A DNA stretch of 64,000 bases from an uncultured Formosa sp. (GCF_947500765.1 NZ_CANMTH010000012.1:48659-112658), one strand, 5' to 3'; counted from the stretch's first letter, positions 1 to 64,000 are shown. Notes: generated from the sequence alone by a model not told the origin. A program made the numbers and translations.

Positions 1-236
1 TCGTTTTATTTCATTTCTCATAAAAGTCACTGGATAACATAGCCTGTAGTATAAGTGTGCACGTTAAAAATGCTTTATTTTAATTTTTTTTTAGTTGCTT
101 TAGAAAGAATTCAACATAAATTGATTAATTAAAATTTTATAAAACTTCTAGAATTCGTTTTCTACGACCATATAATTTTTCAATAAAATAGGTTTGTGTA
201 TTTAAGAGGTATTAAAAAAAATAAAGTAAACATATT

Positions 237-1127
237 ATGATAAAAAAGCTTATTCTATTAATTGTTATTGTGTTATTTCACAATTATTCTTTTGGGCAAT
301 CAGGATATCAATTTCCTAAAGATTATACGGTTCTAAATGTCGATCCTGCTAAAACCGATTCACGAATTAAAGAAGCTAATACACCTCATTTTATAGTTTA
401 TAATCAAGCTGCAAAACAAGGGAAACTTTTATTGTTTTTACCTGGTACAGGAGGCATTGCTGCTAAAGGCCCTAAGGATTTGTTTTCTGTAGCTGTTAGT
501 CAGGGATATCATGTTATTAATCTGTCTTATATAAATACACCAGCAGTTGCTCAGATATGTAGAGGAGAAAACTTAGAAAAAAATGCAAAATGTACAAGTG
601 ATTTTAGGACTATGCGTATTTATGGCAATAATAATTTTCCGCTTATTGAAGATCAAGAACATGATGCTATAGTTAATAGATTGACTAAATTATTAACCTA
701 TCTTGCAGAAAATGATAAGCAAGGTAATTGGGGAGCTTACCTTAAAAATGGAGAACCAAAATGGAGTGAAATTGCGGTTTCAGGACAATCTCAAGGTGGC
801 GGAATGGCTGCTTTTATAGCAAAAAAGGAACGTGTTGCTAGAGTGATAGATTTTTCTGGAGGATGGGATTATTCTGCTAAAAATAAAATTGCTGGATGGT
901 ATTATAATGAAAGTGTTACGCCTTCCAATTTATGGTATGGTACCTATCATGTTACCGAGCCTACAGCTAAAGTGATTGAAGCATCTTATATAGCAATGGG
1001 GATACCTAAAGATCATATTTACTCTTTTAATCTTCCTGTGCCAGAAGGAAAAAAAGGACATTCTAATGGTGTAAGAAATATAGGTTACGCAGAGCAATGG
1101 ATAACGTTATTAGGAAAAGGAAATTAA
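237..1127 (+). CDS. secreted alpha/beta-hydrolase-like protein (BPSS1187-like family)
   Basis: N-terminal signal peptide (MIKKLILLIVIVLFHNYSFGQ); nucleophile-elbow-like GQSQGGG motif; ORF followed by a strong terminator. Confidence 0.65.
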   Translation: MIKKLILLIVIVLFHNYSFGQSGYQFPKDYTVLNVDPAKTDSRIKEANTPHFIVYNQAAKQGKLLLFLPGTGGIAAKGPKDLFSVAVSQGYHVINLSYINTPAVAQICRGENLEKNAKCTSDFRTMRIYGNNNFPLIEDQEHDAIVNRLTKLLTYLAENDKQGNWGAYLKNGEPKWSEIAVSGQSQGGGMAAFIAKKERVARVIDFSGGWDYSAKNKIAGWYYNESVTPSNLWYGTYHVTEPTAKVIEASYIAMGIPKDHIYSFNLPVPEGKKGHSNGVRNIGYAEQWITLLGKGN

Positions 1128-1184
1128 AGAGTGTAATTTATAGAGTAATCTCATAAAAAGACCAAATAATTATATTTTTATATA

Positions 1185-1233
1185 AAAAAGTATGTTACAA
1201 AGTAAGTATTTTTACTCTGTAACATACCTTTTT
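1185..1233 (+). terminator. rho-independent terminator after the hydrolase gene
   Basis: GTATGTTACA (1190-1199) / TGTAACATAC (1218-1227) plus inner AGTAA/TTACT, followed by a T-run. Confidence 0.8.
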
Positions 1234-1259
1234 TATTAAGGATAGGAGTTATTATATAA

Positions 1260-2693
1260 ATGAGAAGCAGATATATTATTATATTATTTTTTTTAGTTCT
1301 TTCTTCAGTATATGCCGGGCAGCAATCACAAAAAACAGATTATGAAGATTGGATAAATAAAGAGAATTCGTTGATTAAAAAAGGCCTTCTTGAAGAAGCC
1401 TTACTTCTAGACATAGATATTGTTGAGAGGGCTAAAAAGGAGAATGATATTTATTATGTTACTGTTGGCTATATACGCATTGCTAATATCTTATGCACTT
1501 TTGGAGAACATTTAGAGAGTTTGAGATATTTAGATTTGGCAGATAATTTAATAGATGAAGATAAAGACTTTATTCTAAAAATAAGGGTTCTAGCTAATTA
1601 TGCAAGAAATTATGCAGCATTAAAAATTAGTAATAAGTCTATTGAATATTACAATAGGTGCATTAAACTCTGTAACAAGTTGCCTCCTAATTATGATTAT
1701 TTATTATCTTTCTTGTACATAAACAAGGCAGATGCTTTTACAAATACTCCTTATAAATTAGATTCTACATTAGTTTATTTACATAAGGCAATTAAAATTA
1801 AAGAAAATCCATTTAAGTATGCCGTTGTTGCAAATTATTATTTAAAGAAGGATGTAAATATAGATTCAGCAAAGACTTATTTAAATAAAAGTAAAAAGTT
1901 AATGCAAGTTCGGGATATTACAGAATATCATAAATCTATAATACTGCAAGCAGAAGCTAATTATAATAAAGCCATAGGGAATTATGATAAAGCTATAAGT
2001 TTGTATGAAGAGTCTATAGATATTTCTAGGAATATTAAGGAGTTAGACAATGTTCAATTATCTTATAAATTAATTTCAGAAACGTACTCTCAATTACAAG
2101 ACGAGGATCGTTCTCATGAGTATTTAGTAAAATATGCAGACTTAACAGATAGTTTAAGTACGCAGTATAATAAAAATATAGGTGGTGTAATTAGTAACTT
2201 TTTAACCGAACAAGAAAGTGATTATAAGCAGCAAGAAAAAAAATACAGTGTTCTTATAGTAACAGTAGTCTTTTTGTTTGTAGGACTTGTAATCCTAATT
2301 GTGTATTACTACAGAAAAAAAAGACTTAGAATAGTTGAAGAGAAAGAATACTTAATAAAGCAAGAACAACTTGAAAGTGAAAAATTAAAACAAAAATTAA
2401 ATGAAGCTTTCGAAGAAGTTGTCGATTTAGCTAAAAGTAACGACCCTTCTTTTCTTATCCGTTTTCAAGAAGTTTATCCCGAGGTGTGTACAAATTTATT
2501 AAGGGTAAATTCTAAATTGGTAAACACAGAATTAACATTATGTGCCATGATTTGGCTTAATTTTTCTTCAAAAGATATTGCAAGCTTCACTAATATTCAG
2601 CCCAGAACGGTGCAAACCAAAAAGTACAGATTACGTAAAAAGCTAAACATTCCCGAAGATGAAAATATATATACTTGGATAAAAAGAATTTAA
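1260..2693 (+). CDS. membrane-anchored TPR protein with C-terminal LuxR-type HTH (putative transcriptional regulator)
   Basis: signal peptide, TPR-like repeats, single TM segment (VLIVTVVFLFVGLVILIVYYY), C-terminal 'SSKDIASFTNIQPRTVQTKKYRLRKKLNI' HTH. Confidence 0.75.
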   Translation: MRSRYIIILFFLVLSSVYAGQQSQKTDYEDWINKENSLIKKGLLEEALLLDIDIVERAKKENDIYYVTVGYIRIANILCTFGEHLESLRYLDLADNLIDEDKDFILKIRVLANYARNYAALKISNKSIEYYNRCIKLCNKLPPNYDYLLSFLYINKADAFTNTPYKLDSTLVYLHKAIKIKENPFKYAVVANYYLKKDVNIDSAKTYLNKSKKLMQVRDITEYHKSIILQAEANYNKAIGNYDKAISLYEESIDISRNIKELDNVQLSYKLISETYSQLQDEDRSHEYLVKYADLTDSLSTQYNKNIGGVISNFLTEQESDYKQQEKKYSVLIVTVVFLFVGLVILIVYYYRKKRLRIVEEKEYLIKQEQLESEKLKQKLNEAFEEVVDLAKSNDPSFLIRFQEVYPEVCTNLLRVNSKLVNTELTLCAMIWLNFSSKDIASFTNIQPRTVQTKKYRLRKKLNIPEDENIYTWIKRI

Positions 2694-3020
2694 TTCAAGT
2701 TGTTTATAAAAACTCTTTTTTTTACTGATATTTTTATTGTGTTTTAACATTATTATTGATTTTTTTGGATGTCATGTTTGATAAATTATTTGAATAAAAT
2801 AAATAAATTAATAATATACTGTTGTTTTATTTTCTTTCTCATAAAAATCTAGTGTTAAGGCTTGATGTAGTATAAGTGTACACCTCTAAATCTCCCGTTT
2901 TTATTGGTTTTTTAGTTGTTTTATATCTCATTTGTTAATGTTGTCATAAATATAATTTAACAAAAAGTTAAATTATTTTGAAGGCATTTAATAGATGGTT
3001 TATAATAAAAACAACTGTGT

Positions 3021-6000
3021 ATGAAAACAAAAATCTTCAAATTATTAATCTTCTTTATTACGATTCAATTCGGGACTATTCAGTATATCTATTCGCAAGA
3101 AAACAATATTACGGGTAAGGTGATAGACGAATCAAGTATTCCTGCTTCAGGAGTAACTGTTATAATAAAAGGTACTCGGATAGGTGTGCAAACAGATTTT
3201 GATGGTAATTATTCCATTAAAGCAAATCAAGGACAGGTGTTGGTGTTTTCTTATTTAGGTATGGGGGCAGAAGAAAGAACTGTTGGTGCCTCTACAAAAA
3301 TAGACGTTACGTTATATGAAGATGCAGAAGCCCTGAATGAGGTTGTGGTAACTGCAATGGGTATTGAGCGAGCAGAAAAGACTTTAGGGTATGCTGTGAG
3401 TACAGTAAAATCTGAAGATTTTGAAGAAGCAAGAGAAACCGATGTATTACAAGCCTTACAAGGTAAAGTGTCTGGTGTTCAAATTACTGGCGGAGGCGGA
3501 GGTGTAGGGACTTCGACAAAGATAACAGTAAGAGGTCTTACTCGTATATTTGGAGATAATAACCCGTTATGGGTAATTGATGGGGTTCCTATATCTGATG
3601 ATAATAGTTCTGACGGTGGTATATCAGGAGGTGCAAATTATGGGAACAGAGCCCAAGATATTAATCCAGATGATATTGAAACGCTAACCGTGCTTAAAGG
3701 GGCATCGGCTGCGGCTTTATATGGTTCAAGAGCATCTAACGGTGTTATTGTGGTAACTACTAAAAAAGGGAAAGGAAAAGGTGCCACCATTACTTATAGC
3801 TCAACAATGCGTTTTGATACACCTCTACGACTTCCAGATTTTCAAAATAGCTATGGCCCAGGTAGTCTAGGAGTTTATAGTGAGATTGATGGCGATAATA
3901 TACAAGATGCTTCTAAAGGTTGGGGACCTGCAATCTCTAGCGGAACAACGTACACAGATTATGCAGGCAATTTACAAACCTTTACATCGAATCCAGATCT
4001 TCAAAAAGATTTTTATGATTTAGGTTCAACTAGGGTAAATAGTTTTTCAATTTCAGGAACTTCAAACGAAGGAAAAAATAATTATAGAGTTAGTACTTCT
4101 TATAGTTCAAATGAAGGGCTTTTACCTGGATCGTCTCTTGATAGATTGAATTTAGGCCTTAAAGCAGGTTCTGAATTGTCTGATAAGTTGAGTTCTGAAT
4201 TCAGCGTAAATTATATTAATACAGGTATAGATGGTGCTGTAGCAACAGGAGCAAATGACCCTAATATATTAACAAGTATTGTCAATCTATTACCAAGAGT
4301 TACAAATATAGATGTTTTTAAACCATGGGTAGCCGATGATGGCGTAACACAGCTATCTCCTGTTGATGCTGATGGAACCAATAACCCGTATTGGATTGTT
4401 AATGAAAATCAAAGAACAGCTGATACCGAACGGTTTTTTGGGAATGTTGCTCTTACTTATAGCCCTGTAAATCATTTTTCTATGTTAGGAAGAGTGGGGT
4501 ATGATACCTACAATACAAAATATTTTAGAAATAATCATAAAGGAACTATTGGACTTCTTGAGGGTAATTATAGACAATCTACTACGAGTAGAAATGAAAT
4601 AACTCTAGATTATATAGCAACTTATGATAATTCTTTTGAAGATTTTGATGTTACTTTAAGGGGTGGGGTACAATGGAATCAAAGAACAACTGATATTATT
4701 GGTAATCTTGGTACAACTCTTACTATTCCTGAGCTTTTTTCCCCAGGTAATGTAGAAAGTAATGTTCCTTTTAACAATTATTCTCAAACACGTATTTTTG
4801 GAACTTTTGGAGATTTTACAATGACTTATAAAAAATGGCTTACTTTAAATGCAACTGCAAGAAACGATTGGTCTTCTACCTTACCAGAGAATAACAACAG
4901 TTATTTTTATCCATCAGTAGCTTTAAGTTTCGTATTTTCTGATGCCTTTAATATTGACAGTAATATTTTTAGTTATGGTAAATTAAGAACAAACTGGGCA
5001 AACGTAGGGGGTGATACAAGTGCTTATCGATTAGATTACTTGTATACTCCTCAATCAAGTTGGTATGGACAATTTAGTACATCTGGAACATTTCCTTTTG
5101 GTGGTCAGCTCGCTTTTTCGGGTCCAAATTCTCTGCCAGATGCATATTTAAAGCCAGAAAATCAATTAAGTAAAGAAATTGGTATTGAATTAGGGTTTTT
5201 TAAAAACAGATTTACAGTAGATGCAACTTATTATAAGACTAATACTACTGACCAAATTATAGCATTATCTACCTCGCCTTCTACAGGGTATAGTTCTGCT
5301 TGGACTAATTTAGGAGAAATATCAAACACAGGTTTTGAATTACAATTAGGAATAAAATTAATTAGAGCTAAAGGGTTTAAGTGGGACTTAAATTACAATT
5401 TTACAACCAATGAAACCATTATTGAAGATTTAGGTGATTTAGAGAAATATACTTTGGCAAGTACTTATAATGGTTTAACAGTAGCTGCCGGAGAAGGAGA
5501 AAGTATAGGTCTATATGGAAATAGATTTGCTAGAGCTGTAGATGAAAATGGAAATACTATAGAGGATCAAATACTAGTAGGAAGTACCGGTTTACGTTAT
5601 GAAGGTAATACAGAACGCTTAGGAGATATAATGCCAGACTTTACTATGGGGCTTACTTCTGTATTTAGTTATAAAGGTTGGAGACTATCCACAACTTTCG
5701 ATTGGAAAGAAGGCGGTGTTTTATATTCGCAAACCGTATCTAACCTAAGAACTAGTGGTTTGGCTGCAGAAACAGCTGTAGATAGAGAAACACTTTTTGT
5801 AGATCCAAATACCTTTGTTGATAATGGAGATGGTACGTATTCTGAAAACACAACACCAATACCAAATGTACAATCTTATTGGACTAATTATTCGGCCTCT
5901 AGGATTCATGAAAGTAATACGTTTGATGCTACTTATATAAAATGGAGAGAGTTAGCTTTGTCTTATTCGTTGAATAAGAATCAGTTAGGGAGCACCCCTT

Positions 6001-6176
6001 TTAAATCTTTAAGATTTAGTTTGCAAGGAAGAAATATAGCACTTTTTAATACTAGTATTCCTCATATTGATCCAGAAACAAATTTGTTTGGTTCAAGTAG
6101 TAATGGAGGGGGTATTGAATATAATGGTTTGCCTTCAACAAGTAGTATTGGGTTTGGTGTTAACGTTCAATTTTAA
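3021..6176 (+). CDS. SusC/RagA-family TonB-linked outer membrane protein
   Basis: CarboxypepD_reg-like N-terminus, plug motif (VTVLKGASAAALYGSRASNGVIVVTTKKG), C-terminal beta-barrel ending in F. Confidence 0.95.
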   Translation: MKTKIFKLLIFFITIQFGTIQYIYSQENNITGKVIDESSIPASGVTVIIKGTRIGVQTDFDGNYSIKANQGQVLVFSYLGMGAEERTVGASTKIDVTLYEDAEALNEVVVTAMGIERAEKTLGYAVSTVKSEDFEEARETDVLQALQGKVSGVQITGGGGGVGTSTKITVRGLTRIFGDNNPLWVIDGVPISDDNSSDGGISGGANYGNRAQDINPDDIETLTVLKGASAAALYGSRASNGVIVVTTKKGKGKGATITYSSTMRFDTPLRLPDFQNSYGPGSLGVYSEIDGDNIQDASKGWGPAISSGTTYTDYAGNLQTFTSNPDLQKDFYDLGSTRVNSFSISGTSNEGKNNYRVSTSYSSNEGLLPGSSLDRLNLGLKAGSELSDKLSSEFSVNYINTGIDGAVATGANDPNILTSIVNLLPRVTNIDVFKPWVADDGVTQLSPVDADGTNNPYWIVNENQRTADTERFFGNVALTYSPVNHFSMLGRVGYDTYNTKYFRNNHKGTIGLLEGNYRQSTTSRNEITLDYIATYDNSFEDFDVTLRGGVQWNQRTTDIIGNLGTTLTIPELFSPGNVESNVPFNNYSQTRIFGTFGDFTMTYKKWLTLNATARNDWSSTLPENNNSYFYPSVALSFVFSDAFNIDSNIFSYGKLRTNWANVGGDTSAYRLDYLYTPQSSWYGQFSTSGTFPFGGQLAFSGPNSLPDAYLKPENQLSKEIGIELGFFKNRFTVDATYYKTNTTDQIIALSTSPSTGYSSAWTNLGEISNTGFELQLGIKLIRAKGFKWDLNYNFTTNETIIEDLGDLEKYTLASTYNGLTVAAGEGESIGLYGNRFARAVDENGNTIEDQILVGSTGLRYEGNTERLGDIMPDFTMGLTSVFSYKGWRLSTTFDWKEGGVLYSQTVSNLRTSGLAAETAVDRETLFVDPNTFVDNGDGTYSENTTPIPNVQSYWTNYSASRIHESNTFDATYIKWRELALSYSLNKNQLGSTPFKSLRFSLQGRNIALFNTSIPHIDPETNLFGSSSNGGGIEYNGLPSTSSIGFGVNVQF

Positions 6177-6187
6177 ATAAGAAAAAG

Positions 6188-7627
6188 ATGAAAAATACAA
6201 TCATAAAAACAAAGTATTTATTTTTATTATCGTTAATTATATTCAGCTTAAACGGATGTACTGATGATATAACAGATATTAATGAAGATCCATTAGCAGT
6301 AACAACAGTACCACCTTATCTTTTATTTCCTGAGGTCATAGTCAATATGTCTTCGCAAAGAGTTATTGAATTCGCAGGTTCTAATATGCATGCGCAACAA
6401 TGGGCAGGTAGTGCTGGTACCTGGAGAAGTAGAAGTAGATATACACTTGGAGTGCCTTCAGTAAATAATGCATGGACAAATTGGTATACAACCTGTTTAA
6501 AAAATTTATCTTTAGTAGAATTATTAGTTGAAAAAGATTACCCAGAAGATGTATATATTACTGCTCAAGCGAAAATATTAGAAGGGTTTATTTATTCTAA
6601 TATAACACAGGTATGGGGAGAAGTTCCATTTACCCAAGCAGGAAATCCAACAGAATATCCTAATCCAGAGTTTGATTCTCAAGAAACTGTAATGGAAGGT
6701 ATAGTTACTTTAATGGATGAAGCTATTGCAATTTTAGAACAAGATATCGATTCAGACATTGTTGATGACTTAATTTTTGATGGAGATAAAGAGGCTTGGA
6801 TTCGTTGGGCAAATTCTATTAAGTTAAAAATGCTCATGTTTATGGCAAATATAAAACCTACTGAAGTATCAGACAGACTTCAGGAAGTAGCAAATAGCGC
6901 GTTAATACTAACGAACGAACAGGAAGCTAAATTAAAATACAGTTCTGAAATTGGTAACGAAAACCCTAAATATACTTTTATAAATAATTATTGGGGAGGA
7001 AATGTTAATTTATGGTACGCAGGAAGCCCTCTTGTAAACCTTATGAATGATTTAGACGATCCCCGTAGAGCAACTTATTTTGATCAAAATGTAAATGGTG
7101 TTTATGTTGGTTTAGTTCAAGGATATACAGGTGTCACACTTACTTCAAAAATAAATGTAAACAATATTCTAGCAGATACACCTGATAGATACTCAACAGC
7201 ATCTGAAACCTATTTTTTATTGGCAGATGCTGCTGCAAATGGATATATTTCAGGAGGTTTAGCACAAGCGAATACATGGTTTTTAGAAGGAGTTACATTG
7301 GCTTTAGATTATTTTGATGGTTCTTTAGGAGAGATTTCACAAACAGATAAAGATACGTATATAGCAAGTTTGCCAGATTTATCAACACTAACAACAGATG
7401 AAGCACTAGATTATATAAACGACCAGCATTATATCTCTTTATTTGGTAATGGAATTGAAGCATGGAATTTATGGAAAAGAACAAAGTCAGTTGATTTTGA
7501 TATTCCTAACCTTTCTGGTGCCTCAGATATAATTAGAAGATATACATATTCTAGCAATGAAGCTGCAGCTAATATAAACATACCTACTGAAGTAACTATT
7601 GAGGATCCTATGTGGTTTGAAAAATAG
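6188..7627 (+). CDS. SusD/RagB-family nutrient-binding lipoprotein
   Basis: lipobox (LIIFSLNGC), SusD-like sequence, directly downstream of SusC. Confidence 0.92.
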   Translation: MKNTIIKTKYLFLLSLIIFSLNGCTDDITDINEDPLAVTTVPPYLLFPEVIVNMSSQRVIEFAGSNMHAQQWAGSAGTWRSRSRYTLGVPSVNNAWTNWYTTCLKNLSLVELLVEKDYPEDVYITAQAKILEGFIYSNITQVWGEVPFTQAGNPTEYPNPEFDSQETVMEGIVTLMDEAIAILEQDIDSDIVDDLIFDGDKEAWIRWANSIKLKMLMFMANIKPTEVSDRLQEVANSALILTNEQEAKLKYSSEIGNENPKYTFINNYWGGNVNLWYAGSPLVNLMNDLDDPRRATYFDQNVNGVYVGLVQGYTGVTLTSKINVNNILADTPDRYSTASETYFLLADAAANGYISGGLAQANTWFLEGVTLALDYFDGSLGEISQTDKDTYIASLPDLSTLTTDEALDYINDQHYISLFGNGIEAWNLWKRTKSVDFDIPNLSGASDIIRRYTYSSNEAAANINIPTEVTIEDPMWFEK

Positions 7628-7642
7628 AGTGTAATATTTTAG

Positions 7643-7748
7643 AATTATAGTAAGCTAGTGATGTTTCATTTTTTTTGAGTTAGTCATCGTCTTATAACTG
7701 TTTTATAAGATAAAAACTGAATTTTATAATTACTAGCTTACTATAATT
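7643..7748. repeat. nested inverted repeat (17-bp perfect outer arms, 7-bp inner hairpin)
   Basis: AATTATAGTAAGCTAGT (7643-7659) / ACTAGCTTACTATAATT (7732-7748); inner CTTATAA (7691-7697) / TTATAAG (7703-7709). Confidence 0.8.
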
Positions 7749-7969
7749 TAACGCAATTAATATGTCTATAAAAGATTAAAAAATGTCTTGTTAATAATGA
7801 GATAAGGTTTAAAAGAAAACAGAATTAAACGAGAAGTAATTTTACACTTAGTTTACATTCATCTATGGGCGTAATAACAAAATTACCAATTACGATAGCT
7901 AGATTTTGTCCGTAAATACATTCGAAAAGTAAAACGAATAAGAAATAAGATATATTAAATTTTTATTTA

Positions 7970-9544
7970 ATGATGATTATAAAAAAAAGAATATTTAACT
8001 ACTTTACATTAATAGCTATTTTAATATTGTGTGGCTGTGAAAAAAAAACAGACACTAAAGAAGTAAATGTAGACATCGATAGGCCAAATATTTTATTTAT
8101 TCCTATAGATGATCTCAGACCAGAGTTGGGGTGTTATGGTAATAGCGACGTAATATCTCCTAATATTGACAAATTAGCCTCTAATGGCGTTGTTTTTAAT
8201 CGTGCCTACTGCCAACAAGCCGTTTGTACTGCTTCTAGAACAAGTTTATTGACGGGTTTAAGACCTGACTCTACGCAAGTTTGGGATTTAAAAACACATT
8301 TTAGAGACCAAATGCCCGACCTGGTTACACTTCCTCAATTTTTTAAAAATAATGGTTACTATAGTGTTGGTTTAGGAAAAACGTTTCATAACACTTTGCA
8401 GGATTCCTTAGCTTGGAATGAGTATTTACATGTCGACGGATTTCCTTTCGATCCGGATGCTGTATACGTAAACCAAGATAATATTATAGAACAAAAAGAA
8501 CTTGAATTAAAACGCTTAAAAGCAGGTCGAGCTAAATTTGATAAGTATGGTTTTATTTATTCGAAAACTAGATCTAGTGAAATGGGACTGGTAGATGATG
8601 ATGCTTATTATGATGGCGCTCAAACTACAATGGCTATTAAAAAATTAAGCGAATTAAAATCTAAAAATCAACCTTTCTTTTTATCTGTAGGGTTCTATAG
8701 ACCGCATTTACCTTTTAACGCACCCAAAAAATATTGGGACATGTATAATAGGGAAGATATAAAATTGGCAGATAATCAATTTCATCCAAAAGATAGTCCA
8801 TCTTATGCTGTGCATGGGGATGCCGAACTTAGAGGGTATATGGATGCTAAAAACAACTTACCTTATCCTAATGAAGGAAATTGGGATGAAGAAAAGCAAA
8901 GAGAACTTAAGCATGCCTATTATGCCTCTATCTCTTATGTCGATGCGCAAATAGGTAGAATAATGGACGAATTAGAACGTCTTGGGCTTAAAGATAATAC
9001 CATTGTTGTACTTTGGGGAGATCATGGTTGGAAGCTTGGTGAACATAATGGTTGGGGTAAACAAACCAATTATGAAATTGATGCTAGAGTACCATTAATT
9101 ATTAGTGGAGATAAAGTTGCTGCTAAAGGTAAAATTAGTGATGCTTTAACAGAGTTTGTAGATGTGTATCCAACACTTTGCGATGTAACAGGTTTTAATG
9201 TTCCCGAATATTTACAAGGAACAAGTTTAAAACCGCTTCTAAAAGATCCAGATTCAAAAGTAAAAGACGCTGCTTATAGTCAGTTTTTATTAGGAAGATT
9301 TGGGCCTATAAAAGAAAGAGAAGAAGAACGAATGGGATATACTGTAAGGACAGATCGTTACCGTTATGTTGAATGGTATACCTGGAAGGCAGATAAAAAA
9401 GAAAAAGGAGAATTAGTGGGGAGAGAACTTTTTGATCATGAGAAAGATTCTCAAGAGAATATAAATGTTGTAAACGAAGTTGCAAACCAGGAATTAGTAG
9501 TAACGTTGTCTCAAGAATTAAAAAAAGGATTCACAACATTATAA
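7970..9544 (+). CDS. sulfatase, lipoprotein, iduronate-2-sulfatase-like (S1 family)
   Basis: lipobox (LILCGC); sulfatase signature CTASRTSLLTG (C-x-A-x-R); IPIDDLRPELGCYG metal-binding start. Confidence 0.92.
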   Translation: MMIIKKRIFNYFTLIAILILCGCEKKTDTKEVNVDIDRPNILFIPIDDLRPELGCYGNSDVISPNIDKLASNGVVFNRAYCQQAVCTASRTSLLTGLRPDSTQVWDLKTHFRDQMPDLVTLPQFFKNNGYYSVGLGKTFHNTLQDSLAWNEYLHVDGFPFDPDAVYVNQDNIIEQKELELKRLKAGRAKFDKYGFIYSKTRSSEMGLVDDDAYYDGAQTTMAIKKLSELKSKNQPFFLSVGFYRPHLPFNAPKKYWDMYNREDIKLADNQFHPKDSPSYAVHGDAELRGYMDAKNNLPYPNEGNWDEEKQRELKHAYYASISYVDAQIGRIMDELERLGLKDNTIVVLWGDHGWKLGEHNGWGKQTNYEIDARVPLIISGDKVAAKGKISDALTEFVDVYPTLCDVTGFNVPEYLQGTSLKPLLKDPDSKVKDAAYSQFLLGRFGPIKEREEERMGYTVRTDRYRYVEWYTWKADKKEKGELVGRELFDHEKDSQENINVVNEVANQELVVTLSQELKKGFTTL

Positions 9545-9557
9545 GTTGATAAACATT

Positions 9558-10361
9558 ATGAAAAAGTATATTTATGGTTTACTGTTTTTAGGACTTACCT
9601 CTTATATTAGCCCAAGTGAAAAAGAGGTCATACAACCTGATAAATTAGAAATAAAAGTACAAAAAATGAATACATTAGGATTGATAGGAGGAACGTCTTG
9701 GCATTCTACATTAGATTATTATAGCGCAATTAATCAAGCTGTAAACGATCACTTCGGAAATAATACAAATCCACCGTTGTTGGTTTATACGCTTAATCAG
9801 GCTGAGGTGCATCGTTTTCAAAGAGAAGATAAATGGGATTCCATTGCGGCTATGTTAACACATGCAGCAAAAAGTCTTAATAAAGCAGGTGCGCGATCTG
9901 TAATGTTTTGCGCAAATACACCTCATAAAGTATATACTACGGTCCAAGATCAATTAGATTTTCCTGTGATACATATTGCAGATGCAACGTCTAAAGCGAT
10001 TCATAAAAAAGGCTTAAAAAAAGTAGGTTTTATTGGAACTAAGTATAGTATGACCGAAGATTTTATTACGGGAAGAATAGAAGATAATGGTTTAGAAGTT
10101 CTTGTGCCTAAAGAAGAAAAGGTTATTGATGAATTGCATAGAATTATTATAGAAGAACTTACATACGGAGAAGTTAAACCCGAATCTAAAAAGTATGTGT
10201 TAAGTGTTATAAATAAAATGAAAGATGAAGGCGCAGAAGGTATTATTTTAGGCTGTACAGAGTTTCCTTTAATGATTTTTGAAGACGATCTTGATATTTC
10301 TATTTTTGATACAACTAAAATACATTCCTTATCAGGAGTAGACTATATTTTAAACGAATAA
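9558..10361 (+). CDS. aspartate/glutamate racemase family protein with N-terminal signal-like extension
   Basis: MNTLGLIGGTSWHSTLDYY...CANTPHK...GCTEFPLMI motifs; start adjusted to ATG 9558 (track starts at TTG 9546). Confidence 0.85.
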   Translation: MKKYIYGLLFLGLTSYISPSEKEVIQPDKLEIKVQKMNTLGLIGGTSWHSTLDYYSAINQAVNDHFGNNTNPPLLVYTLNQAEVHRFQREDKWDSIAAMLTHAAKSLNKAGARSVMFCANTPHKVYTTVQDQLDFPVIHIADATSKAIHKKGLKKVGFIGTKYSMTEDFITGRIEDNGLEVLVPKEEKVIDELHRIIIEELTYGEVKPESKKYVLSVINKMKDEGAEGIILGCTEFPLMIFEDDLDISIFDTTKIHSLSGVDYILNE

Positions 10362-10394
10362 GTGGTTTGTTTATTTTGTGATAAACATGTTTAG

Positions 10395-10425
10395 AGCTGA
10401 ACAACAGATGTTGTTCAGCTTTTTA
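10395..10425. terminator. terminator hairpin
   Basis: AGCTGAACAAC AGAT GTTGTTCAGCT TTTTT. Confidence 0.8.
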
Positions 10426-10469
10426 CTTATTAAGACTTTGTAAACAGTATGTAAGTCGTTAATATTTGT

Positions 10470-11774
10470 CTATGATTTGTGTGAGTTTAAAAATGTAATT
10501 AGTGCTTCTACATCATCTGGTTTCGCTACAATTTTTTTGTCTTTATCTAGTACAAAAAATGATGGTGTACTCGAAATACCATACGCTACTGGAATTGGGT
10601 TGTCCCATTTTCCATAACCGTAAATTTGAGTAAAATCTGGATAGTCTACAATAGTTTTTTCCCAATTAGGACGTTCGTCTTCCAGCCCTACAGCGAGTAC
10701 TTGAATATTGGTTTTAGTTCCTAAGTATTTTTTTAATACAGGCAATTCAGCAAGGCAATGCGAGCATGTGCTACTCCAAAAGGTTACAATGTAAAAATCT
10801 TTTCCCGTAAGTTTACTTAGTTTACTACTTCCTTGTTTAGAAGGCCAAGAGAAATCGGGCGCTACTACGCCAATGGCTGTATTTTGAAACGCTTTCATGT
10901 CAGATAAAAGTAGTTCGTCTTTTACAGGATCTAATAATTTTTCTAGATATTTTGAAGCAATATAATTGGCAACCTCTTCGTTGTTAAGTTCTTTAAACTG
11001 GTTCCACAAGGACTCTAAAATTGATTTCTGAATTACTTTTTCTTTAGAAGTAACACCAACAACAACGTCTATATTGTTCTTATACGAGGTGTTTTCGTGT
11101 TGTTTGTCTACAAAAATGAAAATGTATCTTAGTGCAGAATCTAATAAAAAACTAGAGTTTTGTAGTACCGAATTGCTAAAGTCTATAGGCTTAAAGTAGT
11201 TGGTTTTGTAATTATTGAAATACGTTTGCGCATCTTCAAAAGCTGTTGGGATGTATGGTTTTTCTGCTTTAATAAAATCATGAACTAACATATTTTCAGA
11301 CGTTTCTTCTGCTTTATGTTGTACTGTTTTTAACTCTGTAAAGCATGCCATATATTCGGCTTTGTCTTGAATGTTGTTGCTGTAAAATGTATTGATTTTG
11401 CTTTTAATAGCAAGCATCTCGCTTTTGTAATCATTTAATAGTGTATTCTCTTTAGATGATTGAAAAGAAATCCCTTTTTCCTTATCGAAACTAAAGACGA
11501 TATCTTCATTATTATAAATAAATTCGAAATTATATTGATCTTGAGGTAGTGCGTATACTACACGATACATACCTGGTTTTTGAGAGGCGTCTAGCTCCAT
11601 TTCAAAATGACCATTTACAATGTTTGTATTTGCAATGTAAACTGGTTTAGAAGGTTCTAGTTTGTATAAAATAGCAGCTCTAAATTGTTCTGCAGGCAAA
11701 AATGTTCCAGAAACTTTATGCTGGGCCAATAGTATGGTTGGGAGTAGTAAAAATGTAAAAATTAATTTTTTCAT
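10470..11774 (-). CDS. TlpA-like thioredoxin-fold (thiol:disulfide) protein
   Basis: signal peptide; C-terminal thioredoxin domain with FWSSTCSHCLAELP (CxxC). Confidence 0.85.
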   Translation of the reverse strand: MKKLIFTFLLLPTILLAQHKVSGTFLPAEQFRAAILYKLEPSKPVYIANTNIVNGHFEMELDASQKPGMYRVVYALPQDQYNFEFIYNNEDIVFSFDKEKGISFQSSKENTLLNDYKSEMLAIKSKINTFYSNNIQDKAEYMACFTELKTVQHKAEETSENMLVHDFIKAEKPYIPTAFEDAQTYFNNYKTNYFKPIDFSNSVLQNSSFLLDSALRYIFIFVDKQHENTSYKNNIDVVVGVTSKEKVIQKSILESLWNQFKELNNEEVANYIASKYLEKLLDPVKDELLLSDMKAFQNTAIGVVAPDFSWPSKQGSSKLSKLTGKDFYIVTFWSSTCSHCLAELPVLKKYLGTKTNIQVLAVGLEDERPNWEKTIVDYPDFTQIYGYGKWDNPIPVAYGISSTPSFFVLDKDKKIVAKPDDVEALITFLNSHKS

Positions 11775-11779
11775 GTGTT

Positions 11780-14700
11780 TTAATTTAAAATAGGTTGTAA
11801 GGCAAGTAATGCTTGTTTTACAGTTTTAATATGGTCGAAAGTTAGTAATAGTCGTAGTCCTGCACGTGTTTGTTTTTCCTTCATTTTACACGCTTTTGGG
11901 TGGGATTGTACAAATTTTAAAACGTTTGTAAAACTAGCACTTTGGTAGAATGAACTTTGTTGGTCGCTAACAAAATAACCAACCATTTTACCTTGTTTCA
12001 TAACTAATTTTTCTAATCCAATTTTTGTTGCAAGCCATTTAACGCGTACGCTATTTAGTAAGTCTACAACTTGTACCGGAAGTTCTCCAAAACGATCGAT
12101 TAGCTCTTTTTCGAATGCGATTAATTCGTCTTCTGTTTTTAACTGATTAAGTTGTGTATATAGATTTAAACGCTCGGCAATATTATTAACATAATCGTCA
12201 GGGAACAGTAATTCAAAATCGGTGTCTATGGTAATGTCTTTAACATATTCCTTAGGTTTGCCTTCTTCTTCTGGATATAAATCTTTAAACTCGTTTTCTT
12301 TTAATTCTTCAATGGCTTCATTTAAAATTTTCTGATAGGTATCAAATCCAATATCATTTATAAATCCGCTTTGTTCGCCACCTAATAAATCACCAGCGCC
12401 ACGAATTTCTAAATCCTTCATGGCAATATTAAAACCACTTCCTAATTCTGTGAATTGCTCTAAGGCGGTGATACGTTTTCTGGCGTCTTCGGTCATAGAA
12501 GAGTATTCTGGAGTAATAAAATAACAGAATGCTTTCTTGTTACTTCTACCTACACGACCACGCATTTGGTGCAAATCGCTCAACCCAAAATTATTAGCGT
12601 TATTTATAAAAATAGTGTTTGCATTTGGTACATCTAAACCACTTTCTACAATGGTTGTACTGACTAGAACATCAAAATCACCATTCATAAAAGACAACAT
12701 TAGGTTTTCTAATTTTTTACCTTCCATTTGTCCGTGACCAATACCTACTTTTGCATCGGGAACCAAACGCTGAATTAAACCTGCAACTTCCTTAATGTTT
12801 TCAATTCTGTTATGAATGAAATAAATCTGTCCACCACGCTGAATTTCGTAACTCACAGCATCGCGAATCGTTTCTTCTTCAAAACGAATAACATTACTTT
12901 CAATTGGATAACGGTTTGGCGGAGGTGTTGTAATTACAGATAAATCACGTGCTGCCATCAAGCTAAATTGTAGTGTTCTTGGAATTGGTGTTGCTGTTAA
13001 TGTCAATACATCTACATTGTCTTTTAGTGTCTTTAGTTTTTCTTTTACGGCAACCCCAAATTTTTGTTCTTCATCTACAATAAGAAGTCCTAAGTCTTTA
13101 AAAACCACATTTTTATTTACAAGTTGGTGTGTGCCTATAATGATGTCTACGTGTCCTTTTTCTAGTAGTTCTAAAGTTTCTCTTTTTTCTTTGGCAGTTC
13201 TAAATCTGTTTACGTAATCTACGGTTACAGGGAAGTCTTTTAAACGTTCTTTAAAGGTTTTGTGGTGCTGATATGCTAAAATGGTAGTTGGTACTAAAAC
13301 AGCTACTTGTTTGCCGTTATCTACAGCTTTAAAAGCGGCACGGATAGCGACTTCTGTTTTTCCAAAACCTACATCGCCACAAACTAAGCGATCCATAGGG
13401 CGTTCGCTTTCCATGTCGTTTTTAATATCGGCAGTAGACGTGCTTTGGTCTGGCGTGTCTTCGTAAATAAATGAAGCTTCTAATTCGTGTTGTAAATGAC
13501 TATCTGGATTGTATTGGTACCCTTTTTCTAACTTACGTTTTGCATACAGTTTAATCAGGTTAAAGGCAATTTCTTTAACGCGTGTTTTTGTTTTTTGTTT
13601 TAAAATTTTCCAAGCGTTACTTCCTAGTTTATGAATTTTTGGCGCCTTACCATCTTTTCCGTTAAACTTGGTTATTTTATGAAGTGCGTGTATGCTTAAA
13701 TATAAAATATCGCGCTCGCCATAAATAAGTTTTATGGCTTCTTGTTTTTTGCCTTCAACATCAATTTTTTGAAGTCCGCCAAAACGTCCAACACCATGAT
13801 CAATATGCGTAACATAATCGCCAATTTCTAAATTGGTAAGCTCTTTAAGTGTTATGGATTGCTTTTTAGCATAGCCATTTTTAAGACTGAATTTATGGTA
13901 ACGTTCAAATATTTGGTGGTCTGTATAACACAACACTTTATTGGTGTGGTCTATAAAACCTTGATGTAACGATAAGACTATGGTTTGGTAAGATACACCT
14001 TGTTCTATGTCGTTAAATATATCGTGAAATCGTTTTGCTTGTTGTTCACTTATACAAGCAATATAATTGGTAAACCCTTTATTGTGATTGCTATTTAAAT
14101 TTTCTATTAACAGATCGAATTGTTTATTAAAAGAGGGCTGTGGTGTGGTATTAAAAACAATACCAGTGTCTATACTTTTAGTGAAATAATAACCGCTTCC
14201 AAATTCTACAACAGTGAATTTTAAAAGTTGTTTTTTTAATAATTCAGCATTACAAAATAACTCGTTTGGAGCGCTGTGTTTTATTTCTGAATTTAGATTT
14301 TCGAAGGCTTCTACAGCTTTGCCAAAAAGGACATCGCTTCCAGAAAACAGTAACTGACTGTTTTTAGAGAATATGACCGTTTTAGAGGATATGTATTTTA
14401 TAAAACTTTCGCGACTTTCGTCTAATAATTTATTTTCAACATTAGGAATAATACTGATTTTTTTAATTTGCTCTGTAGATAGTTGCGTTTCTACATCAAA
14501 AGTTCTAATGCTATCTACATCATCTCCAAAAAATTCTATACGATAGGGTTCGTCATGCGAGAATGAAAACACATCTACAATCCCACCACGAACAGAAAAT
14601 TCTCCTGGTTCTGTAACAAAATCGACACGTTTAAATTTATATTCAAATAAAATTTCGTTTACAAAATCTATAGATAAATTATCGTTTACTGCAATTTTTA

Positions 14701-15127
14701 GTGTGTTGCGCTCTAGTTCTTTTTTTGTAACTACTTTTTCGAATAATGCGTCTGTGTAAGTTACAATAATAGCTGGCTTTTTACGTGAGTTTATACGGTT
14801 TAAAACTTCGGCACGTAATAATACGTTAGCATTATCGGTTTCTTCAATTTGATAAGGTCTGCGGTAACTTCCAGGATAAAAGAGTACATCCTTGGTGTTT
14901 AACAACTGTTCTAAGTCGTTTAAATAATAAGCGGCCTCTTCTTTATCATTAAATATTAAGAGAAAAGGCTTTTCTGCATATTTAAAAACTTCAGCAATTA
15001 CTAAAGAAAAAGACGACCCAATTAGGCCTTTTAAAACCGTTTTATTTTCACTTTTAGAAATAGCAAGTTGCAAATTTTGCGTTTGCAAAGTTTGTGCAAA
15101 TGTTTGCAAGAGGTTATTTTTACTCAA
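11780..15127 (-). CDS. mfd: transcription-repair coupling factor
   Basis: full-length Mfd: UvrB-like N-terminus, RID (LEIGDYVTHIDHGVGRFGGL), helicase motifs GDVGFGKTEVA, DEEQKFGV, TRCF C-terminal domain. Confidence 0.97.
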   Translation of the reverse strand: MSKNNLLQTFAQTLQTQNLQLAISKSENKTVLKGLIGSSFSLVIAEVFKYAEKPFLLIFNDKEEAAYYLNDLEQLLNTKDVLFYPGSYRRPYQIEETDNANVLLRAEVLNRINSRKKPAIIVTYTDALFEKVVTKKELERNTLKIAVNDNLSIDFVNEILFEYKFKRVDFVTEPGEFSVRGGIVDVFSFSHDEPYRIEFFGDDVDSIRTFDVETQLSTEQIKKISIIPNVENKLLDESRESFIKYISSKTVIFSKNSQLLFSGSDVLFGKAVEAFENLNSEIKHSAPNELFCNAELLKKQLLKFTVVEFGSGYYFTKSIDTGIVFNTTPQPSFNKQFDLLIENLNSNHNKGFTNYIACISEQQAKRFHDIFNDIEQGVSYQTIVLSLHQGFIDHTNKVLCYTDHQIFERYHKFSLKNGYAKKQSITLKELTNLEIGDYVTHIDHGVGRFGGLQKIDVEGKKQEAIKLIYGERDILYLSIHALHKITKFNGKDGKAPKIHKLGSNAWKILKQKTKTRVKEIAFNLIKLYAKRKLEKGYQYNPDSHLQHELEASFIYEDTPDQSTSTADIKNDMESERPMDRLVCGDVGFGKTEVAIRAAFKAVDNGKQVAVLVPTTILAYQHHKTFKERLKDFPVTVDYVNRFRTAKEKRETLELLEKGHVDIIIGTHQLVNKNVVFKDLGLLIVDEEQKFGVAVKEKLKTLKDNVDVLTLTATPIPRTLQFSLMAARDLSVITTPPPNRYPIESNVIRFEEETIRDAVSYEIQRGGQIYFIHNRIENIKEVAGLIQRLVPDAKVGIGHGQMEGKKLENLMLSFMNGDFDVLVSTTIVESGLDVPNANTIFINNANNFGLSDLHQMRGRVGRSNKKAFCYFITPEYSSMTEDARKRITALEQFTELGSGFNIAMKDLEIRGAGDLLGGEQSGFINDIGFDTYQKILNEAIEELKENEFKDLYPEEEGKPKEYVKDITIDTDFELLFPDDYVNNIAERLNLYTQLNQLKTEDELIAFEKELIDRFGELPVQVVDLLNSVRVKWLATKIGLEKLVMKQGKMVGYFVSDQQSSFYQSASFTNVLKFVQSHPKACKMKEKQTRAGLRLLLTFDHIKTVKQALLALQPILN

Positions 15128-15303
15128 GTCAATTTATTTTTTGCAAATATAGGGTATGCGTTTATAAATTATGTTAATGATTTATGAAATTAAAAATTGA
15201 GATTAATTTGATTTTTCTTAAATTAAAGATTAAAATTTAATAATAATTAAATATATTAACAATTAAACTTTATTTATATTAGTCGCCTTAAAAAATAAAA
15301 GAT

Positions 15304-15735
15304 ATGTCTTATTCAAAATTATTTGGTAGCGGGTTTACAGAACGTAACAAAGATCATTTTGCTGCTATTGTTCGTGTAGCTATGGATGATGGTATTATCT
15401 CTGAAGAAGAGAAAGCGTTTTTAGATAGATTAGCAAGAAATTTACACATAAACGAGGAGGAATACGCACAGATATTAATAGATTATAAATCGCATCCAAT
15501 AAATCCTCCTGTGGAATACGCCGTGCGTTTAGAGCGTTTGTACGATTTGGCAAGAATGGTAAACTTAGACCATATAAATGGTGACAGTGAAATTACATTA
15601 TTGCGTAAAATGGGAATGGGGTTAGGTTTTTCATCACGTAACGTAAAGTATATTGTAGATAAGGCCTTAACGTTAGTCGAGGAGAATGTCGATTTAGATA
15701 CATTTATTCTAGAAATGAAAAAAATGAATCAATAA
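15304..15735 (+). CDS. TerB-like / tellurite-resistance-fold small protein
   Basis: acidic helical protein with AAIVRVAMDDGIISEEEKAFLDRLARNL TerB-like motif. Confidence 0.6.
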   Translation: MSYSKLFGSGFTERNKDHFAAIVRVAMDDGIISEEEKAFLDRLARNLHINEEEYAQILIDYKSHPINPPVEYAVRLERLYDLARMVNLDHINGDSEITLLRKMGMGLGFSSRNVKYIVDKALTLVEENVDLDTFILEMKKMNQ

Positions 15736-15758
15736 TAGTTTATTTTTCTACTAAAATA

Positions 15759-15793
15759 AAAAAGCGACCATTTTAAAATGATCGCTTTTTTAT
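15759..15793. terminator. bidirectional terminator
   Basis: AAAAAGCGACCATTTTAAAATGATCGCTTTTTT between convergent genes. Confidence 0.85.
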
Positions 15794-15801
15794 TTATAAT
15801 C

Positions 15802-16812
15802 TTATTTTAATGCTTTTCTTTCAAATTCTTCAGCCTTTTCAACCATGTGTTTGCTTCCACACATAAAAGGTACACGTTCGTGTAATTCAGTTGGTTTTAT
15901 ATCCATAATACGAGTAAAACCATCACTTGCTTTTCCATTAGCTTGTTCTGCTAAAAAGGCCATAGGGTTACATTCGTATAATAAACGTAGTTTTCCTTTT
16001 GGATTTTTAGAACTTTTTGGATATAAATAAATACCACCTTTAATCATGTTTCTATGAAAATCAGATACTAAAGATCCAATGTATCTAGATGTATATGGTC
16101 TATCATCTTCTTCCATTTGGCAATATTTAATGTAATCTTTTATGCCTTGAGGGAAATGTATATAGTTTCCTTCATTACACGAGTAAATATTTCCATCTAA
16201 AGGGAAAGACATATCTGGGTGCGATAAGTAAAACGTTCCAATTGCAGGGTTTAAAGTGAACCCATTTACGCCGGCACCAGTAGTATAAACTAACATTGTA
16301 GAAGTTCCGTACACAATATATCCAGCAGCTACTTGTTGGTGACCTTCTTGTAAGAAATCATCAATTGTAACAGGAGATCCTACTGGAGTGATACGTCTGT
16401 ACACCGAAAAAATAGTTCCCACAGATACGTTTACATCAATATTTGAAGATCCATCTAAAGGATCAATTAATACCACATATTTGTTTTGGTTTTTAGAATC
16501 TTGACTGTTAATCGAAACGAAATCGTCTTCTTCTTCACTAGCAATACCGCAAACAATATTTCGCTTTATAAGCGTCTGAATAAATACATCGTTAGCGTAA
16601 ACATCTAATTTTTGTTGGTCTTCACCTTGAATGTTTACATCCCCAGCATTTCCAATGATGTCTACCAATCCAGCTTTGTTTACTTCGTGGTTTACAACTT
16701 TAGCAGCTAAACGAATAGAATTTAGTAATCTTGTTAACTCTCCTGTGGTGTATTTAAAAGCGGTCTGATTTTCGATTATAAATTCACCTAATGTTTTGTT
16801 TTGTTTTGACAT
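15802..16812 (-). CDS. fbp: class 1 fructose-1,6-bisphosphatase
   Basis: [28 protein letters not shown] motif; [29 protein letters not shown]. Confidence 0.97.
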
Positions 16813-16924
16813 TTATTGGTAACGTTTGTTTATGCAAATATCGTGTTTTTTGTTAAACTATAACGTTTGAGTCAAAATTATAATCCATTCATTTTATATA
16901 TATTTGAAGACTTAAATAATTATT

Positions 16925-17404
16925 ATGAATATTAAAATTAGACCAGCCAAAATTGAAGATATGGCAGGCGTACTTGAGCTAATTTACGAATTAGCTATTT
17001 ATGAAAAAGAGCCTGAAGCTGTAGAAGTTACCGTTAGCGATTTAGAGCGCGATGGTTTTGGAACTACTCCTTTGTTTAAATGTTTTGTTGCTGAAATTGA
17101 AGACAGAATTAAAGGAATAGCATTAGTTTATAACCGATATTCTACTTGGAAAGGTCCTATTATTCATCTTGAAGATTTAATTGTAAATAAAGATTTTAGA
17201 GGTACAGGTGTTGGTACAGCTTTGCTTAACGAGGTTGTGAAATACGGGTATAGCAAAGGTGCAAAACGTATTAATTGGGAAGTTATAGATTGGAACGAAA
17301 CAGCAATTGCTTTTTATGAAAGTAAAGGAGCAACAGTTTTACGTGATTGGGATGTGGTGCAATTAAACGAATCTGCAATAAAGAATTATATTGATAACAT
17401 TTAA
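16925..17404 (+). CDS. GNAT family N-acetyltransferase
   Basis: LEDLIVNKDFRGTGVGTALLNEV acetyl-CoA binding motif. Confidence 0.92.
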   Translation: MNIKIRPAKIEDMAGVLELIYELAIYEKEPEAVEVTVSDLERDGFGTTPLFKCFVAEIEDRIKGIALVYNRYSTWKGPIIHLEDLIVNKDFRGTGVGTALLNEVVKYGYSKGAKRINWEVIDWNETAIAFYESKGATVLRDWDVVQLNESAIKNYIDNI

Positions 17405-18652
17405 ATGAAAGTATTTAAATTTGGAGGTGCTTCTGTAAAAGATGCTGAAGGTGTTAAAAATCTATCAGAAATTTTAAAGCAGTACTCAGATGAATATCCT
17501 GTAGTTATTGTTTCTGCTATGGGAAAAACAACAAATGCATTGGAGGTTATTGTTTCTAATGTGCTGTATAATAAAGCTGAATTAGAAGCTTCTATACAAG
17601 TGGTTATAGATTACCATAATACCATTATTTCAGAATTGTTTTTAGATGTTAATCATCCTGTTTTTTGTGTTGTTAAAACTCTTTTCGATGCTTTAAAAAT
17701 CACCTTAAAAGAAAATACATCTACCGATTATAATTTTGTCTACGATCAGATTATAGGGTTTGGAGAATTACTTTCTACAACTATTGTAAGTCAATATTTA
17801 AATCAGTTAAAAGTACAAAATACGTGGTTAGATGTTCGAGATTATATAAAAACAGATTCTAATTACAGACGTGCTAATGTAGATTGGGATGCTACCGAAC
17901 AACTTATAAAACCTCTTAAACAAAATCATTCTATAGTTGTAACTCAAGGGTTTTTAGGTAGTGATTTTAAAAGCACTACAACTCTTGGTAGAGAGGGTAG
18001 CGATTATACTGCGGCTATTTTTGCTTACGGTTTAGATGCCGAAAGTGTAACCATCTGGAAAGATGTTCCGGGTGTGTTAAATGCCGATCCTCGTTATTTT
18101 TCCGAGCCTAAACTTTTAGAACAATTGTCTTATACAGAAGCTATAGAATTGGCGTTTTACGGTGCAAGTGTTATACATCCCAAAACATTACAACCACTTC
18201 AAAAAAAGGGTATTACGCTATATGTTAAATCCTTTTTAAATCCCAAAGCAAAAGGCACTAAAATTAACGCACAGCTTGGCATTACTCCTAAAATACCGTG
18301 TTATATAGTTAAAAAACAAGACATTTTAATATGCATTTCTTCTTTAGATTTTTCTTACATTGTAGAAGAAAATATTAGCGACATTTTTAATATTTTGCAT
18401 CTTTTTAAAATGAAAGTAGATCTTATTCAGAATTCTGCTATTAGTTTTTCTATTTGTATTGAAGATGTTTTTAATAATTTAGAACACGTTTTAGATCATT
18501 TTCGCGTTAGTTATAAAGTCTCACATGTTTCTAATGTATCTTTATACACGGTAAGACATTATAATACAGATGCTTTAGATTCAATAAAAAAAGATAAAGA
18601 CATACTATTACAACAGCGTACACAAGACACGTTACAAATAGTAACTAAATAA
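17405..18652 (+). CDS. aspartate kinase (monofunctional)
   Basis: MKVFKFGGASVKDAEGVKNL; TLGREGSDYTAAI; directly abuts the upstream GNAT gene. Confidence 0.92.
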   Translation: MKVFKFGGASVKDAEGVKNLSEILKQYSDEYPVVIVSAMGKTTNALEVIVSNVLYNKAELEASIQVVIDYHNTIISELFLDVNHPVFCVVKTLFDALKITLKENTSTDYNFVYDQIIGFGELLSTTIVSQYLNQLKVQNTWLDVRDYIKTDSNYRRANVDWDATEQLIKPLKQNHSIVVTQGFLGSDFKSTTTLGREGSDYTAAIFAYGLDAESVTIWKDVPGVLNADPRYFSEPKLLEQLSYTEAIELAFYGASVIHPKTLQPLQKKGITLYVKSFLNPKAKGTKINAQLGITPKIPCYIVKKQDILICISSLDFSYIVEENISDIFNILHLFKMKVDLIQNSAISFSICIEDVFNNLEHVLDHFRVSYKVSHVSNVSLYTVRHYNTDALDSIKKDKDILLQQRTQDTLQIVTK

Positions 18653-18674
18653 ACAATTTACTACATTTGCGACC

Positions 18675-20528
18675 ATGGCGAAAAATGAAGAAAAGGGATT
18701 AGTAACTGCAAATGAAGTAGCAAGTGCTGTCAATTTAGATAAGTTTGGTTTTCTAGGCACATTTGTGGGCTGGAGCTTAATGAAGTTCTTAAAGATTTCT
18801 ACAATTAATAAATTTTATCTTGAAAATAAGCATCTAGAAAACACTGTGTTTTTAGATCGTATATTAGAAGAGTTTGATATTAAATTCGAAATTCCTGAAG
18901 AAGATTTAAAACGTTTACCAAAAACAGGTGCTTTTATTACGGTTTCTAACCACCCTTTGGGAGGAATCGATGGTATTCTATTACTTAAATTGTTGTTGGA
19001 GCAACGAGATGACTTTAAAATAATGGCTAATTTTTTGCTAAATCGCATTGAGCCTTTAAAGCCTTTTATTATGCCTGTAAATCCTTTTGAGAATAGAAAA
19101 GATATAAAATCTAGTGTTATCGGATTTAAAAAGGCCTTGTTGCATTTAAGAGAAGGACATCCTTTAGGCATGTTTCCTGCTGGTGAAGTATCTACCTACA
19201 GGGAAGGTAAATTGGTTGTAGATAAACCATGGGAGGCTACGGCTTTAAAATTGGTAAAACGAGCGGAGGTTCCTGTAGTTCCAATATATTTCCATGCGAA
19301 AAACAGTAAATTGTTTTACGAAATTTCGAAACTTAGCGATACATTAAGAACAGCTAAGCTGCCGTCTGAAGTTTTAACACAAAAAAGACGTATTATTAAA
19401 GTGCGTATTGGTAAGCCTATACCAGTTGCAGATCAGAAAGAGCATGCTACGTTACCAGAGTATTCCGAATTTTTAAGACGGAAAACATATATGTTAGCGA
19501 ATGCTTTCGAAGAAAAATCTAAAATATTAAGCAGCTTAGCGTCAACCTTAAATTTGAAATCTACCAAAGCACCAAAACGAATAGTAAAGCCTGGAGATGC
19601 TATTTTGGTCGAAGAAGAAGTCGAAAACTTGCGCGCTTTAGATTGTAGACTATTACAAAGTAAAAACTATGAAGTTTTTTTGGCACCATCAAGTGATATG
19701 CCTAATATTCTTCGTGAAATTGGTCGTTTAAGAGAAATTACATTTCGTGAGATTGGTGAAGGTACTAATGAATCTATAGATTTAGATAAGTTTGATAGTT
19801 ATTACCATCATATGTTCCTCTGGGACGACGATCAAAAAGTCATTGCGGGTGCTTACCGAATGGGCTTAGGCTCAGAGATATTCAAAAAGTATGGTATTGA
19901 TGGATTTTATCTTCAAGATTTATTCCGTTTTGAGCCCGAATTACATAAAATGATGAGCGAATCCATAGAAATGGGACGTGCTTTTATCATTAAAGAATTT
20001 CAGCAAAAACCCATGCCTTTGTTTCTGCTTTGGCGTGGTATTGTACATACTACGTTGCGTTACCCAGAACATAAATATTTAATTGGAGGCGTAAGTATAA
20101 GTAATCAGTTTTCTAATTTTTCAAAATCGTTGATGATTGAGTTTATGAAATCTCATTATTACGATCCGTATGTGGCACAATATGTACATCCTAAAAAAGA
20201 ATTTAAAGTGAAGCTGAAGGATGCAGATAAAGATTTTGTTTTCGATGCTACAGAAGCAGATTTAAACAAGTTCGATAAGATTATTGATGAGGTAGAACCT
20301 GGAAATTTAAGATTGCCTGTATTACTTAAAAAGTATATAAAACAAAATGCAAGATTAGTTGCGTTTAATGTAGATCCTTTATTTAATAATGCGGTAGATG
20401 GCTTAATGTATATTAAAATTGAAGATTTGCCAGAAAGTACAGTGCGTCCTGTTATGGAAGAATTTCAAGAAGAATTGGAACGTAAATTTTCTGGTAACGG
20501 AGAGCAACCTTCAACACCAACACCTTAA
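18675..20528 (+). CDS. olsF: bifunctional acyltransferase: N-terminal PlsC-like plus C-terminal OlsB-like GNAT (OlsF-like ornithine-lipid synthase)
   Basis: N-terminal NHPLGGIDG/FPAGEVSTYR PlsC motifs; C-terminal 'RLREITFREIGEGTNESIDLDKFD' N-acyltransferase domain typical of OlsB/hemolysin-type GNATs. Confidence 0.65.
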   Translation: MAKNEEKGLVTANEVASAVNLDKFGFLGTFVGWSLMKFLKISTINKFYLENKHLENTVFLDRILEEFDIKFEIPEEDLKRLPKTGAFITVSNHPLGGIDGILLLKLLLEQRDDFKIMANFLLNRIEPLKPFIMPVNPFENRKDIKSSVIGFKKALLHLREGHPLGMFPAGEVSTYREGKLVVDKPWEATALKLVKRAEVPVVPIYFHAKNSKLFYEISKLSDTLRTAKLPSEVLTQKRRIIKVRIGKPIPVADQKEHATLPEYSEFLRRKTYMLANAFEEKSKILSSLASTLNLKSTKAPKRIVKPGDAILVEEEVENLRALDCRLLQSKNYEVFLAPSSDMPNILREIGRLREITFREIGEGTNESIDLDKFDSYYHHMFLWDDDQKVIAGAYRMGLGSEIFKKYGIDGFYLQDLFRFEPELHKMMSESIEMGRAFIIKEFQQKPMPLFLLWRGIVHTTLRYPEHKYLIGGVSISNQFSNFSKSLMIEFMKSHYYDPYVAQYVHPKKEFKVKLKDADKDFVFDATEADLNKFDKIIDEVEPGNLRLPVLLKKYIKQNARLVAFNVDPLFNNAVDGLMYIKIEDLPESTVRPVMEEFQEELERKFSGNGEQPSTPTP

Positions 20529-20839
20529 TTTTGATTTAAAAAGATAAGATTTCAATACATTTTCAAGTTAATAATAATGTAAAAGACTGTCTGTAATGAT
20601 GGTCTTTTTTATTGCGTTAATAATCGAACCAAAAACGTCCTTGTAACTGTGTTTTTTTTACTTTTTTTGTGTGATTTTAATTCATAAATAAAGCGGAGTA
20701 AAACTTGAATTTTAAACGGCTTATCCTCAATTTTGTACCAAACATATAAACTTATATTAAAGTCTCACTAGAAGTGTAATAAACGCCTCATTTTTGTGGC
20801 ATCATTCTATGATAAAAGTAATTAGTAAATAAAATTAAC

Positions 20840-23518
20840 ATGAAAAAAACGCTTAAAATAGTAGGTATTGTAATAGGATTACTTATCGTTTTCTTAATTG
20901 CTGCGCCTTTTTTATTTGAAGGAAAAATACTTGATATTGTAAAAAGTACAGTCAATAAAAATATAGATGCAGAATTTGATTTTGCAGATGCAGATATTAG
21001 TTTTATCAAGAACTTTCCAGAAGTTACGGTTTCTATAAACGATATGAGTATTTTAAATACCGGAACATTTGCTGGTCAAACTTTAGTTGCTGCAAAAAGC
21101 GCAAATATTAGTGTGCCGTTTATGCAAATTTTTAATGGAGAAGGCGAGTCGTATACTGTAAATTCATTCAGTATAGATAGTGCGGTTATTAACATTCTTA
21201 TAGATGCAGATGGTAATGTAAATTACGATATTGCTAAAAAGGAAGAGGAAGCAGTTCCAGTAACAACTTCAGATGTGCAAACGAGTACGGTGTCTTTATC
21301 TGTGCAAAATTACGAGATCACAAATTCTCAAATTAAATATTATGATGAGCAAGGGAAAATGTATTTCGAATTAAACGATTTTAATCATTCTGGAACAGGC
21401 GATCTTTCTGCAGTAAAATCTGAACTTGATACAAAAACTAGTGGGCTCATGTCTTTCGATATGGATGGTACTAATTATTTTAAAGAAACACCTATACGGT
21501 TAGATGCTAAATTGGGTATCGATTTAGATCAGAACATATATACGTTTTTAGAAAATAAGGCCATAATTAATCAATTGGAGTTGGTTTTCGACGGATCTGT
21601 GAAACTTAACGATGCTAGTCAGGATGTAGATATTACCTTTAAAACACCATCTTCAGATTTTAAAAACTTCTTAGCTTTAATTCCTGCAGCATACTCTAAA
21701 GAGATAGAAAATGTGCAAACAACAGGAGATTTTGTCGTGCAAGGAACTTTAAATGGGACTGTAGACGATACACATATTCCTGCATTTAATATTGCAATTA
21801 CATCTAATAATGCATCATTTAAATATCCGGATTTACCACAATCGGTTTCTAATATTACAATAGACACTAAGATCGCTAACAATACAGGATTGTTAGAAAA
21901 TACTTATTTAAATATAAATGCGTTAACATTTAAAATAGCGCAAGATGTATTTAGTGCAAATGCGACTATTAAAAATATAATGGGAAATCCATTGGTCAAA
22001 GCAAATTTAAAAGGACGTATTAATTTGGGGAATCTATCGCAAGCGTATCCGTTTTCTGTAGAACAACAATTAAAAGGGGTATTAGATGCTAATATAACTA
22101 CGGCATTCGATATGAAAGCCATAGAAGATGGTCGATATCAGGATACAAAAAATAGCGGATCGCTAGGATTAACTGGTTTTGAATTTAATTCTGAAGACAT
22201 GAAGAATCCAATTCAAATTTCTAAAGCAGGTTTGATATTTAATACTCAAAACGTTACTTTAAATGCTTTTGAAGCTAAAACAGGACGTACAGATCTTTCT
22301 GCAAAAGGATCTATAGATAATTTATTAGGTTATATGTTTAACGACCAAAAACTAAAAGGAAATTTCACACTTAATTCCAATACGTTTGCTGTAAACGATT
22401 TTATGACCGAAAGTGAAATCCCTGAATCTACAACAAATAATGAAACTTTAAATACAGATAAATCTGCAACAGAAGTCACTGTGAGTTCTGAAGAAATAAA
22501 AATTCCAGCATTTTTAGATGCTACAATTACAGCAAAAGCAAATACGGTGCTTTACGATAATTTAACGCTAAAAGAAGCGTCAGGAACTTTACTTGTAAAG
22601 GATGAGACTGTTACTTTAAAAGATTTTAGTTCTAATTTATTTGGAGGTAAAATAGCATTAAATGGAGCGGTTTCAACTAAAGGACAAACACCAACTTTTG
22701 ATATGAAATTAGGTATGCAAAGTTTTGATATGGCGCAGTCTTTTAAAGGTTTGGATATGTTGAAAGCTTTAGCACCAATTGCTCAGGCTTTTAAAGGGCT
22801 TTTAAATTCTAATTTTGAAATAAAAGGAGATTTAAGTAACAATTTTACGCCTAATTTAAATACCCTTTCTGGAAATGCTTTAGCGGAATTACTTGTTAGT
22901 GATGTCGATTCTAAAGATAGCAAAGTGTTAAGTGCGTTGGTAGATCGTTTAAAATTTTTAAATTTTGAAGAAGGTGAAACAAAAAAAATAAATACAACCT
23001 TAACGTTTAACGATGGACAAGTAAATGTAAAACCTTTTAACCTTAAATTTAAGGATATCGATGTTCAGGTTGCTGGAAGTCATGGTTTTAATCAGACTTT
23101 AAATTATAACGCAACTTTTGATGTTCCTGCAAAATACCTCGGTAATGATGTAAAGAATCTATTAACAAAACTAAACGATCCTGATGCTGAAAATATTACC
23201 GTGCCTGTAACAGCTGTAATAGGTGGTAATGTTACCAACCCATCTATAACTACAGATTTAAGTGCTACAGCTACAGCGTTAACAACTAAGCTTGTTGATA
23301 TGCAAAAAGATAAGCTAATAAATGAAGGGAGTAATAAAGTAAAAGATGCTTTAAGTAGTTTCTTAGGCGAAAGCACTTCTAAAGACTCTACAAATGTAAC
23401 TACAGAGGCTACAAAAACGAAAGATTCTGTGCAAACGGATAACATTAAAAAAGCAGCCGATAATTTATTAAATGGCTTGTTCGGAAAGAAAAAAGATACA
23501 ACTAAAACAGGAAATTAA
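20840..23518 (+). CDS. AsmA-like family protein
   Basis: N-terminal TM (MKKTLKIVGIVIGLLIVFLIAAPFLF), AsmA-like repetitive beta region. Confidence 0.85.
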   Translation: MKKTLKIVGIVIGLLIVFLIAAPFLFEGKILDIVKSTVNKNIDAEFDFADADISFIKNFPEVTVSINDMSILNTGTFAGQTLVAAKSANISVPFMQIFNGEGESYTVNSFSIDSAVINILIDADGNVNYDIAKKEEEAVPVTTSDVQTSTVSLSVQNYEITNSQIKYYDEQGKMYFELNDFNHSGTGDLSAVKSELDTKTSGLMSFDMDGTNYFKETPIRLDAKLGIDLDQNIYTFLENKAIINQLELVFDGSVKLNDASQDVDITFKTPSSDFKNFLALIPAAYSKEIENVQTTGDFVVQGTLNGTVDDTHIPAFNIAITSNNASFKYPDLPQSVSNITIDTKIANNTGLLENTYLNINALTFKIAQDVFSANATIKNIMGNPLVKANLKGRINLGNLSQAYPFSVEQQLKGVLDANITTAFDMKAIEDGRYQDTKNSGSLGLTGFEFNSEDMKNPIQISKAGLIFNTQNVTLNAFEAKTGRTDLSAKGSIDNLLGYMFNDQKLKGNFTLNSNTFAVNDFMTESEIPESTTNNETLNTDKSATEVTVSSEEIKIPAFLDATITAKANTVLYDNLTLKEASGTLLVKDETVTLKDFSSNLFGGKIALNGAVSTKGQTPTFDMKLGMQSFDMAQSFKGLDMLKALAPIAQAFKGLLNSNFEIKGDLSNNFTPNLNTLSGNALAELLVSDVDSKDSKVLSALVDRLKFLNFEEGETKKINTTLTFNDGQVNVKPFNLKFKDIDVQVAGSHGFNQTLNYNATFDVPAKYLGNDVKNLLTKLNDPDAENITVPVTAVIGGNVTNPSITTDLSATATALTTKLVDMQKDKLINEGSNKVKDALSSFLGESTSKDSTNVTTEATKTKDSVQTDNIKKAADNLLNGLFGKKKDTTKTGN

Positions 23519-23544
23519 ATTTTTAATGTATTTTCTGTTTAAAT

Positions 23545-23578
23545 AAAAAAAGCTGAAGGTTTTATCTTCAGCTTTTTT
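23545..23578. terminator. bidirectional terminator
   Basis: AAAAAAGCTGAAGGTTTTATCTTCAGCTTTTTT between convergent genes. Confidence 0.88.
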
Positions 23579-23623
23579 GTGCTTATATTTTTGCTTTCTT
23601 AATGTTTGTGATTAAACTAGCTG

Positions 23624-24562
23624 TTATGCAAATTGTTTTTGAATTTTATCGACAATTGTTTGTGCCAGTTTTTCTTTACTTTCTATGGTCCAACCCGCAA
23701 CATGTGGTGTAAGTAATACGTTTTCGGCTTCAATTAAATATTTAAAAGCTTCAGGCATATTATCTTCAGTGAAAAGATTTTCGAAAGATGCTTTTTCGTA
23801 TTCCAAAACGTCTAGTCCAGCTCCTAAAATCTGTTTAGCCTTTAAAGCTGTAACTAAATCGGTAGTTACAACACTTTTACCTCTAGCTGTGTTAAGAAGC
23901 CAAAATGGTTTTTTGAAGCTGTTTATAAATGCTGCGTTTATCATGTTTAACGTGAGTGGTGTTTGTGGCGTATGTATACTAAGCACATCAACTTCGTTCT
24001 GAAACGTTTGTAAGTCTACTTGTTTGGCATTTTCGTTTCCAACACCGTCTTTAATATCGTAACATAACACTTTAACATCGAAGCCACGAAGTTTTTTAGA
24101 GAATGCATTTCCCATGTTTCCGTACCCGATAATTCCTACTGTTTTTCCATCTAATTCTAAACCACGATTATCTTCGCGTAGCCATTTTCCTTCTCGAACT
24201 TCATGGTCGGCTTTATTTAGTTTATTAAATAGAGACAGGAGCATACCTAGCGTGTGTTCGCCCACAGCATTTCTGTTACCTTCTGGGGCAGAAATAAGTC
24301 GAATATTTTTAGACTCAGCATAATCACAGTCTATATTTTCTAAACCTGCACCTACACGACCAATAAATTTTAAGTTGGTTGCAGCATCTAAAAATTGTTT
24401 GTCTATTGTGAATCTGCTTCTAATAATAATACCGTCGTATTGACTTATTTTGGCTTCAATTTCAGATTTAGTTGATGTGAAATCGTCATGGTTTTCGAAC
24501 CCTAAATCGGTTAATTGATGTTTTAAAAGAGGATGATTACTATCCAGGTGAAGAATGGTCAT
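23624..24562 (-). CDS. D-isomer-specific 2-hydroxyacid dehydrogenase (phosphoglycerate dehydrogenase-like)
   Basis: GKTVGIIGYGNMGNAF NAD-binding motif; NTARGKSVV; TPHVAGWT. Confidence 0.93.
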   Translation of the reverse strand: MTILHLDSNHPLLKHQLTDLGFENHDDFTSTKSEIEAKISQYDGIIIRSRFTIDKQFLDAATNLKFIGRVGAGLENIDCDYAESKNIRLISAPEGNRNAVGEHTLGMLLSLFNKLNKADHEVREGKWLREDNRGLELDGKTVGIIGYGNMGNAFSKKLRGFDVKVLCYDIKDGVGNENAKQVDLQTFQNEVDVLSIHTPQTPLTLNMINAAFINSFKKPFWLLNTARGKSVVTTDLVTALKAKQILGAGLDVLEYEKASFENLFTEDNMPEAFKYLIEAENVLLTPHVAGWTIESKEKLAQTIVDKIQKQFA

Positions 24563-24640
24563 AATACTGAAAATTAGAGTTCAAATTTACAAACTTTTGC
24601 GTTACCGATTGAGCGATTTGTTTAAGCTCTTTTTAGTTTT

Positions 24641-24691
24641 TTTGTCTAAAAAAGCGAGTCGTGAAAGCCTGACCCTTGGGTAGCTCCCAAA
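24641..24691 (-). repeat. partial copy of flavobacterial intergenic element (see 31938-32105)
   Basis: minus strand reads TTTGGGAGCTACCCAAGGGTCAGGCTTTCACGACTCGCTTTTTT, resembling TTTGGGCG...ACCAGGCTTTTCGCTGTATCTTTTTT at 31938-31990. Confidence 0.55.
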
Positions 24692-26065
24692 TTAAAAACC
24701 TAACATTGCTTTTGCTATTAAGAAGTAAATTAAGATACCAAAAACATCGTTACTTGTGGTTATAAAAGGACCTGTAGCTACAGCGGGATCTATACCGCGT
24801 TTGTCTAAAAGAATCGGAATAAATGTACCAATTATTGCAGCCATAACAATTACAGCAATAAGTGCTAAACCAATTGTGATGGAAACTTTATATGGCGTAC
24901 CAAAAGCAAAGTGTGTAACGCATAATGCTATTAAAGCAATAGCGAGACCGTTTACTAGTCCAAGCGTAAATTCTTTAAATAGCTGTCTTAAAAGATTACT
25001 ATCCATAGTGTTATTTGCTAACCCTTGAACTACAATTGCAGAAGACTGTACACCTACATTTCCTGCGGTTGCTTGAATAAGTGGGACAAAGCTTAGTAAA
25101 ATAATATATTCGCCCATAGCGCCGCTAAAATTATTTATAATACTAGCTGCACCAAGACCGCCAAACATACCAATTAATAACCATGGAAGGCGTGCTTTTG
25201 TAAGTTTCCAGATGCTATCATCTGCTTCTACATCTCTGGTAATACCTGCGGCAAGTTGGTAATCTTTTTCGGCTTCTTCTCGAATAACATCTACAATATC
25301 ATCAATGGTAATGCGACCTAAAAGAATTTGATTTTTATCGACTACAGGAATGGCTTCCAAGTCGTATTTCTGCATAATATTAGCGACTTCTTCCACATTT
25401 TCATTTACATAAACATAGTCTACTTTTGGAATATATACATTTGAAATATGCGTTCTTGGCGAGGCAATTAGCAGGTCTTTTAGCGATAAACGACCTATAA
25501 GTTTGTCGTTATCGTCTACTACATAAATAGAATGCACACGCGTTACTTCTTCTGCTTGTAATCGCATTTCTTTTACACATTGAGTAATGGTCCAGTTTTC
25601 GTTTACTTTTACAAGTTCTTTAGCCATTAATCCACCGGCAACGTTATCATCATAACGTAATAAATCTTTAATATCCTGAGCGTGCTCTTGATCTTCAATA
25701 TGATTTATAACATGTTGTTGGCGCTCTTCTGGTAATTCCGAAATCATATCTGCCGCATCATCGGTATCGAGCTCTTCGATTTCCTCGGCAATTTCTTTAG
25801 CAGAAAGTGTAGCTAGAATTTTTTCACGAGTATCCTCGTCTAATTCCATTAAAACTTCTGCAGTCTTAACGCTATCTAAAAGTTTAATAACATAGGTGGC
25901 ATGATCTATGTCTATTTCTTCTAAAATTTCGGCAATATCGGCATGGTGAATATCATCTAATACATCTAAAATCCTTATATTGTCCTTAGATTCAATTAGT
26001 TGTTCTACCTGTTCAATAAGTTCGTCGCTTATTTTAAACTGAATATTGTCGTCGTTTTCCTCCAC
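24692..26065 (-). CDS. mgtE: magnesium transporter MgtE
   Basis: MgtE N domain, tandem CBS domains, C-terminal TM region with GNVGVQSSAIVVQG. Confidence 0.96.
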   Translation of the reverse strand: MEENDDNIQFKISDELIEQVEQLIESKDNIRILDVLDDIHHADIAEILEEIDIDHATYVIKLLDSVKTAEVLMELDEDTREKILATLSAKEIAEEIEELDTDDAADMISELPEERQQHVINHIEDQEHAQDIKDLLRYDDNVAGGLMAKELVKVNENWTITQCVKEMRLQAEEVTRVHSIYVVDDNDKLIGRLSLKDLLIASPRTHISNVYIPKVDYVYVNENVEEVANIMQKYDLEAIPVVDKNQILLGRITIDDIVDVIREEAEKDYQLAAGITRDVEADDSIWKLTKARLPWLLIGMFGGLGAASIINNFSGAMGEYIILLSFVPLIQATAGNVGVQSSAIVVQGLANNTMDSNLLRQLFKEFTLGLVNGLAIALIALCVTHFAFGTPYKVSITIGLALIAVIVMAAIIGTFIPILLDKRGIDPAVATGPFITTSNDVFGILIYFLIAKAMLGF

Positions 26066-26850
26066 TATTCTTGTGATTTAAGGTCGTTTTCTATGCGCTC
26101 TGTGAGCGAAATAAATTGTGCTACTGATAGTTGCTCTGGACGCTGCCCAAAGATACTATCTTCTCTTAAATTATCTGAGAGATTGAATGTTTTTAAACTG
26201 TTACGAAGCGTTTTTCTTCGTTGTTGAAATGAAGCTTTTACAACTTTGAAAAGCATGGCTTCATTACAGGATAATGTAAAATTTTCCTTTCGTGTTAATC
26301 GCAATACTCCAGAATCTACTTTTGGTGGCGGATTAAACACGTGTGGTGGTACGGTAAATAAATATTCTGCGTCGTAAAAAGCTTGTGTTAGTACCGATAA
26401 AATACCATAAGCTTTACTGCCTTCTTTTTCGCAAATACGTTGTGCAACTTCTTTTTGAAACATACCCGAAAATTCAGGAATTTGATCCCGCATTTCTAAG
26501 GTTTTAAATAAAATTTGTGTCGAAATATTATATGGGTAATTTCCAATAATTGCAAAAGATTCTCCTTTAAATACTTCGTTAATATCGTATTTTAAAAAAT
26601 CTTTTTCGATAACACGATCGGCTAAATTTAAATAGTTTGCCTTTAGGTAATCTACAGATTCAGAATCGATTTCTACAACATAGGTTTTTGTAGGCTTGTC
26701 AAGCAAATATTTAGTTAAAACACCCATGCCTGGACCAATTTCTAGAACATTTTTATAGCCTTGAAAAGATAGTGTATTTGCAATTTTTTCAGCAATAGAT
26801 TCGTCGTTAAGAAAATGTTGTCCTAAGTGTTTTTTTGCTTTTACCGTCAT
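26065..26850 (-). CDS. rsmA: 16S rRNA (adenine1518-N6/adenine1519-N6)-dimethyltransferase
   Basis: [34 protein letters not shown]. Confidence 0.97.
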
Positions 26851-26855
26851 ATAAA

Positions 26856-27182
26856 TTATTGTTTTGTTACGCTGTATTCGTCTATTATTTCTAACTCTGT
26901 TCTAAAAGCCAACACGTTTTCTCCAAACTTTTTAAAGGCTTCTGTGCGTAATAATTCTGCAAATTCAGAGTAATAGGTATCTAACGCTTCTCGTGTTTTT
27001 GCACGGTATTGTACAGAATAGGTTTTGCCTCCCATGTCTTCTTCAACAAGAACGCGTGTTAGTTTCGCTTGATAAAATGTGCCAACAGAAAGTACTTGTG
27101 GAATATGCTCTTCTTTCATCCAAACAATCCAGGTGTCGTGTACTGCATCGCTAACATTAGAGGTAACATTATAGATATACAT
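26856..27182 (-). CDS. DUF4286 family protein
   Basis: [45 protein letters not shown]; start adjusted to ATG at 27182 (track start 27314 is probably too long). Confidence 0.82.
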
Positions 27183-27453
27183 GTAATTTAATTTTTTTGC
27201 AAATAACAACAACTCGTTGTCATGAACAAAATGAATTTCTGTTTTTTGGTAAGTTAGGTCTAATTTTCTATGAAATTTAACGCAATTGCAATTAGTTGTG
27301 GATGAAATTGACAAACAAGAACGAATTCCAGTATTAAGTGAATTAAAGCTGATTTTTAATTAATTTAGCCGTAATTCTTGTAAAGCTGAATATTTACAGA
27401 AATGTGAATTATTTAGCAAGAATAGCAGAATATAATAACTAAAAAGTAAATCT

Positions 27454-27888
27454 ATGTTAAGAGGAATTTCTCCTTTAATTAGTCCAGAATTATTAAAAGT
27501 ACTTGCCGAAATGGGACATGGCGAAGAAATTGTCTTTGCCGATGCACATTTTCCTGCGTATACCTATAATACTAAAGTTTTAAGGTTAGATGGTGTTAAG
27601 ATTCCGGATTTATTAACTGGAGTTTTACCACTTTTTATGTTAGACAGTTACGATCCGTCGCCTTTGATGATGATGGCTGCTGTACCAGGAGACACACTAG
27701 ATGAGGATGTGCAAAATAATTACTTAAAAAGTATACAGGGAGTTTATCCAGATGCTTCCGAAATTAAATATATTGAACGTTTTGCATTTTATGAGCGTAC
27801 AACCAAAGCGTATGCAGTTGTAGTAACTGGAGAAACAGCTAAATATGGTAATGTTATTCTGAAAAAGGGGGTGACGCCTATCCTCTAA
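27454..27888 (+). CDS. RbsD/FucU family sugar mutarotase (L-fucose mutarotase-like)
   Basis: [35 protein letters not shown] motif. Confidence 0.9.
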
Positions 27889-27896
27889 AAATTAGG

Positions 27897-28415
27897 TTAT
27901 GTGTTAAATGTTTTAGATAATAATAACAATTCCTTCCCGTCTGAAAAAGGTGTTACTTTTTTTTGATAGGTTAAACCTAGTTTTTCGAGTAATTTAATTG
28001 AATTAGAATTCTCAGGAGAGACAATTGCTATTATTTCCTTTAAATTGAATTTTGTTTTGGCTAGCTTTATAATTTCTACAGCCGATTCATACCCAAAACC
28101 TTTGCGCTCGTATGCTGGTAAAAATGCAAATCCAATATCTACACCATCAAGCTCCGGGCGTTTTATTAATCCGCAAACACCAATAGGTATTAGGTTTTCA
28201 GATTTTAAAAGTAATTTGTAAAAACCAAAACCATTTTCGCGATAACTTTTAAGATGCGGATTTCTAATAGCGTTTTCGGCATCATCCAACGTTTTAATAT
28301 TACGATCTCCAATATGTTCTAACCAATGTGGTGTGTTCATGAGTTCTAGAATAAACGGTGCGTCCGACATGTTTAGTTCTTCAAGAACTAACCTCTCTGT
28401 AGAAGATATGTGCAT
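27897..28415 (-). CDS. GNAT family N-acetyltransferase (RimJ/RimL type)
   Basis: TERLVLEEL...GFAFLPAYERKGFGYESA...SIKLLEKLGL. Confidence 0.93.
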   Translation of the reverse strand: MHISSTERLVLEELNMSDAPFILELMNTPHWLEHIGDRNIKTLDDAENAIRNPHLKSYRENGFGFYKLLLKSENLIPIGVCGLIKRPELDGVDIGFAFLPAYERKGFGYESAVEIIKLAKTKFNLKEIIAIVSPENSNSIKLLEKLGLTYQKKVTPFSDGKELLLLSKTFNT

Positions 28416-28418
28416 AAG

Positions 28419-30197
28419 TTATTGGTTTAGGGAGTCGCCACGTAACATTCTAAATTGCGTTCTAGCTTCTACAAAATAGATGCTGTCAGAAAAGTTGAAT
28501 ATAATGTGTTCGTATAATGGTTTTGCTTTTTCGGGTAGATTGAGTTTGTTTTTATATAATTCTGCCATTGAAAAATAGGCGTCGTCTATCAATAAACCGT
28601 CTTTATGATTTGCTATTAGCAGTTGATAGTTATTTTCGGCATTCCCGTATTCTTTTTGAGCTTCAAATAATTTAGCTTGCTTATATAGGGTTTGTTCTGC
28701 AATTGGTTCTGTGCTGTGATTTTTTAATATTGTATCTAATACAATAATTGCTTCTTTAGGTTTGTTTTGGTAAGCTAATAAATCTGCTTTTGCATATAGT
28801 TTTAAAGCTGTTTGGGTAGAATCTTCATACTTATTGTCAGAAATTAAAAGCTTTAAATCTAAGGCATCGTTTGCGATTAGTTGAGATGTAGATTGTTTTA
28901 GAATATTTAACTGCGATTCTGCCCATTTAAAATCACCTTTATAATAACTGGTTTTTGCAACTCTAAATCTCGCTTCTTGAGATATAACGCTGTTTTTTAA
29001 ACTTCGCTGAATTTGAGTATAATAAATTAAGGCTTCATTAAACTTTTCTTGTAAAACCAAAATATCTGCAAGCTCTAGTTTTATTTCGGCTATTTCTTGC
29101 TTTTTTAATTTTAGATTTAAAGATTTTTTTAAAAAGAGTTCTGCTTCAGGTGTTTGGTGCAAGTAAAATGCTAAAAAGTGACTGTAAGCAATTTGGAGTT
29201 TTAACGTTTGAGTTTGTGTACCGTAGGTTTCAAACAGTTTTAAATAGTCTGATTGTATAGATTTATAATCTTTTTCTAAAGCTAAAAGGCTTTGAAACTG
29301 TAGTAAATTATAATGGGCATTTAGTTTCGTGTCTATGTCCTGGGACGTCTCGATAATGTAGTTGTAAACCTTTGTTGCCGTATTATAATCCTCTTGTGTA
29401 GTTGCTATGGATGCTAATTCTTCCATACGGTTTAAACTTTCTGGTAGTCTATTGTAAATGGCTTTCTCTTGAGCAAAAGATTTATTGAATTCTTTTTGCT
29501 GAATAAATAACCAACTCAATAACTCGTTCCAGATTAGATCTGGATTTTGCTGTATTTTTCTTAATAAAGCTTTTTTAAGAATGATGTTGTTTTCGTTGTA
29601 AGGATCTTCGGTTAAAAAGTCATTAAAAATGCGTTTTAGGTCATTTCTATACAACGGATTTTTTTCAATAAAATCTACATAACTCACAAACATCTTTTCA
29701 ATATTACCTTGTTCTCCATAAATTTTAGATAATTGTATGGTAAAGTCTAAATCCTTGTCCAGAGATATTGCTTTTTCGTAAGCACGTATAGCTAAATCTA
29801 ATAGTGAATAGTCTTGAAATTCTTTAGCTACAGAGTTAACATAACTAGTGTTTATATCGATGCTTTCTATGGCTTTTTCATAATTTTCGTTCGCCTTTAC
29901 TAAGTTGTTTTGTAATTGAAAATTATAACCTAAATTTACTAAAAATGCTGGATATTTAATATCGGTTAATGCTTTGTTTAAAAGTGAATCAACTTCAGTA
30001 TATTGTTCTAATTGTTGTAGTGTCTCTGTATAAGCCTTGATATAGATTATATTGTTTGGCCTGTTTTTTAGTAACTTTTGGTAGGTAATTTTTGCTTTTT
30101 CAAACTCACCATTTTTAAAATATTGTTTGGCCGTTTTGTCTTCTTGCGAAAACATACAAAAACTTAAAAGCATGCAACAAACAAATAAAAATCTCAT
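28419..30197 (-). CDS. secreted tetratricopeptide repeat protein
   Basis: signal peptide, multiple TPR units across 592 aa. Confidence 0.85.
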   Translation of the reverse strand: MRFLFVCCMLLSFCMFSQEDKTAKQYFKNGEFEKAKITYQKLLKNRPNNIIYIKAYTETLQQLEQYTEVDSLLNKALTDIKYPAFLVNLGYNFQLQNNLVKANENYEKAIESIDINTSYVNSVAKEFQDYSLLDLAIRAYEKAISLDKDLDFTIQLSKIYGEQGNIEKMFVSYVDFIEKNPLYRNDLKRIFNDFLTEDPYNENNIILKKALLRKIQQNPDLIWNELLSWLFIQQKEFNKSFAQEKAIYNRLPESLNRMEELASIATTQEDYNTATKVYNYIIETSQDIDTKLNAHYNLLQFQSLLALEKDYKSIQSDYLKLFETYGTQTQTLKLQIAYSHFLAFYLHQTPEAELFLKKSLNLKLKKQEIAEIKLELADILVLQEKFNEALIYYTQIQRSLKNSVISQEARFRVAKTSYYKGDFKWAESQLNILKQSTSQLIANDALDLKLLISDNKYEDSTQTALKLYAKADLLAYQNKPKEAIIVLDTILKNHSTEPIAEQTLYKQAKLFEAQKEYGNAENNYQLLIANHKDGLLIDDAYFSMAELYKNKLNLPEKAKPLYEHIIFNFSDSIYFVEARTQFRMLRGDSLNQ

Positions 30198-30261
30198 AGT
30201 AAATCTAAGTTGTTGTAAATATAGGAAAGTGCATATAACAAACGAAAAATAGGCGCATAAA

Positions 30262-30285
30262 AAATGCCTGATAAATCAGGCATTT
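30262..30285. terminator. hairpin, possible terminator or processing site
   Basis: AAATGCCTGAT AA ATCAGGCATTT palindrome. Confidence 0.5.
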
Positions 30286-30652
30286 ACACCAACCAAAATA
30301 AGAGTGCTATTAATCTACTGTCAATTCAAGTATGATTCAATTACTTTGTTGGATTCTTTTATATGTTTAATTAGGAGTTTTGAGTCGTATTTTTAAGCGA
30401 TTCTCGAACTCATAATTTTAAATGTCGATTTTACTATTCGCAATTTTAATTAACTTAACTCTAAAAATAACCTGTTTTAGGTCGATCTTACATGTGTGTA
30501 AGTTTATTTGCTTTTACGAACTTCCAAAGAAATAATTAAAATTCAAAATTAAACTAGATAAATTCGTTGAACAACGCTCTTAGTTTGTATTTAATCGAAT
30601 TTTATGTGGTTTTCCCTTTTCTTCGTGTAGGAAAAATAATGCATTTTCGAAT

Positions 30653-31924
30653 TTAGTCAATTATTGAAAAACCGGTATAAGGGACTAAAGCGTCCGGAAT
30701 AACAATTCCTTTTTCTGTTTGGTAATTTTCTAATATACCAGCTAAAACTCTTGGCAAAGCTAAAGAGCTTCCATTTAATGTGTGTGCCAATTCATTTTTA
30801 CCTTCTTTATTTTTAAAACGTAATTTTAAACGATTGGCTTGAAATGTTTCAAAATTAGATACAGATGATATTTCTAACCAACGGTCTTGAGCAGTAGAAA
30901 ATACTTCAAAATCGAATGTTAAAGCCGATGTAAATCCAAGATCGCCACCACATAATCTTAAAATTCTATAAGGTAATTTTAAGTCTTCAAGAATACTTTT
31001 AACATGATCTACCATGCCGTCTAATGCTTTGTAAGAATTCTCAGGATGCTCTACACGTAAAATCTCAACTTTATCGAATTGGTGTAGTCTATTTAACCCT
31101 CTAACGTGTGCTCCATAACTTCCAGCTTCACGTCTAAAACAAGGTGTATATCCTGTAATTCCTATAGGTAAATCGCTTTCGTTTAACACAACATCTCTAA
31201 AAATGTTTGTTCCAGGGACTTCTGCTGTAGGGATTAAATATAAATTATCTGCTGTTACATGGTACATTTGCCCTTCTTTATCTGGCAATTGCCCTGTTCC
31301 GTAACCAGAAGCTTCATTTACCATAAGTGGTAGCTGATATTCTGTGTAACCGGCAGCTGTATTTTTATCTAAAAAGTATGCAATTAATGCACGTTGTAAT
31401 CGGGCACCTTTTCCTTTATAAACCGGAAACCCAGCACCTGTAATTTTGTTTCCTAATTCAAAATCTATAATGTCGTATTTTTTCGCTATTTCCCAATGTG
31501 GTACGGCTCCATCGTATAATGTAGGAATATCGCCAGCTCTAAAGATTTCTTCATTATCATCTTCAGTACTTCCTGCGGGAACACTATCGTTTGGTACGTT
31601 TGGAATTTTATAAAGTAACTGACTTAAGGCCTCAGATTTTTCGTTTAAAGTCTCGGTTAATTCTTTAGATAATTCCTTTAATTGTCCGCTTTTTTCTTTT
31701 AAAATATTTGCTTTCTGTGTTTCACCACTTTTATACAAATTCCCAATTTCTTTCGATAATGAGTTAGCTTCAGCTAATGTGTTATCAAGTTGTGCTTGCG
31801 TAGTTCTACGCGCTTCGTCAAGATTAATAACTTCAGAAATCATTTCTGTAGCATCAATATTTCGCTTAGCTAAATTTGCAATAATACGCTCTTTATTATC
31901 TCGTATAAAAGGGATTTGTAACAT
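30653..31924 (-). CDS. serS: serine--tRNA ligase
   Basis: class II aaRS motifs: TPCFRREAGSYG, LPYRILRLCGGDLGFTSALTFDFEVF, ANRLKLRFK, LNGSSLALPRVLAGILEN. Confidence 0.97.
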   Translation of the reverse strand: MLQIPFIRDNKERIIANLAKRNIDATEMISEVINLDEARRTTQAQLDNTLAEANSLSKEIGNLYKSGETQKANILKEKSGQLKELSKELTETLNEKSEALSQLLYKIPNVPNDSVPAGSTEDDNEEIFRAGDIPTLYDGAVPHWEIAKKYDIIDFELGNKITGAGFPVYKGKGARLQRALIAYFLDKNTAAGYTEYQLPLMVNEASGYGTGQLPDKEGQMYHVTADNLYLIPTAEVPGTNIFRDVVLNESDLPIGITGYTPCFRREAGSYGAHVRGLNRLHQFDKVEILRVEHPENSYKALDGMVDHVKSILEDLKLPYRILRLCGGDLGFTSALTFDFEVFSTAQDRWLEISSVSNFETFQANRLKLRFKNKEGKNELAHTLNGSSLALPRVLAGILENYQTEKGIVIPDALVPYTGFSIID

Positions 31925-31937
31925 CTTATTTTTTTAA

Positions 31938-32105
31938 TTTGGGCGTTTCTTGTTTATTGACAAGACCAGGCTTTTCGCTGTATCTTTTTTACTTTATTTA
32001 AAAATGTTCTTGGTCTTGTTAGTAAACTTTATTTTAGTCTAATACATGTAGGAGAACACCGTAGATGTAAAAAAGGATGCCGCTGCAATCCTTAACGCAG
32101 GGTGA
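31938..32105 (-). repeat. structured flavobacterial intergenic element upstream of serS
   Basis: contains GGATGCCGCTGCAATCC hairpin (minus strand GGATTGCAGCGGCATCC+T6), a 9-bp core inverted repeat ACAAGACCA (31960-31968)/TGGTCTTGT (32011-32019), and AGGCTTTTCGCTGTATCTTTTTT also seen in altered form at 24.65 kb. Confidence 0.6.
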
Positions 32106-32162
32106 AACTTAATTAACAACAAAAGTAATAAGATTTTAGGTTGAAAGAAATAAAATATAAAC

Positions 32163-33476
32163 CTATTTTGAAGGTAAAATCCAATCGCTATGCTTCCAAG
32201 CAGACCATTCTATATTGGCTAAGTCTACATCTTGTTTAATTAACTCTTTTGCGGGTTTGCCGTTTACGCTAACACGCGCTTTAACATATACCGATATAGA
32301 ATCGCCTTTTGCTGCATAAACCGCTTTTAAATGTTGCGAAAATTGCCATATTACATCAGGTTTACTAGATGCTAAACCTCTTTGTTTAGGCGATAAATAG
32401 TCTTTTAATCTTATTTTTTCTGTAGTATTTTGGGTGTGATTTTTTATAGTATAACTCGCATGTCCTCTTTTACTACGAAGCATCATACGCCAAGATAATC
32501 TATGGCCTTCCTCTGTCCAAAGTACATTGTCTTTTATAAAATGATGTCTAATTGGTAAAATTAATTGGATCACAAAATACACAGACATTATACCAACTAT
32601 TGCATTTTTATGTTTAGGTATTATAATTTCGCCAGCATCGTAAAACGGTTTTTTGTTTTTGAAAAAGATGTTATAAATACGTTTAGGTTCAAAAAAGAAT
32701 AAAGTAAAGGCCAACGATAAATACGGAAAAATACCAACTTGAAAAATAATAGAATTAAATAAATGGAAGAATATTGAGGCTATAAAAGCCATCTTTCGTG
32801 TGCGTTTTATAAGTAACAATGGGATAATTAAACCATCGAATAAAATACCACCGTAAGCTAAAAAATAATGCAGCCATTTTTGTTGTAAAATCTCGCCAAC
32901 CACCATATAACTTGCTTTAGCAGACATTAAGTTTGCAATAACTGTTGTGTTTAGCCAATCGGGGTATATTTTATTTATAGCTCCGTAGGTGTATACAATA
33001 AACATTTGTAAAATAAAGAGTATACTACACCATTGGGGCATAGAATTTCGCTCTATTTCTGGATGCGAATCTGCATCCATAGAAAAGTATTTATTTGCTG
33101 GTTGTAATGCCATTAATCCGCTTAAAAGCATCAATAAATAATAATGGTTGTTGTAAGATGCCTTTTGCATAAAATAAGAGCCTGCCCATAGCACCGTAAA
33201 TAAAATGGTACTCCAGCGGTATTTGTAACCTACCATAATGCATAAGGCTAATAATCCCATAACAGCATAATAGTAATACATACCATTTCCAGGTAGTGGT
33301 TGTAGCCATTCTAAACCAATAAAGGAGAATGTAAAATCTGGATCGACTAAAGAACGTTTAATCCAGCCCGTAAAAATAGCACCTACAGTTTCTAAGAAAC
33401 ATAAAAAACCAAAAATAATTCTGAAAACAATTAAAGATGAATTGTCTACCTGCCTAAAAAGAAATTTATTTATCAT
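32163..33476 (-). CDS. HTTM domain (vitamin K-dependent gamma-carboxylase-like) membrane protein
   Basis: VFRIIFGFLCFLETVGAIFTGWI..., multiple TM helices, WSILFILQMFIVYTYGAINKIYPDWL-like HTTM region. Confidence 0.75.
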   Translation of the reverse strand: MINKFLFRQVDNSSLIVFRIIFGFLCFLETVGAIFTGWIKRSLVDPDFTFSFIGLEWLQPLPGNGMYYYYAVMGLLALCIMVGYKYRWSTILFTVLWAGSYFMQKASYNNHYYLLMLLSGLMALQPANKYFSMDADSHPEIERNSMPQWCSILFILQMFIVYTYGAINKIYPDWLNTTVIANLMSAKASYMVVGEILQQKWLHYFLAYGGILFDGLIIPLLLIKRTRKMAFIASIFFHLFNSIIFQVGIFPYLSLAFTLFFFEPKRIYNIFFKNKKPFYDAGEIIIPKHKNAIVGIMSVYFVIQLILPIRHHFIKDNVLWTEEGHRLSWRMMLRSKRGHASYTIKNHTQNTTEKIRLKDYLSPKQRGLASSKPDVIWQFSQHLKAVYAAKGDSISVYVKARVSVNGKPAKELIKQDVDLANIEWSAWKHSDWILPSK

Positions 33477-34407
33477 TTAGCTTAGCTATAAAATGTAAAG
33501 ATTTTTCTTCGTCTTGTTGTAATTGCGTTTTTAAAGCAGCTATAGAATCAAATTTTTGTTCATCTCTTAGACGGTGCAACATGTCAATTTTTAAAGATTT
33601 CCCGTACAAATTGGCATCAAAATTAAAGAAATGAATTTCTATATGTTGTAAAGAACTGTCTGAAACGGTTGGATTATTGCCAATATTCATCATTCCAAAA
33701 ACAGTCTTATTTTCAATTTCAGATTTTACAACATACACACCATATTTCGGGATGAGTTTGTAAGTTTCTTCTATTTTTAAATTTGCAGTAGGGTATTGTA
33801 ATTGTTTCCCTATTTGTTTCCCTGTAATTACAGTTCCGCTTAAGCAAAACGGATACCCTAAATAGGTGTTTGCTTTTTCAATATCTCCAGCATCAAGAGC
33901 TTTTCTTATTTTAGTGGAACTAACAGAAACTTGATTAACATCTTCAGCCGAAATTTCTTCAACTTCAAAATTATATAATTCACCAAATCTACGTAAATCG
34001 TCAATGTTAGCTGAACGATTTCTGCCAAAATGATGGTCGTAACCAATAATTACGCGTTTTGCTTTTAATTGATCTAATAGAATTTTTTTCACAAAATCTT
34101 CGGCCGTTAGTCTCGAGAACTCTTTAGTAAACTTTTGAACACATAAATAGTCCAATCCAGATTGTTCTAAAATATTACTGCGTTCTTCAATAGTGTTTAT
34201 TAATTTGATATTGGCATCGTTTTGAAGTACCATTCTTGGATGTGGAAAAAAGGTAAGTACAACCGATTTAAGATGTGTTTCTTTGGCGGTATTAACCAAT
34301 CGTTTTAATATTTTTTGATGACCTAAATGTACACCGTCAAAGGTGCCTATGGTTACAACTGTTGAAATCTTGGAGTCTAGATTGTTAAAATTTCTGACTT
34401 TTTCCAT
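33466..34407 (-). CDS. ribF: bifunctional riboflavin kinase/FAD synthetase
   Basis: TIGTFDGVHLGHQKIL; VIIGYDHHFGRNR; C-terminal flavokinase domain GKQLQYPTANL. Confidence 0.96.
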   Translation of the reverse strand: MEKVRNFNNLDSKISTVVTIGTFDGVHLGHQKILKRLVNTAKETHLKSVVLTFFPHPRMVLQNDANIKLINTIEERSNILEQSGLDYLCVQKFTKEFSRLTAEDFVKKILLDQLKAKRVIIGYDHHFGRNRSANIDDLRRFGELYNFEVEEISAEDVNQVSVSSTKIRKALDAGDIEKANTYLGYPFCLSGTVITGKQIGKQLQYPTANLKIEETYKLIPKYGVYVVKSEIENKTVFGMMNIGNNPTVSDSSLQHIEIHFFNFDANLYGKSLKIDMLHRLRDEQKFDSIAALKTQLQQDEEKSLHFIAKLNDK

Positions 34408-34623
34408 TTATTAAAAGAGTAATCGTTAATTAATTGTTAAAAAATCTTATTTTAGCCCATCTTAAAGTAAACGTTTATAAGCTAATACGTAATATTAAAC
34501 AAAACTACGTCATGTTTTTGCAATGACCATGTTTTTTGTAATATTAAAATGTGGTATATATGCGTTATGGAAAGATTTAAATTTATGAAATACCTTTACA
34601 CCAAAAAGCTTTTTTTGCTTTTG

Positions 34624-37600
34624 TTAGTGTCTCTTCATGCGAGTTTTCTTTTTGCTCAATCAACATCAAATTTTTGGAAAAAAACAACAACGTCACGAGT
34701 TATAAGAGACCCTCTAAGTAGAAAAACACATCCAGATACATATCAGGTTTATGAATTGGATTTAACTTCTTTTCAAGCAGCTTTAACTCAAGCCCCTTTA
34801 AGCGACAATTATAGGAATACTTCTGGACAGGTTATGGAATTTCCAATGTCTGACGGTACATTTCAAAAATTTGAAGTCACCGAATCTTCGATTATGGAAC
34901 CTAAACTGGCAGAGAAATTTCCAGAAATAAAAACGTATAAGGCCATTGGGGTAGATGATGAAACGGCAACCATGCGTTTTAGTGTTACGCAAAACGGATT
35001 GCATGCTTTTTCTCTTTCGGGGAAACGAAGTTCCGAATTTATAGACCCCCAAACAGTGACAGGAGATACCTACATGGTTTATAATAGATCTTCTTTAGGT
35101 ATAGATACTCAGGATTTTGAATGTTTAACCGAAGATGATATTAACTTAGAGTCTTTAAAAGCAGAAGAAGGTTCTGAAATTTCTAATACAAACGATAGTA
35201 CATTAAGAACGTTTCGCTTGGCACTGTCTTGTAATGCTAAATATGGTGCTTTATTTGCTGGTGAAGGTACAGACCAGGAGAAGAAGGCTAATATTTTAGC
35301 ACAAATGGTTGTTACTATTAATCGTGTAAATGAAATTTATGAACGCGATTTGGCAATTACATTAGTTTTTATTGATAGAAACGATGAGTTGATTTATTAC
35401 GATACAGATAACGATCCTTGGGGAATAGAATTTAGTACGAAAACACAGCAAGTTATTTCTTCAACTTTAGGAGATGAATCTTTATACGATATCGGACATA
35501 ATTTTAATACATCTAATGGAGGAAACTCAGGATGTATAGGTTGTGTGTGTGTAGATGCTGAAGCACCATATACTGGTGAGACATCTAAAGGACGAGGCTA
35601 TACAGGCTCAGAAGATCCTACGGGAGATGCATTTGATATTGATTATGTTGCTCATGAAATGGGGCATCAATTCGGCGCATGGCACACGATGAATACGTGT
35701 TCCAGATCAGGAAATGGAATCTCAGAAGTCGAGCCTGCTTCAGGAAGTTCTATTATGGGGTATTCTGGAATTTGTGGGGTTAATAATGTTCAAGATAATT
35801 CTGATGCGCATTTTAATTTTGTTAATATTCGTGATATTTCTAAAAATATCCAGCCAGGAGGTGTTAGTACTTGTGCTCAAGAAACTGATTTAGAAAATAC
35901 ACCACCTGTAGCTAACGCAGGTCAAGACTATACAATTCCTGTGTCTACTCCTTTTGTGCTAAAAGGAGAAGGTAACGATGTTGATGGTATTTCGACATTA
36001 ACATATAATTGGTCACAAAACGATCCAGAACGTGCTCCTGACGAAGGTGCTCCTCAATCTACTTGGACAGTTGGGCCTTTATACCGTTCTATACTACCAA
36101 CACATTCTCCAAATAGATATATGCCTAGTTTGAGCGATGTTGTAAATGGAGATATTACTCCTAAATGGGAGGTTACTCCATCGGTAGCAAGAACTATGAA
36201 TTTTGCATTAACCATTAGGGATAATGGAAGCGGATTTCCGTTAGGGATAGGCCAAGTAGATACCGATTTAATGACAGTAACAGTTGTAGATGGTACACCC
36301 TTTAAAGTGCTAAGTCCAAATGTATCAGAATCTTGGTATGTTGGGGTCTCTAGAAAGATTACATGGGAGGTCGGAGAGACAAATGTAGCTCCTATTAGTA
36401 GTAGTAAGGTGAATATTAAGCTGTCTTTAGATGGTGGATTAACTTATCCCGTTACTTTGGCTTCAAAAGTAGATAATGATGGTTCTGAAACGATATTTGT
36501 TCCTGATTATGAAAGTGAAACGTGTAGAATACTTATAGAAGCTGCAGATAATATTTTTTATGATATTTCTGATGCCAATTTTAGTATAAAAAATTCGGAA
36601 CCTATTTTTGTTTTAGAACAAGAAGATGAAGTGTATGCTATTTGTAATAATGATGCAAGTTTAGAAATACCGTTTAGATATACTACGGTTTCAGATTTTA
36701 ATGAATTAACAACGTTTAGCGCTTCAAATTTACCTGACGGAGTCACGGCTACATTCAACCCAACTTCAGCACAAAAAGATATAGATGTTATTTTAACATT
36801 GCAGAATTTTGACCAAGCAAGTATAACGTCGCATGATATAAATATTATAGGAACTTCGAATGCTTTAACAGAAACGGTTATAGCAACTGTAGAAATCGAA
36901 TCGGCACAAATTGAAAGCCCTAATTTATTAAGTCCAATAAATGGAGCAACAGAAATTTCGGAATTTGATACGTTAACCTGGGCTGCTTCAGATTATGCTT
37001 TGGAGTATGAAGTAGATATATCTTCAACTTCAGATTTTTCTTCCGATGTGAGTACGTATATGGTAGAAGGAACTTCTTATAATGTTACTGGTTTAGAGGC
37101 TTTAGTTACTTATTATTGGCGAGTACGCGCAATAAATACATGTGGAATAAGTACGAACTCCGAAGTGTTTAGTTTTTCAACAAGTTTGTGTACGCGATGT
37201 ACCTCTTACGGGATCGATTATATTGCTTCTCTAGAGACGTCTACTACACGTGTAATCTTTAATTCTATGGATAATGTTTCTGGAAAAACGGGATATAGTG
37301 ATTTTACGTCTATAGAAAACAATGTTAAAAGAGGTGAGGTTTATCCTATTTCTGTATATGTTAATACCTCAGGAAGTTATACAACCAAAACCGTGGTTTG
37401 GATTGATTGGAATAATAATTGTGATTTTACTGATGCAGGCGAAATGTATGAATTGGGTGAAGCTACAAATGTTACAAATGGAATTACAGGAAACTCACCT
37501 TTAGACATAACCGTTCCGTTAGATGCGGTTGTTGGTGGTAAAACAATTATGCGTGTAAGTACTAAATATAGAATTGATCCAGAGTCTTGTGAAACAGAAT

Positions 37601-37914
37601 TTGATGGGGAAGTCGAAGATTATAAATTGACGGTACTTTCTACTTTAGGCGTAGCAGAAGAGACATTCAATGATTTTAAAATTTGGCCAAACCCTAATAC
37701 AGGTACTTTTACGGTGTCGTTAACAGCATCTTCAAATAATGATGTTTATTTTGTGTTGTATGATTTAAGAGGCCGAAAAATATTCGCTAAATCGTATGAA
37801 AGTAGTTATGCTTTTAGTCAGAGAATAAGTTTAAATAATGTTGCTTCAGGATTGTATTTATTAGAAGTTAGTAATGGGGAACAAAAAACGGTAAAGAAAA
37901 TTGTAATAGAGTAA
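34624..37914 (+). CDS. secreted reprolysin-like zinc metalloprotease with T9SS type A sorting domain
   Basis: HEMGHQFGAWH (HExxHxxxxxH); GEVEDY segment; C-terminal 'IWPNPNTGTFTVSL...VASGLYLLEVSNGEQKTVKKIVIE'. The track start at 34549 probably includes extra N-terminal residues; the exact start (an in-frame ATG near the signal peptide MKYLYTKKLFLLLLVSLHASFLFAQ) is approximate. Confidence 0.88.
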   Translation, partial: LVSLHASFLFAQSTSNFWKKTTTSRVIRDPLSRKTHPDTYQVYELDLTSFQAALTQAPLSDNYRNTSGQVMEFPMSDGTFQKFEVTESSIMEPKLAEKFPEIKTYKAIGVDDETATMRFSVTQNGLHAFSLSGKRSSEFIDPQTVTGDTYMVYNRSSLGIDTQDFECLTEDDINLESLKAEEGSEISNTNDSTLRTFRLALSCNAKYGALFAGEGTDQEKKANILAQMVVTINRVNEIYERDLAITLVFIDRNDELIYYDTDNDPWGIEFSTKTQQVISSTLGDESLYDIGHNFNTSNGGNSGCIGCVCVDAEAPYTGETSKGRGYTGSEDPTGDAFDIDYVAHEMGHQFGAWHTMNTCSRSGNGISEVEPASGSSIMGYSGICGVNNVQDNSDAHFNFVNIRDISKNIQPGGVSTCAQETDLENTPPVANAGQDYTIPVSTPFVLKGEGNDVDGISTLTYNWSQNDPERAPDEGAPQSTWTVGPLYRSILPTHSPNRYMPSLSDVVNGDITPKWEVTPSVARTMNFALTIRDNGSGFPLGIGQVDTDLMTVTVVDGTPFKVLSPNVSESWYVGVSRKITWEVGETNVAPISSSKVNIKLSLDGGLTYPVTLASKVDNDGSETIFVPDYESETCRILIEAADNIFYDISDANFSIKNSEPIFVLEQEDEVYAICNNDASLEIPFRYTTVSDFNELTTFSASNLPDGVTATFNPTSAQKDIDVILTLQNFDQASITSHDINIIGTSNALTETVIATVEIESAQIESPNLLSPINGATEISEFDTLTWAASDYALEYEVDISSTSDFSSDVSTYMVEGTSYNVTGLEALVTYYWRVRAINTCGISTNSEVFSFSTSLCTRCTSYGIDYIASLETSTTRVIFNSMDNVSGKTGYSDFTSIENNVKRGEVYPISVYVNTSGSYTTKTVVWIDWNNNCDFTDAGEMYELGEATNVTNGITGNSPLDITVPLDAVVGGKTIMRVSTKYRIDPESCETEFDGEVEDYKLTVLSTLGVAEETFNDFKIWPNPNTGTFTVSLTASSNNDVYFVLYDLRGRKIFAKSYESSYAFSQRISLNNVASGLYLLEVSNGEQKTVKKIVIE

Positions 37915-37937
37915 AATCTATTTTAAAGAATTATAAA

Positions 37938-37977
37938 TAAAAAGGTCGTCTAAATTTATTTTTAGAGGACTTTTTTT
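37938..37977 (+). terminator. terminator
   Basis: AAAAAGGTCGTCTAAATTTATTTTTAGAGGACTTTTTTT. Confidence 0.75.
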
Positions 37978-38040
37978 GTCTTAATACAGATTAAAATATA
38001 GAGGGCTTTTAAGAGGTTTTAGATAGACTAAGGCATAAAA

Positions 38041-38078
38041 AAAAGGGTTTTGAATATTATTCAATCCCCTTTTTTTTT
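38041..38078. terminator. terminator (serves the minus-strand metalloprotease)
   Basis: AAAAGGGTTTTGAATATTATTCAATCCCCTTTTTTTTT imperfect hairpin between convergent genes. Confidence 0.7.
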
Positions 38079-38099
38079 CTGATTAACAGCTAATTTTTT

Positions 38100-40091
38100 C
38101 TATTCTTTAATAAAACGTAGTGATACTGAGTTTGAACCATTGGTAAGTCTTATAAAGTACATGCCACTTTGTAATTGTGAAGCATTAATTTTTAAATCTG
38201 TTGTGGTATTGATTTGTTGTTGTTTAATTAACTGACCTAGCATATTGTAAATTTGGTATTGTGTAGGTAATGCGGTTAAATCACTAAATTTTATATTTAA
38301 AAAATCCTTAGTTGGGTTAGGGTAAAGTTTTATGCTATCTGCAAATACCTTATCACTAAGACTTAATGTTTTTGTAGAAATATGTATTCTATCTTCATTT
38401 GTAAATTCTCCTCCAGTGTAAAGTATTGTGCCGTCTTCTGTAGATAAGGTGAAATAACCATCTCCGTTACTACAGCAAATGCCGTTTCCGCCAGCATCGT
38501 AAATCACAAAAGTATAACACTCGTCGCTACTAACTTCGAATGACTCTGAAACTTCTAGGTTTCCAAAATATTTTCCACCACCTTCTTTAATAACTTCATC
38601 ATTGCTGTTTAAAAACTCCCATGTTGTTTCCGATGCTTCTAAATCTGTTTTAATATTAAAATTAATTATGGTTGTTGAAGTAAAAATGGTGGTTAATTTT
38701 AGGTCTTCAGAAATTTCGTTATTACAAGTTCTAGCGTCTGTTTCTCCATTTGGACTACTAATACTGATGTTGTAAGTTGTATCTGTACTAGAAACAGTTA
38801 TGCTAGGAAGTGTAACGGTTTCTGATGCTCCAGGAGCTATATTTCCAGTCCAATTATAATTTGAAATTTCACCATTTGAAATTTCAGAAGTAATTATTAG
38901 TGAGGTTAAAGAGATTGTACCGTAGTTTGTTAATTTTATAGTTGCTGCAACTTCAGATTCACATACAGGGATGTCTATTTCAACAAAAGAAATGCTTGGA
39001 TCATTATCTACAGAATCAGGAGCTTCATCTTTATTAGAAGTCACAAGTTCCTTACGTCTTGGTGAATTTTCAAGAACCGCTAATACTCTTTCTTTTTGGC
39101 CTTGAGTAAAAATATTCATACATACATCATTGGTGTAATCCATATAGTTTTCTACCATATCGTACACAACTTCTGTTTCGTCTTTAGTAGTACATGTATC
39201 GATTATAGGGCAACCACTATTAGAATCTCCTGCTAAAGGAGTATCTGTAACATAATCGTCTACAGTACAATCACCATCACCCCAAATGTGTCTTAATCCA
39301 AAAAAATGACCAACTTCGTGAGTCATTGTTCTTCCTCTGTTATATGTCTTAATCAGGGTAAAAGAACCATCGTCGTAATCAATACTTCCAAAAGAATTAT
39401 AACTACAAACAACACCATCGGTAGTCGCATTTCCTTCATCTTCGTCTAATCCTTTTAATTGAGAACTAGAAGGGAATTGGGCATATCCTAATAAATCTGT
39501 TCTAGTAAATGATACAGACCACATGTTCATGTATTGTGTAGGATCCCATATGGTGGCAGGTTTTACAATATCCTCTATATCGTCTGTACTCCAATTTTCT
39601 TGTCCCATATCCACACGATTAATACCGTTTGTAGGGCAGCCATCTGGTGTTTGTTGTGCTAAAACAAATTCTATTTCTAAATCTGCACCTACTGGATTAT
39701 CGTTATAACCAAGTGTGCCTGCCATGCGTCTAAAATCTTCAGTTAATACTGTTAATTGAGATTGTACTTGAGTGTCTGTAATGTTTTCTTCTACACCATA
39801 ATTGTCTCCGTTATGAATAACATGAACAACAACGGGTATGGTAATAATGGTGTTTTCTGTAGCGTTTATAGTTCTTTGTGTTTTAATTTTTTTAATTTCT
39901 GGAGTTATCCAGTTTTCGAACTGATTTTTGCTTAGGCGGTAAGGGTTGTTGTTACTTAATCGGTTTTCATTAGCAATAAATCCACAACGTTCACCATTTT
40001 CAGGAGTAAGAACTTTATCCGAACTTTGTGCTTGTACATTATAGGGAGATATAGTGCATAGCATAAATAATGTAAAAATAAAAGTTTTCAT
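38100..40091 (-). CDS. secreted pappalysin-like zinc metalloprotease with T9SS sorting domain
   Basis: MTHEVGHFFGLRHIWGDGDC; C-terminal 'KLYPNPTKDFLNIKF...LQSGMYFIRLTNGSNSVSLRFIKE'. Confidence 0.92.
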   Translation of the reverse strand: MKTFIFTLFMLCTISPYNVQAQSSDKVLTPENGERCGFIANENRLSNNNPYRLSKNQFENWITPEIKKIKTQRTINATENTIITIPVVVHVIHNGDNYGVEENITDTQVQSQLTVLTEDFRRMAGTLGYNDNPVGADLEIEFVLAQQTPDGCPTNGINRVDMGQENWSTDDIEDIVKPATIWDPTQYMNMWSVSFTRTDLLGYAQFPSSSQLKGLDEDEGNATTDGVVCSYNSFGSIDYDDGSFTLIKTYNRGRTMTHEVGHFFGLRHIWGDGDCTVDDYVTDTPLAGDSNSGCPIIDTCTTKDETEVVYDMVENYMDYTNDVCMNIFTQGQKERVLAVLENSPRRKELVTSNKDEAPDSVDNDPSISFVEIDIPVCESEVAATIKLTNYGTISLTSLIITSEISNGEISNYNWTGNIAPGASETVTLPSITVSSTDTTYNISISSPNGETDARTCNNEISEDLKLTTIFTSTTIINFNIKTDLEASETTWEFLNSNDEVIKEGGGKYFGNLEVSESFEVSSDECYTFVIYDAGGNGICCSNGDGYFTLSTEDGTILYTGGEFTNEDRIHISTKTLSLSDKVFADSIKLYPNPTKDFLNIKFSDLTALPTQYQIYNMLGQLIKQQQINTTTDLKINASQLQSGMYFIRLTNGSNSVSLRFIKE

Positions 40092-40180
40092 ATCTCAGGT
40101 GCTTGATAATGGTGGTTGTAAATGTAATTAAATTTATTACTAATATTTATTTTCGTTTTTTCACTAGTTATTGGTTCGTT

Positions 40181-40810
40181 TTATTTGCCATTAAAAGTAT
40201 TCATGGTATTGTTAACGCCAGAAGTGCCAAAAGATTTTATAAGCTCTACAGATTTATCCAAGCGTTCAGGGAGTTTGTCGTTCTCTTCAATAGTCCATTC
40301 TCCTAATACATAATCTATTTGTCTGCCTTTACTAAAAGCGTCACTTATTCCAAATCTAAAACGGTTATATTTTGTGGTTTGTAGTTTTGCTTGGATGTCT
40401 TTTAATCCGTTATGGCCACCGTCGCTACCTTTTCCTTTTAGGCGAATGCTTCCGAATTCTAAATTTAAATCGTCGGTAATTATTAATACGTTCTCTAACG
40501 GAATATTTTCTTTTGTCATCCAGTAAAGTACAGCTTTACCGCTTAAATTCATAAACGTGCTTGGTTTTAGTAGGATAAAGGTTCTTCCTTTAAATTTGTA
40601 AGTTGTTAAATCTCCTAACTTTTGAGTGTCAAAAGAGAGCGCTTCTTTTTGTGCTAAGTGGTCTAGTATTTTAAAACCTATATTGTGGCGGGTGTTTTTG
40701 TATTCATCACCAATATTTCCAAGTCCAACAATTAAAAATTTTTTCATAGCGTCTTGAGGATTTATGTCCGCTTGTGTAGGTTTAAAAAGGGTTTTAAATA
40801 AGCGGTACAT
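40181..40810 (-). CDS. pth: peptidyl-tRNA hydrolase
   Basis: [63 protein letters not shown]. Confidence 0.96.
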
Positions 40811-40844
40811 AGTATGTTTTTGATTTTATTTTCGCTAAAATAAA

Positions 40845-40877
40845 AAAAGCATCCTGAAAATAGGATGCTTTTTAAAA
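40845..40877. terminator. terminator hairpin between rplY and pth
   Basis: AAAAAAAGCATCCTGAAAATAGGATGCTTTTTAAA. Confidence 0.75.
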
Positions 40878-40895
40878 ATTTAGACTGTCTAAAGA

Positions 40896-41513
40896 CTAAG
40901 CTTCAGTAGTAGCTTCTGGAGCTGCTGCTGTTCCTTCTTCTTCATCATCATCTACTTCAGCAACTGCTGTTCTAGAAGTTTTAATAGAACATACAACAGT
41001 GTTGTCTGTATGTAAAAAAGTGTATTTTTCGTTTGCTATTTCGCTAACATATATTTTATCACCAATTTTTAAAGGAGTAATATCTACTTCAATAAAATCA
41101 GGAAGGTTTTCTGGTAAAGCTTTAACACGTAATTTACGGTTGTTTCTACGTAAAATACCACCATTTTTAACACCTCTAGAGTTTCCTACAAAATGTACAG
41201 GAATATCTAGTGCAATTTCTTTATGGTCGAATAACTGATAGAAATCTACGTGTAAAATTCCGTCTGTTACTGGGTGAAATTGAATGTCTTGTAATACGGC
41301 TTTAAATGTTTCGCCACCTTCTAAATTAATCACAACAGTATGCGCACTAGGTGTGTATATTAATTTAGAGAATGATAATTCTGCTGCTGAGAAATGAACT
41401 GGCTTATCTCCTCCGTATAATACGCAAGGAACCTGACCAGCATTACGTAAGGCTTTTGTTGCTTTCTTGCCTACGCTTTCTCTTTGAGATCCGTCGATTG
41501 TAATTGATTTCAT
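40896..41513 (-). CDS. rplY: 50S ribosomal protein L25/general stress protein Ctc
   Basis: [36 protein letters not shown]25 TL5 C-terminal domain; acidic tail. Confidence 0.95.
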
Positions 41514-41542
41514 TTTTATTTATATTAAGTATTAAATTATAT

Positions 41543-42478
41543 TTACATTACAAATTTAGAACTGATAGATTTATTGTAATGTACATTTTGCATCACTGCA
41601 GAAAATAAATCTGCACAAGTAAGAACTCTAATTTTATCACTTTTTTTAGTTAAAGGAATAGAGTCTGTTACTATTAATTCTTCTAATTTTGAGTTTTCTA
41701 GTTTTTGGTAGGCGTCTCCAGATAGAATGGGATGTGTACAAATTGCTCTTACGCTTAGTGCGCCACGTTCCATCATTAAATCTGCTGCTTTAGTTAATGT
41801 GCCTGCAGTATCTACCATATCATCAACTAAAACAACATTTTTACCCGTAACATCACCAATTAATTCCATGTAAGAAATAACATTGGCTTTTGCACGTTGC
41901 TTATAACATATAACAACATCGCTTTCTAAAGCTTTAGAGTAGGCATAAGCACGTTTTGAACCTCCCATGTCAGGAGATGCAATGGTTAAGTTGTCTAAGT
42001 TTAGGGATTTTAAATAAGGTAAAAAGATTGTGGAAGCAAAAAGGTGATCGACTGGTTTTTCGAAAAATCCTTGAATTTGATCAGCATGTAAGTCCATCGT
42101 GATAATACGAGTTGCACCAGCAGTTTCTAGCATTTTAGCAACTAATTTAGCTGCAATTGGTACTCTAGGTTTATCTTTTCGATCTTGTCTTGCCCAACCA
42201 AAATAAGGTAAAACCGCGGTAATGTGTCTTGCAGATGCACGCTTAGCAGCATCAATCATTAACAACATTTCCATTAAATTTTGTGGTCCAGGATGTGTAG
42301 AACCAATAATAAAAATACGAGTACCTCTAATAGACTCTTCGTAAGAAGGCTGGAATTCACCATCACTATACGTAGAGGTAATGACATTTCCTAAGTGAGT
42401 TCCGTAGGAAGCAGCGATTTTCTCTGCTAATTCCCTACTTTGATTACAGGTAAATATTTTAGCTTCAGTTAAAGGCAT
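41543..42478 (-). CDS. prs: ribose-phosphate pyrophosphokinase
   Basis: YGTHLGNVITSTYSDGEFQPSYEESIRG; NVVLVDDMVDTAGTLTKAADLM. Confidence 0.97.
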   Translation of the reverse strand: MPLTEAKIFTCNQSRELAEKIAASYGTHLGNVITSTYSDGEFQPSYEESIRGTRIFIIGSTHPGPQNLMEMLLMIDAAKRASARHITAVLPYFGWARQDRKDKPRVPIAAKLVAKMLETAGATRIITMDLHADQIQGFFEKPVDHLFASTIFLPYLKSLNLDNLTIASPDMGGSKRAYAYSKALESDVVICYKQRAKANVISYMELIGDVTGKNVVLVDDMVDTAGTLTKAADLMMERGALSVRAICTHPILSGDAYQKLENSKLEELIVTDSIPLTKKSDKIRVLTCADLFSAVMQNVHYNKSISSKFVM

Positions 42479-42643
42479 TTGTAACGTGTTGTTTATTAGT
42501 GTTAAACACTTCTGGGTGTTCTAATTTGGGTGCAAATTTAGGCTTTTATTTCAACTAGAAAAGAATTATATGCTGTATTTTTAGGAAGTTTCCATAAAAA
42601 TGGATTATTTTTGCATCCTGCTAGAATGAAAATTCAATAAAAA

Positions 42644-42725
42644 GCTCAAGTGGCGGAATTGGTAGACGCGTTGGATTCAAAATCCAATTTCCTCGGAAGT
42701 GTGGGTTCGATTCCCACCTTGAGTA
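42644..42725 (+). tRNA. tRNA-Leu (anticodon CAA)
   Basis: GCTCAAGTGGCGGAATTGGTAGACGCG...TTGGA TTCAAAA TCCAA...GTGGGTTCGATTCCCAC CTTGAGTA; long variable arm; acceptor stem pairs (terminal G-U). Confidence 0.95.
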
Positions 42726-42728
42726 CTT

Positions 42729-42766
42729 AAAAGTCTTGTTAATCTGTTGATTGATAAGACTTTTTT
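42729..42766 (+). terminator. terminator of tRNA-Leu
   Basis: AAAAGTCTTGTTAATC...GATTGATAAGACTTTTTT. Confidence 0.7.
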
Positions 42767-43474
42767 ATTTTTAATATCTTCTTTTAATCAACATTTAGTT
42801 AACATCTTTAAAAATGCTTATAATTATTTAAAGTTGGAAATTTTATTTACAAACATTTAGGTAAACGGATGTTTTGGTTTTTCATAACTAAAATATAATT
42901 TTTAAGTTGAGGTAAATATTGGAATTATTAATTTTTACTAGGTTCCCTAACTATTTATAGTGAGTTATAATTAATAATGGGTTTATATCGTAAACTAGAA
43001 TTGAGTAAGTATCTAAAATATTATAGTAATTAAAAAAAATAACAGGTGTTTAATTACGGTTTTCTAATATTTTCACCTGCTTAAATGTCTTTGTCTCAAT
43101 GTTATTATTTTGTTTAATTGTTTTAGTATTTAGACTTCTTAATTTGTACAGTATGCTAGTCTGTTTTGTAGCTAAAGTAATTATAGAAATATCTTCTTAT
43201 GGTAAGTGAAATTTAATTTTAAAATCTTTAGAGATTTGTTTTAAATTTTTACTATACTTATAACTTATGTGCTGTTTTACAATTAACTATGATTCTGGTC
43301 GAGAATGAAATAGGTCTTTAATAAATGTATTTTTTTGTGTTAAATTTTTAGTTTAAGTTGATAATGTCGTTTTAAATGTTATTAACATTTTAATTAAAAT
43401 TTTCGTGAAAAATAACTACTAAAACATGGTTTAAAAGTTATAAATAGTAGATAAATTTGCAACTTGATTTAACT

Positions 43475-43640
43475 ATTATTGGTTATCAAGTTTGATTACT
43501 TGATATTAAAATGGGAATCCGGTGAAACTCTGGAACTGTCCCGCAGCTGTAAGCTCTAAACTGAATCTAAATACGGGTCACTTTTCGAAAGAATGGGAAG
43601 GCCGGAATAAGGGAGTGAGTCAGAAGACCTGCCATTAATT
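43475..43640 (+). promoter_or_regulatory. cobalamin (AdoCbl-type) riboswitch aptamer
   Basis: GGGAATCCGGTGAAACTCTGGAACTGTCCCGCAGCTGTAAG ... GGGAAGGCCGGAATAAGGGAGTGAGTCAGAAGACCTGCC, the characteristic conserved core with B12 box. Confidence 0.95.
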
Positions 43641-43680
43641 TTTAATAATTCGTTTAGCTTTCGGGGATTGAAGCTGGAAT

Positions 43681-43728
43681 TAGAAGTTGTCTATGCCTTA
43701 TAAGTAAGACAATGTCTAACTACTTCTA
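43681..43728 (+). promoter_or_regulatory. putative riboswitch expression-platform hairpin
   Basis: TAGAAG-TTGTCT (43681-43692) pairs with AGACAA (43707-43712) and CTTCTA (43723-43728). Confidence 0.5.
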
Positions 43729-43870
43729 CCTTAATAAGCCAAACATTTTGATTGCAGATTAAACATGATTAATAACTAGTGGGTTAACGTTTGAAAATAA
43801 TGACTTTTTGTTTTTTAGAAAAGTCCTAATTGGATTTGCCGATTTTTTAACCAACTTAATATGGTATACC

Positions 43871-45145
43871 ATGGAAATAATACAAATAATAAAAAGAAAT
43901 TTTAAATCGAAACCTTTTGATCTTAAAAAAATCACAGGAGCTGTAACCAAAGCGATGAAAGCTGTTGAGCATGGTACTAGTGAAGATGCCGAGTTAATTG
44001 CTAAGGAGGTACATCAAGAATTACTTAAACGTAAAGGCGATGATGGTGATTATGTGCCAACTGTAGAAGAGGTTCAGGATATTGTTGAGCAAAAATTAAT
44101 GCACAGTGAATTTGATGATGTTGCAAAAGCATATATTATTTATAGAAATAATCAGACGCAAAGCAGAAAAAGTAACATTTTTGAAAAGCGTATAAACTTG
44201 AAGCCTTACGAATATCCGCAGCTTTACGAATATGTTCCTGCAATTAGACATTCGTATTGGATTCATACAGAGTTTAATTTCACAAGCGATATTCAGGATT
44301 TTAAATCTACACTTACCCCAGTAGAACAAAGTGCTATAAAAAATACAATGTTGGCTATTTCTCAAATAGAAGTTGCTGTAAAAACGTTTTGGGGAGATAT
44401 TTATCATAGAATGCCTAAGCCTGAAATTGGATCCGTAGGGGCAACATTTGCAGAGAGTGAAGTAAGACATCACGATGCATATTCTCATTTATTAGAAATT
44501 CTAGGATTGAATAGTGAATTTGAAAAGCTTAAGAAAAAGCCTGCAATAATGAAGCGTGTTCAATATTTAGAAACAGCCTTAAAAAATGCTAAAAGTGAAA
44601 ATAATGAAGAGTATGCAGAATCTGTTTTGTTGTTTTCTTTATTTATAGAACATGTTTCTCTTTTTTCTCAGTTTTTAATTATTATGGCTTTTAATAAGCA
44701 TAAAAACATGCTTAAAGGTATTTCTAATGTTGTGGAAGCAACTTCTAAGGAAGAACAAATTCATGGTGATTTCGGTATCGATATTATCAATATTATAAAA
44801 GATGAGCACCCAGAATGGTTTAACGATACTTACAAAACCATGATTAAACAACTCTGTGAGGACGCTTATGCTTCTGAAAGTAAAATAATAGATTGGATTT
44901 TTGAAAAAGGCGAATTAGATTTTATTCCTAAAGCAGTTATCAATGAATTTATTAAAAACAGATTTAATAACTCGTTAGAGAGTATTGGAATTGATAAAAT
45001 ATTTGAAATTGATCAGAAATTATTACAAAAAACAGAATGGTTTGATGATGAAATTATTGGAACAAAACATGGTGATTTTTTCGTAAAGCGATCAATTAAC
45101 TATAGTAAAAGAGCACAAAGTATAACAAGTGACGACTTATTTTAA
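43871..45145 (+). CDS. nrdB: class I ribonucleotide reductase radical-generating subunit with N-terminal ATP-cone
   Basis: N-terminal ATP-cone (KKITGAVTKAMKAVEHGTSEDAELIAKEVHQELL...EVQDIVEQKLM); metal-ligand motifs ESEVRHHDAY, IEHVSLFSQF, KEEQIHGDFG; start moved to ATG 43871 (track start 43808 is TTG). Confidence 0.94.
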   Translation: MEIIQIIKRNFKSKPFDLKKITGAVTKAMKAVEHGTSEDAELIAKEVHQELLKRKGDDGDYVPTVEEVQDIVEQKLMHSEFDDVAKAYIIYRNNQTQSRKSNIFEKRINLKPYEYPQLYEYVPAIRHSYWIHTEFNFTSDIQDFKSTLTPVEQSAIKNTMLAISQIEVAVKTFWGDIYHRMPKPEIGSVGATFAESEVRHHDAYSHLLEILGLNSEFEKLKKKPAIMKRVQYLETALKNAKSENNEEYAESVLLFSLFIEHVSLFSQFLIIMAFNKHKNMLKGISNVVEATSKEEQIHGDFGIDIINIIKDEHPEWFNDTYKTMIKQLCEDAYASESKIIDWIFEKGELDFIPKAVINEFIKNRFNNSLESIGIDKIFEIDQKLLQKTEWFDDEIIGTKHGDFFVKRSINYSKRAQSITSDDLF

Positions 45146-45148
45146 TAC

Positions 45149-46888
45149 ATGGAAAACAAAACTTATAATCAAAAATTAGAGCATACTTTGGAAGAAACTA
45201 GTGTGAAACAAGAAGCGTTTGCGTGGTTAAACGAAAATAGTCGTAAATTTTTAGAATCAGGATACCTTACAGAAGGTGTAACTCCTGAATTGCGTATAAG
45301 AGAAATAGCAGATAGAGCTGAGAATATATTAAAAATGCCAGGGTTTAGCGATAAATTTTACGGCTATATGTCTCAAGGTTTTTATTCGTTAGCGTCTCCA
45401 ATTTGGTCAAATTTTGGTCAAAAAAGAGGTTTGCCAATTAGCTGTTTCGGGTCGCATATAGACGATGATATGGGGAATATCCTCTTTACGCAATCTGAAA
45501 TCGGAATGATGTCTAAGCTTGGAGGTGGTACTTCTGGGTATTTTGGTAAAATTCGTCATAGGGGAGCTGCTGTTAAGAATAATGGTACAGCTTCTGGAGC
45601 TGTACATATTATGAGACTTTTTGAATCTATGGTAGATGTTGTAAGTCAGGGGTCTGTGCGTCGTGGGCGTTTTTCTCCGTATTTACCAATCGACCATAAA
45701 GATATTATGGAGTTCTTAGAAATAGGGTCTGAAGGAAATGCTATACAGGAATTAACCCATGGAGTAACCGTTACCAATGCTTGGATGGAAGAAATGATTG
45801 CCGGCGATGTTGAAAAAAGAACAGTTTGGGCAAAAGTATTGCAGAGTAGAGGAGAAATGGGGTATCCATATATTTTCTTCACCGACAATGCTAATAATGG
45901 TACTGTAGATGTGTATAAGGATAAAGATCATCCTATTTACGCTAGTAATTTATGTACAGAAATCATGTTGCCTTCTAACGAAGATTGGTCTTTTGTTTGT
46001 GTGTTATCTAGTATAAACTTATTAAACTACGATCAGTGGAAAGATACTGATGCCGTAGAAACTATGGTTTACTTCTTAGATGCTGTAATTTCAGAATTTA
46101 TTGAGAAGTTAGAGTCTTACAGAGATTCTAAAGATAGAGAAGATCGTCAAACATTCTTATTTATGGAACGCGCTTATAACTTTGCTAAAGAAAACAGAGC
46201 ATTAGGTTTGGGTGTTTTAGGTTGGCATTCGTTATTGCAGTCTAAATCTTTATCTTTTAGTAGTCAGGAAGCGTTTAATTTAAATAGTGAAATATTTAAA
46301 ACCATAAAGGAACGTTCTTATGTTGCTTCAGAAACGCTTGCAAAAACACTGGGAGAGCCTGAGATTCTTAAAGGTTATGGTAGAAGAAATACAACTTTAA
46401 ATGCTATTGCACCTACTACATCTTCTGCATTTATTTTAGGACAAGTGTCTCAAGGTATAGAGCCTATTTGGTCTAATATTTATGTAAAAGATATTGCTAA
46501 AATAAAAACAACCATAAAGAACCCGTATTTGGTTAAGCTTTTAGAAGAAAAGGGTATGAATACACATGAAGTTTGGAACGATATTCGTGGTAGAGATGGT
46601 TCTGTTCAACATTTAGATTTCTTAACCGAAGACGAAAGAGCTGTTTTTAAAACGTATTCAGAAATAGATCAAATGGATATTATTTATCAGGCGGCTAATA
46701 GACAAAATCATATCGATCAAGGGCAGTCGTTAAATATTATTGTACACCCAGATATGCCTACAAAAGATATTAATAAAATTCATATTAATGCTTGGAAATT
46801 AGGGCTAAAATCGTTGTACTATCAACATAGTATGAATGCAGCTCAAAAGTTTAAGCAAAAGAAAGATTGTGCAAGCTGCGAAGCTTAA
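45149..46888 (+). CDS. nrdA: class I ribonucleotide reductase catalytic subunit (short, no ATP-cone)
   Basis: SPIWSNFGQKRGLPISCFGSHIDDDM; SNLCTEIMLPS; IAPTTSSAFILGQVSQGIEP; C-terminal CASC redox pair; 579 aa. Confidence 0.95.
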   Translation: MENKTYNQKLEHTLEETSVKQEAFAWLNENSRKFLESGYLTEGVTPELRIREIADRAENILKMPGFSDKFYGYMSQGFYSLASPIWSNFGQKRGLPISCFGSHIDDDMGNILFTQSEIGMMSKLGGGTSGYFGKIRHRGAAVKNNGTASGAVHIMRLFESMVDVVSQGSVRRGRFSPYLPIDHKDIMEFLEIGSEGNAIQELTHGVTVTNAWMEEMIAGDVEKRTVWAKVLQSRGEMGYPYIFFTDNANNGTVDVYKDKDHPIYASNLCTEIMLPSNEDWSFVCVLSSINLLNYDQWKDTDAVETMVYFLDAVISEFIEKLESYRDSKDREDRQTFLFMERAYNFAKENRALGLGVLGWHSLLQSKSLSFSSQEAFNLNSEIFKTIKERSYVASETLAKTLGEPEILKGYGRRNTTLNAIAPTTSSAFILGQVSQGIEPIWSNIYVKDIAKIKTTIKNPYLVKLLEEKGMNTHEVWNDIRGRDGSVQHLDFLTEDERAVFKTYSEIDQMDIIYQAANRQNHIDQGQSLNIIVHPDMPTKDINKIHINAWKLGLKSLYYQHSMNAAQKFKQKKDCASCEA

Positions 46889-46913
46889 TCTGGTCTTGTA
46901 ATATATATTTAAA

Positions 46914-46949
46914 TAAAAAACCTCATGTTAATTTAATATGAGGTTTTTT
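46914..46949. terminator. bidirectional terminator
   Basis: AAAAAACCTCATGTTAATTTAATATGAGGTTTTTTT between convergent genes. Confidence 0.88.
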
Positions 46950-46980
46950 TATAGGGTGTTACTTTTTTTTAATTGTGATG

Positions 46981-48108
46981 TTATTTATTTTTCACAAGAA
47001 TGCTGGTTAGTTTTGTAATGTTTGTAGTAAATGTTTTTTCTTTTTTTAACCAATTGTAAGCAGGTAAAATTAATCCTAGGCCAAGAATAACACAGGCAAA
47101 TATTAATATGTTTGGAGCCTTAGTAAATGTGGTTCCTGCAGTTAAAATACCTAAAATAAGTAATACAGAAAGCGGTAAAGACAGAGCTAGAATAGATAGT
47201 GCAAAATCTACATGAAATGTTTTTTTATTTTTAGGAGCATCTATTTCTTTTGCGGCAATGCTAGAAATGTGTGCAAAAGGCCAAAAGCTACAAGCACTTA
47301 GTCCGAAAACAAGCATCAATAGAATATCGTTAGAAGCAAAAATTGGTGCTACGGTAATAATACTTCCAATTATTAAAAGTGTAACACCATTTTTCAACAT
47401 TAATAATGAGAATATTTGAGCAATTTGTTTTTTTTTAATTACAACAGCAAGTCCTATAAATAATAGAACTAAAGGTGTCATTATACTACTCAGTCGGGTT
47501 AAATTATCCTGAATAAATAGTGGTAAATTAGACATGTGTATTCCTGAAAATACAAAGATTAAAGCAACAAGAATAAAAATGTTTACGGGTTCTAAAAGCA
47601 TCACTTTACCTAGCGCTTTTAACTTTGTGCTTATTGGTTCCGGTTTACTTGTTTGGTTTTTATAATACCAAGAAATAGCAATCATGTAAAGTATAAATAA
47701 TACAAAAAACTTATTTCCCAAATCAGACATAGCAGCTTTACCTAAATACGTTGGCCCTAGAAATTCTAATATAAACGGAAAACAAGATAGTCCAGGTGCT
47801 AGAGATGGTAATAGTAATTTTGCTGTGTTTCTAGTAGACGTATCTGTTATTCCCGCAATATTTAAAAAGAGAGGTGTTAATAGGAATAGAAATCCATTAA
47901 AACCTAAAGCTATTAAAGGTAAAATTAATAGCTCTGTGTTTAAATTAACTTGTAATAAAGCAATAAAAATGGTTGCAGGTAAAGCTAGTAAAAGAATGAT
48001 CTTTTTTAATCCGTTGGTTTCGTCCTTAGAGGTGAATTTCTTTTTGATAAGAAACCCTAAAAGGATAAAGGTAATAAAAGAGAACGCTTTTACATGTGCT
48101 TCTGTCAT
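46981..48108 (-). CDS. multi-TM permease, AEC (auxin efflux carrier)-like
   Basis: about 10 hydrophobic segments; LPATIFIALLQVNL and symmetrical repeat architecture resembling AEC transporters. Confidence 0.55.
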   Translation of the reverse strand: MTEAHVKAFSFITFILLGFLIKKKFTSKDETNGLKKIILLLALPATIFIALLQVNLNTELLILPLIALGFNGFLFLLTPLFLNIAGITDTSTRNTAKLLLPSLAPGLSCFPFILEFLGPTYLGKAAMSDLGNKFFVLFILYMIAISWYYKNQTSKPEPISTKLKALGKVMLLEPVNIFILVALIFVFSGIHMSNLPLFIQDNLTRLSSIMTPLVLLFIGLAVVIKKKQIAQIFSLLMLKNGVTLLIIGSIITVAPIFASNDILLMLVFGLSACSFWPFAHISSIAAKEIDAPKNKKTFHVDFALSILALSLPLSVLLILGILTAGTTFTKAPNILIFACVILGLGLILPAYNWLKKEKTFTTNITKLTSILVKNK

Positions 48109-48119
48109 AGTACAAATAC

Positions 48120-49307
48120 TTATATAACTTGGTCTAAGGCTTCGGTGAATAATTTCATTTCATCCATGGTGCCCATACTTACGCGACACCAGTTTTTATC
48201 CCAGAAATTGAACGCACGAACTCCAATGCCTCTGTCGTACATTTCTTTTAAGAAAGGTTTTCCTTCCATAGGGATTTCAAATATTATAAAATTGGTTTGA
48301 GAAGGTAGATATGGTAACCCTTTTTTATCTAAATGTTTTTTAGTGTAGTCTCTTGTTTCTGCTATTTTAGACTTAGACATGTCTAAAAATTCTTGGCCTT
48401 GTAAACTCGTTGTTGCAGCCATAATTGAAGGTCCGGTAATACCCATTCCGCCTCGAGTTATTGCATTTATTCTCTCTAGTGTTTCTGGTTTTGCTACCAA
48501 GTAACCTATGCGTAATCCAGCCATACCGTGTATTTTAGAAAATGTACGTGCTACCATTACATTTTTTCCTTGAGCAACTAGATTCACCATACTGTCGCTT
48601 AATCCATTGTCAGATAAATCAATATAGGCTTCATCTACAAAAACAGGAACTTTTTCAGATACTCGATTACAAAATGCCTTTAAAGCTTTAGCGTCTGTTA
48701 TAGATCCTGTTGGGTTGTTAGGGTTGCATATGTAAACTAATTTTGTGTTTTCGTTTACAGCGGCTTCCATTGCTGCAAGATCATGTTGTGCGTCTGCTAA
48801 TAACTTATAAGATTTCCATTTTCCACCAACAGATTTAGATACATTAATTAAGGACATATAGCTTGGGTCTGCACTTATAACATCTCCTCCCTTTTGGAAA
48901 AACACCATGGCTACTTTTTCTAAAATATCTGAAGATCCAGGAGCCATTAAAATATTTTCTGGTTTAACGCCTTCTTTTTTTGCGATAATATCAATCAAAG
49001 TATTTAATGTTTCCCAACCATAACGATTTCCTGTGAAAACTTCGTCTTGAAAAGCTTTAGCTGCTAATGGTGGCGGTCCATAGGGGTTTTCATTTGCTAA
49101 GAGTCTTGCTTTTATTTTTACTTCATCTATAATTGGTGGTGTGAATTCGTTAAAAGTATTACTGGTGTCAAATATAAATGTAGAATCTTTTTGTTGGGCA
49201 GTTTCTACAGATTTTGCCCATATTTCTGTGGGCATGAATGCAAGGCCAGCCATTGTTAAACTTCCTCTTTTTAACCAATTTCTTCTGCTAATATGTGATG
49301 AGCTCAT
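48120..49307 (-). CDS. Tat-exported PLP-dependent aminotransferase (histidinol-phosphate aminotransferase-like, class I/II)
   Basis: twin-arginine leader SRRNWLKRGSLTMAGLAFMP; YICNPNNPTGS; VDEAYIDL; ARTFSKIHGMAGLRIGY. Confidence 0.9.
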   Translation of the reverse strand: MSSSHISRRNWLKRGSLTMAGLAFMPTEIWAKSVETAQQKDSTFIFDTSNTFNEFTPPIIDEVKIKARLLANENPYGPPPLAAKAFQDEVFTGNRYGWETLNTLIDIIAKKEGVKPENILMAPGSSDILEKVAMVFFQKGGDVISADPSYMSLINVSKSVGGKWKSYKLLADAQHDLAAMEAAVNENTKLVYICNPNNPTGSITDAKALKAFCNRVSEKVPVFVDEAYIDLSDNGLSDSMVNLVAQGKNVMVARTFSKIHGMAGLRIGYLVAKPETLERINAITRGGMGITGPSIMAATTSLQGQEFLDMSKSKIAETRDYTKKHLDKKGLPYLPSQTNFIIFEIPMEGKPFLKEMYDRGIGVRAFNFWDKNWCRVSMGTMDEMKLFTEALDQVI

Positions 49308-49794
49308 TTTGATAAATCTTTAATTTTTTCATTAAAATTAGAGTTTTAATTGATTTAAAAATGTTAAAATTTGTTTTTAAGATTAAAAAATGAGGTGAAT
49401 TGTAGATTTAATTGAATATATGATGATTTTTTAATATTTGTATTAAAAATCAAAGTCAAATTGAGAAATTTTTAAAGCTTTTAGTTTAGTGTAAGGCTGT
49501 TTTAATGATGAGAATCTGTTTGTATAACGATTTTTGTGTGTGTACAGTTATTAATAAAATGTGTGAAAACAAATAGGTTGTTTGGCTTTAACCGAATTCT
49601 TCATGGTTTATAATGTTAAAATGCTTTAAAAAAAATTTTGTCTTTTTTTGTAATCTATTTATTTGTAGTGTTTTGTGTTTTTATACTTAGAAGTTGTTTT
49701 GTTAATGTTTTTTGAAAGAATAAAAATGGGCTAAACTATTGAGTTTGGTGAGTGTCTAATTACAAAAAGACATTAATCTAAAATATTATAAATT

Positions 49795-50385
49795 ATGAAA
49801 TCATTTATTAAATTTTATTTCATGCCGTTATTCTTTTTAATGGCTATTACGACTCAGGGGTTTTCGCAAACCAAAAAAACGACATCTAAGAGTAAGTCTT
49901 CAAAAACCACAGTAATTGTGAAAAATAATGTTAGAAAGGTGCCTAGCAGTAAGGTTACTTATAAAAGAGAATCGCGAAAGGTGGTTTCTGTAAGACAGAT
50001 ACCTAATAAAACAGTACTTAAACACAATGGTGAAAATTATTATTACTCAAATAATAAATTTTACACACAGTCTAGAGGGCGTTATGTTCCTATTGCTCCA
50101 AAAGTAGGTTTTAGAATAAAAGTATTGCCTCCTAGTTATAAAAGAATACAATATGATACGCATAACTATTTTAATGCTAATGGTGTTTTTTATATAGAAA
50201 TTAATAATCAATATGAAGTTGTAGATCCAGAGGTTGGTACTATAGTTTACGATCTCCCAGATGGCTATGAAAAAGTAGTTGTTGATGGCTTGTCGTATTA
50301 CGAGTATGCTAATGTATTATATGAAAAAGTACAGGTTAATGATACAAGAGCTTATGAGGTTGTTGGGATTATTGAAATCGACTAA
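49795..50385 (+). CDS. secreted DUF6515-like protein
   Basis: signal peptide; repeated 'G-x-x-Y-Y(Y/F)...G-x-x-Y' segments with basic N-terminal region. Confidence 0.6.
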   Translation: MKSFIKFYFMPLFFLMAITTQGFSQTKKTTSKSKSSKTTVIVKNNVRKVPSSKVTYKRESRKVVSVRQIPNKTVLKHNGENYYYSNNKFYTQSRGRYVPIAPKVGFRIKVLPPSYKRIQYDTHNYFNANGVFYIEINNQYEVVDPEVGTIVYDLPDGYEKVVVDGLSYYEYANVLYEKVQVNDTRAYEVVGIIEID

Positions 50386-50453
50386 TTTAAATAAAACTGT
50401 TTCAGTGATTTGATTATTGAAAGTTTGAGTTTGCAACCTCTTAAATGTTGTGT

Positions 50454-50489
50454 AAAAAAATATCAAGGATTTATCTTTGATATTTTTTT
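50454..50489 (+). terminator. terminator
   Basis: AAAAAATATCAAGGATTTATCTTTGATATTTTTTT. Confidence 0.75.
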
Positions 50490-50631
50490 GTTTTAAATGC
50501 TGTGTTTATGATTTAATGTTCAATGTTTTAATAATTTAGAATTGCTTTGTTAAAAAGGATTTGGGAGGTGTTAATAAATTTGATTAAGTAGTTTTCTTTT
50601 ATGTAGCGAGTTTAAGTATTAATATTTTTCT

Positions 50632-51381
50632 TTATAATATGTTTATTCCAGCAGAAATATACTGTTTAAGTTTTGGATCTTCTATGTCTAAATCTGTTAC
50701 AACAGTATCAATTTCTTTAAGATTACAAACATCATATCCTTGTCTTAAATTTAATTTATTAGACGTTGTTAAATATACAATGTGCTCGGAAGATTTTATC
50801 ATTGCTTTTTTTATTAAAGAAACTTCGTACCCATCTTCAGTAATTCCTGTTTCAATATCTAGTCCGCTTACTCCCATAAAACAAATGTTAGCTCTAATGT
50901 TAGATAAGTATTGAATAACATCAATCCCAATAGTAACCATTGAGCTTCTGTGAATTTTACCGCCAATAAAAATAGTTTCAACTAAAGGGTGTTCTGTTAA
51001 TTGCATGGCCAGAGGAAGACTGTAGGTGTAAACCGTTAGTTTTAAGTTTTTAGGAAGTAGCTTTGCGAGCATTAAATTAGTAGTACCACCGCTAATAATA
51101 ATAACCATGTTATCCTCTATAAGAGAAATTGCTTTTTGTGCAATACGAATTTTATTCTCTCTATTATATATAACATCTTCGTTATAATGGTAAAGCTTTT
51201 GGATGTTAGATATTGCTCCCCCGTGAACTTTTGTAATTATACCTTTATCATGTAATTCTTTAATATCTCGTCTTATTGTATCTTCAGAAACATTAAGTTT
51301 TTCTGATAAAAAACTAGAACTCACCTTCCGGTTTATGCTTACTTCATCAATCACTTTTTGTTGTCTCTCCTTTTTCTTCAT
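50632..51381 (-). CDS. DeoR/GlpR-family transcriptional regulator
   Basis: N-terminal HTH (VSSSFLSEKLNVSEDTIRRDIKELHDKGIITKVHGGAI); DeoR C-terminal sensor (IISGGTTNLMLAK). Confidence 0.95.
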   Translation of the reverse strand: MKKKERQQKVIDEVSINRKVSSSFLSEKLNVSEDTIRRDIKELHDKGIITKVHGGAISNIQKLYHYNEDVIYNRENKIRIAQKAISLIEDNMVIIISGGTTNLMLAKLLPKNLKLTVYTYSLPLAMQLTEHPLVETIFIGGKIHRSSMVTIGIDVIQYLSNIRANICFMGVSGLDIETGITEDGYEVSLIKKAMIKSSEHIVYLTTSNKLNLRQGYDVCNLKEIDTVVTDLDIEDPKLKQYISAGINIL

Positions 51382-51456
51382 GTAAATAATTTTTTCAAAA
51401 ATAAGATTAATTTAAAATTAGCTGTATAAAATAGGGGGTGTTAAAATACGCATTAT

Positions 51457-51486
51457 TTTGCATGTTTTAGTTCTTAAACGTGCAAA
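51457..51486. promoter_or_regulatory. candidate DeoR operator (inverted repeat) in the divergent intergenic region
   Basis: TTTGCATGTTT (51457-51467) / AAACGTGCAAA (51476-51486), 10 of 11 bp complementary, 8-bp spacer. Confidence 0.55.
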
Positions 51487-51503
51487 TGTTTTTAAAAAAT
51501 AAA

Positions 51504-51511
51504 TATATTTG
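51504..51511 (+). promoter_or_regulatory. candidate Bacteroidota -7 promoter element
   Basis: TATATTTG matches TAnnTTTG, 37 nt upstream of the NagX-like ATG. Confidence 0.45.
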
Positions 51512-51548
51512 AACGTATTAGCTAATTTTTAACAAACAATTTAAAATT

Positions 51549-52655
51549 ATGTTAAGTTCAAATAGGCTCATTTCTTTAGATGTTTTAAGGGGAATTACAA
51601 TCTCTTTTATGATTTTGGTAAATACTCCAGGGAGTTGGAGTTATGTGTATGCCCCGTTAAGACATGCAGCTTGGCATGGTTGTACGCCAACAGATTTGGT
51701 CTTTCCTTTTTTCTTATGTATTGTAGGTATATCTATTTGGTTCTCTTTTTCTAAATATGGAATAACATTGTCTATAACAAATACTTTAAAGATTCTAAAA
51801 CGGAGTGTTGTTATATTTCTCTTAGGGTTTGTGCTAAATCTTTTTCCGTTTTTCGATTTTGATAATGTGCGAGTTATGGGTGTGCTTCAACGTATTGCTA
51901 TTGCTTATGGAATTGGAGCCATACTTTGTTTAAGTTTTAAAAGAAGAAATTTGTTAATTGTTCTAGCTGTTATTTTGTTAGGGTATTGGGCGTTACTTTT
52001 TTTTGGTGCAGCATCAAATCCATATTCTTTACAAAATAATGTGGTTAGAACATTTGATGTGTTTTTATTTGGTAAAAATCACATCTATAAAGGCTTTGGT
52101 GTTCCGTTTGATCCGGAAGGATTATTGTCTGCTATTCCAGCCGTAGGAACGGTTATCCTTGGGTTTTTAATAGGTCAAATTGTAGCCGAAAAGGAGTCGT
52201 TAGTGTTTAAAGTTAGAAAGTTATTATTGTACGGATCTTTATTCGTGCTTTTAGGAATCATGTGGAATTTTGTTCTTCCTATAAATAAAGCGTTGTGGAC
52301 AAGTTCGTATGTGCTTTTTACAGCAGGTCTGTGTGCTATTCTTTTGGCTTTATTAATGTTTATTATTGATTTAAAGGGGGTTAGTGTGTGGTCTAGGCCT
52401 TTTGTTCATTTTGGGACTAATCCCTTATTTATATTTGTTTTATCTGGATTGTATATAAAAACGATTAATTACTTAATTAAGATACCGGTGTCTTCTGGAA
52501 ATAAAGTATCTGCTTATAAGTATCTGTATAATGAGGTGTTTGCTCCCATGTTAGGTAATATGAATGGATCATTAATGTTTGCTTTAACTCATATTATTAT
52601 ATTTTGGTCAATATGTTATCTCTTATATAGAAATAAAATATTTGTAAAAATATAG
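51549..52655 (+). CDS. NagX/HGSNAT-like (DUF5009) multi-TM protein
   Basis: SLDVLRGITISFMILVNTPGSWSYVYAPLRHAAWHGCTPTDLVFPFFLCIVGIS motif. Confidence 0.9.
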   Translation: MLSSNRLISLDVLRGITISFMILVNTPGSWSYVYAPLRHAAWHGCTPTDLVFPFFLCIVGISIWFSFSKYGITLSITNTLKILKRSVVIFLLGFVLNLFPFFDFDNVRVMGVLQRIAIAYGIGAILCLSFKRRNLLIVLAVILLGYWALLFFGAASNPYSLQNNVVRTFDVFLFGKNHIYKGFGVPFDPEGLLSAIPAVGTVILGFLIGQIVAEKESLVFKVRKLLLYGSLFVLLGIMWNFVLPINKALWTSSYVLFTAGLCAILLALLMFIIDLKGVSVWSRPFVHFGTNPLFIFVLSGLYIKTINYLIKIPVSSGNKVSAYKYLYNEVFAPMLGNMNGSLMFALTHIIIFWSICYLLYRNKIFVKI

Positions 52656-52718
52656 TTTTTAATAAGATTTTTTGTGTAGATAAGCGATTTTATTGGGTTT
52701 TTTGTTAAAACTTGCAAT

Positions 52719-52752
52719 ATTATGCATGAAAAATGATTGATTATTGCATAAT
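52719..52752. promoter_or_regulatory. candidate operator upstream of susC (inverted repeat)
   Basis: ATTATGCA (52719-52726) / TGCATAAT (52745-52752), with a further TTGCAAT half-site at 52712. Confidence 0.5.
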
Positions 52753-52791
52753 TTTTCTACTTTTAGTGCAATAACTAATACCTTAGTCCTT

Positions 52792-55700
52792 ATGAAAAAA
52801 ACGAACACCCTTTTCTCTTTTCTTAAGAGAGCCAAATTTATGATAAGCTTTTCGCTGTTTATGTTGTTTGGGTTTGGATTGCAAAGCCAGACACTTTATA
52901 CCTTAAAAGGTAGTGTGAAAGACAATTTAGGAAGTCCTGCGACAGGTGTCACGGTTCAGCTTAAAAATACGAATCAGGGAGCTATTTCTGATTTTGATGG
53001 AAACTATGAGTTAAAAGCTAGTTTAGAGCCAGGCGAATATACGTTAGTCTTTAGATTATTAGGTTTATCTACTCAAGAAGTAAAAATGATTTTAGGGAAT
53101 CAAACCAATGTGGTTAAAGATGTTGAGATGACTATGGATATTCTAGGGTTAGATCAAGTTGTTATTACGGGTGCAGGTGCATTAACACAAAAAAGACAAT
53201 TAGGTAATACCATCTCTAGTATTAAAGGTGGCGAGATTTCGCAAGCTGGTTCTGTAGATATAACAGGTGCCCTTTCTGGAAAATTAGCAGGTATTCAAGT
53301 GTCACAGAATTCAGGAGATCCTGCAGGTGGAATAAGTGTTAGATTAAGAAGTTCTAGTACAGTTAACGGTAGTTCAGATCCTTTGTATATAATAGATGGT
53401 GTTATTGTTAATAATAACTCTACAGATGTTTTAGGATCTACGAGTGTTGTTCAAAACAGAATGTCAGATATTAGTCCGCAAGATATTGATAGGATAGAAG
53501 TTATTAAAGGAGCGGCAGCCGCAGCTATATATGGATCTAGAGCAAGTAATGGTGTTGTTCAAATTTTTACTAAGAAGGGACAGTCTGGAGAGCCTGTTAT
53601 TACCATTTCTTCAAGTGTGAATTTTAATTCTTTGAGAAAAAAACGTGAATATAATGATGAGCCTTTTACATGGGCATCGTCAGATATTACGGTGTTAGAT
53701 AAGGTCGCAGCCACACGATATGATTATCAAGATATGGTGTTTGAAAATTCTATAGGGACAGATAATTATGTGTCTATGTCTGGAGGAAAAGGAAATACTA
53801 ATTATTTCGGGTCGTTTTCTTATCTAAAGAACGATGGGATTCTTAAAAGCACAAATTATCAAAGACAATCAGGAAGAATTAGAGTAAATCAAGTTGTAAA
53901 CGACTGGATATCGGCTTCTTTTGGGACCTATTTTTCTACAAGTAAGAGTCAGGATCAACCAAACGGAGGTTATGTTGCGGGTGTGTTGCCTACAATTTTA
54001 TTTTCAGATAATTCGATAGACCCTAGACCCGATGAAGATGGAAATTATCCAACAATGACCTTTTATCCTAATATATTAGAATACATTGATACTTTCGATT
54101 TCACTCAGAAGAGTAATAGAAATATTAGTGATTTACAAATAACGTTAAAGCCAGTAGATGGACTTAAAGTAAACTACGTTTTAGGTTACGATAATTCAGA
54201 ATCTACAGGAAATACTTATATCCCAATTGGAACTACTACTATTGAATTAGGTAGTGCTAGTACAACAACAATTGCGACAACTCAATTTAATAGTGATTTA
54301 AACGGGTCTTATAATTTAGATTTAAATGATGTTTTATCATCAACAACTACAACAGGGTTTTCATGGCAAGCAGATGAAACTAACTTAAGTTCAATTTCAG
54401 GAACGGGATTAGCTTTAGGTGTAAAAACAACCAACGGATCTGCATCTATTAGTACTAATGAAAGTAGAAGTGAACGTTCTTTTTGGGGAGGTTTTTTACA
54501 GCAAACATTTGGTTTTAAAGATAAGCTTTTCGTTACAGGAGCTATTAGGCTAGATGGTTCTTCAGTTTTTGGTGAAGATGAAAGAAATCAATGGTATCCA
54601 AAAACAAGTATGTCGTATCTGGTTTCTGAAGAAGATTTTTGGGATAATACTTTTGGTAGTGCACTTAATAGTTTTAAAGTTAGAGCAGCTTGGGGACAGG
54701 CAGGTAACCTTACTGCTATAGGACCATTCGATAGATTGTCAAATTATTCGGCTGTTAGTATCGATGGAACTTCTGGTTTAATAGCACCAACCGAATTAGG
54801 GAATGCAGATCTTAAACCAGAAAGACAAACAGAATTAGAGTTTGGTATTGATATGGGATTATTTAATAATAGAATAGGGGTAGAGCTTACTTATTATAAA
54901 CAAAATATTGAAGACTTATTATTGGCTAGAACGTTATCTCCTTCAACAGGGTTTGGATCTAGAGTCGAGAATATCGGAACTATGACAAATAGTGGGTTTG
55001 AAGCATTAATTACTGCAACGCCTATACAAACGAACGATTTTAGCTGGACTGTTACGGGAACTTTTTCTACTAATAAAAATGAAGTGAATGATATAGAAGG
55101 AGATCAGTTTAGTATTGGAAACTTTGATTTCTCAGTTGCTAAAAATGGTGAGGCATTGGGTGTTTTTTATCAAGGATACTACGCAAGAAATGAAGATGGA
55201 AGCTTGCTTTTAACAGAAGGTGGTCTTCCGCAAAGAGAAAAAGGATCGTACGATGCAGATGGTAATCCTGTCGCAGGAAGAGATGCCTCTGGACAACCTA
55301 GTGGATCGAATTTAAGTAAGGTTATTGGCGATCCAAATCCAGACTTTATAGCGTCTTTAACAAATGAATTTAGATATAAAAACTTTTCTTTTAGAATGCA
55401 GTTTGATGCCGTTCAAGGTGTCGATTTATTAAGTTGGGATACACGTATGTTATATCGTTTTGGAGGTGGAGAACAAACCGCTAAAGAATTAAGAGGAGAG
55501 AGTGTTAGAGGAACTGGGGCAGCTAATTTTAGTATCGCAGAATCCTATATAGAAGATGGGTCTTATATTAAGCTTCGTGAGTTATCAACATCTTATTTAT
55601 TAAAAGATCCTTTACAAGGAGTAGATAGTGTAAGATTTACATTAACAGGACGTAATTTACTTTCTATTGATAGTTTTTCTGGTCACGATCCAGAAGTAAA

Positions 55701-55794
55701 TATGGATGGACAAAGTAATGGTTCTCGTGGAGGTGTTATGGGGTTAGTACCTATTCCTAGAGTTATAAAATTTGGTGTAGTTGCTACTTTTTAA
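52792..55794 (+). CDS. SusC/RagA-family TonB-linked outer membrane protein
   Basis: CarboxypepD_reg-like N-terminus, plug motif (IEVIKGAAAAAIYGSRASNGVVQIFTKKG), C-terminal barrel; start moved to ATG 52792 (track start is TTG 52744). Confidence 0.95.
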   Translation: MKKTNTLFSFLKRAKFMISFSLFMLFGFGLQSQTLYTLKGSVKDNLGSPATGVTVQLKNTNQGAISDFDGNYELKASLEPGEYTLVFRLLGLSTQEVKMILGNQTNVVKDVEMTMDILGLDQVVITGAGALTQKRQLGNTISSIKGGEISQAGSVDITGALSGKLAGIQVSQNSGDPAGGISVRLRSSSTVNGSSDPLYIIDGVIVNNNSTDVLGSTSVVQNRMSDISPQDIDRIEVIKGAAAAAIYGSRASNGVVQIFTKKGQSGEPVITISSSVNFNSLRKKREYNDEPFTWASSDITVLDKVAATRYDYQDMVFENSIGTDNYVSMSGGKGNTNYFGSFSYLKNDGILKSTNYQRQSGRIRVNQVVNDWISASFGTYFSTSKSQDQPNGGYVAGVLPTILFSDNSIDPRPDEDGNYPTMTFYPNILEYIDTFDFTQKSNRNISDLQITLKPVDGLKVNYVLGYDNSESTGNTYIPIGTTTIELGSASTTTIATTQFNSDLNGSYNLDLNDVLSSTTTTGFSWQADETNLSSISGTGLALGVKTTNGSASISTNESRSERSFWGGFLQQTFGFKDKLFVTGAIRLDGSSVFGEDERNQWYPKTSMSYLVSEEDFWDNTFGSALNSFKVRAAWGQAGNLTAIGPFDRLSNYSAVSIDGTSGLIAPTELGNADLKPERQTELEFGIDMGLFNNRIGVELTYYKQNIEDLLLARTLSPSTGFGSRVENIGTMTNSGFEALITATPIQTNDFSWTVTGTFSTNKNEVNDIEGDQFSIGNFDFSVAKNGEALGVFYQGYYARNEDGSLLLTEGGLPQREKGSYDADGNPVAGRDASGQPSGSNLSKVIGDPNPDFIASLTNEFRYKNFSFRMQFDAVQGVDLLSWDTRMLYRFGGGEQTAKELRGESVRGTGAANFSIAESYIEDGSYIKLRELSTSYLLKDPLQGVDSVRFTLTGRNLLSIDSFSGHDPEVNMDGQSNGSRGGVMGLVPIPRVIKFGVVATF

Positions 55795-55819
55795 ACGTGT
55801 AAACAAAAAATAATAAAAG

Positions 55820-57166
55820 ATGAAAAATATAAAAATATATACAATAATTGGAGTTATTCTTCTTAGTAGTGGTTTGTTTACAGCTTGCGATACTGAGTTC
55901 GAGAATCCAAATAATCCAACAGAAGATGTTGTTTTAGGAACAAAAGAAGGCCTTTTTGCTTTGGCTACAGGAATTAGACAATATTACTCTGTAACTGCGT
56001 TAAGACAAGTTATAGAGGCGCCAGGTATTACAACTAGAGAGTTAGGGGTTACCAATACCTTTCTAAATATTAATGAATTAGCTAAAGGAGGTGCTGAATT
56101 GCCATCTGAAAGTGGAGGAATTACAAATCCTTGGACATATCTTTTGAAAACTAAAGGAATGGCTGAATCATTAATTGAAGGCACAAATACAGTAGAACTT
56201 AATGCAGGTACGCGAAGTGGTTTATTGGCTTATGGGAATTTAATAAAAGCCATGTGTCTTGGGTCATTAATTGAAATGTTTGAACAGGTACCAATAGATA
56301 ATTCTGCAGATGGAGCAGCTGTATTTAGCGATAAAGCTACTGTATTGTCTGAGTGTATTCTATTATTAGAAGAGGCTAGAAATGAGTTGGCTTCAGAACC
56401 AATGTCTGATGATTTTGAAACAACAGTATTGTGGTCAGATATGAGTTTAGAGAAAACTATTAATGCGTTTTTATCTAGATATCAATTAATGGCTGGTAAT
56501 TATGCAGAGTCAATAATATCTGCAGATGCAGTCTTAAATTCTAGCGACACGACAAACTCTATGTGGATATACGATGCTAATAATGAAAACCCTATTTGGA
56601 ATAGAACAGTTAATTCTGCCGATTTAAATCCGCAATCAAATTTTGGATTAACAGGAGATTATATTCCAGAAGAAGAAGATGGTAGAATAGATTTTTATTT
56701 AGGTGCAGATGCTGGGTTTGCAAATGAAGATGCTGGTGGACAAGCGCTTAGTGAGATGCTTGGTTTTTTCGATTCTAGTACAGCTCCAATTCCAATTTAT
56801 CTTCCTGGAGAAATGATGCTTAATAAAGCAGAAGCATATGCTCGATTAAATCAATTAGATAATGCAGTAACTCAATTAAACCTTGTAAGACAAAAAACAA
56901 ACGATCCTTTAGGTGTAAATGCAAATCTTCCGGCCTGGTCTGGAGATGAGTCTAATGCTGATGCTATTCTAGAAGAAATATATATAAATAGAAGTGTTGA
57001 GTTATTTCTTACAGGATTAAGGTTTGGAGATAGTAAAAGATTTCATCCAGATTTTGATGTGCCTTTAGAAGCAAATACAACAAATGAAAGAAATAGAAAT
57101 TATTACCCTTATCCAAGTACAGAAAGAGAAAATAACCCTAATACCCCTGCAGACCCTACTATATAA
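55820..57166 (+). CDS. SusD/RagB-family lipoprotein
   Basis: lipobox (SGLFTAC), TPR-like SusD fold sequence, adjacent to SusC. Confidence 0.9.
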   Translation: MKNIKIYTIIGVILLSSGLFTACDTEFENPNNPTEDVVLGTKEGLFALATGIRQYYSVTALRQVIEAPGITTRELGVTNTFLNINELAKGGAELPSESGGITNPWTYLLKTKGMAESLIEGTNTVELNAGTRSGLLAYGNLIKAMCLGSLIEMFEQVPIDNSADGAAVFSDKATVLSECILLLEEARNELASEPMSDDFETTVLWSDMSLEKTINAFLSRYQLMAGNYAESIISADAVLNSSDTTNSMWIYDANNENPIWNRTVNSADLNPQSNFGLTGDYIPEEEDGRIDFYLGADAGFANEDAGGQALSEMLGFFDSSTAPIPIYLPGEMMLNKAEAYARLNQLDNAVTQLNLVRQKTNDPLGVNANLPAWSGDESNADAILEEIYINRSVELFLTGLRFGDSKRFHPDFDVPLEANTTNERNRNYYPYPSTERENNPNTPADPTI

Positions 57167-57204
57167 AAGAGTAAAGTTTGATTTTTTTATTTAGTTAATT
57201 TTAT

Positions 57205-57230
57205 AAAGGGTAACAAGAGTGTTGCCCTTT
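57205..57230 (+). terminator. strong intercistronic stem-loop
   Basis: AAAGGGTAACA AGAG TGTTGCCCTTT, 11-bp stem with one G-T pair, tetraloop; no long T-run, so possibly an mRNA-stabilising hairpin and not a terminator. Confidence 0.6.
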
Positions 57231-57278
57231 GTAGAATTAAAAAAGATACAAGCATATTATATAATTTAAATAATTATT

Positions 57279-58463
57279 ATGAAAGTACAAACAGGTTTAG
57301 ATGTATTGTTAAATGATAAGAAACTTCAAGAAACATTTAAGGGGAATATTGCTTTACTTTGCCATAATGCCTCTATAGATTCAACATATACTCATGCTGC
57401 ATTAGGTTTTAAAATAGCATTCCAAGAACGGTTTGTTAAATTATTTGGACCACAGCATGGTTTTTCTACAGATGTGCAAGATAATATGGTAGAAACGGAT
57501 CATGTTATTCATCCTTTTTTTAAAATACCAGTGTATTCTTTGTATTCAGAAACACGCATTCCTACAGATGAGATGCTTCAAGGTGTAGATCATTTATTTG
57601 TAGACTTGCAAGATGTAGGCTGCCGAGTATATACTTACATTTATACCTTAACATATTTATTAGAAAAGTGTGCTTCAAAACCAATAGAAATTATTGTGTT
57701 AGATCGTCCAAATCCAATAAATGGTATCGATATAGAAGGTAATATACTCGATTTAGATTTTGAATCTTTTGTAGGAAGGCACCCTATACCAATGCGTCAT
57801 GGTATGACAATTGGAGAAGTTGCTTTAATGCATCAAAAATTTTGGGTTAAAGAGAAAGCAAATTTAAAAGTTATAAAAATGCTTAATTGGGATAGGAATA
57901 TGTTTTATGAAGATACCCAACTACCCTGGTTATTACCGTCTCCTAACTTGGCAAGAATAGAAAGTTCTTATACGTTTCCTGCAACTGTTTTGTTTGAAGG
58001 GACAACTTTAAGTGAAGGTCGTGGTACTACACAATCTTTAGAGGTTGTTGGTCATCCAAAAATAGAACCTTTTTCGTTCTATGAGAATGTGCTTTCTGAA
58101 GCTATGAAACAATCAAAATTAGAAGGTTTCAAATACAGGCCAATTACGTTTTTGCCTACGTTTCAAAAACAAGGTGGTAAGGTTTGTGGCGGTATTCAAA
58201 TTCATGTTACAAATAAATCTATTTATAAGCCTTGGCGTGCAGGGCAGTTATTAATGAGAGAGTTGTATCATTATTTAGGAGATAATTTTGATTGGAAGCT
58301 ACCGCCTTATGAATATAATTATAATCAACATCCGATAGATCTTATTAACGGTACAGATAAATTGAGACATTGGGTGGTTAACAATAGCTCTATTGAAGCT
58401 TTAGATGCTTTTGAAGACTTAAAAATATATAAAAAGCAACTACACGATATTAAGATTTATTAA
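57279..58463 (+). CDS. namZ: DUF1343 family, exo-beta-N-acetylmuramidase NamZ-like, no signal peptide
   Basis: LFGPQHGFSTDVQDNM; FVDLQDVGCRVYTYIYTL; LDRPNPING; SPNLARIESSYTFPATVLFEGTTLSEGRGTTQSLEVVGHP, the typical DUF1343/NamZ motifs. Confidence 0.88.
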   Translation: MKVQTGLDVLLNDKKLQETFKGNIALLCHNASIDSTYTHAALGFKIAFQERFVKLFGPQHGFSTDVQDNMVETDHVIHPFFKIPVYSLYSETRIPTDEMLQGVDHLFVDLQDVGCRVYTYIYTLTYLLEKCASKPIEIIVLDRPNPINGIDIEGNILDLDFESFVGRHPIPMRHGMTIGEVALMHQKFWVKEKANLKVIKMLNWDRNMFYEDTQLPWLLPSPNLARIESSYTFPATVLFEGTTLSEGRGTTQSLEVVGHPKIEPFSFYENVLSEAMKQSKLEGFKYRPITFLPTFQKQGGKVCGGIQIHVTNKSIYKPWRAGQLLMRELYHYLGDNFDWKLPPYEYNYNQHPIDLINGTDKLRHWVVNNSSIEALDAFEDLKIYKKQLHDIKIY

Positions 58464-58527
58464 TGAAGTCTTTTCTCTTAATCTTAAAAAAGTAAGCTAG
58501 GATAATTATTTTAATCAAATTATATAC

Positions 58528-59988
58528 ATGAGCGCAACACTTATCTTAATAATTATAGCAGCGTATTTTGGAGTATTACTTCTAATATCTCATGTGGTTT
58601 CAAAAAATACAAGCGACGATTCTTTTTATACTGGAGATCGTAAATCGCCTTGGCAAGTCGTTGCTTTTGGAATGATTGGTGCCGTGCTGTCAGGAGTTAC
58701 TTTTGTATCTATTCCGGGTATGGTTGGAACCAATTACTTTTACTATTTACAATTCGTTTTTGGTAATGTAGTTGGGTATGTGTTTATAACGTATGTGCTT
58801 GTACCAATTTATTACGATTTAAAATTAGTTTCAATATACACGTATTTAGAATCGCGTTTCGGAATTAAATCTTATAAAACAGGATCACTTTTTTTTCTAA
58901 TATCACAATCTTTTGGTGCAGCACTTAGACTTTTATTAGCTGCAAAAATTTTACAATATGCGGTTTTTGATGCCTTTCATATTCCATTTTTTGTAACTGT
59001 ACTTATTATACTGGTTCTTATTTGGCTTTACACACATAAATCTGGAATTAAAACTATTGTTTGGACAGATACGTTGCAAACATTTTTCTTATTACTCTCT
59101 GTAGGTATTACTATATATGTGGTTAAAAGTGCTTTAAATTTAAGTCTTTCAGAAACAACTTCTGCAGTGATTAATCATGAGTATTTTAAAGTTTTTAACT
59201 GGGATTTTAATTCAGGAAGCAACTTTTTTAAACAGTTTATTTCAGGAGTTTTAATAGCTGTAGCCATGGTTGGTTTAGATCAAAACATGATGCAGAAAAC
59301 ACTAACGTGTAAAAATAAAAAAGAAGCTCAACGTAATATTTTAACCTTTAGTTTGGTGCTGGCAGTAACTCAATTTCTGTTTTTAGGATTGGGTGTTATG
59401 CTGTATATGTATGCAGAAAAATTTGGAATACAATTAGACGTAGAAAACGGAAAATTTATAAATACAGATACCTTATTTCCAATGTTGTCTTTAAATCATT
59501 TTGGAACAATTGCAAGCTTAAGTTTTATTTTAGGAATTACGGCAGCATCGTTTTCAAGTGCAGATTCTGCTCTAACAGCCCTAACAACATCATTTACATA
59601 CGATTTTATGGATGTTCAACATAAAAATTCAAAAGAAAAAAAGGCTATAAAAAATCTGGTGCTATTAGGTTTTTCTGTAGTCATTTTTACAATTATTATG
59701 GTGTTTTCACAAAGTAAAGGCAATGTAATTTCACTCATATTTAAAGTTGCAGGATATACCTATGGTCCGTTATTAGGACTGTATATGTTTGGAATTTTTA
59801 CTAAAATCAAGATAAAAGATGCAGCAGTACCATTTATATGTATTGCTATGCCTATCGTAACCTATCTTTTAAATCACTATTTTATTCTTTGGTTTGATTT
59901 CGATTTTGGGTTCATGAACATATTTGTTAATGCTTTTTTAACGGTTATATGTTTAATCCTTTATCGTGATAAAAAAAATATAAATTAA
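58528..59988 (+). CDS. sodium:solute symporter family transporter
   Basis: multi-TM; FYTGDRKSPWQVVAFGMIGAVLSGVTFVSIPGMVG; FSSADSALTALTTSFTYDF. Confidence 0.93.
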   Translation: MSATLILIIIAAYFGVLLLISHVVSKNTSDDSFYTGDRKSPWQVVAFGMIGAVLSGVTFVSIPGMVGTNYFYYLQFVFGNVVGYVFITYVLVPIYYDLKLVSIYTYLESRFGIKSYKTGSLFFLISQSFGAALRLLLAAKILQYAVFDAFHIPFFVTVLIILVLIWLYTHKSGIKTIVWTDTLQTFFLLLSVGITIYVVKSALNLSLSETTSAVINHEYFKVFNWDFNSGSNFFKQFISGVLIAVAMVGLDQNMMQKTLTCKNKKEAQRNILTFSLVLAVTQFLFLGLGVMLYMYAEKFGIQLDVENGKFINTDTLFPMLSLNHFGTIASLSFILGITAASFSSADSALTALTTSFTYDFMDVQHKNSKEKKAIKNLVLLGFSVVIFTIIMVFSQSKGNVISLIFKVAGYTYGPLLGLYMFGIFTKIKIKDAAVPFICIAMPIVTYLLNHYFILWFDFDFGFMNIFVNAFLTVICLILYRDKKNIN

Positions 59989-59996
59989 ATTGAAAA

Positions 59997-60830
59997 ATGC
60001 TGAAAATGAAAAATAAACTAACTACAGAACAAGCATCAGACTATAATAATTTGGAAAAAATGAGCACTAACGAGTTGCTTACAAATATGAATGCTGAAGA
60101 TAAAACAGTGCCCTATGCTTTAGAAAAAGCGGTGCCTTCTATTGAGAAATTAGTAGATGTTATTTATGATAAAATGAAAGCAGGAGGCAGACTGTTCTAT
60201 ATCGGGGCAGGAACAAGCGGACGATTGGGCGTGTTAGATGCATCAGAATGCCCGCCAACTTATGGGGTTTCAGACGACTGGGTTATTGGGCTAATTGCAG
60301 GAGGCGATTTTGCACTTAGAAAAGCAGTAGAAAATGCTGAAGACGATACCGATTTAGCCTGGAACGATTTGAAAAAATATAATATTAATCAGAATGATGT
60401 ACTTGTAGGTATCGCGGCTTCTGGAACCACGCCATATGTTATTGGTGGCGTAGAAAAAGCGAAAGCAAATAATATTATTACAGGTTGTGTTACCTGTAAT
60501 CAAGATTCTCCATTGTCATTAAAAGTAGACTATCCTATAGAGTTGGTTGTAGGGCCAGAGTTCGTTACTGGCAGTACTAGAATGAAAGCTGGAACTGCAC
60601 AGAAATTAGCGTTAAATATGATTTCCACAACGGTAATGATAAAGCTAGGTCGGGTTAAAGGGAATAAGATGGTGAATATGCAATTGTCTAATAAAAAATT
60701 AGTGAATAGAGGTGTTAAAATGATTGTAGATGAGTTGAATATCGATGAAAAACTAGCTAAAAAATTATTGATTGAATATAAAAGCGTTAAAGATACGCTT
60801 GATTTTTATAAATCAACATACGTTAAATAA
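59997..60830 (+). CDS. murQ: N-acetylmuramic acid 6-phosphate etherase
   Basis: GGRLFYIGAGTSGRLGVLDASECPPTYG; VGIAASGTTPYVIGG; GPEFVTGSTRMKAGTAQKLALNMIST. Confidence 0.97.
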   Translation: MLKMKNKLTTEQASDYNNLEKMSTNELLTNMNAEDKTVPYALEKAVPSIEKLVDVIYDKMKAGGRLFYIGAGTSGRLGVLDASECPPTYGVSDDWVIGLIAGGDFALRKAVENAEDDTDLAWNDLKKYNINQNDVLVGIAASGTTPYVIGGVEKAKANNIITGCVTCNQDSPLSLKVDYPIELVVGPEFVTGSTRMKAGTAQKLALNMISTTVMIKLGRVKGNKMVNMQLSNKKLVNRGVKMIVDELNIDEKLAKKLLIEYKSVKDTLDFYKSTYVK

Positions 60831-60868
60831 GTTCTGTGTAAATTGTACAGAAGTAAAACTAAATTTTA

Positions 60869-63784
60869 ATGAAAAAGTTAATTATTGTTAGTGTCTTTTT
60901 AGTGTGTGTGTCAACTTACGCGCAACAACATAAGCCACTACAAACTCAAAACACAGAGCATCAAAAAAAGTGGGTAGATAGTGTTTTTAAAACGCTTACA
61001 CTAGATCAGAAAATCGGTCAGCTTTTTATGATTCAAGCTTACTCAAATAGAGACGAAAAGCAAACTAATTTTATCAAAAAAATGATAAAAGAGTATCAAA
61101 TTGGCGGACTTATTTTTATGCAAGGTACTCCCGAAAAACAGGTAAAACTTACCAACCTATATCAGTCTAAATCTAAGATTCCTTTATTAATTGGATTCGA
61201 TGGTGAATGGGGCTTGGATATGCGATTAAAAAACACATTCCGTTATCCTTGGAATATGACTTTAGGAGCCGTACAAAATAACATGTTAATAGAAGAGTTT
61301 GGGAAGCAATTAGGAGTACATTGTAAACGTGTTGGTATCCATATTAATTTTGCTCCCGTTGTCGATATTAATACAAATCCAGAAAATCCTATTATTGGAA
61401 ATCGTTCTTTTGGAGAGAATAAATATAATGTTACCGAAAAAGCAATAGCGTTTACTAAAGGTATGCAAAGTATGGGCGTACTAGCAAATGCAAAACATTT
61501 TCCAGGTCATGGAGACACCTCTACAGACTCTCATAAAACCTTACCTTATTTAGATTTTAGTTTAGATCGTTTAGATTCTATTGAATTGTATCCTTACAAA
61601 AAGTTATTTAAAACAGACTTAGCAAGTGTTATGATTGCACATTTAAATGTGCCTGCCCTAGAGCCTAAAGCAGGTGTGCCAACATCTGTTTCATACAATG
61701 TAGTGACTAGGCTTTTAAAAGAAAAAATGAATTTTAAAGGTTTGATTTTTACAGATGCTTTAAATATGAAAGGTGCTGCAAACTATGCACAACCAGGAGA
61801 TATTGATTTGGCTGCATTTGTAGCTGGTAACGACATGTTGCTTATTCCAGAAGACGTAAAAGCTGCTGTTTTTAAACTGAAACAAGCATTAAAAACAAAT
61901 GTTATTACTGAAGCTCGTTTAGATGAATCTGTTTATAAAATATTAAACGCTAAATACTGGGCTGGACTGAATCATTTTACTCCAATTAAAGAAGTCGATA
62001 TCAAAGAAGATATTATTACTCCAAGAGATGAGGTGTTGTACAGATCTTTAATGAAAGAAGCCGTAACGCTTGTACAAAATAACGATGCAACACTTCCTAT
62101 TCAAAATTTGGCAGAGTCTAAAATTGCTTATGTAAAATTAGGAGATTCAGATAATTTTAACTTTACAAATACATTAAAAAAATATACAGAAGTAGATGTT
62201 GTTTCAGATGAAAATCTTTCAAGTTTACTTAAAAAATTAGAGGCTTATAATACTGTTATTGTTGGTTTTCATAAATCGAATGATACCCCATGGAAAAGTT
62301 ATAAAATGTCTAGTGAAGAATTGACTTGGTTGCAAGAAATTTCAAAAACAAATAAAGTGATATTAGATGTTTTTGCAAGTCCGTATACGCTATTAAAGAT
62401 TTCAGATTTTTCTAATATAGATGCTGTTATGGTGTCTTACCAAAATAGTGAAATATCACAAGAAATTTCTGCACAAATGATTTTTGGAGCATTAGAAATT
62501 AAGGGGAAATTACCCGTTTCTATAAACAATACGTTTTCAGAAGGAACAGGCATAACAACACCAAATTTATTAAGACTTTCATACGCAATTCCAGAAGAAG
62601 TTGATATGGATAGTAAAAGGCTTTCTAAAATAGATTCTATTACAAAAATAGTTGTAGATTCTACCATAGCTCCTGGCGGACAAGTATTAGTTGCTAGATA
62701 TGGAAAAGTCATTTATCATAAAAGTTTTGGGTATCAGACTTATAATAAAAAGCAAGAAGTGAAAGTTACAGACCTTTACGATTTAGCTTCACTAACTAAA
62801 ATACTAGGTGGTCTTCCTATGATTATGAAAAGTGAAGAGCTTGGCCTTCTAAATATAGATAATACACTTGGCGAACTCTTACCTTATTTAAAAGGTTCTA
62901 ATAAAGATACCATTACATTAAAAGAAGCACTGTCTCATAATGCGAAAATTAAACCTTGGATTCCGTATTATTTAGAAACTATTGATACTGTAACTAAGAT
63001 TCCTTTTAGTAAATATTATAGTAAAACTAAGACCCCAGATTTTTCGATTAAAGTAGCCGAAGGTTTATACCTAATTAGTTCGTACACAGATTCTATTTAT
63101 AAAAAAATAGCCGAAGCACCACAGGAAATTAAAGGAGGTTATAAGTATAGTGGTTTGCTATTTTATTTATTCAAAAAGTATATAAAAAATACTTATGGGG
63201 AAGATATGGATGTGTTAAATAATCAGGAATTTTATAAGCCTCTAGGAGCAAATACGTTAACGTATAACCCGTTAAATAAATTTGATGTATCTAAAATTGC
63301 ACCTACAGAAAATGATGATTATTTCAGGGGACAATTACTTCAAGGTTATGTTCACGATATGGGTGCTGCCATGATGAATGGTGTAAGTGGTAATGCTGGT
63401 TTGTTTAGTAATTCTAACGATGTTGCTAAGATGATGCAAATGTATTTGCAAGACGGATATTATGGTGGTAAACGTTATTATGAATCGAAAACCGTACATA
63501 AATTTAATCATAGGTATTTCGAAAAAGATAGTGTGAGAAGAGGTCTTGGTTTCGATAAGCCTCAGCTAGATCCTGAAGTATTTGCAAGTAGTAAATATGC
63601 TTCTGAAAATAGTTTTGGTCATTCAGGCTTTACAGGAACTTTTGCATGGGCAGATCCTGATACTGGTATATTATATGTCTTTTTATCGAATAGAGTATAT
63701 CCAACAATGGTAAATAATAAGATTGGAGAGCAAAATATAAGAACAAATATTCTTGATATTATTTATGAAGCTATAAAAGAATAA
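60869..63784 (+). CDS. exported GH3 (NagZ-like beta-N-acetylglucosaminidase) fused to C-terminal beta-lactamase-fold serine hydrolase (AmiE-like)
   Basis: signal peptide MKKLIIVSVFLVCVSTYAQ; NagZ motif NAKHFPGHGDTSTDSHKTLP; FTDALNMKGA; C-terminal SLTK (SxxK), YSG, HSGFTGT motifs of class C beta-lactamase-like enzymes. Confidence 0.93.
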   Translation: MKKLIIVSVFLVCVSTYAQQHKPLQTQNTEHQKKWVDSVFKTLTLDQKIGQLFMIQAYSNRDEKQTNFIKKMIKEYQIGGLIFMQGTPEKQVKLTNLYQSKSKIPLLIGFDGEWGLDMRLKNTFRYPWNMTLGAVQNNMLIEEFGKQLGVHCKRVGIHINFAPVVDINTNPENPIIGNRSFGENKYNVTEKAIAFTKGMQSMGVLANAKHFPGHGDTSTDSHKTLPYLDFSLDRLDSIELYPYKKLFKTDLASVMIAHLNVPALEPKAGVPTSVSYNVVTRLLKEKMNFKGLIFTDALNMKGAANYAQPGDIDLAAFVAGNDMLLIPEDVKAAVFKLKQALKTNVITEARLDESVYKILNAKYWAGLNHFTPIKEVDIKEDIITPRDEVLYRSLMKEAVTLVQNNDATLPIQNLAESKIAYVKLGDSDNFNFTNTLKKYTEVDVVSDENLSSLLKKLEAYNTVIVGFHKSNDTPWKSYKMSSEELTWLQEISKTNKVILDVFASPYTLLKISDFSNIDAVMVSYQNSEISQEISAQMIFGALEIKGKLPVSINNTFSEGTGITTPNLLRLSYAIPEEVDMDSKRLSKIDSITKIVVDSTIAPGGQVLVARYGKVIYHKSFGYQTYNKKQEVKVTDLYDLASLTKILGGLPMIMKSEELGLLNIDNTLGELLPYLKGSNKDTITLKEALSHNAKIKPWIPYYLETIDTVTKIPFSKYYSKTKTPDFSIKVAEGLYLISSYTDSIYKKIAEAPQEIKGGYKYSGLLFYLFKKYIKNTYGEDMDVLNNQEFYKPLGANTLTYNPLNKFDVSKIAPTENDDYFRGQLLQGYVHDMGAAMMNGVSGNAGLFSNSNDVAKMMQMYLQDGYYGGKRYYESKTVHKFNHRYFEKDSVRRGLGFDKPQLDPEVFASSKYASENSFGHSGFTGTFAWADPDTGILYVFLSNRVYPTMVNNKIGEQNIRTNILDIIYEAIKE

Positions 63785-63848
63785 TATTCATAGATTCAAT
63801 AGGAAAGCATTTTAAAAGGAAATAAATAATCAATCAAAAAAAAACATC

Positions 63849-64000
63849 ATGCTAAAAAGTAGTATAGACAAAGCCACAGGATTTGAAAAGCGGTTCGAGA
63901 ACATCGGAACGGTAGTATATGAAGATTCTATTTCAGGGTCGAAAGCTGTAGCAAAAGAAATAGCCGACTTAATTAAGGTTAAAGCATCCCAAAAACAACC
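63849..64000 (+). CDS. nagB: N-terminus of glucosamine-6-phosphate deaminase (truncated by window end)
   Basis: translation MLKSSIDKATGFEKRFENIGTVVYEDSISGSKAVAKEIADLIKVKASQKQP resembles the N-terminus of Bacteroidota long-form NagB. Confidence 0.75.
   Translation, partial: MLKSSIDKATGFEKRFENIGTVVYEDSISGSKAVAKEIADLIKVKASQKQ

Follow-up and report, generated by a model that had tools for sequence, protein, structure and literature searches.

A DeoR-associated SusC/D locus of a Formosa-type flavobacterium as a candidate system for utilisation of peptidoglycan sugars

Can a SusC/D pair encoded among the genes of MurNAc catabolism serve for the import of murein fragments, and what would be the fate of such fragments in the cell? 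The passage of peptidoglycan fragments through the outer membrane in Bacteroidota is, to our knowledge, not established, and the question is raised by a locus at positions 50632–64000 of a 64,000-nucleotide stretch of DNA (the window) from an uncultured Formosa sp., for which Formosa were indicated as close relatives by genome comparison. In this Formosa-type Flavobacteriaceae window a DeoR gene on the minus strand is followed by divergent genes for a NagX-like protein, SusC, SusD, NamZ, a Na+/solute symporter, MurQ, a NagZ::AmiE-like fusion, and nagB. All nine genes and their order had been named in the original prediction, and each was recovered in its place with an agreeing family match; what was described there as the start of NagB is the result of the contig end (G000:C12) at position 64000, inside nagB. 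Which genes the locus holds, their domains and catalytic motifs, the localisation predicted for the products, and the linkage conserved in relatives are observed directly. With a probability of roughly 77% we read it as a DeoR-controlled locus for peptidoglycan-sugar utilisation, in which the SusC/D pair would import soluble murein fragments, the substrate being proposed from sequence comparison.

The adjacent susC and susD homologues, separated by 25 bp, together with GH171 NamZ, GH3 NagZ, and the DeoR regulator at the same locus, give it the composition of a PUL. The SusC-type TonB-dependent outer-membrane transporter (52792–55794, plus strand; TIGR04056, SusC/RagA, 576 bits) most likely starts at 52792 and contains 1000 aa, the ATG chosen being the one that gives the 1000-aa length of its relatives. 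The SusD-type surface lipoprotein (55820–57166, plus strand; PF07980, SusD_RagB) carries a lipobox with Cys23 invariant in 38 relatives, and its AlphaFold model (pLDDT 81.5) has the SusD fold. The structural matches of this model are remote (TM about 0.6) and mixed, including the peptide- or bacteriocin-related ButD, RagB, and BT2263, the sialic acid protein NanU, and many uncharacterised SusDs. Prediction of the ligand from SusD structure was rejected, since every solved SusD is less than 20% identical and the remote matches include peptide, sialic-acid, and glycan binders.

The NamZ gene (57279–58463, plus strand) encodes a GH171 exo-beta-N-acetylmuramidase (NamZ_N 248 bits, NamZ_C 126 bits) of a signal-less subfamily: the signal peptide is absent with no in-frame upstream extension, and the same was found for the close relatives in SusC/D clusters. 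The lipoprotein-type NamZ proteins form a separate branch with about 35% identity to the window NamZ, in which the conserved motifs are kept, and one such exported protein is also encoded in the same genome (contig C4). According to its sequence the window NamZ probably acts in the cytosol, unlike the exported NamZ of B. subtilis-type recovery, and a MurNAc-containing disaccharide would then have to pass the inner membrane intact. The B. subtilis-like set of NamZ, NagZ, AmiE, and MurQ, on which the original prediction was built, is thus represented by gene counterparts but not by NamZ export. The exported NagZ and AmiE of that recovery system do have an equivalent, namely, the fusion of NagZ (GH3) with an AmiE-like serine hydrolase (60869–63784, plus strand; PF00933, PF01915, PF00144), which possesses a signal peptide (MKKLIIVSVFLVCVSTYAQ; signal peptides were judged by eye), intact NagZ motifs KHFPGHG and TDAL, and intact motifs SxxK and HSGFTG in the AmiE-like domain of beta-lactamase fold. 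The best solved match of the fusion is B. subtilis NagZ/YbbD (3bmx, E 5e-60).

The MurNAc-6-phosphate etherase MurQ (59997–60830, plus strand; TIGR00274, 327 bits, above cut-off; 4lzj, E 8e-74) retains its catalytic Glu motifs DASE and ENAEDD, and it is an additional copy, since a separate MurQ is kept elsewhere in the genome. No MurNAc kinase or PTS supplying MurNAc-6-P was found within the cluster; the genome encodes one AnmK (contig C19) and one MurK-like BadF-type kinase (contig C8) outside it, the latter located beside pfk and gap and close to the T. forsythia MurNAc kinases. The Na+/solute symporter (SSS; 58528–59988, plus strand; PF00474, SSF), with the bacterial sodium:solute symporter 5nv9 as its nearest solved relative, is a candidate for the import of MurNAc, or of its disaccharide, across the inner membrane. 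The NagX-like transmembrane N-acetyltransferase (51549–52655, plus strand), a relative of HGSNAT (HGSNAT structures, E 5e-19), matches NagX (NF046061) over its full length with 146 bits against an equivalog cut-off of 480, and by sequence only full-length homology to NagX can be assigned to it.

The nagB gene begins at 63850 (63850–64000, plus strand), and the nearest solved relative of its product is GlcN-6-P deaminase. The last bases of the window overlap contig C22, which holds the complete nagB, encoding a deaminase::PIG-L fusion of 642 aa, and the 3' end of this gene in turn overlaps contig C2 at its beginning (nadD, gmk); since nadD and gmk are placed beyond nagB by these overlaps, in the same order as downstream in Formosa sp. 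L2A11, the cluster terminates with nagB. The window nagB start is 94% identical over the first 50 residues to the L2A11 NagB, an orthologue composed of Glucosamine_iso and PIG-L domains. Because NagB acts on GlcN-6-P, a deacetylase step is needed before it, and the fused PIG-L domain may be a candidate GlcNAc-6-P deacetylase. The expected route from MurQ via GlcNAc-6-P and NagB to fructose-6-P was therefore retained, with the correction that GlcNAc-6-P is not handed over directly and has to be deacetylated first.

The following route can be proposed for these products, in which we infer the step order, the kinase, and what NagX and the PIG-L domain do. Murein in soluble form, as muropeptides or as denuded GlcNAc-MurNAc glycans, would cross the outer membrane via SusC/D, and in the periplasm the exported fusion would take off the non-reducing-end GlcNAc and cut the peptide from MurNAc, while NagX might re-acetylate de-acetylated amino sugars with cytosolic acetyl-CoA as donor. 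The symporter would bring the sugar or a MurNAc-containing disaccharide into the cytosol, where the signal-less NamZ could cleave MurNAc-GlcNAc; a kinase encoded outside the cluster would convert MurNAc to MurNAc-6-P, MurQ would split the latter into GlcNAc-6-P and D-lactate, and NagB::PIG-L would carry the MurQ product to fructose-6-P.

The DeoR-family repressor (50632–51381, minus strand; PF00455, 146 bits, HTH_DeoR) is probably the local regulator of the cluster, and in most related loci it is divergent from susC or nagX. A direct repeat GCA-N7-GCA (GCATTATTTTGCA; 51450–51462, plus strand) recurs between DeoR and its divergent neighbour in 23 of the 44 homologous intergenic regions compared, against 2.9 expected and a maximum of 6 in 40 shuffles; as the 44 regions are related and not independent, this is only suggestive of a DeoR operator. 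The genome-wide scan with this motif gave 3 matches versus 5 for the reversed control, from which no regulon can be inferred.

The murein reading of the SusC/D pair is strongly supported by comparative genomics. The window SusD family was detected in 36 of 400 Flavobacteriaceae genomes. The SusD gene is intact in 31 neighbourhoods; in 22 of these, one or more of NamZ, SSS, MurQ, AnmK, NagB, NagZ, and AmpG lay within 10 kb, and in 19 a murein-specific gene (NamZ, MurQ, AnmK, or AmpG) was within this distance. An order-level search added four loci of another genus, in three of which peptidoglycan-sugar genes adjoin SusD. As a control, MurQ was within 10 kb of none of about 150 listed PF07980 SusDs in the relatives (the nearest at about 11.5 kb; positions from two tables compared by eye). 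Peptidoglycan genes were absent nearby in nine of the 31 loci, the contigs of two of these, L111 and L119, being short; Gelidibacter sediminis has the window-type pair alone, its murein cluster containing the pair of the other SusC/D type (L099, L153). The separation of SusC/D from namZ and murQ in relatives, which according to the original prediction would speak against it, is consequently not what the 22/31 and 3/4 linked loci demonstrate.

The related clusters possess additional genes for AnmK, AmpG, GHL10, L-Ala-D/L-Glu-epimerase-like enzymes, and an FAD/FeS D-2-hydroxyacid dehydrogenase. The Lutibacter order is DeoR, SusC, SusD, NamZ, SSS, MurQ, AnmK, the dehydrogenase, a dipeptide-epimerase relative, and NagZ::AmiE-like, while five loci (L113, L114, L117, L127, and L128) include SusC, SusD, GHL10, AmpG, NagZ, and AnmK with MurQ and DeoR adjoining, as well as NagB in all but L114. 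Since MurQ releases D-lactate along with GlcNAc-6-P (PMC5061867), the dehydrogenase beside it fits the need of the pathway, with D-lactate as its presumable substrate. The additional genes of these clusters are foreign to the breakdown of chitin. An assignment of SusD subclades to SSS or AmpG was rejected, because the SusDs linked to AmpG do not group together in the tree (4 changes for 4 rows). The search for plasmid carriage of the locus gave no match.

The same pathway could also be fed from within, if the locus serves to recycle murein turned over by the cell itself and SusC/D takes back fragments that have escaped into the medium; this differs from the preferred reading in the source of fragments, and we consider it possible but doubtful. 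AnmK and AmpG, the classical recycling genes for anhydro-sugars formed by lytic transglycosylases, occur in the related clusters, and the window cluster contains no secreted endo-acting hydrolase. On the other hand, separate MurQ, NamZ, and AnmK are already available elsewhere in the genome, periplasmic recycling needs no surface SusC/D pair, and a GH18 with a T9SS secretion tail in several clusters of a second SusC/D type (SusC2/D2) points to the attack of an external polymer.

This second type reveals that the place of SusC/D at these genes is a conserved slot with, as judged from sequence, an exchangeable occupant. The locus of Formosa sp. L2A11 (L036) has 86% DNA identity to the window over 50619–52674 and 58524–64000 with no similarity between, where an unrelated SusC (27% identity to the window SusC) and a PF12771 SusD are located and NamZ is absent. 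The second type was also found in the slot in Polaribacter, Gelidibacter, Tamlana, Wocania, Yeosuana, Urechidicola, and one Arenibacter. In two congeners (G002 and G004) both types are present as tandem units, with a separate DeoR for each, one unit matching the window in susC-susD-namZ and NagZ::AmiE and the other in DeoR-nagX, SSS, and MurQ; since its parts match two different tandem units, the window locus looks like a composite of them. Because an unrelated SusC/D can occupy the same slot, linkage alone is insufficient for the specificity of the window pair, and a generic or unrelated importer might have drifted into a MurNAc operon, as the replacement in congeners and the solitary window-type pair of Gelidibacter and a few other genomes would allow. 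Such drift is quite unlikely, since what takes the place of the pair is once more a SusC/D, which suggests that the slot needs one, and the window type, unlike the approximately 150 other SusDs listed, shows linkage to murein genes across many genera.

A locus for chitin or GlcNAc-glycans with auxiliary MurNAc genes, although NagZ, NagB, and NagX would fit chitin or amino-sugar use, NagX, NagB::PIG-L, and the GH3 N-acetylglucosaminidase suit chito-oligosaccharides, a GH3::beta-lactamase fusion, RmNag3, hydrolyses chitobiose (PMC6987092), and GH18 or GH20 accompany some related clusters, is very unlikely, as the window cluster has no chitinase and chitin catabolism has no use for MurQ, NamZ, AnmK, AmpG, and the D-2-hydroxyacid dehydrogenase, which recur with the window-type SusC/D; a chitin-only reading was rejected on the latter five.

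Such a locus is not new in kind, since a close equivalent has been described: a "murein" PUL of the Urechidicola symbiont of Idas mussels was drawn in 2023 with murein metabolism noted (PMC10199937). Both are from Flavobacteriaceae and share deoR, susCD, a Na+ cotransporter, murQ, nagB, GH3, and GH171 (NamZ); the Urechidicola PUL contains two susCD pairs and, in addition, AmpG, GH18, a GH10, and peptide enzymes, whereas a single pair, of the other SusC/D type, is found in the window together with NagX, a NamZ lacking the signal peptide, and the NagZ::AmiE-like fusion. In the Urechidicola MAG L167 the order SusC2/D2-SSS-MurQ-NagZ-NagB is followed by a 489-aa GH18-like protein, NamZ, and AmpG. 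The B. subtilis cluster murQRP-amiE-nagZ-ybbC(namZ) (PMC5061867) likewise brings together counterparts of MurQ, NagZ, AmiE, and NamZ, but with the PTS transporter MurP and the regulator MurR, and without an outer membrane or SusC/D; the window combines the NagZ and AmiE-like domains in one protein, its NamZ lacks an export signal, and a symporter is the assigned means of uptake. The murTKQ-ampG operon of Tannerella forsythia, also a member of Bacteroidota, shares a MurNAc transporter of the sodium symporter superfamily, MurQ, and a neighbouring NamZ (ybbC), but includes MurK and AmpG and is under GppX control, SusC/D not being reported there, and the studies treat inner-membrane steps only (PMC5790795, PMC5388701). 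A functional test of a murein-linked SusC/D was not found in the open-access literature searched.

In summary, the present analysis adds the conservation across the family, with a control, the exchange between two SusC/D types, the NamZ without a signal peptide, and the D-2-hydroxyacid dehydrogenase found in association. MurP and MurT carry free MurNAc, and AmpG carries GlcNAc-anhydro-muropeptides. It can be tentatively suggested that at least two distantly related, interchangeable SusC/D families import murein fragments in Flavobacteriaceae and that the symporter would bring in the whole MurNAc-containing disaccharide for cytosolic splitting, as a third inner-membrane route besides these transporters. 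The conserved exchangeable SusC/D slot at MurNAc catabolism genes offers concrete candidate importers in Formosa, Lutibacter, and Gelidibacter. Cell walls of bacteria make up a large reservoir of marine organic matter, and if the slot provides common marine bacteria with an uptake route dedicated to this material, such a route would have a bearing on its turnover.

Several murein clusters of relatives with the second, unrelated SusC/D type (SusC2/D2) include a GH18 protein bearing a T9SS sorting tail (loci L132, 16321-17787, and L163, 14036-15505), which is likely a secreted, endo-acting enzyme. The last gene of the Gelidibacter murein cluster encodes a GH9 and polysaccharide-deacetylase fusion (L041, 4126-6639; also L163 and L164). 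In Yeosuana-type clusters a protein of about 764 aa lies between the SSS symporter and MurQ (L132, 11497-13791; also L133, L143, L150, L152, and L157), and DUF6259 was assigned to this protein in L132 and in L178. Several genera carry a methyltransferase of about 220 aa, located after the window-type SusD or inside the murein cluster (L113, 14944-15603; L112, 10596-11258; also L115 and L118).

At locus L129 of genome G369 the SusC/D pair is reduced to a SusD fragment with a stop, and the neighbouring NamZ without signal peptide is intact; this is a recent loss of the pair.

In the window's genome contigs C12, C22, C2, and C7 start or stop at nagB with overlapping sequences (63850-64000 in the window), and because several contig ends fall there, two or more near-identical nagB copies are probably present and have broken the assembly. 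The Formosa-type genomes G002 and G004 possess a tandem pair of murein units, each with a separate DeoR gene (L039, L096, and L038). The window locus and that of Formosa sp. L2A11 look like differing composites of the two tandem units, which suggests recombination between murein units.
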